From the NCBI GenBank assembly GCA_022819585.1, contig JAJEGY010000009.1, positions 1-64,000 on the forward strand: a stretch of DNA of 64,000 bases, given 5' to 3'. Below the pieces are notes generated by a model that worked only from the letters and a program-made list of their open reading frames with translations, made no database searches and had not been told where the DNA came from. Positions 1 to 64,000 of the stretch are shown here, one piece after another (position 1 is the first letter of the stretch; each line of letters opens with the position of its first letter). The position numbers were made by a program, and so were the translations under genes. The DNA is from Dehalococcoidia bacterium (GTDB taxonomy: Bacteria > Chloroflexota > Dehalococcoidia > Lucifugimonadales > Lucifugimonadaceae).

Positions 1-50
1 CGAAGGGGGCGCGGACGAGCGAAGCGAGTCCGCGGGGGATGCCCAGCCAA
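1..50 (+). repeat. Dispersed repeat R4, copy 1
   Basis: GC-rich element with an inverted pair GCGGAC (11-16) and GTCCGC (28-33), followed by GGGGGATGCCC. Related copies, mostly on the opposite strand, are seen at 42344-42398, 43431-43480 and 44589-44617. They share a CGAAGGGG..GCGC..AAGCGAG..GGGGATGCCC layout. It may begin before the window. Confidence 0.6.
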
Positions 51-420
51 GGGCCGGGAGACCGCACGTGGAGCCGACGGACGTCTACTCCTGCCCATCA
101 CAGGAGCGAGGCTACAGCGCGAGAGGATCCCGCGAGGGTGAATCGAAGGAAGGCGGCGTACTCCGAACGGTGTCCCCAAGCACCGCGCCGCCGACCAAGC
201 ACGCGGTCTGGCGACGCGTGCCGCGTCTGGATATGGAAGCTAGCGGTCTGACACACCGTTCTGCGCAGCATCTGACCCCTCTCCGGGGTCGTCCTCTTCC
301 CCACAAGGAAGAGGCGATGGAGAGGGAAGGAGCCGAGGTCTCGGCGCTGAGACCGAAGCTCAAGGACCAGGGCAGTACATTCGGCCCCATGACCCGACCT
401 CCTGGCCGAGCCCGTCATTC
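51..420. other. Intergenic region without a supported gene
   Basis: GC-rich non-coding stretch. Overlapping short open frames on both strands show no recognisable domain. It holds an imperfect palindrome near 281-295 and the hairpin annotated at 293-314. I see no tRNA, promoter or riboswitch that I can name. Confidence 0.5.
293..314 (+). repeat. Short perfect hairpin
   Basis: CCTCTTCC (293-300) pairs with GGAAGAGG (307-314) across the loop CCACAA. No T-tract follows, so it is more likely part of the repeat-rich leader than a terminator. Confidence 0.5.
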
Positions 421-445
421 CCCTCTCCCGTTCGACGGGAGAGGG
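421..445 (+). repeat. Dispersed palindromic repeat R1, copy 1
   Basis: A perfect inverted repeat: CCCTCTCCCGT (421-431) and ACGGGAGAGGG (435-445) around a 3-nt loop, then CTAGGGTGAGGG. Copies occur at 42227-42250 and 43383-43407 in the opposite orientation. Each has the GGGTGAGGG-type flank on the side facing a downstream start codon. This type of repeat, with a CCCTCACCCT flank, is widespread in bacterial intergenic DNA. Confidence 0.8.
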
Positions 446-644
446 CTAGGGTGAGGGCGAAGGCGACCCTGCGCCCCTGAAAAGGCGCAGGGGGAGGATA
501 CCCATCGAAAAACAGCCACATGGGAGTGGACATACAAACACACCCAAACAACAAACCAAAACCCCAACAACCAACAACCAACAACAAAATCCCAAAAATC
601 CGTCCAATCCCAAAAATCCCAGTTCAGACAAACAGCCCAAAACC
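446..644 (+). other. A/C-rich leader of the radical SAM gene
   Basis: From about 535 to 640 the + strand is almost free of G and T and contains repeated AATCCCAAAAATCC-like units ending in TTCAGACAAA just before the start codon. The leader of the SDR gene at 43222 (opposite strand) has a matching arrangement: AATCCCAA units and TTCAGACAAAA. The same tract lies between R1 and the gene in both places. Confidence 0.5.
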
Positions 645-2111
645 ATGCTCATCAAACAAAAACCCGACCGCTGGACCAAGATGTACCACCTCGGCAAAAT
701 GGCCACCGACGACATCATTCTGCCCTCTGCACAAGCAGGGCAGAACCCGATGCCCGTCAAGGAGCGAGCCCCGTACTCCATTCCTCGCAACAACCCAGGA
801 CCCGGCGTCTACCGATCACGTCTCCCAAACGGCAAGTTCACAAACCTCATGCAGGTCATGTTCACCGACTTCTGCAAGATGGACTGCCATTTCTGCCCGA
901 ACAGCCACTGGGTACCACGAAAACGATACGGTTTCAAACCCGACGAACTCGCAAAAACCTTTAACGAACTCCTCGAACGCCAGACCGTCGAAGGTCTCTT
1001 CCTAAGCTCCGGAGTCGCCGGCACCGGTTCCAAAACAACTGAGCGAATGGTCAAAGTTGTCGACCTCATACGCAACAAATACAAGTTCAACGGATACATC
1101 CACCTCAAAGTCATGCCCGGCACCGAAAAACACATCGTCGAAGCCGCGCACCTCCTAGGCACACGCCTATCCGTAAACCTTGAAACCACAACCGTCGACC
1201 ACATGAACAAGCTCTCCAAGATGAAGCACTACCAACGCGACATCATGGATCCCATGGCATGGATCGACGAACTCAAACGCGGTCCCACCAACGGAGCCAT
1301 CGGACAAGCAACACAACTCGTCGTCGGTGCTGCCGACGAGACCGACCTCGACATCCTCAACCGCATCTCCCAACTCTACGCCGATTGGGAACTCAAGCGA
1401 GTCTACTACTCGCCATTCCGACCCGTTCGATACACGCCCCTCGAAGAGCACCCCGCAACTCCCATGCAACGAACCAACCGGCTCTACCAGCTCGACTGGC
1501 TCAAACGCGTCTACAAATTCTCCGACAACGAAATCAAACTCGGATTCGACAAAGGAGGTTTCCTGCCATTGGAACTCGACCCCAAACAGACCATCGCACT
1601 CGAAAACCTCGACGCATTCCCCGTCGACATAAACAACGCAACCCGCGACCAGCTCATGCGAACCCCCGGACTCGGCCCCATCAGCGTCCAACGCATCCTA
1701 CAAAACCGACGCCGTGCAAAGATAACTCGCTGGCAGGAACTCACCCTTATGGGAGTGGTCCAGAAATGGGCATGGCCATTCATCACATTTCCCGGACACC
1801 GACCCGAACCCGCAAAGCAGCTTCGCCTCGACTCCCTCCTCAGCCAAGAGCGCAAAAGCCGCACCGACGGCGGAACCGAGCATCTCACGAAAAACAGGGC
1901 AGAGGTCAAACGCGAAGCGAATGCATCCATCTTGGCCGACCCCGGCGAACCGTTCGGCACCCAAGCAACCCTCGCTCCCACACCATGCGGAATCCGATCC
2001 AGCTGCGACGGATGCGCCCTCTACAACACCCCCGGACACCCAGGATCAAACCGCAGACCCATCAGATACGCCCCCTCAAGCAACTTCACCAAACAAAAAC
2101 AACCGGCGTGA
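645..2111 (+). CDS. Radical SAM protein of the putative DNA modification/repair type, with HhH region
   Basis: Predicted radical S-adenosylmethionine enzyme of 488 residues. Cys77, Cys81 and Cys84 form the CxxxCxxC motif that binds the 4Fe-4S cluster. A helix-hairpin-helix-like stretch near residues 328-365 (TPGLGPISVQRIL) suggests nucleic-acid contact. The tail carries Cys448, Cys454 and Cys457, possibly a second metal site. This layout fits the family usually called putative DNA modification/repair radical SAM protein, often linked to a uracil-DNA-glycosylase-like gene; no such partner is adjacent. Substrate unknown. An ATG at 681 is an alternative start. It converges on smpB with a 14-nt gap, and its leader carries repeats R4 and R1. 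Confidence 0.8.
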   Translation: MLIKQKPDRWTKMYHLGKMATDDIILPSAQAGQNPMPVKERAPYSIPRNNPGPGVYRSRLPNGKFTNLMQVMFTDFCKMDCHFCPNSHWVPRKRYGFKPDELAKTFNELLERQTVEGLFLSSGVAGTGSKTTERMVKVVDLIRNKYKFNGYIHLKVMPGTEKHIVEAAHLLGTRLSVNLETTTVDHMNKLSKMKHYQRDIMDPMAWIDELKRGPTNGAIGQATQLVVGAADETDLDILNRISQLYADWELKRVYYSPFRPVRYTPLEEHPATPMQRTNRLYQLDWLKRVYKFSDNEIKLGFDKGGFLPLELDPKQTIALENLDAFPVDINNATRDQLMRTPGLGPISVQRILQNRRRAKITRWQELTLMGVVQKWAWPFITFPGHRPEPAKQLRLDSLLSQERKSRTDGGTEHLTKNRAEVKREANASILADPGEPFGTQATLAPTPCGIRSSCDGCALYNTPGHPGSNRRPIRYAPSSNFTKQKQPA

Positions 2112-2125
2112 CCACCATTGCCCAC

Positions 2126-2620
2126 CTACCTCCGCATAGCACGAGCAATATCACGCTCCTGATCGCGGCGGCGGATTGTGTCTCGACGATCCCCATGCGT
2201 CTTGCCCCTCGCCAATGAAATCGAAGCCTTTGCAACCCCACGAACGATGTAGATCCGTTGAACAACGATCGTCAACCCTTGCTGCTCGACCCGACCCTGC
2301 AAAAACTCGATCTCCCTGCGATGCAGCAGCAACTTACGCTCCCGCAAAGGCTCATGCTGACCCCACAGACCCGCCGCATCGTACGGAGCAACATACATAT
2401 TCATCAACCAGGCCTCACCATCAGTGATCCGAACATAAGCATTCGAAATATCAACCTTCCCATCCCGAATCGACTTGATCTCCGAACCCTGCAACACCAA
2501 CCCAGCCTCGAACTCATCCATCAAGTTGTAATCAAACCGAACGCGCCGGTTAGTAGCCATCGTCCCAGACGACGCTGAACCGTTGCCATCAACCTTCTTC
2601 TTGCGTTTCCTACGAGCCAT
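2126..2620 (-). CDS. smpB: SsrA-binding protein SmpB
   Basis: SmpB (164 residues) binds the tRNA-like domain of tmRNA and brings it to stalled ribosomes for trans-translation. The core shows the family landmarks: the MDEFEAGLVLQGSEIKSIRDGKV strand region, YIVRGVAKASISLARGKTHGDRRDTIRRRD near the end, and a basic C-terminal tail. I chose the ATG at 2620 because the Lys/Arg-rich MARRKRKKK start is typical; the frame is open to 2674 but that extension looks non-native. It lies downstream of the S41 protease gene on the same strand. The tmRNA gene is not in the window. Confidence 0.93.
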   Translation of the reverse strand: MARRKRKKKVDGNGSASSGTMATNRRVRFDYNLMDEFEAGLVLQGSEIKSIRDGKVDISNAYVRITDGEAWLMNMYVAPYDAAGLWGQHEPLRERKLLLHRREIEFLQGRVEQQGLTIVVQRIYIVRGVAKASISLARGKTHGDRRDTIRRRDQERDIARAMRR

Positions 2621-2701
2621 AACGGGGCGTACCCCAAACCGAAAATCCGGAAAATCCGCAGGAGCGGCCCTCACGGGCGACCCTGCTCATCCAAAGGCAA
2701 A

Positions 2702-4150
2702 CTACTGTCCAACCGCCGTCGTAACCTGCGTCTGGAAATTCAACTGCTTGATCGCAGCATCCATCTGCGGCTCAACCCAATCCACATCCCGCTGCCCAGG
2801 AACCGGCTCCGTCTCAACAATCACATCAGGCGTCAACCCGACACCCTCAATCACATTCCCATTCGGCGTATACCAACGCCTGATCGTGATATTCAAACCA
2901 GCCCCATTCGAGAGCGTCCGAGTGATATTCACACTCCCTTTCCCAAACGTCTTTACACCTATCAACACCGCACGACCATGATCCTGGATCGCCCCGGCAA
3001 AAAGCTCAGCACCACTCCCAGACCACTCATTCACCAGTACCACGATCGGCACATTCGCAAAGTTCGCCTCACCATGGGCAAAGAAGTCCCTACGGGCACC
3101 ATTGCGATCCTGCTCATACGCCAACCGACCTTCAGGGATAAACTCGCTCGCCGCGTCCAGCGTCGCATGCAACAACCCGCCCGGGTTGTTCCTCAAATCA
3201 ATCACCACACCCTCGGCGCCTTGCGACATCAGCTCCGACATATGCTCACGGATCTCTCTAGGAGTCTCATCCGTGAACTGCCGAATATCCATCTCTGCGA
3301 ACGGAGTGTCCGGGATCATCCTCGAATTCACCGACTCCAGCTCCACACGCCCCCTGATGATCTCAATATCCACCGGATCCGTCTCACCAACATGCAACAC
3401 TGTCAATATCACCGGCACACCTTCCTCACCTCGGATAATCAACACGGCTTCGCTCACGCTCCAACTCGTCGCATCCACACCATCCACCTTCAAAATCCGA
3501 TCACCAGGCTTGATCCCTGCCCGCATTGCCGGCGAACCCTCCATCGGTGCCTGAATAATCACCCCCTTACCATCGGGCGCTTGAGCCACAGTAGCGCCAA
3601 TCCCAAAGAACGATCCCGCCAAATCATCCCGACTCATCCGCATCTGATCCGGCGAGATATAAGTCATGTGAGGATCGCCCAAAGCCTCGATGAAACCCAA
3701 GACCGCCTGCTCCGACATCTCTGCATGGTCAACCAGCGTGTAATCCACATACTCGTCGTTGATGAACTGAAATGCCTCCCAGATAACCGCAACATCCTCA
3801 GGCACCGCATCCGGCAACTGTCTAGTCTTCGGAGACTCGATTACACGAGGCACCGCATCCTGTTCGGCACCGACCACCTCGGCTGTCTGATCTCCCAAAT
3901 CCTCAGAACCAACGGCCTCTATCTCGATCTCTGGCGACTCGACCTCGACCTCGACCACATCCTCGACAACCGCTGCAGGCTCCTCCGCAACTGCCACCTC
4001 AACGACCTCGGTAACTGCAACACTATCCTCAGCGACGACCTCAGCTGCCGGCTCCTGCTCAGCATCGCAAGCAAACGCAAACAGAAGGGCGACCGACATA
4101 GCCGTCACCGACAACAACGGGAGGCGTTCAAAGACCGTTATTCGTTTCAT
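2702..4150 (-). CDS. S41 family C-terminal processing peptidase, lipoprotein
   Basis: CtpA/Prc-type serine protease of about 482 residues, exported and probably lipid-anchored. The N terminus has a positively charged start, a hydrophobic helix and Cys28 in FAFAC, a slightly unusual lipobox. A long acidic Glu/Val-rich linker follows. Next come a PDZ domain (GIKPGDRILKVDGVDA) and the S41 protease domain. The catalytic Ser (about 379, in WSGSGAEL) and Lys (about 404, in TFGKG) are 25 residues apart, as in E. coli Prc, so the dyad is intact. The ATG at 4150 is preferred over 4174 because it starts the signal peptide. Confidence 0.88.
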   Translation of the reverse strand: MKRITVFERLPLLSVTAMSVALLFAFACDAEQEPAAEVVAEDSVAVTEVVEVAVAEEPAAVVEDVVEVEVESPEIEIEAVGSEDLGDQTAEVVGAEQDAVPRVIESPKTRQLPDAVPEDVAVIWEAFQFINDEYVDYTLVDHAEMSEQAVLGFIEALGDPHMTYISPDQMRMSRDDLAGSFFGIGATVAQAPDGKGVIIQAPMEGSPAMRAGIKPGDRILKVDGVDATSWSVSEAVLIIRGEEGVPVILTVLHVGETDPVDIEIIRGRVELESVNSRMIPDTPFAEMDIRQFTDETPREIREHMSELMSQGAEGVVIDLRNNPGGLLHATLDAASEFIPEGRLAYEQDRNGARRDFFAHGEANFANVPIVVLVNEWSGSGAELFAGAIQDHGRAVLIGVKTFGKGSVNITRTLSNGAGLNITIRRWYTPNGNVIEGVGLTPDVIVETEPVPGQRDVDWVEPQMDAAIKQLNFQTQVTTAVGQ

Positions 4151-4359
4151 CTGGATCCGTCCATCCCTGCACATTCAATCATCATTCACATTGATATCAG
4201 GGTATACGACACCGAACCCAAAACCGATTGCCGACCAACCTTACCCGCTTCCAAACCACTTCCGACTTTACATAACACGTCTAGTGCGAAATGACCTGCA
4301 CCACCGTCTTCATGCGCCTTCCCAAACCAAATCCCTGCAACTCTCATCTCTCCACGGTT

Positions 4360-5502
4360 TCAGACTACGCTGGGCTCTACCAACTCCTCGGTCGCTTCCT
4401 CGACATCGCTGTTACCTAGCGCCGCATCGATCGCCAACCTCAACTCCTCAATCCCCCAACGCTTGACGGCCGAAGTCATCACCGAGCCATCGTCCCAAAT
4501 CTCTTCCCGACTTGGCGGTGCGTCCATCACCAAGTCAAGTTTGTTCAAAACCAACACTCTCGGTGTCTCGCCGAGACCCAGATCCTCCAACACGCCATCA
4601 ACAACCTCGGCAGACTCAGCAGCCAGCGGATTCGAAATATCCGTCACATGGACTAGCAGATCCGCAAACATCGCCTCTTCCAACGTCGCGTTGAAAGCGT
4701 CGATCAATATCGGCGGTAGCTTGTTGATGAACCCCACCGTATCGCTCAACGTCGCCTGCATACCCGACGGAAGATACAAACGACGTGTCGTCGTATCCAG
4801 CGTCTCGAACGGTCGATCAACCGACCGAATATCCGATCCCGTCAGAGTATTGAACAATGCCGACTTGCCAGCGTTCGTGTATCCGACCAATGAAACCGTC
4901 CGCACGTCACCTCGCAATCGTCGACGTCTCTGCGAACCACGTTGGTCCCGGACGTTAGATATCGCTCGACGCAAATCCCTAGCCTTCAACCGCATCAACC
5001 GTCTGTCAGTCTCGATCTGCGACTCACCAGGCCCTCGCGTCCCGATACCACCTCCCAGACGCTCCAAGTGCGACCATTGCCCGGCAAGCCGAGGCATCAA
5101 ATACTCGACCTGCGCCAATTCCACCTGCAACTTGCCCTCACGTGTCCTTGCACGACCGGCAAATATGTCCAAGATCAGCGCCGTCCGATCAATCACCTTC
5201 ACCTGCAACCGATCTTCAAGAACCCGTTGCTGCGCTGGGGTCAACTCGTCATCGAATATCACCGTCTCGACATGAAGTTCCTTGACCGTATCCTCCAACT
5301 CCTCAAGCTTGCCGCTACCCACATAAGTCGGCGACGGAGCGTTCAGATTCTGCGTCACTGTAGCGACTGGATTCGCTCCTGCAGCCTGCGCCAAAGCACC
5401 CAGTTCAGACACAGAATCGTCCAACGACCAGCCATTGCGACCGCGCCGAACACGCACACCCACAAGGCAAGCACGTTCACGCCTCGCAGCAGTGTTGTAC
5501 AT
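4360..5502 (-). CDS. hflX: GTPase HflX
   Basis: Ribosome-associated GTPase that splits or rescues stalled ribosomes. About 380 residues from the ATG at 5502; a TTG six codons upstream (5520) is possible. The N-terminal HflX domain ends in the glycine-rich GGGIGTRGPGE linker (residues about 150-160). The G domain has G1 GYTNAGKS, G3 DTVGF and G4 NKLD. All nucleotide-binding motifs look intact. A short acidic tail follows. It lies between the S41 gene and dapL on the same strand with no clear functional link. Confidence 0.93.
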   Translation of the reverse strand: MYNTAARRERACLVGVRVRRGRNGWSLDDSVSELGALAQAAGANPVATVTQNLNAPSPTYVGSGKLEELEDTVKELHVETVIFDDELTPAQQRVLEDRLQVKVIDRTALILDIFAGRARTREGKLQVELAQVEYLMPRLAGQWSHLERLGGGIGTRGPGESQIETDRRLMRLKARDLRRAISNVRDQRGSQRRRRLRGDVRTVSLVGYTNAGKSALFNTLTGSDIRSVDRPFETLDTTTRRLYLPSGMQATLSDTVGFINKLPPILIDAFNATLEEAMFADLLVHVTDISNPLAAESAEVVDGVLEDLGLGETPRVLVLNKLDLVMDAPPSREEIWDDGSVMTSAVKRWGIEELRLAIDAALGNSDVEEATEELVEPSVV

Positions 5503-5544
5503 TCTTTTGCGCCTAGGCAAGGTATTGTCCGTCCTATTCCCAGA

Positions 5545-6708
5545 CTAAACCCGCCAACCAGATATGCGACGAATACCCTCATCAATCTGATCGTCAGGGA
5601 TCGTGAGCGACAACCGAATGTATCCCTCTCCAGACGGTCCATACGAAGCTCCTGGCGTCACCACTACATCACGCTCCTCAAGCATCTTCTCCGCGAAACT
5701 CGCCGACGTATAACCCTCAGGCACCCGCGTCCAGATGTACAGCGTAGCCCTCGGCGTAGAAGCCTCCAATCCGATCTCATTCAACGCGGCAACAACCTTG
5801 TCACGACGTCGACGATAGATCTCGTTATTCCCATCAATCCACTCCTGCGGCAGATTCAACGCCTCGATACCCATCTCCTGTATCGCCTGCGAAAGCCCCG
5901 AGTCAATGTTCGACTTCACCCGCATCAACGCATCGACCATCTCAGAGTTGCCAACAGCCGCTCCAACACGCCAACCAGTCATATTCGCCGTCTTCGACAA
6001 CGAATGAAACTCCATCGCCACATCTCGAGCCCCGGCTACCTGCAAGATGCTCGGAGCCACATACCCATCAAACGTCACTTCCGTGTAACAGGCATCGTGC
6101 AAGAGATACAGATCAAACTCCTTCGCATACGCCACAGCCTCCTCAAAATATGCCAAATCAGCTACTGCGCCAGTCGGATTGTTCGGATAGTTCAACCACA
6201 ACGTTTTTGCGTTCTTTGCAACGTCAGAGGGTATCTCCGTGAAATCGAGCAAATACCCATTGTTCTCACGCAACGGCACAAAGTGCGTCTCACCGCCGGC
6301 GAACATGGTTCCAATCTCATAAACCGGATACGCGGGATCAGGCGAGATCGAAACATCACCCGGGTCAATGAAGCACAATGCTGCGTGCGCGATCCCCTCT
6401 TTGGCCCCGATCAGGTTGATCGCCTCAGTGCCAGGATCCAACTCGACTCCAAACCGCCGCGCATAGAAATCACACACCGCCTGCCGAAATTCCGGCAAGC
6501 CCTCACTCTCTGGATACCGATGGTTCGGCGCCTTCCGAGCACCACGATCCAACGCATCAAGCACGACGTCAGGCGTCGGTATGTCGGGGTCTCCGATACC
6601 AAACGACACCACATCGATGCCTTGAGCCTTCTTTGCCGCTATCGCCCGCGAGATATTCACGAACAGATACGGAGGTAGTTGCTGTACTCGTTTCGCTAGT
6701 TCTGGCAT
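5545..6708 (-). CDS. dapL: LL-diaminopimelate aminotransferase-type PLP enzyme
   Basis: Fold-type I aminotransferase (387 residues) that in the DapL route converts tetrahydrodipicolinate directly to LL-diaminopimelate. Visible landmarks are the GIGDPDIPTP start, NYPNNPTGA (residues 173-181) and the PLP lysine in SLSKTANMTGWR (Lys239). The call rests on these and on its position: dapF follows 42 nt downstream on the same strand, forming a short lysine/meso-DAP unit. Another aminotransferase of this broad superfamily cannot be fully excluded. Confidence 0.85.
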   Translation of the reverse strand: MPELAKRVQQLPPYLFVNISRAIAAKKAQGIDVVSFGIGDPDIPTPDVVLDALDRGARKAPNHRYPESEGLPEFRQAVCDFYARRFGVELDPGTEAINLIGAKEGIAHAALCFIDPGDVSISPDPAYPVYEIGTMFAGGETHFVPLRENNGYLLDFTEIPSDVAKNAKTLWLNYPNNPTGAVADLAYFEEAVAYAKEFDLYLLHDACYTEVTFDGYVAPSILQVAGARDVAMEFHSLSKTANMTGWRVGAAVGNSEMVDALMRVKSNIDSGLSQAIQEMGIEALNLPQEWIDGNNEIYRRRRDKVVAALNEIGLEASTPRATLYIWTRVPEGYTSASFAEKMLEERDVVVTPGASYGPSGEGYIRLSLTIPDDQIDEGIRRISGWRV

Positions 6709-6750
6709 TGTCCCTCGACCTGAAACCCTGATGTTCCCAATGATTGGTTG

Positions 6751-7605
6751 TTATTCGTTCCAAACACCTGCAAAGACCTCAACTGCAGGTCCTTCCAGAA
6801 ACGCCTCGTCGTTTTCGTCCCAAGATATCCGCAAAACACCTCCATCCACCACTACATCAACAGCATCATCCACCAAACCAAGCCTCCGACAAGCGAACGC
6901 CGAAGCCGTGCTCCCCGTGCCAGATGACAACGTCTCCCCCGCGCCTCGCTCAAAAATCCGTGCCCTTATCCGTTTCCGCGCATGAACATTCACGATCTCG
7001 AAATTGATCCGCTGTGGAAACATCGGATGGTTCTCGACGTACGGGCCGACTTCGACCAAGGGGAAATCTTCAACCGATTCATCCATGATTGCTACCGCAT
7101 GGGGATTGCCGATCCCCAAGCAAGTAATCTTCAATTCAGCACCGCCGATCTCAACCTCTTCAGCAACAACCTCCGCAATTCCTCCCAGATTCGTCGTGTC
7201 CACAGGTACTTCAGAAGCAATGAACGTCGCCGGACCCATCGCAACACGGGCGGACTTCATACGACCATCAACCATCTCCGGCCAAACTATCCTCACTCCA
7301 CCCAAAGTCTCAACCGTCAACTCGCCGTTAACAGGCTCTGCCAACTGCCGATCCAACACAAACTTAGCGAACAACCTGATCCCATTCCCGCTCATCTCAG
7401 CCTCAGAGCCATCAGGATTGAACACTCGCATCCTAACCTGAGCAACTTCAGATTCCTGCAATAACACGATCCCGTCAGAGCCGACACCGAAAGCAGGTCT
7501 ACTCATCTCCGCTGTCAGAGCAGCCCAATCGCGATCTATCGACCTACCGTCGACAGCTATGTAGTCGTTGCCGCAACCATGCAGCTTTGCAAACTCAATC
7601 GCCAA
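6751..7605 (-). CDS. dapF: Diaminopimelate epimerase homologue with both catalytic cysteines replaced by serine
   Basis: DapF-fold protein, 284 residues, expected to convert LL- to meso-diaminopimelate. The family frame is clear: HGCGNDYIAVDG at the start, MSGNGIRLFAKF around 71-82, GNPHA at 167-171 and ERGAGETLSSGTGS at 219-232. In characterised DapF the two catalytic residues are cysteines in CGNG and in the ACGSG-type motif. Here they are Ser72 (codon AGC) and Ser228 (codon TCT). The start is TTG at 7605 with a strong AAGGAGG upstream. A TAGAAT box on this strand (7649-7644) could give it its own promoter. Confidence 0.85.
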   Translation of the reverse strand: MAIEFAKLHGCGNDYIAVDGRSIDRDWAALTAEMSRPAFGVGSDGIVLLQESEVAQVRMRVFNPDGSEAEMSGNGIRLFAKFVLDRQLAEPVNGELTVETLGGVRIVWPEMVDGRMKSARVAMGPATFIASEVPVDTTNLGGIAEVVAEEVEIGGAELKITCLGIGNPHAVAIMDESVEDFPLVEVGPYVENHPMFPQRINFEIVNVHARKRIRARIFERGAGETLSSGTGSTASAFACRRLGLVDDAVDVVVDGGVLRISWDENDEAFLEGPAVEVFAGVWNE

Positions 7606-7662
7606 TCAGTCCTCCTTGACCCAAACGAGTCGATTACCAAGCGATTCTATCCCTTGCATGTT

Positions 7663-8616
7663 TCACCCCGCCTCACACAACCATGCCTCGACCATCGCAA
7701 TCGCGGCTTCAACGTAACCCTCATCGGTTATGTCAAGCCACTGTATGCGCGGGTCCCTAGGCTTGAACCAGTTCTGTTGGGCACCGATCAAACGGTGGTT
7801 CCCGATCAAAATCTCCTCGCGCGTCGCTTCCCACGTTTTCCGACCATCGATGTGATCGATCAATTGCCGATACCCTATCGCCGACATCGAAGGCATCTCC
7901 GCATCGATCCCGGCGCTCAACAACGCTCTAATTTCGTCGAGCCATCCAGCTGCCACCATTTCTTCAAAGCGGACTGCAACTCGATCGTGCAAAACATCTC
8001 TGGGAGCATTGAGCCCGAAAACCAAAGCATCGTACGGAGGTGTGTCGCTTTTACTCGCGCCACCCATAGCATCGCCCGTAGCTACTGCCCTCTCGATCGC
8101 CCTAACCAGCCTCCTGGGGTTCAACACCTCGACTCGGTCGGTATTCCTTGCGTCCATCTCTTTCAGCCGTCGTTGCAGAGACTCGATACCTTCCTCTACA
8201 AGCTGCATTTCCAACTCATCTCGCAGTTCCGGGTTCGGCGGGATCTCAGGCACCTCCCACCCTTCTAAGAGCGCCCAGACATACTGTCCTGACCCACCTA
8301 CGATGATCGGCAGCTTCTCTCGCTGGTCGATATCGGCAACCGCAGCAGGTGCCGCGCGCAGAAAATCACTCAAACTGTAACCATCTCGAGGATCCAAGAT
8401 ATCTATCAAATGGTGCTTGACGTCCCGACGTTCTTCCAGAGTTGGTTTGGCAGTCCCGATGTCCATGTCCTTGTAAAAGAGCCTCGAATCCCCATTCACC
8501 ACCTCGCCGCCAAAACGTATCGCCAACTCAACACCTAATGCAGTCTTGCCAGTAGCCGTAGCACCAACAACGGCGACTACTCGGGGGTGTTGATCCCGCA
8601 AATCCTTAACGGTCAC
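7663..8616 (-). CDS. miaA: tRNA dimethylallyltransferase MiaA
   Basis: Transfers a dimethylallyl group to A37 of tRNAs that read UNN codons. The P-loop GATATGKT (residues about 18-25) is followed by the characteristic NGDSRLFYKDMDIGTAKP and HHLIDILDP segments, with GGSGQYVWALLEG further on. Length (317) is normal. The start codon is GTG at 8616. It sits between tpiA and dapF on the same strand; the gaps (about 12 nt to tpiA) suggest co-transcription. Confidence 0.95.
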   Translation of the reverse strand: MTVKDLRDQHPRVVAVVGATATGKTALGVELAIRFGGEVVNGDSRLFYKDMDIGTAKPTLEERRDVKHHLIDILDPRDGYSLSDFLRAAPAAVADIDQREKLPIIVGGSGQYVWALLEGWEVPEIPPNPELRDELEMQLVEEGIESLQRRLKEMDARNTDRVEVLNPRRLVRAIERAVATGDAMGGASKSDTPPYDALVFGLNAPRDVLHDRVAVRFEEMVAAGWLDEIRALLSAGIDAEMPSMSAIGYRQLIDHIDGRKTWEATREEILIGNHRLIGAQQNWFKPRDPRIQWLDITDEGYVEAAIAMVEAWLCEAG

Positions 8617-8628
8617 ACCAATTCGGCA

Positions 8629-9399
8629 TCACGCAACGTTCACAGTCTCAGCCATCGTCGAGATCATCGACGAGAATTCATCACCGCTCAAACTCGCACC
8701 GCCAACCAACGCCCCATCGACAGTGTCGCTTCCAACGATTTGTCCGATGTTTTGCGAATTGGTACTGCCCCCATAAAGCACTCTCATCTCGGCAGAAGCG
8801 TCTTGGTCGTAAACCTCACTGACCTCTTCCCGAATCGACGCAGCCATATATTCGATCTGACCAAGGGTGGCCGCAACGCCGGTGCCAATCGCCCAGATCG
8901 GTTCATACGCGATTACCACCCGAGACGAATCACTCGCTCCTGCAAGCCCGAGCCGCACCTGACGCCTCACAAACCGCTCCGCACGCCGACGTTGTCGCTC
9001 CACGTCGTCCTCACCTACGCACAGTATCGCTATCATCCCTGCATCCACTACTGCCGCAACCTTTGCTGCCACGATCTGGTCCGTCTCACCGAATGTTTGC
9101 CTTCTTTCGGAGTGCCCCACGATCACATGACTCACCAACCCCTCCAACATCGCCGCTGAAACTTCACCCGTGTACGCTCCATTGGGATGCTGGTTGACGT
9201 TCTGCGCCCCAAGCATGACTGGCGTGTGATGCAGTACCCCAAAAACCGCGATCAACGACGTAAATGGCGGACAGAGTACAACATCTACAACTTCCGAATC
9301 TCCAACGGATCGGCAGATAGATTGCGATAACGCCACGCCTTCTTGCGGCGTGGTGTTCATTTTCCAGTTACCCGCGATTAACGGCTTGCGAGTTGTCAA
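8629..9399 (-). CDS. tpiA: Triosephosphate isomerase
   Basis: Glycolytic/gluconeogenic TIM-barrel enzyme, 256 residues. The catalytic set is complete: Asn11 and Lys13 in GNWKMN, His96 in VGHSERR and Glu166 in AYEPIWAIGTG. The start appears to be TTG at 9399, since the conserved GNWKMN leaves no room for a later one. I see no clear ribosome binding site. It follows pgk on the same strand across a 158-nt gap (9400-9557), so the two may form one glycolytic unit or have separate promoters. Confidence 0.95.
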   Translation of the reverse strand: MTTRKPLIAGNWKMNTTPQEGVALSQSICRSVGDSEVVDVVLCPPFTSLIAVFGVLHHTPVMLGAQNVNQHPNGAYTGEVSAAMLEGLVSHVIVGHSERRQTFGETDQIVAAKVAAVVDAGMIAILCVGEDDVERQRRRAERFVRRQVRLGLAGASDSSRVVIAYEPIWAIGTGVAATLGQIEYMAASIREEVSEVYDQDASAEMRVLYGGSTNSQNIGQIVGSDTVDGALVGGASLSGDEFSSMISTMAETVNVA

Positions 9400-9557
9400 A
9401 TGTAACTTCGGGCCTTTTCACCCGTTGCGGCATACCAATCGATTAACGGCAATTCCTCACGCGCAAGTTAAAGATAACGCCACTTCATCAAATCGTCAAC
9501 CACCAAAATCCAGCTGTGTTACGAATCACGTCTACGATCGTCGCAACCGTCTCTCGT

Positions 9558-10760
9558 TCATCCCTGCATCAACGCGGCGATTCCCGGCAACGTCTTGCCT
9601 TCCAGATATTCAAGAGACGCGCCTCCACCAGTTGAGACGTGTGTCAACTTGTCGCCGATTCCCAGCGCGTTTATGGCTTCGACAGTTGAACCGCCACCTG
9701 CCAACTTGAAAGCGTAGTCATTTGCTGCTATCGCGGCGGCGACCTTTTCGGTGCCCCGAGCGAAGGGTTTCCACTCGAACAACCCCATCGGCCCATTCCA
9801 AATCACCTTTTTCGCGGAGGTGATGATCCCGACGAATTCTGTGACTGTTTTCCGTCCAATGTCGAGGACGTAGCCGGAATTCGGTATCGAATCAACGTCT
9901 ATCTCAACAGAGCTTGAATTCGCGTCGAATTTCTCCGCAACTACGACATCCGAAGGCAAACGCAACTTCGCCTTGATCGAAGAATCCGTTAGCAACACCT
10001 CCGCAGCAGTCAACTCTTCTTCACTCAATTCAGTTGACCCAATCCCTCTGCCCTGCGCGGCCAGCATTGCAGAAACCATCCCTCCACCAATCAGGATCGC
10101 GTCAACATTGGGAACCAAGTTCTCGACTACACCAAGTTTGTCAGCTACCTTAGCCCCGCCAAGTAGCGCAACGGCCGGCCGTTCATCAGACACCAAAGCG
10201 CGATCCAGCGCCTCAATCTCCGTTCGCATCAACAAACCTGCATAGGTAGGCAAGATCTCAGCAACCCCGACTATCGAAGCATGGGCTCGGTGCGACGCAC
10301 CAAACGCATCGTTCACGTACACATCAGCGATCGATGCCAACGACCGCGAAAACTCCGCATCATTCGCCTCCTCGCCCGGATCAAATCGCAGGTTCTCAAG
10401 TATCGCGACCTCTCCATCATCCAACCTGTCAACTGCATGGCGCGCATCTTGACCAATTGGTCCATCTGCGGGTCTCACATCGATGCCAAGCGCCTCCGAT
10501 ATCCGCGTCCTGACGGGTTCGATACGCATCTCCGGCACCACTTTGCCTTGTGGGCGACCGAGGTGCGAACACAAAACGACCTTCGCGCCTTTGATCCGTA
10601 ACAGTTCAATCGTCGGGATGGTCGAATGTATCCGGCTGTCATCTGAAATTTCCGTCGTCCCGGGCCGAAATGTCACATTCAGGTCGGCGCGCAACAACAC
10701 TCGCTTGCCACGTAGGGAGGCTTCCTCGATCTTAGGCAACGAGACCGACACTGCAGGCAT
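9558..10760 (-). CDS. pgk: Phosphoglycerate kinase
   Basis: Catalyses 1,3-bisphosphoglycerate + ADP to 3-phosphoglycerate + ATP. At 400 residues it is full length. Landmarks are RVLLRADLNV near the start, the HLGRPQG loop, AFGASHRAHAS, LLGGAKVADKLGV and the GGGSTVEAI ATP-site segment. The ATG at 10760 lies 5 nt after the stop of the upstream prenyl-synthase-like gene, so translation is likely coupled. tpiA lies downstream. Confidence 0.95.
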   Translation of the reverse strand: MPAVSVSLPKIEEASLRGKRVLLRADLNVTFRPGTTEISDDSRIHSTIPTIELLRIKGAKVVLCSHLGRPQGKVVPEMRIEPVRTRISEALGIDVRPADGPIGQDARHAVDRLDDGEVAILENLRFDPGEEANDAEFSRSLASIADVYVNDAFGASHRAHASIVGVAEILPTYAGLLMRTEIEALDRALVSDERPAVALLGGAKVADKLGVVENLVPNVDAILIGGGMVSAMLAAQGRGIGSTELSEEELTAAEVLLTDSSIKAKLRLPSDVVVAEKFDANSSSVEIDVDSIPNSGYVLDIGRKTVTEFVGIITSAKKVIWNGPMGLFEWKPFARGTEKVAAAIAANDYAFKLAGGGSTVEAINALGIGDKLTHVSTGGGASLEYLEGKTLPGIAALMQG

Positions 10761-10765
10761 CCTGC

Positions 10766-11836
10766 TTAATCTCGATCTGCGGAACCGACCATGTCGTGGA
10801 TTTGGTCGATATCGCCAATATCCCGAGCCAACACCATCAGTCTGGCCGCATCGCTAGCACCTACGCCTGCCTCCGACAACGCGGCTTCGGCATTAGCAAG
10901 ATGAGACTCGATCTGCTCAACAGTGAACTCCCGTGCACCAGCGTCAACCACCAACTGGGTCAATTCCGAAATCCGAGAAGGATCGATCACGCGCTGCATG
11001 TACATCTCTCCGGCCTTACGCAGGACCGAAGGGTCCTTCACACTGTCAAACAAATACGAGACCGGCAAGGTCTTCTTCTTCGAAATAACCCTTCCCTGCT
11101 CCACAGGGTTTCGCTCTGTTCCGCCGAAAAATGCTGCCCAGTCGGCCGAAAGCTGCCTGACTATTCCTATGTTCTCGCCATACTTCCGCAACGCCAATCG
11201 TCTTTCCATACCGAAGTCATCGTCGAATATGGAGGCCAGTTCAGCAGATGCCCCATAGAGCGAACCCACACGCATTGCGACCATGTCGAGGTACTCCGAC
11301 ACGGAAACCGATGTGCGCTCTTGAAACGCAACGTCGAGAAACTCCCCTTCGCATCTCCGCAGAACTGCATCGTCGACGATCTCCAACGCCTTGCTAACGC
11401 GTTCAAGCGACTCTCCAACGTCGCAAAGCTCAAACAACGATAATCTCGCCAAAGCGTGCATTCCATCGCCCGTGTTGATCGCTTGAGAAGGTCCCCACTT
11501 CCACCAGACCGACGCTCTGCCCAACCGCTCAGTATTCCCATCCTGCACATCACCGTGGATCAGCGCAAAGTTGTACATCAACTCAACTGAGATGGCGTAT
11601 TTCAAGGCCGCGGTGTAATCACCGTGCAAAACCTGAGCAACCGCCAACAGCAAAGAACCATGTAGCCGACGTTCAGTCGGTCCTATTGTTTCCGTGCTGG
11701 GCTCATCAGTGTGGCCCAATTGCCACGACATCATCTGATAAATCTCTAATTCTCTACCTTCGAAGAATGTACGGATAGCATCCTCAAGTTGGTCTTCTGC
11801 CTCAGCCGGAAGCAATGCGCTCACCATCTCGGTCAT
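10766..11836 (-). CDS. Polyprenyl synthetase-like protein with degenerate Asp-rich motifs
   Basis: A 356-residue all-helical protein resembling trans-isoprenyl diphosphate synthases. The region normally carrying the first Asp-rich motif reads LIHGDVQDGN (residues about 92-101), so the first Asp of LIHDDxxD is Gly. The second motif region reads VRQLSADWAAFFG, where QLxDDxxD is expected. The classic metal-binding sets are therefore incomplete. It may be a non-catalytic subunit, a diverged enzyme, or a distant relative. Its ATG overlaps the stop of tsaC by 4 nt, and pgk follows 5 nt later, which suggests one operon. Confidence 0.55.
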   Translation of the reverse strand: MTEMVSALLPAEAEDQLEDAIRTFFEGRELEIYQMMSWQLGHTDEPSTETIGPTERRLHGSLLLAVAQVLHGDYTAALKYAISVELMYNFALIHGDVQDGNTERLGRASVWWKWGPSQAINTGDGMHALARLSLFELCDVGESLERVSKALEIVDDAVLRRCEGEFLDVAFQERTSVSVSEYLDMVAMRVGSLYGASAELASIFDDDFGMERRLALRKYGENIGIVRQLSADWAAFFGGTERNPVEQGRVISKKKTLPVSYLFDSVKDPSVLRKAGEMYMQRVIDPSRISELTQLVVDAGAREFTVEQIESHLANAEAALSEAGVGASDAARLMVLARDIGDIDQIHDMVGSADRD

Positions 11837-12480
11837 GCGTGCACCTTCAATGTGGTTTCGATTTCCTTCTGGGATATTGGCCCTTCCCGCAACACGCGCA
11901 CACTCCCGTCGACTACCTCAACTACGGTCGATGCCGCTGATTCCTGACCACACTCGCCGACAACTATCGCGTCAAGTTCATCGCCCATGGCATCGGCAAT
12001 CACGCGCCAATCTTTACTGGGCGGTTCACCTGAGATATTGGCACTCGTACCCGTCAGGCCCATCCCTGCCTCTGATATGAGTTTGAGCGCGAGGTCGTGA
12101 TTGGGTTTACGCAACCCTACGGTATCCAAACCAGCTGTCAATATCGCAGGCACATCGTTAGCCGCCGCGACGACGATGGTCAACGCGCCGGGCCAAAACC
12201 GATCAGTTATAACCTCAGAAGATTTCCCAAATTCACCAGACAATCTATCAATCTGTGAGCGTTCGGAGACCAAAACTGGCATTGGAGTTGTGACGGGACG
12301 TCTCTTGATCTCAAACGCGCGCTTGATCGCCGATTCGTTCATAGCATCCACGCCTAGCGCGTAAAAGGTATCGGTGGGAAACGCAATTACGCCGCCAGAC
12401 TTAACCGCGTCGACGGCCTCGCTCAAATCGATCTGATCCAACGTCATCGAAACCTGACCAGCGCTATTGACAACACGCAC
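11833..12480 (-). CDS. tsaC: Threonylcarbamoyl-AMP synthase (TsaC/Sua5 family)
   Basis: Makes threonylcarbamoyl-adenylate from threonine, bicarbonate and ATP for the t6A37 modification of ANN-reading tRNAs. A YrdC domain fills the 215 residues: GGVIAFPTDTFYALG, KRRPVTTPMPVLV and TGTSANISGEPP. There is no Sua5 C-terminal domain. The frame opens with GTG at 12480; an ATG at 12447 is as likely. It is the first gene of the minus-strand run and is divergent from guaA across about 90 nt. Confidence 0.9.
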   Translation of the reverse strand: MRVVNSAGQVSMTLDQIDLSEAVDAVKSGGVIAFPTDTFYALGVDAMNESAIKRAFEIKRRPVTTPMPVLVSERSQIDRLSGEFGKSSEVITDRFWPGALTIVVAAANDVPAILTAGLDTVGLRKPNHDLALKLISEAGMGLTGTSANISGEPPSKDWRVIADAMGDELDAIVVGECGQESAASTVVEVVDGSVRVLREGPISQKEIETTLKVHA

Positions 12481-12544
12481 TTTGACTATCGTACAACCGC
12501 ACCTCGCCCAAGCACTTGACGGAAGCGAACCACTGTCGAGAGAT

Positions 12545-12550
12545 TAGAAT
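12545..12550 (+). promoter_or_regulatory. TAGAAT box before guaA
   Basis: TAGAATC-type -10-like hexamer 22 nt before the guaA ATG. The same hexamer precedes several other genes in the window (17841, 29520, 31423, 35996). No convincing -35 is seen. Confidence 0.4.
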
Positions 12551-12572
12551 CTGGAATTAGCATCATTCCAAT

Positions 12573-14240
12573 ATGACGTCCGTTAGACCCGATACCACCT
12601 CCCACCGCGTCGCCACTTCTGACGACATCGAACTCAATACGTATCTTGAGATCGCTGAACGCGATCGGTTACATGGGGAGTCACCTTCAGTCCCCGTCCG
12701 GACCGAGTCGATCGTCATCCTGGACTTCGGGTCCCAATACAGCCGGCTTATCGCTCGACGTGTCCGTGAGGCCAACGTCTACTGCGAGATCATCCCTTTC
12801 GACGCTGGACCGGACGTCCTGCATCTTCAAGACGTCAAAGGCATCATCCTAAGCGGCGGTCCGAACAGCGTGTACGACAACGGTGCACCATTGATTCCGT
12901 CTTGGGTATTCGACTCTGGTGTGCCGATCTTGGGCATCTGCTATGGAATGCAGGCATTAGCGCACCAGCTAGGCGGTGCTGTTGTTGCCGGCATCGAGAG
13001 AGAATACGGACACGCCCTGCTCCACCTCAACGGTGCCATCCACCCGCTCTTCCAAGGACTCGACACCACCGTTCCGGTTTGGATGAGTCACGGCGACCGC
13101 ATCTCTGAAATGCCGCCCGGGTTCCTTTCGCTCGCATTTTCAGAGAACTCGCCCTGTGCCGTCATGGGCAACGAGACGATGCGTGCCTACGGCATCCAAT
13201 TCCACCCCGAAGTTACTCATACACAACAGGGCGACCAGATTATCCGCAACTTCGTTCATGGTATTTGCGGTGCATCCGGGTCCTGGACACCTCGAAACTT
13301 CGTACGAGACTCGATTTCGCGGATTAAGCAGCAAGTCGGCGATGGAAAAGTCGTGTGCGCCCTATCCGGTGGCGTTGACTCGTCGGTTGCAGCCGCACTG
13401 ATCCACCGCGCCATAGGCGACCGGCTCACATGCATCTTTGTAGACAACGGCCTGATGCGCCGAGGTGAAGCTGAGCGTGTCCAGTCCGTTTTCGCAAGCC
13501 AATTGGGCGTCAACCTCAGATTCGTCGACGGTACTGAACGTTTCCTCAGCGAACTTAAAGAGGTGGTCGATCCCGAAGAAAAACGCCGACGGATCGGCGA
13601 GACCTTCATCCGCATCTTCGAAGAAGAGGCTCGAGACATCGGCGAGGTCGATTTTCTCGCCCAAGGCACGCTCTACCCTGACGTTATCGAATCGGTCTCT
13701 CCAGAAAGCTCAGCCGCACACAAAATCAAAACCCATCATAACGTCGGCGGACTGCCCGAGAAAATGGATCTCAAGCTCGTCGAACCGCTTCGCCACATGT
13801 TCAAAGACGAGGTCCGTGAAGCTGGTCGCGAGTTAGGTCTATCTCCACAGTCCGTCAACCGTCAACCTTTCCCGGGACCGGGATTGGCTATCCGAATCAT
13901 GGGCGAAGTAACCTACGAAAAGCTCGAAATCCTTCGCGCCGCTGATTGGATCGTAGTTGACGAGATAAAAGACGCCGGACTTTACGAGCAGCTCTGGCAA
14001 AGCTTTGCCGTGCTCACCGATACCCAAAGCGTCGGCGTGATGGGCGATGCTAGGACCTATCAATACGTCGTTGCCATTCGTGCTGTTGTGAGCGCCGACG
14101 CCATGACCGCGGATTGGGCACGCCTCCCCTATGAGACGATCGCTCGAATGTCCAACCGCATCGTCAACGAGGTCCCAGAGGTCAATCGCGTGGTTCTCGA
14201 CATCACAAGCAAACCGCCTGGGACTATCGAATGGGAATAA
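12573..14240 (+). CDS. guaA: GMP synthase (glutamine-hydrolysing)
   Basis: Last step of GMP synthesis: XMP + glutamine + ATP to GMP. The class I glutamine amidotransferase domain has the nucleophile in [15 protein letters not shown] and the His/Glu pair in FHPEVTHT. The ATP-pyrophosphatase domain has the P-loop [11 protein letters not shown]. The C-terminal dimerisation domain ends in the normal PPGTIEWE. Length is 555, some 40 residues longer than usual because about 45 residues precede [11 protein letters not shown]; a later start is possible. It heads a purine operon with purD 19 nt downstream. Confidence 0.95.
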
Positions 14241-14259
14241 CTCAACTCTCCGAGACACA

Positions 14260-15528
14260 ATGAAGGTACTCGTAATCGGATCCGGCGGCAGGGAGCACGC
14301 CCTAACTTGGAAACTCGCCAAATCTGAGCTCGTTTCCCACATCATTTGCACGCCGGACAATCCCGGTATTGCACAACTCGCCGATACCGACGAGGTTAGT
14401 GCTGAAGACGTCGAAGGAGTAGTCGAGTTAGCAACCGAGAAGGGGCCTGATCTCGTCGTCGTAGGTCCTGAAGCGCCTTTGGTTGGCGGTTTGGCGGATA
14501 GGCTCAATGACCGGAACATACACGTATTCGGCCCTTCGGCATGTGCGGCCAGAATCGAAGGCTCAAAATCCTGGGCCAACGATCTGATGTATCGCTATGA
14601 CATCCCCTGTCCACAAAGCCGAACTTTCGAAAGCGCGGCGATGGCGATTAACTACGTCGAATCACAACCTGTAGGATCCGTGGTTGTCAAAGCTGATGGC
14701 TTGGCCGCTGGCAAAGGCGTGACCGTTCCTGAATCCGTCGCAGAGACTGTTACCGCCATATCCGAGGCTATGGAACAGCACGCTTTCGGGGACGCTGGCA
14801 ATACGATCGTGATCGAAGAAAGACTTACTGGCCCCGAACTCAGTGTTTTCGCTTTCGTGGACGGTGAGTTTGTGTCCGAACCCGTGGCCGCACGAGATTA
14901 CAAACGGGCCTATGACGGCGACCTCGGCGCAAACACAGGAGGAATGGGAGCCTATACGTCCCCCAATCTGTGCTCGCCGTCTGATCTGCGACATATCCGC
15001 GAAACCATACTCGAACCTGTAGCCCTTGCGTTGGTTAAAGAAGGGTCCCTTTACCGTGGAGTCCTTTATGCCGGCCTGATGTTGACGGAAGCTGGCCCCC
15101 AAGTCATCGAGTTCAACTGCCGTTTTGGAGACCCTGAGTGTGAACCCCTAATGCTGCGGCTAGATTCCGATCTGGCCGAGGTATGTATGGCAGTAGCTGA
15201 AGGACGGCTTGAAGAATCTCCAGTGATTTGGAACGATAACTACGCCGTAGGGGTCGTGGTCGTCTCAGGCGGCTATCCTGCCTCATACCAAACCGGTTAT
15301 CCGATCGAAGGCCAATTGCCCTCCGATGGCGACGCCATCGTGTTTCACGCTGGAACCGCCACTGACGACAATGGTTCGCTTGTCACCGCGGGCGGGAGAG
15401 TTCTTGTGGCAACCGCTTCGTCACCCAATTCCATCGCTGAGGCTCGTGCCGCGGCGTTTACTCTAGCATCGGACATTCAATTTGACGGTGCTCGTTACAG
15501 GACAGATATCGCCGCCAACGCGGTCTAG
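14260..15528 (+). CDS. purD: Phosphoribosylamine-glycine ligase (GARS)
   Basis: Second step of de novo purine synthesis: joins glycine to phosphoribosylamine with ATP. 422 residues, normal for PurD. Starts with the Rossmann-like MKVLVIGSGGREHAL; the ATP-grasp part shows VVVKADGLAAGKGV, GGMGAYTS and EFNCRFGDPECE. The ATG at 14260 is chosen because it begins this canonical N terminus; the frame is open further upstream inside guaA. Part of guaA-purD-purB-purC. Confidence 0.96.
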   Translation: MKVLVIGSGGREHALTWKLAKSELVSHIICTPDNPGIAQLADTDEVSAEDVEGVVELATEKGPDLVVVGPEAPLVGGLADRLNDRNIHVFGPSACAARIEGSKSWANDLMYRYDIPCPQSRTFESAAMAINYVESQPVGSVVVKADGLAAGKGVTVPESVAETVTAISEAMEQHAFGDAGNTIVIEERLTGPELSVFAFVDGEFVSEPVAARDYKRAYDGDLGANTGGMGAYTSPNLCSPSDLRHIRETILEPVALALVKEGSLYRGVLYAGLMLTEAGPQVIEFNCRFGDPECEPLMLRLDSDLAEVCMAVAEGRLEESPVIWNDNYAVGVVVVSGGYPASYQTGYPIEGQLPSDGDAIVFHAGTATDDNGSLVTAGGRVLVATASSPNSIAEARAAAFTLASDIQFDGARYRTDIAANAV

Positions 15529-15589
15529 GCAAACCGTGAATTAGTATTCTTCAATCTCGAAGCAACCAATCTCGCCAGAGCACCCCTAA

Positions 15590-16900
15590 ATGATCCCCCG
15601 CTACTCAAGACTTGCCATGAGTCGAATATGGTCTGAGGACCACCAGTTCGACCTCTGGCTGAAGGTGGAGATTGCAGCATGCGAAGCGTGGTCGCGATTG
15701 GGAGTCATCAACAACGACGACATTCGGAAGATCCGCAAAGCGAAATTCTCCCGCGAAGAGTACGACCACCAGTTCGAAGAGACACGTCACGATCTCGTTT
15801 CGTTCACTCGCGCCGTAGCAACGACCCTTGGTGAAGAAGGCCGTTGGATTCACCACGGGCTCACATCAAACGACGTCAAAGACACCGCACTCGCGATGCA
15901 GATGTCCGATGCGACATCACTCCTCATCGACGGGATTGACGCTTTAATGTCCGCACTGGCTAAACGCGCGATCGAGTTCAAACACACCCTGTGCATGGGT
16001 CGTTCCCACGGCATCCATGCCGAACCCATGTCCTTCGGCCTGAAACTAGCGCTCTGGTGGTCGGAAATGCGCCGTAACCGTGACCGGGCAACCGCTATGA
16101 AGGAGCGTGTATCCGTCGGAATGCTCTCCGGCCCAGTGGGGACGTTCGCCGGGATTCCTATCGAGATCGAACAGCACGTTTGCGCAGAACTCGGCCTCAA
16201 ACCTGCCGAAGTGTCAAACCAAGTCATTCAGCGAGATCGCCATGCCGAATACCTCCAAGTCCTCGCGCTTATTGCTGCAACTCTCGACAAGATGGCAACT
16301 GAAATACGCTCTCTTCAACGAACGGAAATAGGCGAAGTAGAAGAACCATTCGGTCAACCGGGTTATGTGAGTAAGGGCTCATCTTCGATGCCTCACAAGC
16401 GAAATCCCGAACTCTCCGAGCGTATCTGCGGCTTGGCAAGAGTTATCCGATCAAATTCCATTGTTGGGCTTGAAAACGTGGCTTTGTGGCACGAGCGCGA
16501 TATCTCTCACTCCTCAGCCGAGCGTGTTGTCCTTGCAGATTCGTCCCTAGCCCTCGACTATTCCCTCGACCTTATGACCGGCATCATCGCCAACATGACC
16601 GTCAAACCCGACCGCATGCGTCGCAACATGGACCTTACCCACGGTTTGGTCTTCTCACCACGCGTAATGCTTGCTCTAGTCGAAGCTGGCGTCGAGCGTG
16701 GTGTGGCATACGACGCAGTTCAAGGCGCTGCAATGAAGGCGCTGGACGACCAAACCGACTTCCAGGCGATCATCGGCGCCGATGAAATCGTCACTACCCA
16801 TCTAGACGACGACACGTTGACCGATCTCTTTGACTACAACTACTTCATCGAACAGGTAGACCCGATCTTCGACCGTCTAGGCATAGAGGAGGTAGTTTGA
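15590..16900 (+). CDS. purB: Adenylosuccinate lyase
   Basis: Cleaves SAICAR and adenylosuccinate, releasing fumarate, in purine synthesis. 436 residues. The fumarase/aspartase-superfamily signature GSSSMPHKRNP is intact, with TSNDVKDTA and the GRSHGIHAEPM segment earlier. Starts with MIPRYSRLAMSRIW, typical of the shorter bacterial PurB. Its TGA stop overlaps the TTG start of purC, which implies translational coupling. Confidence 0.96.
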   Translation: MIPRYSRLAMSRIWSEDHQFDLWLKVEIAACEAWSRLGVINNDDIRKIRKAKFSREEYDHQFEETRHDLVSFTRAVATTLGEEGRWIHHGLTSNDVKDTALAMQMSDATSLLIDGIDALMSALAKRAIEFKHTLCMGRSHGIHAEPMSFGLKLALWWSEMRRNRDRATAMKERVSVGMLSGPVGTFAGIPIEIEQHVCAELGLKPAEVSNQVIQRDRHAEYLQVLALIAATLDKMATEIRSLQRTEIGEVEEPFGQPGYVSKGSSSMPHKRNPELSERICGLARVIRSNSIVGLENVALWHERDISHSSAERVVLADSSLALDYSLDLMTGIIANMTVKPDRMRRNMDLTHGLVFSPRVMLALVEAGVERGVAYDAVQGAAMKALDDQTDFQAIIGADEIVTTHLDDDTLTDLFDYNYFIEQVDPIFDRLGIEEVV

Positions 16901-17817
16901 GCACTCAAAATGCCGTTCTGACCACCGACTTGCCCGGCCTCGTCCACCGAGGAAAAGTCCGGGACACCTACCGCGTCTCCGACGGTATCCTCATGATGAT
17001 CGCCACCGATCGTATCTCCGCGTTCGATGTCATCATGAATGATCCCGTTCCTCAAAAAGGCGTCCTCCTGGCCAAAATGTCCGCCTTCTGGTTTCGAAAC
17101 GTCATCGCCGACATCGTTGACAACCACATGATCGGAATGGCATCCGACCCGGAGATAGCTGCTATGGTCGGCAACACCGGTGCTCTCGCCAACCTACCGA
17201 GCGAGTGGGGAGACCGCGCAATGCTCATACGAGAGGCCGAACGTATCGACATGGAATGCGTGGTCCGTGGATACTTAGCGGGTGCAGGCTGGGCCGAATA
17301 CGAAAGCAACGGGACTCTGAACAGCGCCTCGTTGCCTAAAGGTTTACGCGCCGCCGAACGTCTCCCCGAACCCCTATTCACACCATCTACGAAGCCAGAA
17401 GAGGGGCACGACCTCCCATTAACCGAGGCCGAAGCCAAAAACCTTGTGGGCACAGAACTCCACGACGAATTGAAAGAAACCAGCATCGCCATCTACGAAC
17501 GCGCCCGAAAACATGCCGAAGATCATGGCATGATTCTCGTTGACACCAAATTCGAATTCGGCTTCGTAGACGGTGCCCTGACCCTGATCGATGAAGTCTT
17601 GACTCCCGACTCCAGCCGCTTCTGGGACGCCGATGATTGGCAACCCGGAGCGTTCCCACTTGCGTATGACAAACAGCATCTCCGAGAGTGGCTGCTGTCA
17701 ACCAGCTGGAACCGCGAGCCACCACCACCAAAGGTCCCCGCCGAAGTGATGGACATGACGCGGCAACGCTACATCTCCGCATATGAACGACTGACGGGTT
17801 CAGTGTTCAGCGTCTGA
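16897..17817 (+). CDS. purC: SAICAR synthase
   Basis: Joins aspartate to CAIR with ATP to form SAICAR. 306 residues, the longer single-domain type. The RGKVRDTYRV start, DRISAFDVIM, the MECVVRGYLAGAGWAEY core and LVDTKFEFGFVDG are visible. The start codon is TTG at 16897, overlapping the purB stop (TTGA) and preceded by a good GAGGAGG. The chosen start agrees with the family N terminus. Confidence 0.96.
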   Translation: MSTQNAVLTTDLPGLVHRGKVRDTYRVSDGILMMIATDRISAFDVIMNDPVPQKGVLLAKMSAFWFRNVIADIVDNHMIGMASDPEIAAMVGNTGALANLPSEWGDRAMLIREAERIDMECVVRGYLAGAGWAEYESNGTLNSASLPKGLRAAERLPEPLFTPSTKPEEGHDLPLTEAEAKNLVGTELHDELKETSIAIYERARKHAEDHGMILVDTKFEFGFVDGALTLIDEVLTPDSSRFWDADDWQPGAFPLAYDKQHLREWLLSTSWNREPPPPKVPAEVMDMTRQRYISAYERLTGSVFSV

Positions 17818-17840
17818 TATTTAGTTCCGCATCCTTGAAA

Positions 17841-17846
17841 TAGAAT
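17841..17846 (+). promoter_or_regulatory. TAGAAT box just before the DUF3105 gene
   Basis: TAGAAT is followed after only 9 nt by the ATG at 17856, and I see no Shine-Dalgarno sequence. If it is a -10 element, the mRNA would be leaderless or nearly so. Confidence 0.45.
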
Positions 17847-17855
17847 CTTAAGTTC

Positions 17856-18593
17856 ATGACACAGTCTAGAAACAGAATTGCAACCACTCGGCCCGAGCAC
17901 CGGCGCGGCATGACCCGATCACAGGTCCGCGAAGAACGACGGTCCCGGAGCAATCGCCGCAAACAACGCAAACGCACCGTCCTTATCGCACTCGGGTCGG
18001 TCTTCGCCGTATTAATCATCTTCGCCCTTGTCTTCCAACAGGGATTCGTCTCTCAAGACCAACAACTTGGAGGCGAGCGTGGGCCGTACAACAGTGGCGG
18101 GCCGGTACCCGAAGACCCCGACGACGGTCGAGCACACGTTCCCGACTCCGTCGTGCCTGAAACGCGATACAGCGTCTATCCCCCAACCTCTGGCCCCCAC
18201 TGGAACTCCCTTGGCAGTGCCGCAAACAACTTCGAACGAGCGCCAACTGCATGGGGCCCATATGAGCGCGTGATTCCCGATCAAGTGCTCATACACAACC
18301 TCGAACACGGCGGCATCGGCATGCACTACGATACGACCAAATGCTCTGGCGACGGATGCACAGCAATTGCCGAAACATTCAAACGTATCGCCAAGGACTG
18401 GAACGATGACGACACTTACACTGGTTTTGTCATCTCCCCTTACCCCTTCACCGACACCGTCATCACCCTTACCGCGTGGCGTCACCACTTAAGACTCGAC
18501 GAGATCAACGAACCCAAAATCCTCGAATTCATCGACGCCTATTTCGACCGGGGATTCGAACCGCAGGTCGCTGGTATGACATCAGTCAGGTGA
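17856..18593 (+). CDS. DUF3105 domain protein, membrane-anchored
   Basis: 245 residues of unknown function. A basic N-terminal stretch rich in Arg/Lys (residues 1-45) is followed by one membrane helix (about 46-65), placing the rest outside the cytoplasm. The DUF3105 domain shows YPPTSGPHW, LIHNLEHGGIGMHY with conserved His residues, and a CSGDGC pair. His/Cys content suggests metal binding, which is inference. It sits between purC and purS but its function in purine synthesis is doubtful; it ends 3 nt before purS. Confidence 0.8.
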   Translation: MTQSRNRIATTRPEHRRGMTRSQVREERRSRSNRRKQRKRTVLIALGSVFAVLIIFALVFQQGFVSQDQQLGGERGPYNSGGPVPEDPDDGRAHVPDSVVPETRYSVYPPTSGPHWNSLGSAANNFERAPTAWGPYERVIPDQVLIHNLEHGGIGMHYDTTKCSGDGCTAIAETFKRIAKDWNDDDTYTGFVISPYPFTDTVITLTAWRHHLRLDEINEPKILEFIDAYFDRGFEPQVAGMTSVR

Positions 18594-18596
18594 TCA

Positions 18597-18857
18597 ATGA
18601 CGATGAGCGGAACCTACCTAGCCCACATCCGCGTCTCGTTTAAACCCGGTGTCCACGATCCCGAGTCCGAAACGATCGATCGGGCCCTCACCCGTCTAGG
18701 TTTTGACCAGATCGCTTCGTTACGATCCGGCAAGTTCTTCGATATTCACATCGAAGCGAAAACCCCTGACCAAGCGGAACGGACCGCCAGCAAGATGTGC
18801 GAGACATTACTGGCAAACCCCGTAATCGAGACCTATTCGGTCGAAATCGTCGACTAA
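18597..18857 (+). CDS. purS: Phosphoribosylformylglycinamidine synthase subunit PurS
   Basis: Small structural subunit (86 residues) that links PurQ and PurL in the FGAM synthase complex. The sequence has the typical VSFKPGVHDPESETIDRALTRLGF start, the GKFFDI strand and a VIETYSVEIVD end. purQ and purL normally follow but are absent; instead the next gene is a K+ channel on the opposite strand whose stop overlaps this one by 4 nt. A second ATG lies two codons downstream. Confidence 0.9.
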   Translation: MTMSGTYLAHIRVSFKPGVHDPESETIDRALTRLGFDQIASLRSGKFFDIHIEAKTPDQAERTASKMCETLLANPVIETYSVEIVD

Positions 18858-19585
18858 GCACTGCTTTCGCCCTCTTCTGCACCACCGTTTCCATTCTTCT
18901 CTCGCAAAGCTGTAGCCATCGCTGTCGCTACTATGCCAGCTGGTGCGGCGACGATACCTAATCCGCAAAGCACCACTACCGCGGTCATAATCTTGCCACC
19001 AACCGTGATCGGATATATATCCCCATATCCAACTGTTGTAAGCGTCGCAACGGCCCACCACAACGCGTCTCCCATGTGGCTGAACTGCTCGGGCTGTACC
19101 TCGTGTTCGAAATGATATGCTCCGAATGCCGCCATGAAGATTAACAATCCCGTGACGTTGAGAAACATCACAATCTCGTCACGCATCGAACCAAAAGATC
19201 GTGCAAGAGTCTGCATGGCAGTGTTGTAACGAGCCAACTTCAGCAGCCGCACAATCTGCAACACCCTGAGCAGTCGCAAGAACGCGAACTGCGGCAACGC
19301 CGCCAATCCCACTAAGACCGCGACCAAGTCGATGATCCCGAAGAACGAAAAAACATATGCCCGTTTATTCGGCGCGGTGGCCACCCTAACTACATACTCG
19401 ATAGCGAAGAAAATCACCGTCCCGTAGGCGATGTCATCAATCCAACCATTTGCAGGCCCCCAACTCGCGTGAATCAGCGCCGGAATCTGGGTATTGACCG
19501 TTGACGCCAACGCTGATGCCAAAATCACTGCAATTGCGGTCCACTCAAAAACGGTGCTCCGCCAGCTGGTCTGATCAATCATCAT
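18854..19585 (-). CDS. Voltage-gated potassium channel, six-helix type
   Basis: Ion channel subunit of 243 residues. Several hydrophobic helices precede an S4-like helix with regularly spaced Arg/Lys (LRLLRVLQIVRLLKLAR, about residues 104-119). The pore loop carries the K+ filter TTVGYGD (about 183-189). No RCK or cyclic-nucleotide domain follows; the C-terminal tail is short and acidic. The ATG at 19585, followed by a second ATG, has a good GGAGG upstream, so the longer frame to 19648 is unlikely. It converges on purS. Confidence 0.9.
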   Translation of the reverse strand: MMIDQTSWRSTVFEWTAIAVILASALASTVNTQIPALIHASWGPANGWIDDIAYGTVIFFAIEYVVRVATAPNKRAYVFSFFGIIDLVAVLVGLAALPQFAFLRLLRVLQIVRLLKLARYNTAMQTLARSFGSMRDEIVMFLNVTGLLIFMAAFGAYHFEHEVQPEQFSHMGDALWWAVATLTTVGYGDIYPITVGGKIMTAVVVLCGLGIVAAPAGIVATAMATALREKNGNGGAEEGESSA

Positions 19586-19678
19586 CGCCCTCCTGTTTGT
19601 CTGATGAGTTAGACGCGTGTTTATCGCCTCGTACGAGGGCGATGCCAAGTGGATCGGGAGGCTTTCTAGGCCTCTCCG

Positions 19679-20278
19679 TCAGTCGGAAAGAGTGCCTTTA
19701 GTGCTTGGTACCGAACCGCCGGCACGTTCGTCAACTGACGCGGCTTCTCGAAACGCTCGCGCAAATGCCTTGAATGCCGACTCGATCATATGGTGTTCGT
19801 TCGTGCCCCGTGACACTGTCAGGTGCAGATTAAACCGACCCTCGTACGCCATCGACTCGAAGAAGTGTCTAGCCATATCCGGAGAGAACTCGCCCGCATT
19901 CGACGTCGATCCAATGTCAACCACAGGATACCCGCGTCCACTCAAATCAACCACTGCATGAGATAAAGCTTCATCTAACGGCACGTGCTTACTCGACATT
20001 CGAACAATCCCCGAGCAATCGCCCAACGCTTGCGCTAGGCATCGTCCGATCACGATAGCGGTGTCCTCAACCGTGTGATGCGAACCCGTCTCGATATCTC
20101 CCGTCGCCGTAACCGAGAGATCCATCATCGAATGCTTCGCCAAGGCGTGAAGCATGTGATTCATGAAGCCGATTGGCGTCTCGATCTCTGCCCTGCCCTG
20201 CCCATCGATGTTCAGGCTGACGCAGATTTGCGTCTCGCCCGTTACGCGCTTGATCTCTGCGGTTCGATCACTCATCAA
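19679..20278 (-). CDS. hisB: Imidazoleglycerol-phosphate dehydratase
   Basis: Sixth step of histidine synthesis, Mn-dependent dehydration. 199 residues, the stand-alone dehydratase. Histidine-rich metal motifs are present: GSHHTVEDTA and NEHHMIESAFKAFARA. The first motif reads GFMNHMLHAL where the family normally has Asp before His; the His itself is kept. It is last of the hisZ-like/G/D/C/B run; the gap from hisC is about 70 nt. Confidence 0.93.
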   Translation of the reverse strand: MMSDRTAEIKRVTGETQICVSLNIDGQGRAEIETPIGFMNHMLHALAKHSMMDLSVTATGDIETGSHHTVEDTAIVIGRCLAQALGDCSGIVRMSSKHVPLDEALSHAVVDLSGRGYPVVDIGSTSNAGEFSPDMARHFFESMAYEGRFNLHLTVSRGTNEHHMIESAFKAFARAFREAASVDERAGGSVPSTKGTLSD

Positions 20279-20347
20279 AGCACCTCAACCTTCAATTATC
20301 GAATGTCGCACTACCTCAAACCCCGCATTCAAATGCAACTAACCGCG

Positions 20348-21433
20348 TCAAGCGATCTCCTGTAGTGCGGTGATTACCAAATCATTCTGCGGAGGTGTCC
20401 CAACGCTGACGCGTATCGAATTCTCCAACCGCCTTCCGCTGAATTTTCTCGCAAATATGCCTTTTCGCGCCAGCAGCTCATACGCCTCATCGCCGCTTAA
20501 TCGTTTGAACTTCAGCAGCAGGAAATTGGCAGTCGAAGGCGAATAGCTGACACCCTCCAGCTCATCAATCACGGATTCGATCCGCTTGCGCTCACTCGTC
20601 AACGTATCGATACGCGCCAATAACTTTTCCTTGTGCTCCAATGCGGCAAGACCCGCCGACTCTGCAGCTATGTTCAAGTTGTAGGGTTGCTTGATCGTCA
20701 TCAGGTGGTCAACTATCAACTCAGAGCCGATCGCGTATCCGATCCGCAACCCAGCTATTCCAGCCCACTTGCTGAAGGATCGAATCACAACCAGATTCTC
20801 GTACTCGTCCAACAACCCGGCAGTCGTTTCACCGCAAAACTCGTAGTACGTCTCGTCAACCACCAGCACAATTCCAGTATCCAAAAGTGCCCTGGCGTCG
20901 CGCTCAGGCAAAAGATTGCCCGTCGGATTATTCGGTGACGCGATAAACAGCAGCTTCGCGCCAGTTCGTTCTATCGCATCCGTTGTCGCCTCGATGTCGA
21001 GTTCCCAGTCATCGCGACGCTCCACTGGCACAAGCTCCGCCTCCGAAATCCGAGCACAGAACTCGTACATCCCAAACGTCGGTGGACAATCGATCATCGA
21101 CTCTCCCGGTGCCACAAACAACTTGGTCAACAACTCTATAATCTCATCCCCACCTGAACCAGCGATGATTTGTTCAGACGGACGGCCCGTGTAATCGCTC
21201 AATACCGATCTGATCCTGACTAGATCTTGATCCGGATACTCGTGTATAGGTAGCCCAACTAAGGCATCGGTAATCTCAGGCAAAGGATCATACGGATTCT
21301 CGTTAGCGTTTAATCGGATCACGTCGCCCGGATTGAGACCCATCGACATCGCCAAATGGTCCGAATGTTGAGCACCAACATAGCCTTGCGGGTTGTAAAG
21401 ATGCGGCCGCATCATCTCTCTCAAGTCGCGCAT
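20348..21433 (-). CDS. hisC: Histidinol-phosphate aminotransferase
   Basis: Converts imidazole-acetol phosphate to histidinol phosphate with glutamate, using PLP. About 361 residues from the ATG at 21433. Landmarks: LNANENPYDP, ASPNNPTGNLLP, VVDETYYEF and the PLP lysine in RSFSKWAGIAGLRIGY. The open frame runs to 21574 but that part overlaps hisD and does not resemble HisC, so the internal ATG is preferred; another ATG lies six codons further in. Confidence 0.94.
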   Translation of the reverse strand: MRDLREMMRPHLYNPQGYVGAQHSDHLAMSMGLNPGDVIRLNANENPYDPLPEITDALVGLPIHEYPDQDLVRIRSVLSDYTGRPSEQIIAGSGGDEIIELLTKLFVAPGESMIDCPPTFGMYEFCARISEAELVPVERRDDWELDIEATTDAIERTGAKLLFIASPNNPTGNLLPERDARALLDTGIVLVVDETYYEFCGETTAGLLDEYENLVVIRSFSKWAGIAGLRIGYAIGSELIVDHLMTIKQPYNLNIAAESAGLAALEHKEKLLARIDTLTSERKRIESVIDELEGVSYSPSTANFLLLKFKRLSGDEAYELLARKGIFARKFSGRRLENSIRVSVGTPPQNDLVITALQEIA

Positions 21434-21470
21434 CAACGCCTGCCTTCCAACGATTTCTGACAACGCAATA

Positions 21471-22784
21471 CTATCGTCCGCGTCGTATATCAGCCGCTCT
21501 CGCGTGCCCTTCCAGCATCTCCAATCGAGCGAGATCCGAAGCTGCTCCAGATATGCCTTCAAAAGTCTCAGCATCCATGTCTAAATACGGCGTAACCCGC
21601 ACAAAGTCCCGCGCCGACAAAGCCGACGAGAATCTAGCCGATCCACCGGTAGGCATCACATGGCTGGGCCCGGCAACATAGTCAGCCATAACCTCGCCCG
21701 AACGTTCACCAACGAAGATACCTCCCGCGTGCCGAGCATCAGCAATCAACTCATCTGCCCCTTCAAATCCGAGGCACAAATGCTCCGGCGCATAAACTTC
21801 CGCTACCTTTAACGCCTCCTCAACCGTGTCTACGACAACAGCCGCCCCTCGACCCATCAAAGCCTCTCGGGCAATCCCTGCCCGAGGCAACATCTCCAAC
21901 TGCGTTGCCAACTCCCCTTCAACTGCGTCAACCAAGTCATCAGACAGGGTCACCAACACTGGAGCTGCCAATATATCGTGCTCTGCTTGCGCCAACATAT
22001 CCGCGGCTGCAACGGTCGGGGATGATTTTTCATCCAAAACCACCATCGTCTCGGTAGGGCCATAAATCCCGTCTACTCCTACCATCCCAAAGACACGACG
22101 CTTCGCCGCTGTAACCCATACACTGCCTGGACCACAAATCACGTCCACTTTTGGGATCGACTCCGTACCGACAGCCAGTGCCGCAACTGCTTGCGCACCA
22201 CCCACCGTGAAAACATCGTCCACACCTGCAATGTCGCAAGCCGCCAACACCGCAGGATGCGGAAGCCCATCCTTCCCCGCGGGCGTAACTACACTCACGT
22301 ATGGCACCCCCGCCACCTTCGCTGGCACAGCGGTCATTATTACGGTAGATGCTAACGGGGCTGTTCCCCCTGGTATGCAGCAACCAACGCGTTGCACCGA
22401 GTGGACCACTTCACCGTACCCAGCGTCAACGTCGCGCCACGACTTCGGCAACGTTCTCTTCTGAAATGCCGTCACGCGTTCAGCCGCCAACTTCAGCCCT
22501 TCGACCTCACTCGGCTGCAACCCACTGCTGGCCCCTGTAACCACTTCAACCGGCACCCTGAAATCCTCGATATCGACTCCGTCTAGCGCTCTAGTTATTC
22601 GCCTGAGAAAATCATCCCCGTGTTTGCGCACATCACGAATCACTTGGTCGGCAAACGCGTCCAGAGAAAGCGGGGTAGCGTAAATGCCACCTCCATCCGT
22701 CGCAACGATCTCGTCGTCGCTATCGGAGCCTCTGTTCTTAAACAGCGCAATCGCTGCGTCCAAACCGTGAATCCGTCTCAACAC
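21471..22784 (-). CDS. hisD: Histidinol dehydrogenase
   Basis: Oxidises histidinol to histidine in two NAD+ steps; zinc enzyme. 437 residues. The zinc and catalytic sites are recognisable: LAQAEHD (Gln/His ligands), the catalytic Glu-His in YAPEHLCL and AGPSHVMPTGGSARF. CCIPGGTAPLASTV is the family N-domain signature. It overlaps the end of hisG by 7 nt. Confidence 0.96.
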   Translation of the reverse strand: MLRRIHGLDAAIALFKNRGSDSDDEIVATDGGGIYATPLSLDAFADQVIRDVRKHGDDFLRRITRALDGVDIEDFRVPVEVVTGASSGLQPSEVEGLKLAAERVTAFQKRTLPKSWRDVDAGYGEVVHSVQRVGCCIPGGTAPLASTVIMTAVPAKVAGVPYVSVVTPAGKDGLPHPAVLAACDIAGVDDVFTVGGAQAVAALAVGTESIPKVDVICGPGSVWVTAAKRRVFGMVGVDGIYGPTETMVVLDEKSSPTVAAADMLAQAEHDILAAPVLVTLSDDLVDAVEGELATQLEMLPRAGIAREALMGRGAAVVVDTVEEALKVAEVYAPEHLCLGFEGADELIADARHAGGIFVGERSGEVMADYVAGPSHVMPTGGSARFSSALSARDFVRVTPYLDMDAETFEGISGAASDLARLEMLEGHARAADIRRGR

Positions 22785-23806
22785 TCCACGGCCATCCCGC
22801 AGAACTGCTCCAGCTTTTTAACGAGTTCCGAGTACAACTCACACTCCTGCTGATAAAGGAACTGCAAATCAGTTACAGCCGTGCCGGTGCCGCCGAGGCT
22901 CCGCAAGTGATCAACCACTCGCAAAACATCTCTCTTGCGTGTAACGATCTGCACCGAAAACCACAAATTGCGGTCCGTAGTGAAAACTCTCGAAACCGTG
23001 GGCCCACGAATCCCCGAAAGCTCCGGCGATGCAAGTACCAACTCCGCGATCTCCCCTTCAGACTTGCCCTTGACATTCGCAGTCACACGTCGATAAGACC
23101 TAGATCGTAGCCTAGCTTCGATGCGTTCCAACAGCAGACGGGCCAAATTCAACTTAGATTCAGATGAAGCAAGCAACTTGGCATTTCCAATCATGATCGC
23201 CTGCGACTCGATCGCTACGCCATCCACCAACGTGCGCAGGTTGTTTTCTCGTAGCGTATTGCCGGTATCAGAGATATCCGCGATGATGTCGGCGTATCCG
23301 ATTCTCGGTGCCGCCTCCAGTGCGCCGTTGATCGACACCATCGAAAAGTAGTTGATGCCCCGACGATTCAGAAATCGCTTCACCAATCGAGGGTATTTGG
23401 TCGCAACTCGCAGGTCACGTCCCCGTTCGTGAAACTCCAGACTCAGATCCGACAGGTCGTACATCGACGTGATGTCGAGCCAAGAATCCGGTACTGCTAT
23501 CACCAAGCGTGATCTCCCGTACTCCAGATCCGGCGCGACAACCAGCGTATCCCCGTCCTCCAACCTAGCCTCAAGATATCGATCGAGACCAACAATGCCG
23601 AGATCAGCATTCCCGGAATCCACAATCGTTGTGATGTCCGATTGTCGTTGGTAGATCACCTCTACACCGGGAATCGATGGGACTTTTGCCGTGTAACGCC
23701 GCGAATTGATCCGGCTCACCGCCGCATCCGACTCCGCAAGCAGACGGACCGCGCCTTGCTCCAGCGCGCCGGTTGAAGGAATCGCAAGACGCAACGCGTC
23801 GTTCAT
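22778..23806 (-). CDS. hisG: ATP phosphoribosyltransferase, long form
   Basis: First committed step of histidine synthesis. 342 residues: a periplasmic-binding-like catalytic region (residues 1 to about 225, with ADLGIVGLDRYLE and ADIIADISDTGNTLREN) plus a C-terminal ACT-like regulatory domain (about 240-320, with GIRGPTVSRVF and VTDLQFLYQQE). Long-form enzymes are inhibited by histidine through this domain and normally need no HisZ. It overlaps hisD by 7 nt and the upstream HisZ-like gene by 4 nt. Confidence 0.93.
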   Translation of the reverse strand: MNDALRLAIPSTGALEQGAVRLLAESDAAVSRINSRRYTAKVPSIPGVEVIYQRQSDITTIVDSGNADLGIVGLDRYLEARLEDGDTLVVAPDLEYGRSRLVIAVPDSWLDITSMYDLSDLSLEFHERGRDLRVATKYPRLVKRFLNRRGINYFSMVSINGALEAAPRIGYADIIADISDTGNTLRENNLRTLVDGVAIESQAIMIGNAKLLASSESKLNLARLLLERIEARLRSRSYRRVTANVKGKSEGEIAELVLASPELSGIRGPTVSRVFTTDRNLWFSVQIVTRKRDVLRVVDHLRSLGGTGTAVTDLQFLYQQECELYSELVKKLEQFCGMAVEC

Positions 23807-25299
23807 TCAACTACCTCCTCGTCTTCATCCGTCAATTCAACCCGCATCACCTCAGCATCGCCCAGCGATTTCGCCAATCTCTTAACGTCATCACCCGGAT
23901 CGAACACCGTCACCACATTGTGCTCCTCGCTTCGCAACGCTTCTGCCCTCTCAACGACCTCATCGACATTTCCTTCATAAGCAGGCGCCACAACGATATA
24001 GCGTCGATCAGATGACGCCCAATTGGAGTCGGATGTAACTTCCAAGACCGTGTCGAGATTCAACGCGAACCCAAGCGCCGGCAAATCTGTGTCTGATCCG
24101 AGCGCCGATGCCAATCCGTCGTATCGTCCGCCCCCGCCGAGAATCACCTGTTCGTCTTCAATCCATCCATTAACCTCAAATATCATCCCCGAGTAGTACG
24201 CAATAGACGCTGCGAAGCCAAAATCGACGGACAGATCCAAATGGTCGACGCCGTTTGAGTCGGCCGCATCAACTACGGATGCAAGGTCATCCAAACCGTC
24301 CAACTCCCCGATCAGCGTTCGAGCGGCGGAGATCGTATCACCGTGGCGAACCGTGCTTTTACCGCACCTAGACCGGTCGTGCTTCTCAACAGGATTGTTT
24401 TCGGGTATCGTCGCCAAGCTGCGCACTTTCGAAAGTTGACGCATCAAATCCAGCGCCATTGGAAAATCTTCGTTCGCAGAGTCCCACTCGACCTTTCTGC
24501 GTAAGCCGGCAACGATGTCTGCGGCGCTCCGCGACGTAAGCTCAGATTCGGCGGGTAACATCACCGAGCCTGAAGCCAATCTAGAAAGCAGATCGGCAGC
24601 AGATGCTTGTGTCTCGATCCTCTGCTGTCCCATCAGCGGCATCATGCCTAATCGAACCGCCTCTTCCTCCACCGACTTGCCCTCGTCTTCACACATAGCC
24701 AAAGCCGAAACGTGGTTCGCGAGGAACAGGCGTGCTCGCTCAGACAGATTGAATCGGCCCAACAGCTCACGAATCAATCCCACGTGCCCGATCCGAATCG
24801 AGACGTGCTCAACTCCGAGACGTCGTGCCAATTCGTAGGCCGCGCCGATTATCTCGCCGTCGGCTTGCGGATGCGACGTGCCCACCAACTCGGCACCGAT
24901 CTGGATAAACTGCCTCTTGTTTGGCACCGCGTTCGCGGGCGCATCGTAAGGCCGTTCGGTATATCGGAATATCGGTGACGCATACTGAAACCGCATCGGC
25001 AACACAGCATCTTGCTGTTCCAACGCGTGCCTCACTACCGGCGCAGTAAGTTCGGGACGCAAACTGATGTCGCTCCCATCAGGCGCCACGAAGTCGAAAA
25101 GTTGGCTAGACAATAATCCGCCAGAGCGACGTAGAAACAGTTCGGTTTGCTCAATTAGCGGCGTTTCAACAGCTTGGTAGCCCCTGGCGTAGAGAACGTC
25201 CCGTGTAATGCGGATCGCTTCGTCGATCCGCTCAAACTGCCTGCCTGAGCGATCGTCGAACCCAGGGGCGCGCAAAATCCTGCCGTTACGGCCCAACAT
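23803..25299 (-). CDS. hisZ: HisZ-like histidyl-tRNA synthetase paralogue
   Basis: Class II synthetase-like protein, 498 residues, first gene of the his run. Motif 2 is present in modified form (PIFRYTERPYD followed by RQFIQIGAELVG). Two catalytic HisRS signatures are broken: the histidine-A motif LVRGLDYY is FAASIAYYSG, losing its Arg, and motif 3 reads GFALNLD where GFAxGxER is expected. GGGGRYDGLAS is retained. This matches HisZ, the regulatory partner of short-form HisG, rather than an active synthetase. The C terminus keeps a shortened anticodon-binding-like part. A true HisRS with unusual motifs is the alternative. Confidence 0.75.
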   Translation of the reverse strand: MLGRNGRILRAPGFDDRSGRQFERIDEAIRITRDVLYARGYQAVETPLIEQTELFLRRSGGLLSSQLFDFVAPDGSDISLRPELTAPVVRHALEQQDAVLPMRFQYASPIFRYTERPYDAPANAVPNKRQFIQIGAELVGTSHPQADGEIIGAAYELARRLGVEHVSIRIGHVGLIRELLGRFNLSERARLFLANHVSALAMCEDEGKSVEEEAVRLGMMPLMGQQRIETQASAADLLSRLASGSVMLPAESELTSRSAADIVAGLRRKVEWDSANEDFPMALDLMRQLSKVRSLATIPENNPVEKHDRSRCGKSTVRHGDTISAARTLIGELDGLDDLASVVDAADSNGVDHLDLSVDFGFAASIAYYSGMIFEVNGWIEDEQVILGGGGRYDGLASALGSDTDLPALGFALNLDTVLEVTSDSNWASSDRRYIVVAPAYEGNVDEVVERAEALRSEEHNVVTVFDPGDDVKRLAKSLGDAEVMRVELTDEDEEVVE

Positions 25300-25549
25300 T
25301 TATTTGACCTGCTTTCGACGCTCGTAACAACGGAAATTGGCAGACCGATCTTATTAATCCACACTCAAGATCGACGGTCATGGCAAAAATCGCCATTGCC
25401 GCTACTTGGAGATTCTAATCTGCATCGCCTTCCTCACGAGAAGTCACGACTGCTGGTATCGTCCGACAATCAGTCAATGCTTTCGTGGGAATCCCAACCG
25501 ATTATGATTCGATTGACTCGAACCAACGAATGCACAAAGGAATCGCCAA

Positions 25550-26662
25550 TTGCACTCTCGTTTAACGGCAGACGCAGTCGTCATCGGCGCTGGGGCCGTT
25601 GGATGCGCAGTCGCGCTACGACTCGCTCGAAACGGCATCTCCCCAATCGTCATTGAACGCGATGACATTGCCTTCAACGCGTCTGGATATGCTTGGGGCG
25701 GCCTATCAGCTCACTTCGGCAGCGGTGTGCCCGGCCCTATGACCGAGCACTATCGCACTTCCATTGCCAAACATATCGAACTTTATGACGAGTTCGCAGA
25801 GACCGCGGCAATCGACTGGCAACTGCAGAAAGTTACGTCCCTCTCCTTAGCCGACGACGAAAACACTGCCGCTGAACTGGCAAAAGATGTTGAATGGATG
25901 CGATCCGAAGGCTTTGTCGCCGAGGTCATCGACGGCAACGATGTCTACAGACTCGAACCCGCTATCCGTGAAGGCATAGTCGCTGCATCGGTGGTAAACG
26001 CCGGATGGGAACTCGACAGCTACTCCTACACCAAGTCCATCGCAACCGAAGCAGAGCGTCGCGGCACCACTTTCACCGATGGCAACGTGGTTGCAATACA
26101 TACAAAGAGCGACATACTCACAGGAGTCGCTCTCGCAGACGGATCAACCATCAGCACTCCGATAGCCATCTTGGCAACTGGCCCTTGGACAAGCGAGATC
26201 CAAGGAATAACCGCTCTACCCATCAAACCGATCAAAGGCGAAATCCTCAGACTGTCTCGAGCCGGAAACGACCTCCAGAAACGAGTTGGATTCGACGGAT
26301 TCAATGTTGGCCGCAAACCAGACGGTTCCGTATGGGCAGGAACCTACGAGTGGGACCGAGGGTTCAACCGCAAAGTCACCGAAGAAGGCCGACAACACAT
26401 CTTCAACGGCATCACTGGCTACATCCCTTCACTCAAAGAGGCGGTAATCACTACCTCAACGGCATGTCTCCGCCCCGTGGCTACCGACGGCCTTCCGATA
26501 GTCGGCCCTTCATCCGTCGCCCAAGGCATCTTCTACGCAAACGGCGCCGGCAAAAAGGGCATCCTGCTATCACCCTTGATCGCAGACTGGATTGCAGACC
26601 TGATTCACGACGAGATCTCTGCTCCAAAAATCGTCTCGGCAACGCGATTCCTCGATATTTAG
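25550..26662 (+). CDS. FAD-dependent oxidoreductase of the DAO (glycine/D-amino acid oxidase) family
   Basis: 370 residues. The N-terminal dinucleotide fold reads VVIGAGAVGCAVALRLARNG and ends with the acidic residue in VIERD. A GGLSAHF segment and the C-terminal FAD contact (CLRPVATDGLPIVGP and NGAGKKGI) fit the DAO family, which oxidises amines such as sarcosine or glycine. The substrate cannot be read from the sequence. The start is TTG at 25550 with AAAGGA upstream. It is divergent from the his operon across 250 nt. Confidence 0.85.
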   Translation: MHSRLTADAVVIGAGAVGCAVALRLARNGISPIVIERDDIAFNASGYAWGGLSAHFGSGVPGPMTEHYRTSIAKHIELYDEFAETAAIDWQLQKVTSLSLADDENTAAELAKDVEWMRSEGFVAEVIDGNDVYRLEPAIREGIVAASVVNAGWELDSYSYTKSIATEAERRGTTFTDGNVVAIHTKSDILTGVALADGSTISTPIAILATGPWTSEIQGITALPIKPIKGEILRLSRAGNDLQKRVGFDGFNVGRKPDGSVWAGTYEWDRGFNRKVTEEGRQHIFNGITGYIPSLKEAVITTSTACLRPVATDGLPIVGPSSVAQGIFYANGAGKKGILLSPLIADWIADLIHDEISAPKIVSATRFLDI

Positions 26663-26792
26663 CGCGCAGATCCTTCCCCTATTGCCAAATCCACGTCCGT
26701 CTGTATTTCCCAGTTGAGTATCAAAATCCCGTTTGCTGGTATATTGGTACAAACTCAAACTGCATATCACCGCCAAACTCCAAGCAATCCCC

Positions 26793-27815
26793 ATGACGCA
26801 CGAAAAAGAGACTGGATACAAGAGTAGCGACCACGAACGAGCACATGGCTACTTCTCCACAAAATACGGCGATGCGTTCGAAGATTTCATGACTCGAGGC
26901 CGCATCCGTAAGTACAAGGCGCCCAAACATCCAGAGATCTTGGACTCAGACGAGCGTCGTGAATTCTTCCGCGAAGGTACATATCCCTACCCGCGCAAGA
27001 TCAGCCTTGAGAGCTATTACGAGCACAAATTCCCGCTCCAGATCGAACTCGTCAAGATGCAGAACTGGGTGCGGGATACCGGACAACGACTCCTAATCGT
27101 CTTCGAGGGCCGAGACGCCGCAGGAAAAGGCGGCACTATCCGGCGATTCATGGAGCATCTCAACCCACGTGGCGCCAAGGTGATCGCGCTCGAAAAACCA
27201 ACTGAAGAAGAAGCCGGCCAGTGGTACTTCCAACGCTACGTCCGACATCTCCCAACGCGAGGTGAAATCGCTCTCTTCGACCGCTCCTGGTACAACCGAG
27301 CAGGCGTAGAAAGAGTGATGGGCTTCTGCACTGATGAGGAGTACCAAGAATTCCTGCGGGTCACGCCGCTCATTGAGCAAATGTGGGCCAGCGCAGGCAT
27401 CCGGATCATCAAACTCTACTTCTCTGTGAGCCGCACCGAACAGAAACGACGCTTCAAGAGGCGGGAGAAAGACCCGTTGAAACAGTGGAAGCTCAGCCCT
27501 GTCGACCTTGCTTCTCGAAACCGGTGGGACGAATACACCGAAGCTAAAGAAGTGATGTTCTACCACACCCACTCCGAACTCGCTCCCTGGTACGTCATCA
27601 AATCCGACGACAAGATGCGCGCACGCATCAACGCCATACGACACGTCCTAAACTGCATCCCATACGAAGGCAAAGACCCGAACGTCGTGTACGAATCCGA
27701 CTCATGGATCATCGCCAAAGCCGACGAAGTATGGGAAATCGCCGACCGCTCAGAGCAAAACATTTCGTCGAACGGCCTGCCCATCGGACGCGAACTAGCC
27801 GCGGTCGCCGACTAA
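26793..27815 (+). CDS. Polyphosphate kinase 2 (PPK2) family protein
   Basis: Transfers phosphate between polyphosphate and nucleotides. 340 residues from the ATG at 26793. Walker A is GRDAAGKGGT (about residues 106-115), Walker B and lid region show LFDRSWYNRAGVERV and KRRFKRREKDPLKQWKLSP. Single-domain length fits class I PPK2 enzymes, which mostly phosphorylate NDPs; the nucleotide preference is not decidable here. The frame runs upstream to 26733 but the ATG gives the better start. Confidence 0.92.
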   Translation: MTHEKETGYKSSDHERAHGYFSTKYGDAFEDFMTRGRIRKYKAPKHPEILDSDERREFFREGTYPYPRKISLESYYEHKFPLQIELVKMQNWVRDTGQRLLIVFEGRDAAGKGGTIRRFMEHLNPRGAKVIALEKPTEEEAGQWYFQRYVRHLPTRGEIALFDRSWYNRAGVERVMGFCTDEEYQEFLRVTPLIEQMWASAGIRIIKLYFSVSRTEQKRRFKRREKDPLKQWKLSPVDLASRNRWDEYTEAKEVMFYHTHSELAPWYVIKSDDKMRARINAIRHVLNCIPYEGKDPNVVYESDSWIIAKADEVWEIADRSEQNISSNGLPIGRELAAVAD

Positions 27816-27860
27816 CCTAACGTCCCGGAACGTGCTCGGGCAACATTCTCCGATCTGACT

Positions 27861-28664
27861 TTACTGCGCCGTAAAGCCACCGTCAATTACTAGGCACGCC
27901 CCCGTAACAAATGACGCCTCGTCCGATGCCAGAAACAGGATTGCACGTGCGATCTCGATAGGCTCCGCGAAACGACCAATCGGGTGCAACGCCACCACTT
28001 TTTCGTACATCTCCTGATTCTCCCGTGTCCCACGCGTCATCTCCGTAACCGTGAATGCGGGACAAACCGCGTTCACCCGAACTCCCGACCTCGCCAATCC
28101 CACTGCCATATCCCGTGTCGCATTCACCACACCTCCCTTCGAATGGGGATAAGGATTGAATCCGTCCGTTATGAATGCCGGATACCCAACCAACCCTCGA
28201 ATCGAAGCAATATTCACTATCGAACCATTCCCCTGCTCTTTCATCTGCTCAGATACGCTACGGGCCATCATCACCGTTCCCTTCAGATTCACACCGATCA
28301 CCAAGTCCCAACGCTCTTCATAGCTGATGTCCGGCATGTTTCTATAGCCCACACCCGCACTGTTGACCAACACATCCAAACTACCGAAACGGTCCACCGT
28401 CGAATCAACTGCCTCAACGCAACTGTCTTCATTCAACACATCCAGATGAAACGCTTCCGCCACTCCACCTTCATCATTGATCTGAGACGCAACGCGTTTC
28501 GCAGCTTCTATGTTCAAATCCGCAACAACCACCTTCGCGCCCTCCACCGCGAACAGTCTCGCGCTAGCTTCGCCAATACCAGATCCCCCGCCAGTAACGA
28601 GTGCGGCTTTGCCGTTCAATCGCCCTAGACCCGTCGCATTCACCGGTTCAGTCCTAGTTGTCAT
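27861..28664 (-). CDS. SDR family oxidoreductase, tandem copy A
   Basis: Classical short-chain dehydrogenase, 267 residues. NAD(P) motif TGGGSGIG (about 25-31), Asp in VVVADLN after strand 2 favouring NAD, NSAG, the catalytic Ser in NIASIRG, and Tyr/Lys in YPHSKGG. The C terminus ends SFVTGACLVIDGGFTAQ. Highly similar to copy B upstream, including the rare GFNPYPHSKGG insert. Substrate unknown. About 20 nt separate the two genes. Confidence 0.92.
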   Translation of the reverse strand: MTTRTEPVNATGLGRLNGKAALVTGGGSGIGEASARLFAVEGAKVVVADLNIEAAKRVASQINDEGGVAEAFHLDVLNEDSCVEAVDSTVDRFGSLDVLVNSAGVGYRNMPDISYEERWDLVIGVNLKGTVMMARSVSEQMKEQGNGSIVNIASIRGLVGYPAFITDGFNPYPHSKGGVVNATRDMAVGLARSGVRVNAVCPAFTVTEMTRGTRENQEMYEKVVALHPIGRFAEPIEIARAILFLASDEASFVTGACLVIDGGFTAQ

Positions 28665-28684
28665 CTAACCCTCTCTGTCCTCTG

Positions 28685-29455
28685 CTATTGGGCCGTGTAA
28701 CCGCCGTCAACCGGCAAGCATGATCCCGTCACAAACGACGACTCATCTGATGCCAGATACAACGCCGCATACGCTATCTCAATCGGTTCTCCCAGCCGAC
28801 CCATCGGATGCAAAGACTCCAACTGCACTCGCATATCTGCATCATCAGTCAATGACTTCGTCAAGTTCGTATACGTGAACCCCGGACACAGCGCATTCAC
28901 CCGCACCCCTCTGCTCGCAAAAGCAACCCCCATATCACGCGTCATCTGCACCACACCACCCTTTGAATGCGGATACGGATTAAACCCGTCACTCAAACCG
29001 GCGGTGTAACCCACTAAACCGATTATCGAAGCCAGATTGACTATCGATCCATACTCTTTCTCAAGCATCACCTCCGTTGCCGCATGTGACATCAACAACG
29101 TCCCTTTCAAATTGATGTCTATCACCCAATCCCATTTCGCCTCGAAGTCCCAATCCAACGGCGCCTTCCGAGGTGTCACACCAGCACTGTTCACTAACAC
29201 ATCCACCCCCCCAAACTCCTTGACCACCCTCGACACCAACTCCTCACACTGACCACGCTTCGTCACATCCACCGAACCCGCAGCTGCGTTTCTACTTCGC
29301 CCCTTGATCCGATCCGCAACCGCCTGCGCCGAATCAACATCCAAATCCGCGCAAAACACATTGGCACCCTCGGCACTAAACAATTCAGCGCACGCCGCAC
29401 CGATACCCGATCCGGCGCCCGTTATCAAAGCCGTCCTGCCTTCAAGCCTGCCCAT
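28685..29455 (-). CDS. SDR family oxidoreductase, tandem copy B
   Basis: Classical SDR, 256 residues from the ATG at 29455, where the MGRLEGRTALITGAGSGIG N terminus begins; the frame extends upstream to 29563 without similarity. Motifs: TGAGSGIG, NSAGVTPRK, Ser in NLASIIG and YPHSKGG. Shares with copy A the DGFNPYPHSKGGVV segment and the SFVTGSCLPVDGGYTAQ end. The two look like a tandem duplication. Divergent from the RDD gene. Confidence 0.92.
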   Translation of the reverse strand: MGRLEGRTALITGAGSGIGAACAELFSAEGANVFCADLDVDSAQAVADRIKGRSRNAAAGSVDVTKRGQCEELVSRVVKEFGGVDVLVNSAGVTPRKAPLDWDFEAKWDWVIDINLKGTLLMSHAATEVMLEKEYGSIVNLASIIGLVGYTAGLSDGFNPYPHSKGGVVQMTRDMGVAFASRGVRVNALCPGFTYTNLTKSLTDDADMRVQLESLHPMGRLGEPIEIAYAALYLASDESSFVTGSCLPVDGGYTAQ

Positions 29456-29519
29456 GTTCGCTCCAATCTCAGATTTACGATCAGCGTTAGTAAGTGTAAG
29501 TCCATTACTCCTCGAACGA

Positions 29520-29525
29520 TAGAAT
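29520..29525 (+). promoter_or_regulatory. TAGAAT box before the RDD gene
   Basis: TAGAATC lies 14 nt before the ATG at 29540, in the 84-nt divergent gap with the SDR genes. Same motif as at 17841 and 31423. Confidence 0.4.
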
Positions 29526-29539
29526 CTCAATCGCCAACA

Positions 29540-30211
29540 ATGACTACTTCCCGTCGAAGACACCGTTCACGTCCGGTTCAGACCGAAGATACGACTCTTT
29601 CTACCCCCCTTCCAACCCAAGACAACGAACCAACACACCAATCTGAACCGACAACCAAACCAGTTGAGGCCTTAGACCTCGAATTCGCGAGTCCTCTACG
29701 TCGCTCCTACGCTTTCGCCGTCGACATCGGAATCTTGTTGATGGTGGTGTACGTGGTCGGATCACTTACTCGCAGCAGTGAAGGTGTCTTCGATTTCGGC
29801 ATTATTCGACCTGGATACATCGACGTCTTCATCTTCCTCGCATACTTCATCATCCCTACCGGCATTTTCGGACGCACCATCGGAAAATGGGTCGCCGGCA
29901 TATCTGTAGTCGATGAAGAAGGCAATAAACCTGGTGTCGCAATCGCCATCCCCCGCGAAGCCGTCGGACGCTTCGTATCCATAATCACCTTCGGTCTAGG
30001 AATGATATGGGTCCTATTCGACGAAAAACGCCAAGGTTGGCATGACAAAATCGCAGGAACCTACGTCGTCGTCATCCCCAACAGCGGCGGCCCAGGCTTC
30101 CTCGCCCGAATGTTCACAACCCAAGACGAAGAAAAACCCGACCAAACACGCCAACAACGCGTCGGCAGACCAACTACCCGCCGCCGGAGACGCAACCGAC
30201 GCCGAAACTAA
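29540..30211 (+). CDS. RDD family membrane protein
   Basis: 223 residues. A polar Thr/Pro/Gln-rich N-terminal region (1-50) precedes the RDD domain: FASPLRRSYAFAVDIGILL with the Arg-Asp signature, then two more membrane helices with GRTIGKWVAGI. WHDKIAGTYVVV closes the domain. The tail is very basic (Arg-rich, last 12 residues). RDD proteins are thought to be transporters or membrane scaffolds, but no function can be assigned here. An aminotransferase follows 23 nt later. Confidence 0.88.
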   Translation: MTTSRRRHRSRPVQTEDTTLSTPLPTQDNEPTHQSEPTTKPVEALDLEFASPLRRSYAFAVDIGILLMVVYVVGSLTRSSEGVFDFGIIRPGYIDVFIFLAYFIIPTGIFGRTIGKWVAGISVVDEEGNKPGVAIAIPREAVGRFVSIITFGLGMIWVLFDEKRQGWHDKIAGTYVVVIPNSGGPGFLARMFTTQDEEKPDQTRQQRVGRPTTRRRRRNRRRN

Positions 30212-30234
30212 TCTCATCCGAAAGGCCCTGTGAA

Positions 30235-31425
30235 ATGGCAATCTCCAAACTCGCAAGAGAGCAAATGCAGGCATCCTCATGGATCCGTCGCATGTTCGAA
30301 GAGGGCATAGAACTCAAAGCTATCCACGGTCCCGAAAACGTCTTTGATCTCTCCTTGGGCAATCCCCTCCTCGAACCGCCGCCCGAATTCAAAAAAGCCC
30401 TAGCCGACATTGCCAACGAACCAGACAACGGTCAACATCGCTATATGCCTAACCCGGGCTTCATTGAAACCCGAGCCGCTGTCGCCGACGCCCTGACTCA
30501 AGAATCAGGCACCCAATTCGCACCCTCTGACATCATCATGACTGTCGGTGCCGCTGGTGCCATCAACGTCGCGCTCCGCGCCCTGCTGGACCCCGGTGAC
30601 GAAGTCATCATCATTGCCCCTTACTTCGCCGAATACATCTTCTACGTCCAACACGCCCACGGCGTATACCGAGAAGCCCAATCGACTCCAGATTTCATGC
30701 CCGACTTTGAATCCCTCGCATCTCTGATGAACGAGCGAACCCGGGCCATCATCATCAACTCTCCTAACAACCCTTCAGGTGTTATCTACCCCGCAGAAAC
30801 CATTGCCCAACTCGCCGAACTCATCCAAACTATCGAAGCCAAACACGGAACCGAAATCTACATCATTACCGACGAACCGTACCGAAAACTCATCTACACC
30901 GATGCTACATACCCCTTCGTCTTCGAGCATCATCCTCGTACCATCGTCGCAACCTCTCACTCCAAAGACCTCGGCCTAGCCGGTGAACGCATCGGATATC
31001 TTGCCGTCAATCCCGGCGATCCCGGAAAAACCGACCTCCTAGACGCCTCTGTCTTCATGCTCCGCACCCTCGGCTTCGTCAATGCACCAGCCATTATGCA
31101 ACGCGTCGTCGCTAACCTTCAACTTTCCACCGTTGATATTTCCGAATACCGACGCAAGCGAGACATCATCCACTCCGCGCTCGCCGACATCGGATACGAT
31201 TCAAATCTCCCAGGCGGCGGCTTCTATCTCTTTCCTCAATCCCCAATCCCCGACGATACCGCCTTCGTAGAACTCCTCAAATCTAAACTCGTTCTTGTCG
31301 TCCCCGGCATCGGCTTTGGCATGAGCGGATACTTCCGAGCCTCCTACTGCGTACCCGATGAAGTCCTCCACGGCTCTATCGATGGCTTCGCAGAAGCCTT
31401 CAAAGAGGCCACAACTGCGAAATAG
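30235..31425 (+). CDS. PLP-dependent aminotransferase, class I/II
   Basis: 396 residues, fold-type I. Landmarks: LSLGNPLLEPPPEF, YMPNPGFIETR, SPNNPSGVIY and the PLP lysine in SHSKDLGLAGERIGY. The set resembles aspartate/alanine-type transaminases, but the substrate is not readable. The stop codon TAG is itself the start of a TAGAAT box that precedes the next gene. Confidence 0.88.
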   Translation: MAISKLAREQMQASSWIRRMFEEGIELKAIHGPENVFDLSLGNPLLEPPPEFKKALADIANEPDNGQHRYMPNPGFIETRAAVADALTQESGTQFAPSDIIMTVGAAGAINVALRALLDPGDEVIIIAPYFAEYIFYVQHAHGVYREAQSTPDFMPDFESLASLMNERTRAIIINSPNNPSGVIYPAETIAQLAELIQTIEAKHGTEIYIITDEPYRKLIYTDATYPFVFEHHPRTIVATSHSKDLGLAGERIGYLAVNPGDPGKTDLLDASVFMLRTLGFVNAPAIMQRVVANLQLSTVDISEYRRKRDIIHSALADIGYDSNLPGGGFYLFPQSPIPDDTAFVELLKSKLVLVVPGIGFGMSGYFRASYCVPDEVLHGSIDGFAEAFKEATTAK

Positions 31426-31428
31426 AAT
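31423..31428 (+). promoter_or_regulatory. TAGAAT box overlapping the aminotransferase stop
   Basis: The box uses the TAG stop codon (31423-31425) and ends 8 nt before the ATG at 31437. TTCAAA lies 18 nt upstream and could act as a -35. No Shine-Dalgarno sequence is seen, so a leaderless transcript is possible. Confidence 0.4.
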
Positions 31429-31436
31429 CGACTCCC

Positions 31437-32003
31437 ATGCTTGCAAAGAACCGCATCCGAATCGCCAAACTCCTTGTCGCTGTGTCCTTTGTGGTGTTCG
31501 CCTCAACATCCGCTATCGCTTGTGGCGATGACACCGAACCCACGACAACACCCCTTCCCACGGCAACGCCCGGCGCAATGTCGACTACACCGACTCCTAC
31601 CGTCTACCAAGACGAAGACGACGGCAAAGTCCAAGTCGGGTTCAACCTCGGCCTACAAGACTACCCACAACAAGGCGCTGGTGTCGTCACTCAGCTCGAT
31701 CGCGGCACACGCATCAAAATCACCGTCCGTCCCGCGCCTGGTGTCATCCAACAGATCAGCATCCGCGAAGGCCTATGCGAAAATGCCGGCGATTTATCAA
31801 AATTCAAATGGGTCGAAACCCTAGACCACGCCATCGGGGGAGTCTCCGAAACCGATCTCACCGAACTTCACGTCAGTACAATCCTCGACGGCAACCACGC
31901 TATCGCCGTCTCAATCCCTGGCGGCACATTCTCTCAAGTCGCAACCTGTGGAAACCTTCCGGACCTCACCCATCTGGACATCCCGCCTTCCGTCGACGGC
32001 TAG
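31437..32003 (+). CDS. Lipoprotein of unknown function
   Basis: 188 residues. A signal peptide ends in the lipobox SAIAC (Cys about 29), followed by a Thr/Pro linker (about 32-55), then one compact domain with two Cys (about 113 and 175), possibly a disulphide outside the cell. I do not recognise the domain. It follows the aminotransferase closely but may have its own promoter. Confidence 0.75.
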   Translation: MLAKNRIRIAKLLVAVSFVVFASTSAIACGDDTEPTTTPLPTATPGAMSTTPTPTVYQDEDDGKVQVGFNLGLQDYPQQGAGVVTQLDRGTRIKITVRPAPGVIQQISIREGLCENAGDLSKFKWVETLDHAIGGVSETDLTELHVSTILDGNHAIAVSIPGGTFSQVATCGNLPDLTHLDIPPSVDG

Positions 32004-32092
32004 ACAGCCCGAAAACTAGCTTTCTGCGTTCTCAACGGGCGACCACGCAATCCAACTAGGATGACGGCGGGGCAATTTGCCTCAGTCGTAGA

Positions 32093-33202
32093 TTAGCCTA
32101 ACGGCTCCTTCAACCCCGAACCCGTAACCACAACAACAACGCGGGACTTGCCCCCGATTACTCCCATCCTCCCCAACTCCTCCAAACCCGCAAACGCCGC
32201 CGCCGAAGTCACCTCGCAGAAAATCCCAACCTCCGATGCCAACTGGTCGCGCCACGCCAACATCGCTTCGTCAGAGACCGCAACCCCCTCTCCTCCCGAC
32301 GCAACCACCGCTTTCGCTGCCTGCCTAGCACGCGGCGGCAAACTCACCGATATTCCCGAAGCAATCGTGGACCTCGCCTCGCGAGCATCCCATTCCTCGC
32401 CCCGTATCGCTCGTATCAACGGCTGGACCGCCTTCGACTGCACACAATGCACTCGGGGCCGTTTTCCCTCCGCATAGCCCGCAAAACTCCCTATCAACAA
32501 CGCACCATTACCCGCTGGCGCAATAATATCTGTCGCCGCAAATCCCGCGTCCCTCACTTCCGTAATCATCGCCTTCACACCCTCCGCGAACCAAGGGCTG
32601 AGCGCGTGTGAAAGATACGGTATTCTCTTTGAATCCGCAAACTTCGCCGCTGCATCCGTTGCCGCCTGCCTAGGACCATCGATCAGATGCAGCTCTGCAC
32701 CGAAAACCCGTATTTGGTCCAACTTCCCTTGAGCCGCGCTCGAAGGAGCAAAGATATGCGCCCGAATCCCGGCACGCGCGGCATACGCAGACATCGAAGC
32801 GCCTGCATTACCCGACGAATCCTCCACAAACTCCTCAATACCCTCCTCTTTGGCAGCAGACATCAAAACCGCACTCCCACGGTCCTTAAACGACCCTGTA
32901 GGCGAACAAAACTCCAACTTCGCCACCAACTCACCCACACCAAACTCCCTGGCCAACTCATCCAGCCAAACCAACGGAGTGCCTCCCTGCCCCAAATCCA
33001 CACACAACTCCGTACTTCCCAACGGCAAGCCCTCTACGGCATCTTTTGCATCAAAATACCGGATGTCGTAAATCCCGCCACACCCGCAATACACATTTCT
33101 CACCGACGGAACATCTGCAACCTTCGAACACGCTGCACAAACCAACTCGAACCGCGTCGAACGCGCCTCAAGAACCTCCGATAATCCCACGCCTTCCATC
33201 AA
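32093..33202 (-). CDS. Threonine synthase-like PLP lyase
   Basis: Fold-type II PLP enzyme of 369 residues. The N terminus has a CxxC (LVCAACSK) and a CGCGG pair, a zinc-ribbon-like cap common in threonine synthases. The PLP lysine is in PTGSFKDRGS, and SSGNAGASMSAYAARAG is the phosphate-binding region; VTGSGLKEP ends the protein. A second family member, thrC, lies at 59361, so this may act on another hydroxy- or phospho-amino acid. It overlaps the preceding gamma-glutamyltransferase gene by 4 nt. Confidence 0.8.
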   Translation of the reverse strand: MMEGVGLSEVLEARSTRFELVCAACSKVADVPSVRNVYCGCGGIYDIRYFDAKDAVEGLPLGSTELCVDLGQGGTPLVWLDELAREFGVGELVAKLEFCSPTGSFKDRGSAVLMSAAKEEGIEEFVEDSSGNAGASMSAYAARAGIRAHIFAPSSAAQGKLDQIRVFGAELHLIDGPRQAATDAAAKFADSKRIPYLSHALSPWFAEGVKAMITEVRDAGFAATDIIAPAGNGALLIGSFAGYAEGKRPRVHCVQSKAVQPLIRAIRGEEWDAREARSTIASGISVSLPPRARQAAKAVVASGGEGVAVSDEAMLAWRDQLASEVGIFCEVTSAAAFAGLEELGRMGVIGGKSRVVVVVTGSGLKEPLG

Positions 33203-34911
33203 TCCGTGACCGGCTCGACCACTGTCAATCCAACTCCTTCACGCGCCATCCCACGACTAACCGCTACTGCACCACCATCCGAGCGCCAGCAAGACGACGC
33301 CGCCAGCGACCCGTCATCGCCAAACTCGATGATGTTCATTCCACCAGCCACGTTACTCACCATCTCTACCTCGTGGCCCATGCTCCGCAACGAGTCCTCA
33401 ACTGTAGTCCCGAGTTCCTTCTCCAACTCCACTGCCTGCCCCTGTGTGAACATTCGAGGCGCCTCAATCGCCTCCTGCGGAGTCATGCCATGATCTGCGA
33501 TATTCACAATCGCCTGCGCCACCGAAGGCCAAATCCGCAATCCTCCGGGCAATCCCAGCGCGAACGCGGGTCGATCGCCACGATACGCAATCACCGGCGC
33601 CATACTGCTCGCCACTCGTTTCATGGGCTCAACCGAATTGGCTAGGTTCGGATGCGGATCGAAATTCGCCATTGTATTGTCCAGCAACACTCCAGTTCCT
33701 GGTACAACCACCTTCGATCCAAATATGTGATTCACTGTCTGCGTCGCCGAAACGATATTCCCTTCCCGATCCGCAGTGGTCATATGCGACGTGCTGTCCG
33801 ACTCCGCCAACGCGGGCGTCGCCAACTCTGGCAACACCGTATTCGGCAATATCTGACTCAACAACTCCCGAGCGTGAAATTCCGACATCAAGCGGTCAAA
33901 CGGTATTTCGTAAAACACTGGATCCGAAAGATATCGATTCCGGTCCGCAAATACCAACTGCATCGCCTCCGCCATCAAGTGGATCGTCGCACTCCGACCA
34001 AAACCCATTCCGCGAACATCCCGCAACGCTAAAACGTTCAAGAATTCCATCAGATGCAACCCGCCTGCTGATGCCGGAGGCGGACCCGTGATCGTGAAGC
34101 CACGATATACACCCGTCACCGGATCACTTCGCCGAAGCTGGTAGTTCCGCAGATCACCCATCGTCAATATGCCGCCCTGCGACTGCAAATAACGCACTAT
34201 CTCTTGCCCCAATTCCCCGTCATACAGATAATCCGACCCTTCAATCGCTATCCGCTTCAACGTGCTCGCAAGATCACGCTGCACAACCAAATCCCCCGCA
34301 TTCGGCACTCGTCCACCAGGCATGAAAATGCTGCTTGTGGCGCTGAAACGCTGCAACAAATCCTGCGTATCCGTCACAAACTTGCAGTGATGCGCCGTCG
34401 CTCTGAAACCATGCTCCGCGTACCTGATCGCCGGCTGCATCACCTCCGCCAACGATAGCCCCCCATACTCCGCCTGCACCTCGCACCAAGCCTTAAGCGC
34501 CCCAGGGACTCCCGACGCCAACACTCCAGTCTGATTAAGGTCGCCTCGTGCACGCATGTAGTTCGGCCACTCGTCGGACAACGGAGTAAACATATCCATG
34601 GTTGCCGCCATCGGAGCTTGCGAGTAGTTGTCGATAACAAACCGTTCGCCGTTCGCCAAGCGGATGTTCATGAAACCAGCGCCGTAGATCCCCATCTTCA
34701 TCGGTTCTACGACCGATAGCGCGAAAAGCGTAGCAACCGCAGCGTCTATCGAATTTCCTCCCGCCGTCAAAATCTCAGCTCCAGCCGCCGAACCCAACGC
34801 ATGAGTCGAGCCCACAACACCGTCGTACCCCACTGCGGGACGATTCGACGGACTGAACGTAACAGCCGAATTCTCTCGCCATCGCTGAGACGTCAACGCA
34901 CCTGCTGGCAT
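33199..34911 (-). CDS. Gamma-glutamyltransferase family protein
   Basis: Ntn-hydrolase precursor, 570 residues. The N-terminal part shows the GGNSIDAAVATLFALSVVEP motif. The predicted self-cleavage/nucleophile Thr lies in STSHMTTADREGN, matching TTHxSVxDxxGN. GLPGGLRIWPSVAQAI is near the C terminus. Members cleave gamma-glutamyl amides such as glutathione or act on related substrates. No signal peptide is evident at the ATG used (34911), so it may be cytoplasmic. It overlaps the threonine-synthase-like gene. Confidence 0.88.
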   Translation of the reverse strand: MPAGALTSQRWRENSAVTFSPSNRPAVGYDGVVGSTHALGSAAGAEILTAGGNSIDAAVATLFALSVVEPMKMGIYGAGFMNIRLANGERFVIDNYSQAPMAATMDMFTPLSDEWPNYMRARGDLNQTGVLASGVPGALKAWCEVQAEYGGLSLAEVMQPAIRYAEHGFRATAHHCKFVTDTQDLLQRFSATSSIFMPGGRVPNAGDLVVQRDLASTLKRIAIEGSDYLYDGELGQEIVRYLQSQGGILTMGDLRNYQLRRSDPVTGVYRGFTITGPPPASAGGLHLMEFLNVLALRDVRGMGFGRSATIHLMAEAMQLVFADRNRYLSDPVFYEIPFDRLMSEFHARELLSQILPNTVLPELATPALAESDSTSHMTTADREGNIVSATQTVNHIFGSKVVVPGTGVLLDNTMANFDPHPNLANSVEPMKRVASSMAPVIAYRGDRPAFALGLPGGLRIWPSVAQAIVNIADHGMTPQEAIEAPRMFTQGQAVELEKELGTTVEDSLRSMGHEVEMVSNVAGGMNIIEFGDDGSLAASSCWRSDGGAVAVSRGMAREGVGLTVVEPVTD

Positions 34912-34977
34912 ATGAATCTAACCACCTTGTCGCTTCTCAAGCATCACCGCAATTTTAGAACCCACTCACGTTAGGGT

Positions 34978-34992
34978 CAGGTTTCAAACCTG
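34978..34992 (+). repeat. Palindromic repeat R3, copy 1
   Basis: CAGGTTTCAAACCTG is a perfect inverted repeat around a central C, followed by a TGCGATGTTCACAGAGG segment. Related copies: 44836-44856 and 61344-61360. It lies in the 282-nt gap before the kinase-like gene. Confidence 0.6.
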
Positions 34993-35193
34993 CTCTGCGA
35001 TGTTCACAGAGGATGCCCAGGGAGGAGAACCAGCCCAATACCAACACCTCCACCAACAACGCCCCCATCATTCAAATCATCGAAATCACAGTTCGAATCA
35101 CCACGTTCACAATCTCAAGCGATAATGTACTTAACCCAACAACCATTCCCTTAACCTGAAACACACTTCCAACGGTTCAGTAAAGGAGCGAAC

Positions 35194-35907
35194 ATGCCGA
35201 TTATCACCGTCGAAGGCAGAGTTGGTGCTGGTGCACCTGACCTCGGAAGACACGTCGCACGCGAGCTTGAGATCGACTTCGTCGACCGCCTCATCCTCGC
35301 TCAGATCGCGCGACGCGTCAACGCCACGATGCGCGCCCTAGTCGACCAAGAGCGCCGCGTGCCTTCGTTGGTTAATCGCTTAGCACTCCGCGTTCAACGC
35401 GTCCTCGAACGCTCCGCCGTTGCTGGCATGGGCGGAGATCCGTACTTCGGTCCCGGCGTTGAAGACCTTATTTCGCGCCAATATAGCGAATACGAAGAGG
35501 AACCGCACACCACCGCCGAAGAGGTCGACGATGACCGCTTCATTGCAACAACTCGCGAAGTCATCGAAGACGTCGCAGAACAGGGAAACATCGTCATCCT
35601 ATCCCGTGGCGGTGCCGCTATCCTCAGAGATCGCACCGACGTCCTGCGCGTCGGTGTCGTCGGCCGAATGGATGACCGCGCTGCGAGAGTCGCGGAACGT
35701 GAGAGCATCTCGATGGACGAAGCCCGCGACTTCATCGCTCACTCCGACGCCGCACAACACCGCTACTTCGAAAAAGCATTCGGAACCAGCCCCATAGATC
35801 CCTTCCTGTACCACTTCATGTTCAACACCTCCGACGTCACCATCGAATACGCAGCGCGAGCAACCGCAATCGCCGCCAATTCGCTAGATGACGACGGCGT
35901 GCTTTAA
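35194..35907 (+). CDS. Cytidylate kinase-like protein
   Basis: 237 residues resembling the cytidylate kinase-like family. The P-loop position reads EGRVGAGAPDLGRHVA and lacks the Lys-Ser/Thr of a canonical Walker A, as is common in this group. DRLILAQIARRV and the SRGGAAILRDR segment fit the family. A catalytic role in CMP phosphorylation is uncertain. Good ribosome binding site AAAGGAG before the ATG. A hairpin follows the stop. Confidence 0.75.
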   Translation: MPIITVEGRVGAGAPDLGRHVARELEIDFVDRLILAQIARRVNATMRALVDQERRVPSLVNRLALRVQRVLERSAVAGMGGDPYFGPGVEDLISRQYSEYEEEPHTTAEEVDDDRFIATTREVIEDVAEQGNIVILSRGGAAILRDRTDVLRVGVVGRMDDRAARVAERESISMDEARDFIAHSDAAQHRYFEKAFGTSPIDPFLYHFMFNTSDVTIEYAARATAIAANSLDDDGVL

Positions 35908-35914
35908 CCACCGC

Positions 35915-35936
35915 CCCCTTTCACTTCGTGAAGGGG
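35915..35936 (+). repeat. Hairpin after the kinase-like gene
   Basis: CCCCTT and CAC (915-924) pair with GTG and AAGGGG (928-936) with one bulge and a TTC loop. No T-run follows, so termination is uncertain. A relative (CCCCTTCG..AAAGGGG) lies at 42376-42397. Confidence 0.5.
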
Positions 35937-35995
35937 AAGCGATGTTCGCAGGGGATGTCCGGGGCTAATGGGCCGTCTCAAAACTGGCCATCGTC

Positions 35996-36001
35996 TAGAA
36001 T
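35996..36001 (+). promoter_or_regulatory. TAGAAT box before the 103-residue membrane protein
   Basis: TAGAATC 39 nt before the ATG at 36041. Same hexamer as at 12545, 17841, 29520 and 31423. Confidence 0.35.
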
Positions 36002-36040
36002 CAACACAAACAACTAACCCATCGCAGAACGCCACATCCC

Positions 36041-36352
36041 ATGCCACCACGCAACCGAAATCGACGACGAAGCGGACGGCGCCCCAACGTATTCGTCCAG
36101 ACAGAACAACCTTCAGGACGCGCCCAACCCGCAGAGCAAGACGCGTCAGATGCCACTCCGTCTATAGCCGCCGCACTATCGCCGGCCATATCCGCATCAG
36201 AGGCGCCCCAACAAACAGCTCGAGCGCCACGCCGCACTCAACGAACCCGATCCGAAGTCTATGCCCGCACTTTCCCCCGTGAAATCCGCAAAATGGGCAT
36301 CCTGGCAGCAGGTATCATAGTCGCCCTCACTGTCTTCACATTAGTTCTGTAG
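36041..36352 (+). CDS. Small tail-anchored membrane protein
   Basis: 103 residues, no recognised family. The first 75 residues are polar, Arg- and Ala/Pro/Gln-rich and likely disordered; the last 20 (GILAAGIIVALTVFTLVL) form one membrane helix. C-biased codon use matches the neighbours and a TAGAAT box precedes it, which supports a real gene. It lies between the kinase-like gene and uvrC. Confidence 0.55.
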   Translation: MPPRNRNRRRSGRRPNVFVQTEQPSGRAQPAEQDASDATPSIAAALSPAISASEAPQQTARAPRRTQRTRSEVYARTFPREIRKMGILAAGIIVALTVFTLVL

Positions 36353-36586
36353 AGCACTCAACCGCGCCAAAAGACGCGCACCCAAAGACAGTCTCTCTAG
36401 CCAACAGCGCGCTCCTCGTCGCGCCAAGGCATTGGTTCCCAGCCAGACTACGCCCGTCCCCTTCGCTAAACGCAAGGGACACCGCATCGGGGCGACCCTC
36501 GTAATTGAACGCGCTTAACCCCGATCATTCCCATCATGGTTCAAATCCCCTCAACCCCGTACAATCAAAATCAACTTACAGCCTCC

Positions 36587-38479
36587 ATGCCCTCCCCCAC
36601 TCCTACAGAATCCCCCTCTCACGCCGAACTCTTCGCTGATCGCCTCGCCGCCGTACCCCGTGAGCCCGGCGTCTACACCATGCGAGACAAAAACGGACAG
36701 ATCCTCTACGTCGGAAAATCCGTCAGTCTACGAAATCGGCTCCGTTCCTACTTCTCCAACGAAACCAGACTTACCGGCAAGACCAAGCGTCTGGTCAAAC
36801 TCATTCACGACTTCGACTACATCGTCGCCGAATCGGAGCGCGAAGCCCTTCTCCTCGAGAATTCGCTCATCAAACAGCACAAACCACGCTTCAACGCCCG
36901 TCTCAAAGACGACAAGACCTACCCCTACATCAAAGTCGATCTCGAAGACGACTTCCCCCGCGTCTACTTCACCCGACGACACTCAAAACGCGATGGCGCA
37001 CGATACTTCGGACCCTACGCCTCGGCATACTCCGTCAGGACCACCCTCGATCTGCTCAAAAAGCTCTTCCCATACCGCTCCTGCACAATGAAGATCACGG
37101 GCGAAGAAGAGCGTCCCTGCCTCGAATATCACATCAAGCGCTGCGTCGCCCCCTGCACAGGCTACGCCGACAAAGCCGAATACGGCAAAGTCATCGACCA
37201 AGTCATCTCATTCCTCCAAGGCGACACCGACAAAGTAGTCGTCGAACTACAAGAAGCGATGACCGAAGCTGCGGAAAACCTCGAGTTCGAGCGTGCCGCC
37301 GCTCTCCGCGATCGTCTCAACGCCATGCGCATCGTCTACGAAGACCAGAAGGTTGTTGGCATCACTCAAGAGGACATGGACGTGATCGCCTGCGAGAAAG
37401 GCAGTGACGAAGCATGGATTGATGTCTTCTTCATTCGACGGGGCAGCATGGTCGGACGCGACAACTTCATCATGACGGGCACGTTCGACGATCCAGATTC
37501 ACACATCATCGGTAAATTCATCGAACAGTTCTACATCGACTCCAATCCCCACATGCCTCGTCGTATCTTGACTCAAACTGAGGTTGAAGACACCGGAGTC
37601 CTCGAAGAACTCCTAACCGAGCGACGCGGTGCAAGGATGGAGATCAACATCCCCAAACGAGGTCCCAAGCGGAAACTCGTCGACATGGCCCGGGAAAACG
37701 CTGTTCAGGGTCTCTCTCAGCTCAAACTTAAGTGGCAGTCCAACTCCGATCTCATGGCACGTGCCCTCGAGGATCTTCAAGAGGCCCTCAGTTTACCTGC
37801 GCCGCCTCACCGCATCGAGTGCTACGACATCTCCCACATCCAAGGCACCTCCTCTGTTGCCGCAATGTCCGTCTTTGAAAACGGTTCGCCTGCAACTTCG
37901 CAATACCGAAGATTCAAGATCAACACCGTCGAAGGAAACGACGACTTCGCATCCATGCGAGAGGTACTTACCCGGCGCTTCAAACGCCTGAACACTGCCC
38001 AAGAAAAGCGATCTAACGGTGAAAAGCCCGAACGTGAAGCAGACTCCTTTGGCATCACTCCCGATCTAGTCCTTATCGATGGGGGTAAAGGGCAGTTGTC
38101 TGCAGCCCTAGCAACTATGCTTCATCTCGGCGTTGCTGATATCCCACTGGCATCCATCGCCAAAAAAGAAGAGGAGATCTTCGTTCCAGATAGTTCAGAA
38201 CCCATCATTCTGCCCCGCAATGCACCTTCTCTCTTCGTTCTTCAACAGGTTCGAGATGAAGCGCACCGGTTCGCTATCACTTATCACCGCAAAACTAGAG
38301 GCCGTACATCGCTGAAATCTGCTTTGGATCTCGTTCCCGGTATCGGTCCGTCCCGCAAACGGGCTCTGATGCGACGATTCGGCTCTGTCAAAGCCATCCG
38401 TGAAGCTTCTGAACTGGAACTGGCCTCTACCCCTGGTATGACTCAACGCTTGGCAGCGAAGGTCAAGGATTACCTCTGA
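36587..38479 (+). CDS. uvrC: Excinuclease ABC subunit C
   Basis: Makes both incisions in nucleotide excision repair. About 630 residues from the ATG at 36587; another ATG lies at 36536. The GIY-YIG domain shows EPGVYTMRDKNGQILYVGKS; the UVR/UvrB-binding segment is near FERAAALRDRLNAM; the RNase H-like nuclease domain has IECYDISHIQG and LVLIDGGKGQLSAA; two HhH motifs end the protein (LVPGIGPSRKRALMRRFG, STPGMTQRLAAKV). Codon use drifts from C-ending to T-ending codons along the gene, coinciding with the strand-bias switch. Confidence 0.96.
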   Translation: MPSPTPTESPSHAELFADRLAAVPREPGVYTMRDKNGQILYVGKSVSLRNRLRSYFSNETRLTGKTKRLVKLIHDFDYIVAESEREALLLENSLIKQHKPRFNARLKDDKTYPYIKVDLEDDFPRVYFTRRHSKRDGARYFGPYASAYSVRTTLDLLKKLFPYRSCTMKITGEEERPCLEYHIKRCVAPCTGYADKAEYGKVIDQVISFLQGDTDKVVVELQEAMTEAAENLEFERAAALRDRLNAMRIVYEDQKVVGITQEDMDVIACEKGSDEAWIDVFFIRRGSMVGRDNFIMTGTFDDPDSHIIGKFIEQFYIDSNPHMPRRILTQTEVEDTGVLEELLTERRGARMEINIPKRGPKRKLVDMARENAVQGLSQLKLKWQSNSDLMARALEDLQEALSLPAPPHRIECYDISHIQGTSSVAAMSVFENGSPATSQYRRFKINTVEGNDDFASMREVLTRRFKRLNTAQEKRSNGEKPEREADSFGITPDLVLIDGGKGQLSAALATMLHLGVADIPLASIAKKEEEIFVPDSSEPIILPRNAPSLFVLQQVRDEAHRFAITYHRKTRGRTSLKSALDLVPGIGPSRKRALMRRFGSVKAIREASELELASTPGMTQRLAAKVKDYL

Positions 38480-38485
38480 TCCCGG

Positions 38486-39139
38486 TTAATGCCCCCTGAT
38501 TTGGTCTTTTCGCGCCTCTAAGACCCCGATCAGAACGTCCAGATTCTCACTTGATTCTCTTAATCTCAGAGTTCCGTCATCGTATTTGAACTCTATCCAG
38601 CCCTTCGGTAGCGTCATATCCTGGTTGGTTTCGGAGGTTGCGAGATTGTGGTCTTTGCTTGTCCATTCCTCATCGAAATTCGCATCGAAAACTCCTTGAA
38701 TCCCGCCGTAGATCCGCTCGACCATAGCTACACGACGTGCAACGTCCTCTATCTCTGCTCCTGTAATCTCTTGCATCATCACCGATAGAACCCGTTGGTC
38801 GAGGCTTGTATCCCCGATTCGGTCGTTCAACTCGTTGAATAAGGGCACAGATCGTGCCAATTTGCGCGTTAAGGCTGATTCTTCGATGGGATTTGGTGAT
38901 GAAACCAAGCGTTCTGCATCTCTGGTTAGCCTGATTACGCTTCTTCCGGTGGCTAGTCCCCACATTCTGAGTGCGCCGATTCGGGCGCCGTAGGCCCCTC
39001 CGATAGGGGACATGTCCAAAATCATGGCCAAGCCGTCTCTACGGACCTCTCCGCCTAATTCGAGGTGTATCCGTCGGGCCAATTCGATGGAATCTAGGAG
39101 TCCGACTTCGGGAAATTCGAAATCGCCTAATTTAGCCAT
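38486..39139 (-). CDS. Unrecognised protein with winged-helix-like N-terminal region
   Basis: 217 residues. I do not recognise a named family. The N-terminal 70 residues look like a winged helix (ARRIHLELGG, DMSPIGGAYGARIGALRMWGL, RLTRDAERLV), and the middle is helical. The last 40 residues contain a WIEFKYDDGTLRLRE strand pair. No membrane segment. It converges on uvrC (6-nt gap) and sits exactly where the base-composition skew reverses, so a role at the origin is conceivable but unsupported. Confidence 0.65.
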   Translation of the reverse strand: MAKLGDFEFPEVGLLDSIELARRIHLELGGEVRRDGLAMILDMSPIGGAYGARIGALRMWGLATGRSVIRLTRDAERLVSSPNPIEESALTRKLARSVPLFNELNDRIGDTSLDQRVLSVMMQEITGAEIEDVARRVAMVERIYGGIQGVFDANFDEEWTSKDHNLATSETNQDMTLPKGWIEFKYDDGTLRLRESSENLDVLIGVLEARKDQIRGH

Positions 39140-39755
39140 ATCTTGCTGTTTCTGCCGCTAATTGCTTCTCGAAACAGCATAACACGGCATGATTTGGGGC
39201 TCTAGCCTCGTTTTTGCCGCGCAATCGGCAATTTTGCGGCAATTGTTGTTTTCGCGGGGTATCGTCGCAATTTCACGGGATCGAAAGCCGACTCTCGGGC
39301 CATGAATCAGGTAGGTCTCGACCCGACTGGCTGCCTCTCCTTGGACGTTCCGGGATCTGGTGGCGGACTGACTGAGTGGTGTCGAAAACGTGCGTACTCC
39401 GCTGCCCTGTGCGCGTGGATTCCGGCCTCCACTGGAATGACAGTGAGTTTCACCGCAGTGACAGCGGTTGCGCGTGTGAGCCGATCTCGGACAATGTGGT
39501 TGAGTGTTGATCTGAGAGGCAGAATCTGGGATGGGTCGCTGCCCTGTCCTTGTGGATTCCAGATTTCGCGGGGATGGCGTGCGGGTGGGTTTGAAATCTG
39601 TATCTACATCGGGATGATGACGGGAATGCAGAATTTATTCTTATGTTTGTTATAAAACTCTCATATTTTGACATGTCAAGATAGCAACTGCTTTGTGAGA
39701 TTACGCCTGAACAGGAGCTAATCAAGTTTATGCCCGAACTTGAACGCAAAAATTT
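39140..39755. other. Intergenic region at the skew switch, candidate origin zone
   Basis: About 620 nt without a credible gene. It holds repeated GGCAATT/CGCAATTT motifs (39226-39275), an imperfect copy of repeat R2 (ATTCC..GGAAT, 39419-39438), an AT-rich stretch (39632-39700) and a perfect palindrome TTGACATGTCAA (39668-39679). I searched by eye for TTATCCACA-type DnaA boxes and found no convincing match. Confidence 0.4.
39668..39679. promoter_or_regulatory. Palindromic site TTGACATGTCAA
   Basis: A 12-nt perfect palindrome in AT-rich DNA between the winged-helix-like gene and SPFH. Could be an operator; no binding protein is known. Confidence 0.3.
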
Positions 39756-39779
39756 GGCGGGACTACATGTAGTCCCGCC
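39756..39779 (-). terminator. Rho-independent terminator of the SPFH/NfeD unit
   Basis: A perfect 24-nt inverted repeat, GGCGGGACTA / TAGTCCCGCC with CATG at the centre. Read on the minus strand it is followed by AAATTTTTG, a T-rich tract, 28 nt after the SPFH stop codon. Confidence 0.8.
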
Positions 39780-39807
39780 GTGAAAAAGATTCGTATGTTC
39801 AGAAACT

Positions 39808-40668
39808 CTAGTTTTGGTCGTCTCCGCCGCTGGCGACGCCCATCATGTTGCCGATACCTCCCATCAACTGCGTCATTTCCATGGGAAGGACGAATTTGGT
39901 GGCGGGGCCTGCGGCCATCTCTTTGAGGGCGTCCATGTACTGGAGAGTCATGGTGTTGCCTCCAACGCCGTGAGCGGTGTCTTGTATGCGTTGGAGGGCG
40001 TCTGCGTAGCCGGAGGCTCTGAGGACGGCTGCTTGTTGGTCGCCCTCGGCTTTGAGGATCTCGGCCTGTTTGGCACCTTCGGCTTTGAGGATCTCGGACT
40101 GCTTCTGCCCTTCCGCGACGGTGATGGCTGCTTCGCGTTCACCGTCGGCTTCGAGGACCATTGATCGGCGCATACGTTCTGCAGACATTTGGCGCGTCAT
40201 TGCGGCCTGGATGTCGGTGGGCGGTTCAATTTCTCGGATTTCGACGTTGGTGACTTTGATGCCCCAGCGTCCGGTCTCTTGGTCGAGACGAGTTCGGATG
40301 AGTTCGTTGATGCGCTCTCTTTGGGAGAGGACTTCGTCTAGGCTGATGTCGCCCACTACGGCTCGGAGCGTGGTGGTTGCTAGACCGACTACGGCTGATG
40401 TGTAGTGTTCGACTTCGAGGACGGCTAGATGGGACTGGTTGATATCTACCCTCATGTAGACGAGGAAGTCGATATCAATCGGAGCGTTGTCTTTGGTGAT
40501 GTTGGTCTGGCGAGGGATTTCGAGGACCGCGGTCCGGGTGTCGACCTTTTGGATCTGGTGGACGATGGGGATGGAAAAGACGATTCCCGGTCCTTTCATA
40601 CCCTCGAACTTGCCGAGACGAAACCGTGCTACACGTTCGTAGTCACGGATAAAGTTGATGATTCCCAT
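39808..40668 (-). CDS. SPFH/band 7 family protein
   Basis: 286 residues. The SPFH domain starts at once (MGIINFIRDYERVARFRLGKFEGMKGPG) without a clear N-terminal membrane helix. It continues with VDTRTAVLEIP and the ISLDEVLSQRERIN segment. A long coiled-coil follows (about 165-230) with near-exact repeats of ILKAEGxxQAE. Such stomatin/QmcA-like proteins form membrane rafts and pair with NfeD proteases, and the next gene upstream is an NfeD. The gap between them is about 83 nt. Confidence 0.92.
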   Translation of the reverse strand: MGIINFIRDYERVARFRLGKFEGMKGPGIVFSIPIVHQIQKVDTRTAVLEIPRQTNITKDNAPIDIDFLVYMRVDINQSHLAVLEVEHYTSAVVGLATTTLRAVVGDISLDEVLSQRERINELIRTRLDQETGRWGIKVTNVEIREIEPPTDIQAAMTRQMSAERMRRSMVLEADGEREAAITVAEGQKQSEILKAEGAKQAEILKAEGDQQAAVLRASGYADALQRIQDTAHGVGGNTMTLQYMDALKEMAAGPATKFVLPMEMTQLMGGIGNMMGVASGGDDQN

Positions 40669-40751
40669 ATTGGTCTCCTTTTGACGACCATTCCGTCAGT
40701 TGCAATTCGAAAGGTCGTTATTGCTTGTGGCTGATGTTACCTTGGGTTGGT

Positions 40752-42206
40752 TTAACTCGGTTGATGATCGGTGTTGGAGGCATCTTCCGTATCAGGTTCG
40801 ACGATCAGAGTTATGCCATCGATTTTGGTGATTTTTACGCTCTGCCCTACTTCGATGTTGGAACGATTAGGTGTGTGGGCTGTCCAGTGCTCCCCTGCTG
40901 CGTAGACTTCGCCTTCGGGGTCTAAGGCTTTAGTGACGAGGACTGAGGTGCCGATGAGGGTGTCAGAGGTGCCTGCGGGGATGTATGACTCTGGTTTCGA
41001 TACTCTGCGGAGCTCGTAGATCATCCAGATTACGAAGGCTAGGAGGACGGCACCGACACCTCCTAGGAGCCAACGGCTTACTTGGATTTGACCGCCGGGG
41101 AGTTCTGGTGCGTCGATCGATGGGAACGGGAAGAGAAAGATTCCGCCTAGGACGAGAGCGATTACTCCGGCGATGCCGAAGAATCCGAATCCTGGAGTGA
41201 CGAAGATTTCGGCGGCCAAGAGGGCTAGAGCGACGGCGATTAGGATGACTCCGGCCCATTGGAATGGGAGTTGGCCAATACCGGCGAATCCTAGGACGAG
41301 GAGGACGACGCCGATGGTGCCGGGGATGAAGGTTCCGAAGTTCCAGAGTTCAACGATGAGTCCGAGTCCGCCTAGCGAGATGAATAGGAAAGCGAGGTTG
41401 GGGTTGGCGAGGGCGCTGAGGAAGCGGTCCCAGATGGTGTATTCGCTTTCGACGATGCGGGAACTGGTGAGGTTTTCGAGGACGATTTCGCCTGCTGCGG
41501 TTTCTACGGTTCGTCCTTCGGCCCAGTGGAGCAGTTCGTCGAGGTCGGCGGCTAGAACGTCGGCGATGCCGATTTCGACGGCTTCTTCGGCGGAGTATGC
41601 TTTGGCTTCGAAGACGGTTGCTTCAAGGGCTTCGACGTTGCGGTTTCGTTTTTCGGCGATGCCTCTGATGAGTGCTGCTGCGTCTTCGTTGGCTTTGACT
41701 TGTAGGGTCTCGCCGAGGTCTTCGCCCTGCCCTCCGACGACGGCTGCTGCGCCGATCTCGGTGACTGGTGCCATTGCGAGGATGTTTGCGGCGGCACTGA
41801 TGAAGGTTCCGGCGCTGGCGGCGCGAGCGCCCGATGGTGCGACGTAGACGGCGGTTGGGACCCTTGATTCAAGGATGGCATTGACCATCTTGCGGGTGCT
41901 GTCGAGGAGTCCGCCGGGGGTGTCGAGCTGGATAACTACGAGGGCGTATTGGCCTTGGGCCTGATCGAGGTTGTTGATGAGGTAGCGCTGGGAAACGGGG
42001 TCGATGGCGCGGTCGAGTTGGATTAGGTAGGTGCCGCGGGGGGTGTTTGTTTGGGCAGAGGTGGTTTGATCGAGGATTGTTAGGGTGTGGAGGCCTACGA
42101 GGAGGAGGGTTATGTAGATTGCTAGGCGGAGGTGTCGCCAAGATAAGGAAGGTTTGATGCGGTTGATGCGTGGTGATGGTTTGCCGTACCCCACCCATTT
42201 GTCCAC
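40752..42206 (-). CDS. NfeD-type membrane serine protease (ClpP-class)
   Basis: About 484 residues. A signal/membrane helix (AIYITLLLVGLHTLTIL) is followed by a ClpP-like domain with DTPGGLLDSTRKM, the nucleophile Ser in ARAASAGTFI and a Lys in IAEKRNRN consistent with the Ser/Lys dyad. Several membrane helices follow, then a C-terminal OB-fold NfeD domain. The open frame continues upstream to 42443 through repeats R1 and R4; that part is not protein-like. No ATG lies between the repeat and the first helix, so GTG at 42206 is the best start (42194 also possible). Pairs with the SPFH gene. Confidence 0.88.
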   Translation of the reverse strand: MDKWVGYGKPSPRINRIKPSLSWRHLRLAIYITLLLVGLHTLTILDQTTSAQTNTPRGTYLIQLDRAIDPVSQRYLINNLDQAQGQYALVVIQLDTPGGLLDSTRKMVNAILESRVPTAVYVAPSGARAASAGTFISAAANILAMAPVTEIGAAAVVGGQGEDLGETLQVKANEDAAALIRGIAEKRNRNVEALEATVFEAKAYSAEEAVEIGIADVLAADLDELLHWAEGRTVETAAGEIVLENLTSSRIVESEYTIWDRFLSALANPNLAFLFISLGGLGLIVELWNFGTFIPGTIGVVLLVLGFAGIGQLPFQWAGVILIAVALALLAAEIFVTPGFGFFGIAGVIALVLGGIFLFPFPSIDAPELPGGQIQVSRWLLGGVGAVLLAFVIWMIYELRRVSKPESYIPAGTSDTLIGTSVLVTKALDPEGEVYAAGEHWTAHTPNRSNIEVGQSVKITKIDGITLIVEPDTEDASNTDHQPS

Positions 42207-42226
42207 CCCGATCCCCCTCACCCTGG

Positions 42227-42250
42227 CCCTCTCCCCCGATGGGGAGAGGG
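42227..42250 (-). repeat. Palindromic repeat R1, copy 2
   Basis: CCCTCTCCCC (227-236) and GGGGAGAGGG (241-250), flanked by CTCACCCTGG. Oriented toward the NfeD start 21 nt away. Confidence 0.8.
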
Positions 42251-42343
42251 GACCCCGCTCCACCCCATATGCTTCAGCACGTGCGGTATTGTGGCGATCT
42301 GTTGGCGATGTGGTCATTTTTGTTTGGAGGTGTGCCACCTCGG

Positions 42344-42398
42344 GGGCATCCCCCGCTCTCGCTTTGCTTGCGCGCCCCCTTCGCTTCGCGAAAGGGGC
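42344..42398 (-). repeat. Repeat R4, copy 2, with hairpin
   Basis: On the minus strand it reads CGAAGGGGGCGCG..AAGCGAGAGCGGGGGATGCCC, closely matching the start of the window. A hairpin CCCCTT/AAGGGG lies at 42376-42397. Confidence 0.65.
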
Positions 42399-42406
42399 GT
42401 ATCGGT

Positions 42407-43222
42407 TTAGTCGCTGCCGGCGGCTCCTACGGTTCCTGCCCATGCTCCTACGGCCATCATTCCGCCGTCTACGTTTACATACGATCCGGTCATGAATGAG
42501 GCTTTGTCGGAGGCTAGGAAGAGCATTACGTTGGCGATGTCTTCGGGTTCTCCGATGCGGCCCAAAGGGTGAGTCTTGGCGGAGTCGATTAGGCCCTGTT
42601 CGATGTCATCGCCGGTGCCTTCGAGGGCTTTCCAGACCATTGGTGTGTTGATAGTTCCGGGGTTTACGGAGAGGACTCGGATATTGTCTTTGGCGAAGTC
42701 GATGGACATTTGGCGAGTCAATGAGAGGTCGCCGCCTTTGCTGGCAGCATATGCGGATACGAAGGGCATGGATGCGAGGCCCTGGACGCTGGCGACTGAG
42801 ATGATGACGCCTCCGCCACGTTCTCGCATTGAGGGGACGGCGTATTTGGCCATGAGGAAGCGGCTTCGGAGGTTTATGTTGATGATGTCTTCCCAGGCTT
42901 CTTCTGGGAGGTCAACGGCGTCGACGTAGGAGGATGGGGGTTGGATGCCGACGTTGTTGATGATGATGTCGACGCCACCATAGGCATCGATTGCGGCGTC
43001 GACGGTGTCTCGGCATCCCTCGATGGTTCCGGCGTCGGCGGAGATGTATTGGGCAGTTGCGCCCTGCCCTGTCAGTTCGGCGGCTAGGGATTCGCCTGCT
43101 TCGTCGTCGATGTCCATGATGGTTACGGAAGCGCCTGCAGCAGCGAAGGCTTTTGAGCATCCGCCTCCGATGCCTAGCGCTCCGCCGGTGACGATTACGG
43201 ATTTGCCGTCGAACTGGGTCAT
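42407..43222 (-). CDS. SDR family oxidoreductase
   Basis: 271 residues from the ATG at 43222 (MTQFDGKSVIVTGGALGIG). The frame is open to 43555 but the extension is translated repeat DNA. Motifs: TGGALGIG, Asp in IMDIDD favouring NAD, NNVG, catalytic Ser in SVASVQG, and YAASKGG with Tyr and Lys. A short Gly/Ala tail (MMAVGAWAGTVGAAGSD) extends beyond the usual VDGG end. Substrate unknown. Its leader carries R2, R4, R1 and an A/C-rich tract. Confidence 0.92.
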   Translation of the reverse strand: MTQFDGKSVIVTGGALGIGGGCSKAFAAAGASVTIMDIDDEAGESLAAELTGQGATAQYISADAGTIEGCRDTVDAAIDAYGGVDIIINNVGIQPPSSYVDAVDLPEEAWEDIININLRSRFLMAKYAVPSMRERGGGVIISVASVQGLASMPFVSAYAASKGGDLSLTRQMSIDFAKDNIRVLSVNPGTINTPMVWKALEGTGDDIEQGLIDSAKTHPLGRIGEPEDIANVMLFLASDKASFMTGSYVNVDGGMMAVGAWAGTVGAAGSD

Positions 43223-43382
43223 TGTTTGGTCTCCGATGTTGGGGGTTTTACTGGGATAGATTATCGGTGAGGATGGGGTTGTTTTGTCTGAATTGGGATT
43301 CTTGGGATTTTTGGCGGGTTCTTGGGATTTGGTTGTTTGGGGTACCCCCACCCCTTTGTCCCCCCGGTCACCCTCACCCTGA
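43223..43382 (-). other. A/C-rich leader of the SDR gene (coding strand)
   Basis: On the minus strand this holds CCAAACAACCAAATCCCAAG, AAAAATCCCAAGAATCCCAA and TTCAGACAAAAC before the start codon. It parallels the tract at 535-640 before the radical SAM gene. Confidence 0.5.
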
Positions 43383-43407
43383 CCCTCTCCCGCCGAGCGG
43401 GAGAGGG
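43383..43407 (-). repeat. Palindromic repeat R1, copy 3
   Basis: CCCTCTCCCGC (383-393) and GCGGGAGAGGG (397-407) with loop CGA, flanked by CTCACCCTGA on the side facing the SDR gene. Confidence 0.8.
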
Positions 43408-43430
43408 GAGTCTCCTTCTTCCCCTGCCTA

Positions 43431-43480
43431 GGGCATCCCCCTCGCTTCGCATCGCGCATCCTTACGGTAAAGCGAAGGGC
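43431..43480 (-). repeat. Repeat R4, copy 3
   Basis: GGGCATCCCCCTCGCTTCGC at one end and AGCGAAGGG at the other. Same order relative to R1 and the gene as the copies at 1-50 and 42344-42398. Confidence 0.6.
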
Positions 43481-43505
43481 CACCCTGCCACGCGCCACCC
43501 TTGGG

Positions 43506-43523
43506 TTCCTGCTTTCGCAGGAA
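43506..43523 (+). repeat. Palindromic repeat R2, copy at 43.5 kb
   Basis: TTCCTGC and GCAGGAA around TTTC, followed by TGACG. Same type as 39419-39438 and 50293-50308: the widespread ATTCCxGC..GCxGGAATGACG repeat. Confidence 0.7.
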
Positions 43524-43614
43524 TGACGTATGAATTCAGGAGTGACGTGTTGCATTGTATGTCACTTGTGTGCTATGATGGTTGTTTAGAGTTGGTTTTG
43601 GAGGTGTTGTTTTG

Positions 43615-44517
43615 ATGAAGAAGAGGGAGGGTCCGGCGGAGCGGTTGTTGGAGAGTGATCGGGTTGTTGGGAGGATGGCTCCGGTTTGGTTTGTGACTAG
43701 GGTTTTGGGTGTGAAGCCTTGGGCGAAGCAGGGGGAGATTCTGAATGCGGTGCGGGACCATGATTATGTTGCGGTGCGTTCCTGCAATGGTTCGGGCAAG
43801 ACTTTTACGGGTGCGTTGGCGGCGATCTGGTGGTTGATGGTGCATGATGAGGCGGTGGTGATTACTACTGCACCGACGGAGCGGCAAGTGAAAGAGGTGC
43901 TTTGGCGGGAGATCAGAGGTCTGCACAGGAAAGCGCGGCATATTGTGAGGGGGAAGATGAGTTTGACGCGTCTGGAACTATCGGACAAACGTTTCGCGTT
44001 CGGATTTACGACGAACATAGAGGACCGGTTCCAAGGGTTTCACAGCGAGAACATCTTGGCGATCGTGGATGAGGCGTCGGGAGTGAGGGATTACATCTTC
44101 GATGCGATATTCGGTTGTCTGACGTCGTCAAACTCGAAGATGCTGATGCTGGGCAACCCGATGAAGCTTTGGGGAACGTTCTACGACGCGTTTCACAAGG
44201 ACCGGGAGGTCTGGAAGAGGATCCATATCTCGGCGTTCGACACGCCGGCGTTTGAGAAGCTGGATTCGGAGTCGGTGCTTGGGGAATCGGTTGATTTGCT
44301 GAAGGCTAAGGGTGAGTTGTCGGAGATCGAGGCTGGTCCTGGGGGCATAACTACGCCCTACTGGGCACAACGGATGGCGAAGACACGTGGTTTGGAGTCA
44401 CCGGCGTATCGGGTGCGGGTGTTGGGGGAGTTTCCGGTCGGTGGTGTTGAGGCGATTAAGGAGGATGATGAGGTGGAGCTTCCGGCTTGGCTTCTCGACG
44501 ATTTCTGGGAAGACTGA
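43615..44517 (+). CDS. Terminase-like ATPase, apparently without nuclease domain
   Basis: 300 residues resembling the ATPase half of phage large terminase subunits. Walker A SCNGSGKT (about 56-63), an adenine-side VITTAPTERQVKEVLWREI segment, Walker B LAIVDEAS (about 149-155) and a coupling-motif-like MLMLGNP. PYWAQRMAKTRGLESPAYRVRVLGEFP near the end is usual at the ATPase/nuclease boundary. The C-terminal RNase H-like nuclease (normally 150-200 residues) is missing. No capsid, portal or integrase gene is nearby. The ATG at 43615 has GGAGG upstream; a TTG at 43582 is less likely. Confidence 0.75.
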   Translation: MKKREGPAERLLESDRVVGRMAPVWFVTRVLGVKPWAKQGEILNAVRDHDYVAVRSCNGSGKTFTGALAAIWWLMVHDEAVVITTAPTERQVKEVLWREIRGLHRKARHIVRGKMSLTRLELSDKRFAFGFTTNIEDRFQGFHSENILAIVDEASGVRDYIFDAIFGCLTSSNSKMLMLGNPMKLWGTFYDAFHKDREVWKRIHISAFDTPAFEKLDSESVLGESVDLLKAKGELSEIEAGPGGITTPYWAQRMAKTRGLESPAYRVRVLGEFPVGGVEAIKEDDEVELPAWLLDDFWED

Positions 44518-44588
44518 TGGGGATGTGTCGGGATTTCTTAGTGGTTTGCAGATGGCGGTTTTGGTTGTTCGGGGTTTCCCGTCTCGGC

Positions 44589-44617
44589 GGGCATACCCCG
44601 CTCGCTGAGCTCGCGCC
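44589..44617 (-). repeat. Repeat R4, partial copy
   Basis: GGGCATACCCCGCTCGCTGA with GCTCGCGCC following. It matches the GGGGATGCCC end of the copies at 1-50 and 42344-42398. Confidence 0.45.
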
Positions 44618-44673
44618 AAAGGGTGTACGATTGGGGCTGAGAAACAGTCGTTACGTTAGTAGGCTGCAACTCA

Positions 44674-44757
44674 GGCTGGAGGTATGCGCGACGTAGCTGT
44701 ATGTCTTTGAGTGGCCTAGCTACGCCGCCGATTACGCTTGTCAGGCGACCTCCGGCC
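44674..44757. other. Nested inverted repeat, possible structured RNA
   Basis: GGCTGGAGGT (674-683) pairs with ACCTCCGGCC (748-757), with one G-T; inside it CGTAGCT (692-698) pairs with AGCTACG (718-724). Two stacked helices enclose asymmetric loops. I do not recognise a riboswitch class. It lies about 250 nt before the MFS gene. Confidence 0.45.
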
Positions 44758-44835
44758 ACCCATCATCTAATCGGCACGGAATTCACACCCTACTTCTCCC
44801 GTCTCGTCAGGCATAGCCTGCGCACTCGCTTAGGC

Positions 44836-44856
44836 GGGCAGATTTGAAACCTGCCC
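44836..44856 (+). repeat. Palindromic repeat R3, copy 2
   Basis: GGGCAG (836-841) and CTGCCC (851-856) around ATTTGAAAC; related to CAGGTTTCAAACCTG at 34978. Confidence 0.6.
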
Positions 44857-45009
44857 TACAATCTCGTCATTCCGCTGTGCGAAAGGGGCTTGTTTGGGGT
44901 GTATCATGCAATGAATCGTTAAGATGTGGGGTCGGGCCGTTGGGTTCGCCCTGGGCGTTGACGCTGGTTGGCCTCTCAAACTCGTATATCTCATTCCCGG
45001 ACCGAGCGT

Positions 45010-46305
45010 GTGAAGCCTTGGTCTTCATTCAAGCATTACGACTTTTCGGTGCTTTGGGCGGCGCAGGTGACGATGACGATGGCGATGACGTTGCGGTTGT
45101 TGTCGACGAGTCAGTGGATTTTCGATGTGACGGGATCGGCGGCGCAGCTGGGGATCTTGGGTGCGGTGCAGCTTTTGCAGATGCCGGTTGTGATCTACGG
45201 CGGTGCGCTTGCGGATGTGATGAACCGGAAAGTGTTGATGTCGCTGACGCAGTGCGTGTCTTTCGGTTCTTTGGCGACGTTGACGATCCTGGCGTATGCG
45301 GATGTTTTGGCACCGTGGCATATCTGGGTGGTGACGGGATTGACCGGGATGGTGAATATGTTGGGGAGTTCGGCGCGTCCGGCGATGCTGCCGAGGGTTG
45401 TGCCACGTTCGCATTTGACGAATGCGGTGACGATATCGACGTCGACGATGCAGGTGGCGGCGATTACGGTGCCGTTTATCTTTGCGCCGCTGTATCTTGC
45501 TTGGGGGATCGCCCCTACCCTGCTGGTGACGACTGGCATAGCTGGGTTGAGCGTGATTTCGCCGCTATTGATCAGGGCGTCGGGAGCGCCGGAGCAAGGC
45601 AGCGGAGGCGGTGTGAAGTGGAAGACGATCGTTGAAGGGTTCCATTTTGTGCGGACGCACCCGATACTGCCGGGTCTGTATCTGCTCGATATCGGGGTGA
45701 CGATCGTGAGTTTCTACCGGATGCTGTTCCCGTTCTTCTCGCACGAGCTTTACGGCATGGGAGCGCAAGGGACGGCGTTGCTGACGTCGGCGAATGCTTT
45801 GGGAGGTGTGTGTGGGAGTATGGTGGTGTTTATCACGGAGAGATGGCGTAGGAAGGGGATGATTGTGCTTGTGGCGACGTTGATCTATGCGTTGTTGTTG
45901 TTTGTCTGGGGATTCAACCGTGTCGATTTGGTGGATAATCCGTTCGTGACATTGGCGTTGGGCGGTTTTTCGTGGACGTTGAACTACATCTTTGCGATTG
46001 GGTTGGTGATCGTGGCGTTGCTGGGAGGGACGGATGCTGTGGGTATGACGATGCGGCAAGCGTTGGTGCAGTTGACCGCGCCTGACAATATGCTTGGTCG
46101 TGCGAGCAGCGCGCACTCGTTCTCGGCGATGGGGGCGAACCATCTCGGTCAGATGGAGGTGTCGTTTGTGGGCGGGATTATCGGTGCGGGGAATGTGATG
46201 GTTTTGGGTGGATTTATCTCGTTGATCGTATTAGTTGCGATCTGGCGGTTGGTGCCAGGGATACGGAATTATCGGTATCGGCCGCGGCGGAGTGGGGTGG
46301 ATTGA
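45010..46305 (+). CDS. MFS transporter, EntS-like exporter group
   Basis: Integral membrane protein of about 431 residues with some 10-12 hydrophobic helices. The FKHYDFSVLWAAQ start and the GGALADVMNRKVLM loop between helices 2 and 3 fit the MFS group containing EntS and macrolide exporters. ERWRRKGMI is the central-loop equivalent. Likely a drug or metabolite efflux pump; substrate unknown. GTG at 45010 is preferred, TTG at 44968 possible. Strongly G/T-biased coding strand. Its TGA overlaps the ATG of the HicB-like gene by one base. Confidence 0.88.
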   Translation: MKPWSSFKHYDFSVLWAAQVTMTMAMTLRLLSTSQWIFDVTGSAAQLGILGAVQLLQMPVVIYGGALADVMNRKVLMSLTQCVSFGSLATLTILAYADVLAPWHIWVVTGLTGMVNMLGSSARPAMLPRVVPRSHLTNAVTISTSTMQVAAITVPFIFAPLYLAWGIAPTLLVTTGIAGLSVISPLLIRASGAPEQGSGGGVKWKTIVEGFHFVRTHPILPGLYLLDIGVTIVSFYRMLFPFFSHELYGMGAQGTALLTSANALGGVCGSMVVFITERWRRKGMIVLVATLIYALLLFVWGFNRVDLVDNPFVTLALGGFSWTLNYIFAIGLVIVALLGGTDAVGMTMRQALVQLTAPDNMLGRASSAHSFSAMGANHLGQMEVSFVGGIIGAGNVMVLGGFISLIVLVAIWRLVPGIRNYRYRPRRSGVD

Positions 46306-46571
46306 TGGAATTGAAGATTGTTTTCGCCGATGACGAAAACGGGTGGATAACGGCATATTGTCCAGACCTTCCGGGTTGCGTTTCGCAAGGCAAGGGTATT
46401 GCTGAGGCGCGGGCCAACATCAAGGAAGCTATTGAAGTTTTTCTTGAAGTGATGGCTGAAGACATGATCGCCGAAAATCGCAAAAAGGCTCGCGATTCAA
46501 ACGTCGAGAATTCTAGCGCTATGATCGAAGATTCAGTCGGAGTGCGCTATTTGCTGGTCGCGCCGGAATGA
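46305..46571 (+). CDS. HicB-like antitoxin-type protein
   Basis: 88 residues. The partially degraded RNase H-like HicB fold is clear: ENGWITAYCPDLPGCVSQGKGIAEARANIKEAIEVFLE. In HicAB modules this neutralises a small RNA-cleaving HicA toxin, but no HicA-like frame (about 60 residues) is visible on either side. It may be solitary, or act with an unlinked toxin. Composition is much less G/T-biased than the MFS gene it overlaps, as if newly inserted. Confidence 0.8.
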   Translation: MELKIVFADDENGWITAYCPDLPGCVSQGKGIAEARANIKEAIEVFLEVMAEDMIAENRKKARDSNVENSSAMIEDSVGVRYLLVAPE

Positions 46572-46639
46572 TATGTTGCGGATACCAGTCGAATCTGGAA
46601 TCAGCGCATACCAATGAAGATAGAAACTGGAGAGTTCGT

Positions 46640-47431
46640 GTGTCCAAAACTGAACATTCTGAACCTGAGCCGACAGGTGATGGAAAGAACTTGGACGAAC
46701 GCGATGCACATGAGATAGATCCTGTCCCGCAGCGCCGCGACAGTGGATGGACAACCGTTGTCAGTTACCTCGTGACCGTCCTTCAATGGCTGTGGGTAGG
46801 CACTCGATGGACTTCGATCATGGCCATGGATATCAGCCTATGGCTGATCCTCAGTGTTACCGAAAATACCCGCAGTGTCAGACCCACGATTAGAGTGACC
46901 TTCTCCAAGGAAGAGAGGGCCGCGATAGCACGCAGTCAAAAATACCGTTGCATGTATTGCGGTGTCAGACTGAGAACAGACAACCTGCAAATCGACCACA
47001 TGTACCCTGTGTCCAGAGGTGGATCCAACGACGATGACAACTTGCAAGCTTTATGCCGTCGTTGCAACATCCGCAAGGGTAACCACACCGACGAAGAATT
47101 CAGAGAACGATACTACGAGTTGGTTGGAGATTACATGGAACCACCCGCAAGCACCATCCCGCAACGGTATTTCGACGAAATAATGCGTTCGACCGATGCA
47201 CATGAGGGAGTCCAAGAAGCCAACCGAAACCGATATCTGACACCTGGTCAGAGAGTGATGAGAGCACTTCCAATTGCAATCGGATTTTGGGCTGTAGTTT
47301 TCACCGTAGCAAGCGCATATTGGTTCAGTTCATTCGTCGCTCAAACGCTGTTGATTGGCATCATTTTCGGTGCCGCGTATGCCGCTGGATTGTGGCTTAG
47401 AGCACGAAACACGGGGATTTTCGACGAATGA
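46640..47431 (+). CDS. Membrane-associated HNH endonuclease
   Basis: About 263 residues from GTG at 46640; the open frame starts at 46568. The HNH domain (about 95-148) has zinc ligands CMYC (104/107) and CRRC (139/142), the catalytic IDHMYPVSRGG and NLQALCRRCN. Hydrophobic stretches flank it: one or two weak ones before (about 40-73) and two strong helices after (about 205-253). A nuclease fixed to the membrane is unusual and might act on incoming DNA, but that is inference. Composition is balanced, unlike the neighbours. Confidence 0.8.
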   Translation: MSKTEHSEPEPTGDGKNLDERDAHEIDPVPQRRDSGWTTVVSYLVTVLQWLWVGTRWTSIMAMDISLWLILSVTENTRSVRPTIRVTFSKEERAAIARSQKYRCMYCGVRLRTDNLQIDHMYPVSRGGSNDDDNLQALCRRCNIRKGNHTDEEFRERYYELVGDYMEPPASTIPQRYFDEIMRSTDAHEGVQEANRNRYLTPGQRVMRALPIAIGFWAVVFTVASAYWFSSFVAQTLLIGIIFGAAYAAGLWLRARNTGIFDE

Positions 47432-47489
47432 CCAAAACCGCAAGGGTGCTGCCGCCCATCAGCGAAAGGGCATTCATTGCATCCGGCGA

Positions 47490-48788
47490 CTATTTGTTTT
47501 GGTGCGGCACCATTTTTAGGATGGGGCCGTTGAAGCGGAGGATGTAGATTTCGCCGTTTAGGTCTGTGCCGAAGGATGTTATGCCGGGTTCGTCGTATTG
47601 GGTGTTTTCAGGGGCGATTGGTTTTAGGGCTGTGCTACCCGCGGTCCAGTTGGTGGCGTCCATGATTCGGATTTCGCCTTTGCAGTGGTCGGAGTATAGG
47701 AAGGCGTTGTTGAGTGATGGGATTGCGGAGCCTCGGTATACGGGGCCGGCAATTACGGAGCAGTGGCCGGAGCGTGGCGGGTAGTCTTCGATTGGGAGGG
47801 CCATGCCGGTCTGGTTGCAGTCACGGCGTGGGCGGAAACATGCGGTGCCTTCCATGGTGCTCCATCCGAAGTTTGTACCGCCGTCTGTGAGGGTGTTGAC
47901 GACGTTGATTTCGTCTCGGTAGCTCTGCCCTACATCTCCGATCCATAGAAGGTCGGTTTCGGGGTCGAAGGTCATGCGCCAAGGGTTTCGGAGGCCGTAG
48001 GCCCAGATCTCGTCGGGGATGTCTGGGTCGTCTAGGAAGGGGTTGTCTGGAGGGATACGGTATGGTTCTTCGTCGGAGGATTGGGAGATGTCTAGGCGGA
48101 TGATGGTGCCGTAGACGTTTGAGAGGTCTTGGCCGTTGCTCTGGGGGTCGCCGAGAGATCCACCGTCGCCTAGTCCGAGGTATAGGTATCCGTTGTTGTC
48201 GAAGAGGATTTTGCCGCCGTTGTGGTTTCCGTAGGGTTGGATGAGTTCGTATACGTGGTGCTCGCTGGTCCAGTCTGCGATGTATTCGTCGACTGTGAAC
48301 CATGAGAGGCGGGTGCGTCGGATGCCGCCTTGGACGGAGTAGTACATCCAGATTCGGCCGTTTTCCTCGAATTTGGGGTCTAGTGCTAGGGATAGCAGGC
48401 CCTCTTCGTTGGAGTTTCGGCTGACGCGTTCGCGGATGGAGAAGGTTAGGATGGGGTCACGTCGTGCATCGAAGAATACGCGGTGGACTTGTCCGATCTG
48501 TTCGGCGACGAGGGCTGACTCGCCGTCTGGGAGGAATGCGATGTCGATGGGGCGTTCCCAGACGTGTCCTCCGAAGGCTTCGACGAATTGGAAGTCGTAG
48601 CGGTCGAAGGTTCTGGCTGGAGTTGGCGGGAGAGCGGCGGTTGGTGGGGGTGAGACTCTTGCGGCGGCGTCGGATGTGGGTGTGATGGTTAGTGCTGCAG
48701 GTTCGTTGGTGCAGCTGGTGAGGATTGCTAGGCAAAGGATAGCGAGGAAGAGAGCGGTTAGAGATGGGTACCGCGCATGGCCGGGCAC
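47490..48788 (-). CDS. Glucose/sorbosone dehydrogenase-type PQQ-dependent beta-propeller lipoprotein
   Basis: About 432 residues from GTG at 48788; the frame extends to 48869 through repeat-like DNA. A lipoprotein signal (FLAILCLAILTSC) and Thr/Pro linker precede the propeller. Family motifs: RPIDIAFLPDG, EEGLLSLALDPKF, YGNHNGGKILF, LGLGDGG and GLRNPWRMTFDPE. Such proteins oxidise sugars with PQQ in the periplasm or outside the membrane. Whether PQQ is bound is not shown. dnaN lies immediately upstream on the same strand. Confidence 0.88.
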   Translation of the reverse strand: MPGHARYPSLTALFLAILCLAILTSCTNEPAALTITPTSDAAARVSPPPTAALPPTPARTFDRYDFQFVEAFGGHVWERPIDIAFLPDGESALVAEQIGQVHRVFFDARRDPILTFSIRERVSRNSNEEGLLSLALDPKFEENGRIWMYYSVQGGIRRTRLSWFTVDEYIADWTSEHHVYELIQPYGNHNGGKILFDNNGYLYLGLGDGGSLGDPQSNGQDLSNVYGTIIRLDISQSSDEEPYRIPPDNPFLDDPDIPDEIWAYGLRNPWRMTFDPETDLLWIGDVGQSYRDEINVVNTLTDGGTNFGWSTMEGTACFRPRRDCNQTGMALPIEDYPPRSGHCSVIAGPVYRGSAIPSLNNAFLYSDHCKGEIRIMDATNWTAGSTALKPIAPENTQYDEPGITSFGTDLNGEIYILRFNGPILKMVPHQNK

Positions 48789-48862
48789 CCCCTGCGACCT
48801 TTCTCCACCTTGCGGCGGGCCTCCCCCTGCCCCCTCCTTCAGTAGGGGGTAAGAAGTGGTCC

Positions 48863-50062
48863 CTACCACTGAACGTACATTGGCATCACGACGTGTGTGA
48901 AGCCTGGGTGGCTTGAGAGGCGGAATACCGCTGGGCTGGATGGGGTTGTGATGGCTAGGATGAGTTTTTCGGGGCCTGCTGCGCCGTCGTCGGTTTCGAC
49001 GGGGTTGGATGTGCCGCCTTGCGCGTTGCTGACGAGGTCGGATAGGAAGCGGACGTTGAATGCGATCTTGCCGTCTTCGCCTTCGATGTCGACGTCGAGG
49101 CTGCCTTCGCTATTTCCGAGGTCTTCGGCGTTGGAGGATACGGTTAGGCGTCCTTGTCCGTCGGTGTTTTGTGCGACCATGCGGACGATTGCGCTGCCTT
49201 CGCGTGCGATGACCTGCATTGAACGTGCGACTTGCTCGGCGCTCTCCAAGGGGATGGACATGGTTGTGTCGGCGTTTTGGGGGACGAGGCTCTTGTAGTC
49301 GGGGTATGTCCCGGCTATGAGCTGGGTGATCATTTCGACTTCGTCGCCGATGCGGAACATAGCTTCTCCGCCGCTTTCGGAGACCATGATTTCGACGGTT
49401 GCGACGGTGCCGGCCATAAGGGAGCCCAGTTCTCGGAGGGCTCGGGCAGGAATGAGGGCATCGAAGGGTTCTTCGGGAGCTTCCATGAGTTGTGCGGTCT
49501 CTATGGAGAGGCGGAATCCGTCGGCGGCGGCGAAGGTTGCTTTGTCGCCCGCGACTTCCATCTTGACGCCGGTTAGAACGGGGCGTGCGTCGTCGGTGGC
49601 GGCAGAGAATACTACTCGCTCGAGGGCGTTTCGGAGGATGCCGGAGTCGACGCGTACGCGGTGTTTAGGAGAGACTTCGGGGAAAGGTGGGAAATCGTCT
49701 TTAGGTGCGCCTCGTAGGTCGGTGTCGATGGTGAGGGGATTTCCGCTGCGTTCGGTGGTTGTGGTGATTTTTGCGCCGTATGGTTCGTCGGTGACTTCGA
49801 TCTCGACGCGTCCCATGTTGAAGCTGCTGATGGTGTCGAGGAGAGGGCGGGCGGGGAGGGTTATGGCTCCGGTCTGTTCGATTTGTGCACTGACCCAAGT
49901 GGTGATCGAGAGTTCGAGGTCGGTTGCGGCTAGTTTCAGCCTAGCGTCTTCGGTTTCGATGAGGATGTTTTGGGTGATGGGTAGAGTGGCCCTGGAAGGG
50001 ACGGCGCGTCGAACGACACGCAGGCCACGAGCTAGATTGTCCTGTATGGAAGTGATCTTCAT
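48863..50062 (-). CDS. dnaN: DNA polymerase III beta subunit (sliding clamp)
   Basis: 399 residues. The N terminus MKITSIQDNLARGLRVVRRAVPSRATLPITQNILIETE and later TGVKMEV, AADGFRLSI and VMPMYVQW mark the three-domain clamp. It encircles DNA and tethers the replicative polymerase. The clamp gene is often close to oriC next to dnaA; dnaA is not in the window. The ATG at 50062 is preceded by a perfect GATTCTAGAATC palindrome at 50117-50128 that contains a TAGAAT box on this strand. Confidence 0.96.
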   Translation of the reverse strand: MKITSIQDNLARGLRVVRRAVPSRATLPITQNILIETEDARLKLAATDLELSITTWVSAQIEQTGAITLPARPLLDTISSFNMGRVEIEVTDEPYGAKITTTTERSGNPLTIDTDLRGAPKDDFPPFPEVSPKHRVRVDSGILRNALERVVFSAATDDARPVLTGVKMEVAGDKATFAAADGFRLSIETAQLMEAPEEPFDALIPARALRELGSLMAGTVATVEIMVSESGGEAMFRIGDEVEMITQLIAGTYPDYKSLVPQNADTTMSIPLESAEQVARSMQVIAREGSAIVRMVAQNTDGQGRLTVSSNAEDLGNSEGSLDVDIEGEDGKIAFNVRFLSDLVSNAQGGTSNPVETDDGAAGPEKLILAITTPSSPAVFRLSSHPGFTHVVMPMYVQW

Positions 50063-50116
50063 GCGGCGTACCTTGTGAGGGTTAGTGTTGCGCTAATGGA
50101 TCTGCTTAGGATTGCA

Positions 50117-50128
50117 GATTCTAGAATC
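50117..50128. promoter_or_regulatory. Palindrome GATTCTAGAATC upstream of dnaN
   Basis: A 12-nt perfect palindrome 55 nt before the dnaN ATG; read on either strand it contains TAGAATC. It could be the dnaN -10 or an operator. Confidence 0.4.
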
Positions 50129-50244
50129 GCGATTGTGAGGCCGTTTAGACGCCTTTACGCGATCCTCCGTTTCTTCGGTGTAATGATATAGCGAAGGCGA
50201 GTTTGCTCCTAGTTGGTTGTCAGTTCAAAGCGGAACGTAGTTAG

Positions 50245-50994
50245 ATGGTCGAAGAATCGAGCGAAATTTCCCAATCTGAGGGTGTTGTGGATTCCGGCCT
50301 GCGCCGGAGTGACGGTGCTGTTGCGGATATGGGATTCGCTACTTTGGACTTGGACCGGGAGCGACGGACGGGGTTTCCGGAGGTGGTTATGGGTGAGGGC
50401 AAGACGCCGGGGCAGGTGGCTAGGATTGCGAAGCGGATTTATGATGCTTCGGGTCTGGTGTTGGTTACCCGATCAGACGAGGTTGCGGCGGATGAGGTTA
50501 GGGCTCTGATACCTTCGGCTCGGTATGTCGAGTCTTGTGGTGCGATTTGGGCTGACGATCGGGGTTTGGATGCCAGGCACTCGGGATTGACGGTGGTTTG
50601 TGCTGGCACTGCGGATCTAGCGGTTGCGGATGAGGCGGAGTTGACGGCTCGGTTGATGTTGTGCGAGGTTACGCGGGTGAATGATGTTGGAGTGGCGGGG
50701 ATCCATCGGTTGCTGGCGCATGAGGAGGTGTTGCACGCCTCCAGAGTGGTTATTGTGGTAGCGGGGATGGATGGCGCTTTGCCGAGTGTTGTTGGCGGGT
50801 TGGTTTCGGCTCCGGTGATTGCGGTGCCTACGAGTAATGGTTTTGGAACTGGGTTGGATGGATATGCGGCGATGCTGACGATGTTGAATTCTTGCGCCGC
50901 GGGGGTGTCGGTGGTGAATATCGATGGCGGTTTTTCCGCGGGTTATCAGGGCGCGTTGATTTGTGGTGCGGGGGATGCTGGAGATGCCAGCTAA
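50245..50994 (+). CDS. larB: LarB-like nickel-pincer cofactor biosynthesis protein
   Basis: 249 residues. LarB carboxylates and hydrolyses nicotinic acid adenine dinucleotide in the synthesis of the lactate-racemase cofactor. Landmarks: LDRERRTGFPEVVMGEGKTPGQ, VGVAGIHRLLAHEE, VIVVAGMDGALPSVVGGLV, PTSNGFGTGLDGYAAMLTMLNSCA and VVNIDGGFSAGY. The PurE-like C-terminal domain is complete. Residues about 14-24 are encoded by a copy of repeat R2, placed where a helix normally precedes the conserved core. larA, larC and larE are not in the window. An ATG at 50329 is an alternative start but would clip the core. Confidence 0.85.
   Translation: MVEESSEISQSEGVVDSGLRRSDGAVADMGFATLDLDRERRTGFPEVVMGEGKTPGQVARIAKRIYDASGLVLVTRSDEVAADEVRALIPSARYVESCGAIWADDRGLDARHSGLTVVCAGTADLAVADEAELTARLMLCEVTRVNDVGVAGIHRLLAHEEVLHASRVVIVVAGMDGALPSVVGGLVSAPVIAVPTSNGFGTGLDGYAAMLTMLNSCAAGVSVVNIDGGFSAGYQGALICGAGDAGDAS
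50293..50308 (+). repeat. Palindromic repeat R2 inside the 5' end of larB
   Basis: TCCGGC and GCCGGA around CTGC, within a GGATTCCGGC..GCCGGAGTGACGG unit. Same family as 43506 and 39419. Confidence 0.7.
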
Positions 50995-51027
50995 GGAGTT
51001 CTAGGGTATGCCCTGTCCCAGAGCCGT

Positions 51028-51546
51028 TTAGTTGTTGGCTTTTACGAAGGCTAGGAGATCGGCTAGCTCTTGGTCTGAGAGGTAGTCGAATGCGGGCATT
51101 ACGTTGGTAAAGCCTTCGGCGATGAAGGCGGAGGGTTTGGTTATGGACTGGATGAGATAGTCATCGGCTTCGAGATCGGTCCGTTCGCCAGCTCGGGTGT
51201 AGAGGCCTTTCCAGCCGGGACCTACGATGGTGTCGTCGCCAGTGGAGTGGCATGCGGCGCATCCGAGGGTCGTGTGGAGTGCTTCGCCGCCAGCGGCGTT
51301 GCCTTCGGGGAGTTCTCGGGGCTGGGATAGGGCTGCGATGTCGATTGCTGATCCGGCTAGGACGAGTTCGCGGGTGCCTGGTGGCGCGGGAGTTGGATCG
51401 AAGATTACCGGCGTTGCGGTTGGGTTGAAGACCTCGGTGCATGCGGTTAGCAGCACGGAGGCTAGTAGCAGGAGGGTTAGGCTGGCAACCGAGATGAGGT
51501 TGCGTTTGGATTGGACACGTTGAAACGAGTTACGAGCGATGCGCAA
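51028..51546 (-). CDS. Monohaem cytochrome c lipoprotein
   Basis: 172 residues. The signal peptide ends in a lipobox LLTAC (Cys about 36). A Pro/Thr linker leads to a class I cytochrome c domain with one CAACH haem site (about 95-99) and a methionine ligand likely in NVMPAFDYLSD. Acts in electron transfer outside the membrane. It converges on larB. The partner oxidoreductase is not evident; the formate dehydrogenase 1.5 kb away is a candidate only by proximity. Confidence 0.9.
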   Translation of the reverse strand: MRIARNSFQRVQSKRNLISVASLTLLLLASVLLTACTEVFNPTATPVIFDPTPAPPGTRELVLAGSAIDIAALSQPRELPEGNAAGGEALHTTLGCAACHSTGDDTIVGPGWKGLYTRAGERTDLEADDYLIQSITKPSAFIAEGFTNVMPAFDYLSDQELADLLAFVKANN

Positions 51547-51626
51547 TGCCGTGCTCTCCGTAGTTCTGGCTCTACTCTACCGACTCAAACAATTCTACGA
51601 TAGCGCGGCGTTGTGACAGTAAGGGT

Positions 51627-52391
51627 TTAGATGTAGTCAAGCATTCCGAGGGTAGCGCGGGTTTGATCGGGGTTGGATCGTTGTTTTTCGCGGATTTTCT
51701 CGATTAAGGCGAGTTCGTCAGGAGTCAGTTGCTCAAGTTGCTCAGGGTTAGTGCCTCGTTGCTTTGAGTTGCGGATGAGGTTCAGCCAGTCGTTGCCTAC
51801 CTCGGTGAGGGCTTCTGTATCGATGCCCTCTTCTCTTGCTCTGTTGACGAAGTTGATTTCGTCTCTGGTGAGAGATGCTATGTCGTCAGTGGTGATGCCC
51901 GCGGTGTTTAGTTTGGCGATGGTTTCCAATGTTCCGGCGTCGATGAGGTCGATTTGCTCGTCGGAGAGGCCCATGCGGGATAGGCGTCGGAGAGCGACGA
52001 TCTGAGTGGCGTTCATCGAAGCGAGTTCTTCGACGGGGATGCCGAGTTCTTGGAGGCGTTGGAGCGATTTCGCTGCTTCGGGGTCGGTTTCGGCGAGGTC
52101 TTCGGGAGTCAGGCCTTTTTCGAGAACGAGGTCTAGGAGTTCGGCTTCTTCTTGGGAAAGGATGCGGACGACTTCATCGAAGTAGTGTGCGACGCGTCCG
52201 TAGTTAATGCCGAGTCTTGCCATCCAGTAGTTGATGGTTGCCTTTTGGACATTGACTTCTTTGGCGATGCTGCTGACGTTTACGCCAGGTTCGTTGAGTT
52301 TGTATCGAAGAACCTCACGAAGCGGTCCACCAAGGGTTTCTTCGGCCTCGGTGACGGCTTTTGTTGCTCGGAGGTAGTTGTAGGTGGTCAT
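51627..52391 (-). CDS. Unrecognised HTH protein with six 24-residue tandem repeats
   Basis: 254 residues, no family I can name. Residues about 20-62 contain a helix-turn-helix (VSSIAKEVNVQKATINYWMARLGI). From residue 93 to 236 there are six units of exactly 24 residues, each starting with Gly at 93, 117, 141, 165, 189 and 213. Consensus per unit: G-[IL]-[TS]-x-E-x-[LI]-x-x-[LIM], then [DE] at 13-14, [LI] at 15 and 18, [RK] at 20. A weaker unit may precede at 69-92. Each unit would form two short helices, giving a solenoid. The long AT-rich upstream region with palindromes suggests self-regulation. Confidence 0.8.
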   Translation of the reverse strand: MTTYNYLRATKAVTEAEETLGGPLREVLRYKLNEPGVNVSSIAKEVNVQKATINYWMARLGINYGRVAHYFDEVVRILSQEEAELLDLVLEKGLTPEDLAETDPEAAKSLQRLQELGIPVEELASMNATQIVALRRLSRMGLSDEQIDLIDAGTLETIAKLNTAGITTDDIASLTRDEINFVNRAREEGIDTEALTEVGNDWLNLIRNSKQRGTNPEQLEQLTPDELALIEKIREKQRSNPDQTRATLGMLDYI

Positions 52392-52525
52392 GTCGTGAGC
52401 CCTCGTGGGCTTGATGCGTTGGTCCGATTTCGGTTTGGATCAGCTTGGTTCTGCAACTGTATTTGAACTAGTTTAGAGCAAGTTTTGAGTGCGTTTCAAC
52501 GATTTTTGGGACAATTTCGAGCGTA

Positions 52526-52544
52526 GTTCAGATTTCGATTGAAC
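52526..52544. promoter_or_regulatory. Operator-like palindrome 1
   Basis: GTTCAGATTTCGATTGAAC: half-sites GTTCA and TGAAC separated by 9 nt. Lies downstream of the putative minus-strand -10 box. Confidence 0.45.
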
Positions 52545-52646
52545 TTGATCGATACGGACTTATCATTTTATCGCGATAGTTTTGACGAAGTATTATATTA
52601 CGTCGTATTTTGCTTTGAAGAGTGGTCGATTCGGGTTCGGATTTGT

Positions 52647-52664
52647 GTTCAACTTTGTTTGAAC
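52647..52664. promoter_or_regulatory. Operator-like palindrome 2
   Basis: GTTCAACTTTGTTTGAAC: half-sites GTTCA and TGAAC separated by 8 nt. It directly precedes a plus-strand TAGAAT box (52671-52676) and lies just upstream of the putative minus-strand -35. Confidence 0.5.
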
Positions 52665-52996
52665 TTGTTATAGAATGGCTTAGCTAGCAAGAACGGCAAG
52701 TTGCGGCAGGAATTTTTCGGGGGGCGAGGAGACGACGACGAGAGTCCGGCGCAAAACTGGGCGTCGAAAAGGGGGAGATGGGGTTTGCATGCCTTGCGGA
52801 CGGAGAGCGCCTTCTATGGCGTTGTGTGAACTGGGGGTGTTATTGGAAGTTTGACTTGAAGGTGCATAGGGAGGGTTTGAAGTTGCTTTTGCCTTCAGTT
52901 CGGTGTGAACGGGGTTTTGGAGGTACGCCCTGCCCTGCTGTTGCGATTCGGGGGTGATTGGCTAAAATTGGGTAACTCTTGATGCGGGTATGAACC

Positions 52997-55858
52997 ATGA
53001 CTACTGTTTCGGTCAACGGCAGAGCGCAGGGCACTACTAAGTGGTTGGACCTGTATGTGAATAGTGTGGCGGTAAGGTGTGAGGAGGGATCGCGGGTGTT
53101 GGATGCGATGGACGAAGCTGGCTTCGAGGTACCGACACTTTGCTATGACGAGCGCGTAGGGGCTCAAGGTACGTGTCGGATGTGTCTGGTCGAGGTGGAG
53201 GTGAATGGTCGTACGGAGCAGGTGGCGTCTTGCACTGCGTTTGCGGAAGAAGGGATGTCGGTGGCGACGCATACAGAAGAGATCAAGGACTATCGGAAGA
53301 CGTTGTTGGAGATGCTGCTGTCGGAGATGTCGTCGCCGAATGCGAATCCATACTCGAACAAGGTTGGGCCGACGGAGTTTGATCGTGCGGTGGAGGAGTA
53401 TGAGGCGAGATGGGATGCTTTTCCGAGGTTGCGAGTCCGGGATAAGGCGGTGCATGATGAGAATCCGTTTATCCAGCGGGACTACGACTATTGCATCGCG
53501 TGCTATCGGTGCACGAATATCTGCAACGAGTGGGAGCAGGCGGCGGCGATCACGGTAGATGGGCGAGGGCAGGAATCGAGCATCTTCACGTTTTTCGGGA
53601 ATGAGTTGATGGATTCGCCTTGCACTTTCTGCGGTCAGTGCATCAACACCTGCCCTACCGGGGCATTGACGGATCGGAAGGTTGTTAGTCAGGAGATATC
53701 TGCGGAGGAGGTTGATCGGACGCAGACGATTTGTCCGTATTGCGGTGTTGGATGTGGGATCGAGTTGCTGACGCATGAAGATGAGATCATTGGTGCGGAG
53801 CCAGATTTCACCGCGCCGAGTCGTGGTTCGCTGTGCGTGAAGGGTCAATTCGCGTCTTGGGAGTTTGTGCGGAGCGAGGATAGGTTGCGGCATCCGTTGG
53901 TTAAGCAGGCGGATGGGACGTTCCGAAAGGTTACGTGGGATGAGGCGTTGGATCTGGTGTCGAGCAAGTTCAAGGATGCGATTGCGACTGAGGGGCCGGA
54001 CTCGATTGTTTGCTGGGCGTCGGCTCGGGTAGTGACTGAGGCGAACTATCTGATGCAGAAGTTCGCCCGGGTGGCGATTGGGACGAACAACATCGACAAC
54101 TGTTCCCGTACTTGACACGCTCCATCGGTCGCCGGTCTGGCGGTCATGGTAGGAAGAGGAGCGATGTCGAACTCGATCGAGGAGTTGGCAGGGACCGACT
54201 TTTTGTTGGTTGCGGGATCGAATACGACTGAGGCGCATCCGGTTATTTCGTTGCGTATGAAGCGTGCGGTTAAGAATGGTGCGAAGCTGGTGGTGGTGGA
54301 TCCTCGGAAGATCGAGTTGACGAAGTGGGCGACGCGGCATGTTCAGATCAAGGTCGGGACGGATATCCCCTTCTTCAACGCGGTTGCGAATGTGATCCTC
54401 AATGAGGAGTTGCAGGATTCCAGGTTCATCCGGGATCGGACGGAAGGGTTTGAGGCGTTTGCGCGGCATGTTCAGATGTACACGCCGGAGTATTCGGCTG
54501 AAATCTGTGGAATAACACCTGAGGAAATTATTGAGACGGCTCGTGAGTTTGCGGCGGCGGCACCGAAGGCCGCGATCTGCTACACGCTGGGGATCACTGA
54601 GCACAGTTGCGGGTCTCACAATGTGCAATCGCTGGGGAACTTGGGGTTGTTGTGCGGGACGTTGGGAGTGCCGAATGGTGGTGTGAATCCGTTGCGTGGA
54701 CAGAACAATGTTCAGGGTGCGGGTGATGCCGGTTGCATCCCTACCGATTTGCCGGGGTATCAGAAGGTCGAGCGTCCGGGGATACGCGCAATGTTTGAGA
54801 AGGCTTGGGATGCACCGCTGCCCAAGCGTCGTGGGATCACGAAGATCACTGCAATGGAGCAGATGATCAAGGGTCGGGTGAAAGCGGTTTATGTAATGGG
54901 TGAGAACACCGTTGTTTCGGACCCTCACGCGAATCATGCTGAACATGCTCTGCGATCGGTAGATTTCCTAGTTGTTCAGGACATTTTTCTGACCGAGACG
55001 GCGCAGCTGGCCGATGTTGTGTTGCCGGCGGCATCTTTCGCCGAATCGGACGGGACTTTTGGCAATAGCGAGCGTCGGATACAAAGGGTACGCCCTGCTG
55101 TTTCGCCTCCTGGCGAGGCTAGGTCTGATGTGGATATCTTGCTCGAGATGTTTGCGCGGATGGGCAAGCCGCAGAAGTTGAAGACGTCTAAGGACGTGTT
55201 TACTGAGATGGCGAGCGTCTCCCCGATCTACGGCGGGTTATCGCATGAGCGACTCGACAGGGAAGGCGGGATTCAGTGGCCTTGCGGTGATGAGGATGAT
55301 CCAGGGACTGAGTATTTGCATGGGGATGAGTTTGAGTCGGGCTTCCCGGGATTCTTTGCGCCGGTCGATCATATTCCACCTGCAGAAGAGCCGGATGACG
55401 AGTATCCGTGGTTGTTGACGACGGGTCGACGCAGGTCGACGTATCACACTGGTACGCAGACGGGTCAGGCATCTGGCTTCCAACTGTTAGTGCCGCATGA
55501 GATGTTGGAGATCAATCCGTTGGATGCGGCGGATATGGGTCTTATGGATGGAGATTTGTTGGATGTGTCATCGCGTCGGGGAAAGGTCACGGTTTCGGCA
55601 CGGGTGACTGAGCGGTCGCCGCGGGGTTTGGTGTTCATGTCGTTCGCGTTTCCTGAGATAACGCGGACGAATGATGTGACTTCAGATGCTTACGACTTCA
55701 TCACGGAGACGCCGGAGTTCAAGGCCTGCGCAGTGAAGATTTCGAAGTCGGAGTATCAGGACGAGGATGTGCGGGTTGCACAACGTCGGATACGACTGGC
55801 TGGGGAGGTTAAGCAGCCTACGGAGTTGATGCCGGCTGATGGGCGTGGGGATAAGTAG
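52997..55858 (+). CDS. fdhA: Selenocysteine-containing formate dehydrogenase alpha subunit (TGA at 54113-54115 read as Sec)
   Basis: One reading frame of 953 residues if TGA 54113-54115 is decoded as Sec373. Order: 2Fe-2S domain (Cys49, 60, 63, 79); two 4Fe-4S clusters (Cys166/169/172/176 and 209/212/215/219); the Mo/W-site 4Fe-4S motif (CPYCGVGCG, Cys246/249/253 and Cys280); the molybdopterin domain; and the C-terminal dinucleotide-binding domain. Around the TGA the sequence reads NNIDNCSRT-Sec-HAPSVAGLAV, exactly where formate dehydrogenases have Sec or Cys followed by His. A SECIS-like hairpin follows. The N-terminal Fe-S set is that of soluble or NAD-linked enzymes. No beta or gamma subunit gene is adjacent. 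Confidence 0.92.
54116..54149 (+). promoter_or_regulatory. Bacterial SECIS hairpin
   Basis: Stem 54122-54133 with 54139-54149: CCAT/ATGG, a bulged C at 126, then GGTCGCC/GGCGGTC including two G-T pairs. The apical loop is GGTCT (54134-54138). The loop and its 18-nt distance from the TGA match the E. coli fdhF SECIS as I recall it. Confidence 0.85.
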
Positions 55859-55867
55859 CCGTAATCG

Positions 55868-56773
55868 TTAACCGGGCGTTTGCTTTGGTGCCATTCTTGA
55901 TGCCCAGAATGCGGGGTCGCCGGCGGAGGGGTGGGAGACTTGTTCGACGATGGAGCGTGGTTGGTGGCCGAGTCCCCAGTGGCCGAGGTTGTTCAAGATC
56001 CATCCCGTGGTGCTTTGGGGGCGTCGTGAGGCGGATGCGCGGCTGAGGTCTGATGGCATCCTGCGGTAATCGATCTGGCGTTGCTGTTGGCTGTTGAGTT
56101 CATCGATTGCGCCTTGATCGACTACTTTTTCGCCGGACATGTTGATGATGGTTGCGCCAACGTTGAGGAGACGCAATTCTCGCGAGGAAAGCAACGGGTC
56201 GGAAGTAGGTCCGTGATGAACTGCGACGAATACCACGTCGCTTCGCGACAGCAGCATGTCGAGCGATGAACGGCGTCCGCCCACTTCCTGGAATGACATC
56301 TGTCGAGGGGTGCGGATGTCGTTTACCCAGATCGTCGCGCCCAACTGGTTTAGCCGTTTGCCGAGTTCGTGTCCCAAATTCCCGAAACCGATGATTCCGG
56401 CGGTGCTGAGCTTTTCCCTCCGGGGTCTTGTAAAGCGTCGTTCGATGTCTTGCCACTGGTCGATTGCCCAGTCTGCGGGGTTTTCGACCAACAGTGTGGA
56501 GGCGTTGGCCACGGTGAGATTGTCGTCGGTGATGTTTGGAGCGCCGGACCCGCAACCGGTGAGTTGGAGGAATCTGACTGAACTTGGCACTTGTCCGATT
56601 TCGTTGTCGAGTGTCTCATTGTCAGTGACAACGACCGCTGCTTCGGAGATGTCGTCGGTCAAGTCGTAATTGCCGAGTTCAAGGTCGATAGCGGCTTGTA
56701 TCGCGCTTTCGAGCGCCGAACGGATTGCGGGACGGCGCGGCAATGCGACATGGATTTTTTGTCGTTCTTGCAT
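55868..56773 (-). CDS. D-isomer-specific 2-hydroxyacid dehydrogenase-like protein
   Basis: 301 residues. The nucleotide-binding fold is clear (IIGFGNLGHELGKRLNQLG, then VNDIR). VVFVAVHHGPTSDPLLSSRELRLLNVGATIINMSGEKVVDQGAID follows the family order, but the catalytic Arg of the usual ARGxxVD is replaced (SGEKVVD). The Glu and His partners are not clear either. It may be a diverged member with altered chemistry. Divergent from the CitE-like gene, with 35 nt between their starts. Confidence 0.75.
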   Translation of the reverse strand: MQERQKIHVALPRRPAIRSALESAIQAAIDLELGNYDLTDDISEAAVVVTDNETLDNEIGQVPSSVRFLQLTGCGSGAPNITDDNLTVANASTLLVENPADWAIDQWQDIERRFTRPRREKLSTAGIIGFGNLGHELGKRLNQLGATIWVNDIRTPRQMSFQEVGGRRSSLDMLLSRSDVVFVAVHHGPTSDPLLSSRELRLLNVGATIINMSGEKVVDQGAIDELNSQQQRQIDYRRMPSDLSRASASRRPQSTTGWILNNLGHWGLGHQPRSIVEQVSHPSAGDPAFWASRMAPKQTPG

Positions 56774-56808
56774 TACTTGGTTCTAAACTAACGGCTCAGG
56801 AGTTCTCG

Positions 56809-57735
56809 TTGCCACCATCACAATTCTCTCACATCAACATGCTTTGTCCGTTGTTCATTCCGGGAAACCGGTCGGAGATGCTTGCGAAGGCCGGGAGATA
56901 CTCGCCATCAGCGTATATCCCGGATCTTGAAGATTCGGTGCCGCTTGCCAACAAAGAGGAGGCTCGGGAAGTTACGGCCGATGCTCTGCCCTCTTTGAGC
57001 ACGATCGGGAAGCCGGTTGTGCCACGCGTAAATTCGTTGTCTACCGGACTGACGGAGGACGACTTGGAGGCGGTGGTTGGTAAGTTCATTGCTGGAATCA
57101 GTATCGGCAAGGTGAATGGAGGAGGTGACATATCGGTTGTCGACGAAATGCTCACGGGCTTGGAGAGGTCTACGGGCTTGGAGGTAGGGTCGGTCGGTAT
57201 TTTGCCTTGGTTGGAGATGGCGAGTGCGATCGTCAACGCCTACGAAATCTGTGTTTCGTCTGATCGTGTGCGTTGGGTTGCATTTGGCGCGGAGGACTAC
57301 AGCGCGGATATGGGGATAAGTCGATCAGTCGATGTTGTTAGCGGTGACACTGAGACTGCGGAAGAATATGGCGAGGCGTCGCTGTTGTATGCGCGGTCGG
57401 CGGTCGCAGTGGCGGCTCGGGCTGCAGATGTTGAAGCGTTGGATACGCCCTACGTGAAGTTCAGAGATGAAGAAGGATTGCGGCGTGAGGCTGGTCTGGC
57501 TCGCAGGTTGGGCTATCGAGGGAAGTTTGCGATTCATCCGGCGCAGATCAAGATTATCGATAGCGTGTTCTCCCCTACTGAGCAAGAGATCGAACGTGCG
57601 AGGCGGGTCCTTGATGCGGCGCGTGCTGCGGAGATTGAGGGGCGTGGGAGTTTGTCGCTTGATGGCGAGATGGTTGATGCGCCGGTAGTGGCGCGGGCTA
57701 AGAACGTTCTTGCGCGGGCTGGCATTGACGAATAG
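56809..57735 (+). CDS. HpcH/HpaI-CitE family CoA-ester lyase
   Basis: About 308 residues. Resembles citrate lyase beta/malyl-CoA lyase proteins: LFIPGNRSEMLAKAG, a metal-site Asp-Leu-Glu-Asp (YIPDLEDSVP), the PRVN Arg strand and the FAIHPAQIKIID segment near the end. The start is TTG at 56809 with AGGAG upstream; ATG at 56839 is an alternative. A MaoC-type hydratase follows 50 nt downstream. Together they could cleave and hydrate methylmalyl/mesaconyl-CoA-like esters; this pairing is known in 3-hydroxypropionate and ethylmalonyl-CoA pathways. Confidence 0.85.
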   Translation: MPPSQFSHINMLCPLFIPGNRSEMLAKAGRYSPSAYIPDLEDSVPLANKEEAREVTADALPSLSTIGKPVVPRVNSLSTGLTEDDLEAVVGKFIAGISIGKVNGGGDISVVDEMLTGLERSTGLEVGSVGILPWLEMASAIVNAYEICVSSDRVRWVAFGAEDYSADMGISRSVDVVSGDTETAEEYGEASLLYARSAVAVAARAADVEALDTPYVKFRDEEGLRREAGLARRLGYRGKFAIHPAQIKIIDSVFSPTEQEIERARRVLDAARAAEIEGRGSLSLDGEMVDAPVVARAKNVLARAGIDE

Positions 57736-57785
57736 GTTTAGACGAGCGACTAGGACGCTCAATCAACGATGTGCAGGAGGTAATC

Positions 57786-58298
57786 GTGAGTGAGAGGAGT
57801 GATCAGACTTTCGGGAGATTCTTCGAGGATTTCGAGGTCGGGGATGTTTATCGGAACTGGCCTGGGCGGACGATCTCGGAGGCTGACGATACTTGGTTCT
57901 CGTTATTGACGCAGAACCAGAATCCGATCCATATCGACGCCAACTACGCGGAGAATCACACGGCGCATGGGCAGTGTCTGGTGAACGGGATATTGGTGTT
58001 CGCTATTGTGATCGGTCAGTGTGTGCCTAGCGTTTCGGGTCGTGCGATTGCGGCTCTGGAGTATGAGAAGGTTACTCACGAAGGACCGACGTTCCACGGG
58101 GATACGATCTATTCGGAGGCGGTGGTTTTGGACAAGTGGGAGACATCTAAGGGTGATCGTGGCGTGATACGTTTGGATTGCTTTGGTTACAACCAGCGGA
58201 ACGAGCGTGTGTTGTCGGTGCGTAGGACTGTGTTGGTGCCTAAGCGGAATCATCCGACTATGGGTGAGAATGCGGAGTTTTTTCCTCAAGTCGGTTAA
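57786..58298 (+). CDS. MaoC family dehydratase
   Basis: About 170 residues from GTG at 57786, which has a strong AGGAGG six nt upstream; an earlier GTG at 57771 overlaps that site. Hot-dog fold with the hydratase motif NQNPIHIDANYAENHTAHGQCLVNG. GRTISEADDTWFSLLTQNQ is typical of the mesaconyl-CoA/beta-methylmalyl-CoA dehydratase group. Likely works with the CoA-ester lyase upstream. Confidence 0.87.
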   Translation: MSERSDQTFGRFFEDFEVGDVYRNWPGRTISEADDTWFSLLTQNQNPIHIDANYAENHTAHGQCLVNGILVFAIVIGQCVPSVSGRAIAALEYEKVTHEGPTFHGDTIYSEAVVLDKWETSKGDRGVIRLDCFGYNQRNERVLSVRRTVLVPKRNHPTMGENAEFFPQVG

Positions 58299-58360
58299 AC
58301 AGCGAGATGCGTGGATGGCGATTATGCCTTTTACACACTCTGTGTTAATTGAGAATTAGG

Positions 58361-58669
58361 TTAGCCGTCCGAATCATCCGCATGGCCTGAGTCATCTCCA
58401 CGATCCATCGTCTTCACTGCGATAATCGGCCCTGCTATTCCACCGCACAGCGCGCCGAACGCCATCCAACCCATCACGGCAAAAGCAGACAATATCTCGT
58501 CGGTATCTCTTCGGTCATCCACAGCCAACTGAATAATCATTGCCGTTATACCTGCGAATGGGAGACTTGCGATTGCGCCTGCCACAACCCCTATCCATCC
58601 TCCGAAAACTCCCAATTTGATGGCACGAAGCGCAGGTTTCATGGTTGCGTCGTCATATTCGACTCTCAT
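58361..58669 (-). CDS. Small membrane protein of unknown function
   Basis: 102 residues with two hydrophobic segments (LGVFGGWIGVVAGAIASLPFAGITAMII in pieces; MGWMAFGALCGGIAGPIIAV) and an Asp-rich tail. No family recognised. Overlaps the upstream gene by 4 nt (58666-58669), implying a two-gene unit. The local + strand is C-rich, opposite to its neighbours. Confidence 0.6.
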   Translation of the reverse strand: MRVEYDDATMKPALRAIKLGVFGGWIGVVAGAIASLPFAGITAMIIQLAVDDRRDTDEILSAFAVMGWMAFGALCGGIAGPIIAVKTMDRGDDSGHADDSDG

Positions 58670-58953
58670 TGTCCATCCCCTCCATCTTCAGACATCAGTT
58701 CGCCGATTATGAGCAAGTTCTGCGACTTTGCATAGAACCCCAATGTGACTATGAAGAGCAACGAGTTCAGTAGGAACCTGAACGGATTCCATCTGTCGGG
58801 GATCACGAACGCCACCTTGTATCCCAAGGCGTTCAATTCTGGCAATGCGCGCTCCAAAGCTCTGCCTTGGCTCTCGCCACTAAACCACGCTATCCACCCG
58901 GCTCTTGACTCCACGCGGTGCTGAATGTTGACAGGTTTCGGGTTGGACTGCAT
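58666..58953 (-). CDS. Small protein with one membrane segment
   Basis: About 95 residues from the ATG at 58953; the frame continues to 59097. One hydrophobic stretch (FLLNSLLFIVTLGFYA, about 62-78). The region before it (WIAWFSGESQGRALERALPELNALGYKVAFVIPD) resembles a small soluble alpha/beta unit. Unknown function. Coupled to the membrane protein downstream. Confidence 0.55.
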   Translation of the reverse strand: MQSNPKPVNIQHRVESRAGWIAWFSGESQGRALERALPELNALGYKVAFVIPDRWNPFRFLLNSLLFIVTLGFYAKSQNLLIIGELMSEDGGDGQ

Positions 58954-59360
58954 CTGAGGTACCCCCTCTTGGCAAAGGACAGTGGTCGACTTGCTAGAGA
59001 GACCATCCAACCGTATGAACCGACGAGGGGGCGCGATGCGCCCTTGTCCGAAATGCCGAAGCACGGTTGCACATAGCATCGGATGTCTCTCTAGCAATCA
59101 CATACCTTATACGATCGCCGTTAGACGCGCAAAGCAAAGGACATAATTGCCTCGTAAATTGACTTTCAGCCCTAATTCCGCATAAGATTAGGTTGATACC
59201 TTGTTCTGGTGCGTCGATCCCAATGTGGCGCTCGGAACAGTCGGTGAATCAGCGAGCTTAGGATCACAGAGTTGCTGCTGTCACTCCCGGCACGGGTTTA
59301 ACCGCCAAGGTTCCCATGCGCAGGTGTGTCAGGCATCAGCGCAATTGAGGAACGAACCCC
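58954..59360 (+). other. Gap and thrC leader
   Basis: About 400 nt. The 200 nt before thrC contain short hairpins: CCCG/CGGG near 59287-59297, AACC/GGTT near 59300-59312, and GCGC/GCGC flanking a 17-nt loop (about 59318-59342). I cannot assign a riboswitch or attenuator class. Confidence 0.35.
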
Positions 59361-60587
59361 GTGCCACACGTCAACGGTCTACGCTGCAAGGAATGCGGCA
59401 CTGACTACCCTATCGAGCCGCTCTACGTCTGCGACTTTTGTTTCGGGCCGCTTGAGGTTACCTACGATTACGAGGCTGTAAGTCGTTCGATCAGTCGCGA
59501 GTCTATTGAGCGGGGTCCGATGACGCTCTGGCGTTACGCGGATCTACTTCCGGCTGACTCGGCGAATGCGGTTGACATCGGTGCGGGATTGACGCCTTTG
59601 ATCAAGGCTGACAATCTTGGTGAAGTGTTGGGACTGGACAATCTTTGGATCAAGAACGATACCGCCAATCCGACACACTCGTTCAAGGATCGCGTGGTTT
59701 CGGTGGCGGCGACTAAGACGGTGGAGTTTGGGTTCGACACTTTGGCTTGTCCTTCGACTGGCAACTTGGCGGGTGCGACGGCAGCACATGGTCGGAAGGC
59801 GCGCTTGAACACAATGGTTTTTGTGCCGCACGACCTTGAGCGGGCGAAGATCAATATGGCTGCGATATTCGGATCGGTGATATTGGTTCGTGGGAATTAC
59901 GACGACGTGAACCGGCTCTGCAGCGAGCTTGCGGATGAGCGTCGTTGGGCGTTTGTGAATGTGAATATGCGGCCGTACTACTCCGAGGGCAGCAAGTCTC
60001 TCGGTTTTGAGGTTGCGGAGCAGCTTGGTTGGCGCGCTCCTCGGCACGTCGTTGTGCCGGTGGCTTCGGGGTCTTTGCTTACAAAGGTTTGGAAGGGGTT
60101 GAGGGAGTTTACAGAGCTTGGCTTGATCGAGGATGTGCCTACTTCTATGCATGTGGCTCAGGCGGAAGGGTGTGCACCTGTTGCAACTGCTGTCCAAGAG
60201 GGTCAGTCTCATCCGCGTCCTGTCATCCCCGACACGATTGCCAAGTCGCTTGCTATTGGGAATCCAGCCGACGGATACTACTCAGCGAAGATTACGACGG
60301 AGAGCGGCGGTAAAGGCTGCATTGTTCCTGAGGAGGATGTGGCGGCCGGCATTCGTCTTTTGGCCGAGACTGAGGGTATCTTTGCTGAGACGGCTGGCGG
60401 AGTGGTGATTTCTTCGCTGAAACAGCTGGCTGAGAGCGGAGCGATTCGGCGTGACGAGGAGACGGTTGCGCTGATTACGGGTAGCGGGTTGAAGACGATG
60501 GATGCGGTTGCGGATTCGATCCGGGTGACTACGATCGATGCGACTGTTTCCTCGTTCGATGAGATGCTTATGGGGGCGGTGGCTTAG
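59361..60587 (+). CDS. thrC: Threonine synthase
   Basis: Converts O-phosphohomoserine to threonine with PLP. 408 residues, GTG start at 59361. An N-terminal zinc ribbon (CKECG and CDFCF) is followed by NDTANPTHSFKDRVVS with the PLP lysine, PSTGNLAGATAAHG and the C-terminal ITGSGLKTMD. The ribbon-containing type is common in Chloroflexota and archaea. A MoaD-like carrier gene lies 1 kb downstream. A shorter paralogue is at 32093. Confidence 0.9.
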   Translation: MPHVNGLRCKECGTDYPIEPLYVCDFCFGPLEVTYDYEAVSRSISRESIERGPMTLWRYADLLPADSANAVDIGAGLTPLIKADNLGEVLGLDNLWIKNDTANPTHSFKDRVVSVAATKTVEFGFDTLACPSTGNLAGATAAHGRKARLNTMVFVPHDLERAKINMAAIFGSVILVRGNYDDVNRLCSELADERRWAFVNVNMRPYYSEGSKSLGFEVAEQLGWRAPRHVVVPVASGSLLTKVWKGLREFTELGLIEDVPTSMHVAQAEGCAPVATAVQEGQSHPRPVIPDTIAKSLAIGNPADGYYSAKITTESGGKGCIVPEEDVAAGIRLLAETEGIFAETAGGVVISSLKQLAESGAIRRDEETVALITGSGLKTMDAVADSIRVTTIDATVSSFDEMLMGAVA

Positions 60588-60612
60588 TAGTCCGATTGCT
60601 GAACGAAGTCAG

Positions 60613-60993
60613 TTAGTCGATCGGATCGATACCGACCGGTCCGTTCGGAACTACGCGGATGCGTAAATCGTGGTCGCGTAGCATGGCCATTCCGATCAAC
60701 GGATCACCTTCTTTTTGATGTACGTCCACCCGGCGTTTTTGGTTGTCCCAGTCAATCTCGCCCGAGTAAACCTCAAAGGTGAACGGAACGCCGTTGGCCA
60801 GAGTCATCGGTTCTTCCATAATCTTGGTTAAACCGAGGGCATCAATTGCGTGTGGCGGCAAGGTCAGATACTCGGTAAACCCGGTGTCAATGATGGCTTG
60901 GACGCGAGCCATCCTATCGCTTGATCCGTAAACCGCTAATTCAACAAAGGGTTGGAGGATTTCGCCTCGGGCGTCTACTCTTCCAGTGACCAT
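60613..60993 (-). CDS. Clan AA (retropepsin-like) aspartic protease
   Basis: 126 residues. A single-domain retropepsin fold with the catalytic triplet in AIIDTGFTEYLTLP (Asp36-Thr-Gly) and a hydrophobic LIGMAMLRDHDLRI near the end. Half-size proteins of this kind must dimerise. It overlaps the upstream 94-residue gene by 19 nt, a pairing often seen in cyanobacteria and Chloroflexota. A role as a two-gene toxin-antitoxin-like module has been considered for such pairs but I know of no proof. Confidence 0.8.
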   Translation of the reverse strand: MVTGRVDARGEILQPFVELAVYGSSDRMARVQAIIDTGFTEYLTLPPHAIDALGLTKIMEEPMTLANGVPFTFEVYSGEIDWDNQKRRVDVHQKEGDPLIGMAMLRDHDLRIRVVPNGPVGIDPID

Positions 60994-61259
60994 GATCCGA
61001 TTGAAGGAGGTGCAAATCCGATTGAACCGACTGAGTAAGATCCGTGAAGCATGCCGAATAGACGACCTGACGGGCGACGTTTGCGAAGTGTTTGGGCTGT
61101 TTCGAACCTGGTTGCGCCGATTTCATAGTCTCCAGAGTCGACATCGATAGCTAGATACATGCCAAGTTGGTCGTCGGTCAACTGGTGTTTGATCACGTCT
61201 TCGTAAAGGTTCTTAGCCTGTTCGAAGGCGTCGTCTTGTTTTTTTCTTGTTTGGACCAT
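60975..61259 (-). CDS. Small partner protein of the aspartic protease
   Basis: 94 residues. YLAIDVDSGDYEIG followed by a helical RFETAQTLRKRRPSGRLFGMLHGSYSVGSIG segment is typical of a widespread family of short proteins encoded next to retropepsin-like proteases or PIN-type genes. Function unknown. ATG at 61259; its end overlaps the protease start by 19 nt. Confidence 0.7.
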   Translation of the reverse strand: MVQTRKKQDDAFEQAKNLYEDVIKHQLTDDQLGMYLAIDVDSGDYEIGATRFETAQTLRKRRPSGRLFGMLHGSYSVGSIGFAPPSIGSWSLEE

Positions 61260-61343
61260 TCGCTGGTGCCCTCTGCATAGTTATGTTAACACATGCTTGC
61301 TAGGTGCAAGTTGCTCATTGGCGATAGTAGTCGCTTTCTTCGT

Positions 61344-61360
61344 GGCAGGTTTAATCTGCC
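61344..61360 (+). repeat. Palindromic repeat R3, copy 3
   Basis: GGCAG (344-348) and CTGCC (356-360) around GTTTAAT; relative of 34978 and 44836. Confidence 0.5.
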
Positions 61361-61399
61361 CCATAGTGAAGTGGGTAACGCCAAGAAATGAGGCGTGAC

Positions 61400-61418
61400 G
61401 ACCGTTCTTCGAACGGTC
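61400..61418. repeat. Perfect hairpin
   Basis: GACCGTTC (400-407) and GAACGGTC (411-418) around TTC. CGTG before and CACG after can extend it across a 3-nt bulge. No T-tract. Role unknown. Confidence 0.5.
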
Positions 61419-61632
61419 ACGAAGCAGATGCCGCGAAATGAACTGCGACTGTGCCTCGTCATTGCCGTACGACTGCAATTCAGGAGTGGCGGCGTGTTGA
61501 CAGGTACTGGTACGAGCATCTTGTCAGCAGCAGGCGGACATCCATCTATCATCATCTAAAATCATCAGTCAGCACCGAGTACCGAATGAGAGCGCCGTTT
61601 GTTGCAGCGGTGATTGAGGGAGTTAACGAGGA

Positions 61633-61908
61633 ATGGCAGTTTCAGTCAAGATACCGACGCCGTTGCGACGGCTGACGAACCAGGAGTCGACGGTAAGCGC
61701 CGAAGGTGGCGACGTGGCGGCGATGATCGAGTCGCTGGATGGATCGTTCCCGGGGATCAAGGCGCGGTTGTGCGACGATGACGGGGAGCTTCGCCACTTC
61801 GTGAATATCTACATCAACGGCGAGGATATTCGGTACCTTGACGGGATTGTGACCTCGCTGAATGACGGTGATGAGGTGAGTATCGTTCCTGCGGTCGCTG
61901 GCGGTTGA
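61633..61908 (+). CDS. ThiS/MoaD family sulphur-carrier protein
   Basis: 91 residues, ubiquitin-like fold with the terminal Gly-Gly (VPAVAGG) that is adenylated and thiocarboxylated. Segments IPTPLRRLTN, NIYINGEDIRYLDG and LNDGDEVSIVPA fit the family. Could supply sulphur for cysteine or methionine synthesis (CysO/HcyS type), molybdopterin or thiamine; the nearby thrC hints at amino acid sulphur transfer, and the molybdopterin-dependent formate dehydrogenase at MoaD. Converges on aroB with a 2-nt gap. Confidence 0.87.
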   Translation: MAVSVKIPTPLRRLTNQESTVSAEGGDVAAMIESLDGSFPGIKARLCDDDGELRHFVNIYINGEDIRYLDGIVTSLNDGDEVSIVPAVAGG

Positions 61909-61910
61909 AG

Positions 61911-63029
61911 CTAATCGACTAGAACGTCGGCTAGGGCGGCTCGGACGATCTTGGTCGAGACTTCCCTGCTTGTAGCTGAGCGTCCGGGGCCTCGTAGCAA
62001 GACCCAACGGATTTTGCCGCCGCGTGATTTCTTGTCGGAAGTGGTGGCCTGTATCAAGGTGTCGGCATCTATTCCGCTCAAGGTTACGGGCAGTTCAAAA
62101 CGCTTCAACAGGGCGCGTTGTCGGTCAACCAGTTCCTCGGAGATCAAGCCCATCCTGTGTGAGATCCCGGCGGCTACCATCATTCCGATGCTGACCGCTT
62201 CGCCGTGCAGATAGGTGCCGTATTCGGTGACGGCTTCGATGGCGTGGCCGATTGTGTGGCCGTAGTTGAGCAACACCCTTTCGTTGCCGGTTTCGAACTC
62301 GTCGGCTGAGACGATCTCCGCTTTTATCTCGACAGAGCGGCGGATTACAGGTTCTACCAAATCGCCGGATAGTGCGGCTAGGTCTTCGGCGTTGGCTTCA
62401 AAGACCTCCAACAGGTCGTCGTCGAGAATCAGGGCTTTCTTGATCGCTTCTGCCCAACCGGCTGCGAGTTCGCGACGTGGCAACGTGTCGAGGAAGTTGA
62501 TGTCGTGGACAACCAAGCGTGGTTGTTTGAATGATCCGACTAGGTTTTTGCCGATAGGAAGGTTGACTGCCGCTTTGCCTCCGATGGATGCATCGACCAT
62601 GGCTGCTAAAGATGTTGGGACGTGGACGACTGGAACGCCGCGAAGCCAAGTCCCTGCTACGAATCCGACCAAGTCGGTTGTGACGCCACCACCCATACCG
62701 ACTAAGCAGTCGATGCGTTCGGCACGCTGCTCTCCTAGCCATTCGTAGATTCTGGTTGCGGTTTCGATCGATTTTGCCGCTTCGCCGAGTTCTAGGATGA
62801 GCGCGTGTGTCTCGTAACCACCGCGTTCCAAGGCTTCGTGCGCGCGCCGAACCAAGAGTGGGAACATTGAGTAGTCGGCGATCAGGAATGCTCGTCCAGT
62901 GATGCCAGCTTGGCGCATCTCAGGTCCGATGTTTTCGATAGCGCCGCGCGAAACCATGACGCGATAGTCGCCTTGGGAGGTCCGCACGGTAGCCGCGGGT
63001 TCGTTGGCTGCCGGTCTGTAGTTAAGCAT
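61911..63029 (-). CDS. aroB: 3-dehydroquinate synthase
   Basis: Second step of the shikimate pathway: DAHP to 3-dehydroquinate using NAD+ and a divalent metal. About 372 residues from the ATG at 63029. Motifs: GMGGGVTTDLVGFVAGTWLRG, PTSLAAMVDASIGGKAAVNLP, the metal ligands in YGHTIGHAIE and LHGEAVSIGM. The ATG overlaps the aroK stop by 8 nt; the frame runs 14 codons further upstream. Part of aroC-aroK-aroB. Confidence 0.96.
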   Translation of the reverse strand: MLNYRPAANEPAATVRTSQGDYRVMVSRGAIENIGPEMRQAGITGRAFLIADYSMFPLLVRRAHEALERGGYETHALILELGEAAKSIETATRIYEWLGEQRAERIDCLVGMGGGVTTDLVGFVAGTWLRGVPVVHVPTSLAAMVDASIGGKAAVNLPIGKNLVGSFKQPRLVVHDINFLDTLPRRELAAGWAEAIKKALILDDDLLEVFEANAEDLAALSGDLVEPVIRRSVEIKAEIVSADEFETGNERVLLNYGHTIGHAIEAVTEYGTYLHGEAVSIGMMVAAGISHRMGLISEELVDRQRALLKRFELPVTLSGIDADTLIQATTSDKKSRGGKIRWVLLRGPGRSATSREVSTKIVRAALADVLVD

Positions 63030-63591
63030 TTGCGGTCTCGTTGGCCCGACAAGCCTCAGATGACAGTTCACGCCATGCGCTTTCGATCGCGGCTGCGACT
63101 TGGCGATGGGTCAAGCCCTCGGTGTCTATAGATCGATCTGCACAGGCGTAGGCCTCGCTTCTCCTGGCGAGCAAGTCAGCGACTCGTTTTTCAGGCGCAT
63201 CGTCTCCCAGCAACGGACGCAAAGTTCGGTTTCGGCTCCGCCTAGTGGTCAAGCGTTGGTGGATCGTCTCAGGTGTTGCCGTGAGAAGGAGGATGATGCC
63301 GCTAGATCGCATGATTCGGCGGTTTTCTTCTTGTACCGGCACTCCTCCACCAGTGGATACTACTCGGCTCGGTTTTTGGGAGAGTTCACGGAGGATGTTG
63401 GTCTCGATCCTTCTGAACTCGTCTTCGCCGTCCTGCTCGAATATCTCTGGGATCGATTTCTTCATTCGGTACTCGATGAGGTCGTCCATGTCCACAAACG
63501 GCAGACGCAGCAGTTCTGCGGCCCTGATTCCACTGAGTGACTTTCCAGTGCCCGAGAACCCGATGAGGTAGATGTTTCCGGACGGTTCCAC
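63022..63591 (-). CDS. aroK: Shikimate kinase
   Basis: Phosphorylates shikimate at O3. 189 residues. P-loop GFSGTGKS (about 11-18), FVDMDDLIE, VSTGGGVPV and the lid with Arg-rich RNRTLRPLL are present. It overlaps aroB by 8 nt and follows aroC by 2 nt. Confidence 0.95.
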   Translation of the reverse strand: MEPSGNIYLIGFSGTGKSLSGIRAAELLRLPFVDMDDLIEYRMKKSIPEIFEQDGEDEFRRIETNILRELSQKPSRVVSTGGGVPVQEENRRIMRSSGIILLLTATPETIHQRLTTRRSRNRTLRPLLGDDAPEKRVADLLARRSEAYACADRSIDTEGLTHRQVAAAIESAWRELSSEACRANETANA

Positions 63592-63593
63592 GC

Positions 63594-64000
63594 CTATACG
63601 GCTGCTTTCACGCCGAACTCTTGGTGGGATGCTATGTAGGCATCGTAGTTGCGTCGGGTTTCGGCGATCGAGTCGCCGCCAAACTTCTCCAAGAAGGCAT
63701 CAGCGAGGACGAGTGCCATCATCGCTTCGCCGATTGGACAGGCTCGTGCGATCTGGCAGATGTCGGACCGGTTGTAAGCCGCTTCAATGACTTCGCCCGT
63801 GTTGATATCGATGCTCGGCAAAGGACGTGTCATGGTTGCGATCGGTTTGACCGCTACGTGGGCAATGACAGGATTGCCGTTCGACATCCCGCCTTCAATC
63901 CCGCCGGCGTGGTTGGTCAACTGCCGGAAGCGACGGCGATCTGACGGGTCGGGGACGATGACATCGTGAACGTCCCTGCCCAATTTGGCAGTGTTATCGA
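63594..64000 (-). CDS. aroC: Chorismate synthase, C-terminal part (gene runs off the window)
   Basis: The frame is open to the window edge, so only about 135 C-terminal residues are seen. TAKLGRDVHDVIV and NHAGGIEGGMSNGNP are chorismate synthase hallmarks, as are RPLPSIDINTGEV and RSDICQIARACPIGEAMMALVLADAFLEKFGGDS in pieces. The enzyme converts EPSP to chorismate with reduced FMN. First gene seen of the aroC-aroK-aroB run. Confidence 0.93.
   Translation of the reverse strand, partial: DNTAKLGRDVHDVIVPDPSDRRRFRQLTNHAGGIEGGMSNGNPVIAHVAVKPIATMTRPLPSIDINTGEVIEAAYNRSDICQIARACPIGEAMMALVLADAFLEKFGGDSIAETRRNYDAYIASHQEFGVKAAV

Follow-up and report, generated by a model that had tools for sequence, protein, structure and literature searches.

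Background

SARPs such as the large SARP AfsR occupy direct repeats that are spaced at 11 bp and overlap the -35 box, with one protomer per repeat, and the large members of the group have a domain of helical repeats (TPR) at the C-terminus (PMC10936776). BldC, a very small HTH protein resembling MerR, oligomerises head to tail on direct repeats, whose number can vary (PMC5859096). SinR joins an HTH to a tetramerising two-helix hook, and its operator is an inverted repeat (PMC3163267).

A gene within the Dehalococcoidia stretch analyzed here (64,000 nt, hereafter the window) shares features with each of these systems. Its promoter contains direct repeats at 11-bp spacing that overlap a -35-like box, and its product is predicted to end in helical repeats, as in the SARPs; the latter differ in having an OmpR-type winged HTH with a BTA domain, an NTPase domain, and two repeats rather than long arrays. 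No Pfam match to the OmpR-type DNA-binding domain or to the BTA domain was obtained in the window protein or its orthologues, and no sequence relation to SARPs was found. An association with direct-repeat arrays at promoters is likewise a feature of BldC, but the BldC repeats are 9 bp long (AATTNNNNC) rather than 11 bp, and its wing is followed by helix alpha-3, while the model of the window protein has extra N-terminal helices and the members of its genus add a repeat tail. A profile of 13 HTH sequences, searched up to E 10, retrieved no BldC chain. The SARPs and BldC would be analogues in mode, not relatives in sequence. SinR/SinI are similar in combining an HTH with a two-helix hook that resembles one of the 24-residue units described below, with weak profile matches, but possess one hook where the present proteins have seven or eight units.

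Organization of the locus

The open reading frame at 51627-52391 on the minus strand starts with ATG, translates into 254 residues and is single-copy. Its parts and the sites upstream of it are as follows.

51627..52391 (-): whole gene, 254 aa; HTH, then seven 24-aa units and a 10-aa tail with a conserved LGM motif
52158..52391 (-): residues 1-78, forming the N-terminal HTH domain; its orthologue in the rest of the order is a free-standing protein of 75-85 aa
52092..52163 (-): 24-aa unit 1, residues 77-100, Gly93
52020..52091 (-): 24-aa unit 2, residues 101-124, Gly117
51948..52019 (-): 24-aa unit 3, residues 125-148, Gly141; ALRRLSR.GL.DEQID invariant
51876..51947 (-): 24-aa unit 4, residues 149-172, Gly165
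51804..51875 (-): 24-aa unit 5, residues 173-196, Gly189
51732..51803 (-): 24-aa unit 6, residues 197-220, Gly213; the extra unit of three orthologues (L032-L034) lies at its end
51660..51731 (-): last 24-aa unit, residues 221-244, without the glycine; corresponds to unit 8 in the longer orthologues
52456..52543 (-): upstream array of eight 11-bp sites, the last 64 bp before the ATG
52470..52499 (-): promoter-like TTGAAA-18-TAAACT within the array; five promoter-like sites in the region versus 0.5 expected
52643..52664 (-): a further pair of 11-bp sites forming a second cluster, GTTCAAACAAA GTTGAACACAA

Periodicity and divergence of the repeat units

Residues 77-244 form seven consecutive 24-residue units that follow the HTH with zero indels. 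The first-pass annotation had described six exact 24-residue repeats marked by glycines at 93, 117, 141, 165, 189 and 213. The spacing of these glycines, which occupy position 17 in six units, is indeed exact and the fixed unit length stands. The count has to be raised to seven, because residues 221-244 fit the same frame although the glycine is missing, and the units are not exact in sequence: pairs of them share only 1-8 of 24 residues, a strong divergence. Each of the five orthologues nevertheless has its two highest values at lags 24 (z 7.3-9.3) and 48 (z 7.1-8.3), a level reached in none of 2000 shuffles. Under a model trained on the remaining unit positions, units 1-5 and the last unit of the window protein gave 8.7-22.5 bits, whereas shuffles averaged about -13; in one orthologue the last unit scored weakly. 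A weak 8-residue sub-period is also present in the window protein.

Column counts give a unit consensus of approximately xL(S/T)xEELxLIRRLRExGI(T/S)xEDLA. An S/T/D..E capping box opens each of the two predicted helices (positions 3/6 and 19/22), and the glycine ends the long helix. Between orthologues unit 3 is the most conserved; together with unit 1 it holds most of the conservation, which does not fall at matching positions of every unit. Judged by dN/dS, the coding frame is under purifying selection: the values are about 0.06 for the HTH and about 0.10 for the repeats between the window gene and L031, and 0.02 and 0.16, respectively, between L032 and L033.

Occurrence in related genomes

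Each of the five near-complete genus genomes has a full-length orthologue, and the two genus genomes without a match are fragmented assemblies. The only gap in the alignment of the five orthologues is 24 columns wide, the window protein and L031 having seven units and L032-L034 eight. The number of units thus varies at a fixed length of 24 residues, and one whole unit is the sole indel (n=5), which supports the earlier proposal that the unit length of a helical repeat is under selection here. Elsewhere the repeat tail is absent, both from the other 245 genomes of the order (250 searched) and from a phylum sample of 400 genomes, in which it was detected only in the window and as one doubtful 59-residue match (E 1.2e-4). 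No second repeat-tail gene is present in the complete relative G005, and no relatives occur among the viral contigs or phages searched. Strongly diverged as the units are, the tail is confined to one genus, and it would have been added, or retained, only there. The window belongs to a SAR202-type member of the Dehalococcoidia (Chloroflexota); the named relatives of the gene come from metagenome assemblies labeled 'Dehalococcoidia bacterium', 'SAR202 cluster bacterium' or 'Chloroflexi bacterium'.

Residues 45-145 of the window protein are also matched, at 25% identity and E of about 4e-6 to 1e-5, by open frames of about 730-810 aa (G021:C2:210460-210762, G030:C20:86864-87166 and G011:C14:50020-50322).

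The HTH domain and its tail-less orthologues

The Pfam model MerR_1 (PF13411) matches L031 with 25.2 bits, above the curated cut-off of 21.6, and falls just below that cut-off in the window protein (20.4 bits), L032 and L034. The MerR C-terminal coiled-coil dimerisation/effector domain is absent; in the window protein the 24-residue repeats stand in the place where it would be. In most genomes of the order, residues 7-77 have matches among small open reading frames, which encode standalone HTH proteins of about 75-85 aa that stop after the HTH and a short tail. Because the genes for cytochrome c, an AIRC-domain (larB-like) protein and dnaN are common neighbours of both the window gene and the standalone genes, the standalone proteins are taken as its orthologues. 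At other standalone loci the neighbours encode a VTT-domain protein, or SmpB and an S41 peptidase. The HTH family extends to other orders of the class. Literature searches found no SAR202 regulator of this kind, and the very small HTH regulators of SAR202-type Dehalococcoidia apparently represent an undescribed family. L185 (G487:C654), in a distant relative of the phylum, is a 323-aa open frame with an HTH related to the family (E 6.9e-7).

The 11-bp promoter array

Each site of the array consists of GTTYNRAAC plus 2 bp and is nearly its own reverse complement. From 52543 down to 52456 the window array reads TTCAATCGAAA TCTGAACTACG CTCGAAATTGT CCCAAAAATCG TTGAAACGCAC TCAAAACTTGC TCTAAACTAGT TCAAATACAGT, and GTTCAA clusters similar to the second site cluster of the window lie upstream of the orthologues. 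An unsupervised model of exact period, run from random starts on 29 upstream regions, gained 286-304 units of log-likelihood at period 11, compared with 57-115 at periods 9, 10, 12 and 13 and -11 to +15 in shuffles. For random upstream sets of G005 the gain at period 11 was 21-44, and codon periodicity accounts for the high value that they show at period 12. Motifs trained separately on the standalone loci (GTTCTAAACAA) and on the genus (GTTCAAAACTA) correlate with r 0.75; of column shuffles, 0.06% do as well. At 18 of 24 standalone loci the array contains a TTGAC -35-like box, while it is weak or missing at standalone loci L007, L010, L013, L016, L022, L023 and L028.

The array at the HTH promoter is the best of the whole locus in 25/28 cases; this figure is in part circular, since these regions also served to train the motif. 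The fair tests are the held-out scan of the genus and the loci outside training. With the standalone-trained motif, the best match lay before the HTH gene in all five genus loci, and in a scan of the 64-kb window the array scored 17.1 against 11.9 elsewhere. Among loci outside training, the HTH promoter held the best array in all three that come from other orders within the class and in one of three from the same order, where L175 and L179 do not favour it. In G005, an independent motif scored the gene's own array at 14.8 with a control maximum of 16.9, placing it within the genome-wide background. Since the genomes are unevenly related, locus counts should not be read as independent events.

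Three further roles were considered and set aside. Few arrays stand above background genome-wide, which speaks against a global regulator, and an array before the Y-family polymerase (IMS) gene is not conserved within the genus. A replication origin was suggested by iterated sites with dnaN nearby, but in G005 the cumulative GC skew has its minimum at 1.68 Mb and its maximum at 0.37 Mb, with the gene at 0.47 Mb; nor was DnaA found by motif search.

Structure prediction and searches for related repeats

Models of the full protein (five sequences) and of a four-unit block (register-shifted rows) reached pLDDT 54 and 64. Both low-confidence models are all-helical and place a helix of about 12 residues and one of about 5 residues in nearly every unit, so that a two-helix alpha-solenoid is the likely fold on these predictions. 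Fold searches with the models gave no match with E <0.7 and none with Z >4; the weak matches to LuxR-type HTH folds are confined to roughly the first 57 residues of the model with four units.

The leucine-rich variant (LRV) repeat has 24 residues and two helices, and so has a unit length in common with the window repeat; the TPR unit has 34 residues. In the first-pass annotation the repeat had been assigned to no known family, with the remark that the LRV consensus differs, and we agree with both statements. Profile and fold searches returned no convincing known repeat family. The window repeat has its glycine at position 17 and capping boxes at 3/6 and 19/22, and Pfam gives no LRV (PF01816) match up to E 1 in the window protein or up to 0.1 in the orthologues. 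Of the alternating alpha/3-10 helices of LRV, the models (pLDDT 54 and 64) give a helix-helix pattern only.

The aroma-sacti cluster domain NF045560 matches residues 186-236 with 32.4 bits (cut-off 30) and is found in four of five orthologues at E up to 0.01. A peptide-natural-product gene cluster was not seen among the neighbours examined (formate dehydrogenase, cytochrome c, AIRC-domain protein and dnaN), and we read the match as similarity at motif level. Derivation of the unit from the MerR alpha3-alpha4 element was rejected, the ZntR match (E 0.25) being at chance level. The giant ALTTAQ-repeat proteins (PF20080) of Rhizobiaceae plasmids (L197-L199) cross-match the 24-residue repeat in tblastn at 24-30% identity and have the 8-residue sub-period in common with it. 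However, these rhizobial proteins have an 8-residue period, low complexity and no HTH, and PF20080 matches the window protein at E 0.57; the relationship was judged to be a low-complexity cross-match.

Candidate mode of action and alternatives

We consider it reasonably probable that the gene encodes a direct-repeat-array autoregulator with a genus-specific acidic alpha-solenoid that binds protein or oligomerises. The HTH protein would bind the array in its own promoter cooperatively and regulate itself, with one protomer per 11-bp site, or about one helical turn, such that the protomers would line up along one face of a phased array reaching the -35 box. The acidic solenoid of 7-8 units would then most likely bind a partner protein or neighbouring protomers and so tune assembly or promoter output. 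The tail is probably a protein-binding or self-assembly rod; we prefer this to DNA reading because the tail is acidic, its third unit is the most conserved, and it is weakly SinI-hook-like. A more specific version, which we regard as rather improbable, treats the unit number as setting the length of an adjustable rod on each DNA-bound protomer, with the acidic solenoids of a new repeat family aligned on one DNA face. If it were true, adding or losing a single unit would change how far the rod extends towards a partner, for instance RNA polymerase or a neighbouring protomer.

The earlier suggestion that the repeats read DNA modularly is not supported. A TALE- or mTERF-like reading of nucleic acid would fit the fixed unit length, the single unit gained or lost between species, and the placement of the repeats after an HTH. 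The net charge of the tail (-13 to -20) argues against it, as do the tail-less HTH orthologues at the same kind of 11-bp array and the conservation in units 1 and 3 in place of matching positions in all units; we hold it to be very unlikely. DNA specificity appears better explained by the HTH than by the repeats. It is doubtful, if somewhat less so, that the units act as SinR/SinI-like hooks which lock HTH protomers along the array, or which are undone by a partner. The NCBIfam SinI model matches four of five orthologues (best E 2.9e-5) and Pfam SinI matches L031 and L032 (E 0.004-0.007), in keeping with the HTH-plus-hook architecture of SinR, but the SinI matches lie under curated cut-offs (PF08671, 17.2 bits vs 31.4), single units give no SinI match, and PDB sequence searches return no SinR/SinI chain.

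That the repeats are a leucine-rich-repeat or other beta-containing solenoid we judge to be extremely improbable. Many 24-residue LRR proteins appear among the PDB sequence matches, as can happen because the period is shared, but the LxxLxLxxN core is missing, both low-confidence models are all-helical, and a capping box stands at the start of each predicted helix. The array itself raises another alternative, namely that a different regulator binds it, or that it acts as a curved promoter element rich in A+T, with the HTH protein being only a neighbour. The motif is A+T-rich and holds only about 5 bits per unit. Yet it includes G and C positions, the array stays with the HTH gene while the gene neighbours change, across differing neighbourhoods and orders, and it is the best of its locus in most cases by the motif trained on those regions; we think this alternative unlikely. 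Under the autoregulator reading, the HTH family has a predicted target in its own promoter array of 11-bp sites, and the contribution of the tail to array binding would be measurable because the regulator occurs both in a tailed form, which has seven or eight units, and in a tail-less one. A conserved array would also help to assign regulators in this lineage, of which few members have been cultured.

Neighbouring genes and a second A+T-rich element

An A+T-rich element, AATTTTGAATTAGTT (G005:C1:35978-36049), is conserved in six genus genomes (L191-L196) about 110-240 bp upstream of an M17 aminopeptidase gene and scores high with the array model in all six. It adjoins a divergent TTGAC..TAAACT promoter-like site, has no Rfam or tRNA match, and is possibly a second target or an unrecognised transcript. 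The M17 aminopeptidase orthologue L192 (G004:C12:24570-26168) contains one in-frame TGA, with none in its relatives, and is either a pseudogene or the product of an assembly error.

At the genus loci the array lies between the HTH gene and a divergent formate dehydrogenase gene. Control of the latter by the HTH protein is a conjecture, because this adjacency is seen only in the genus. In the window the gene (52997-55858, plus strand) encodes a formate dehydrogenase-type molybdopterin oxidoreductase with an in-frame TGA in the context NCSRT-TGA-HAPS. Both halves of the TGA-split gene are conserved in four genus genomes, and the in-frame TGA is a probable selenocysteine codon.
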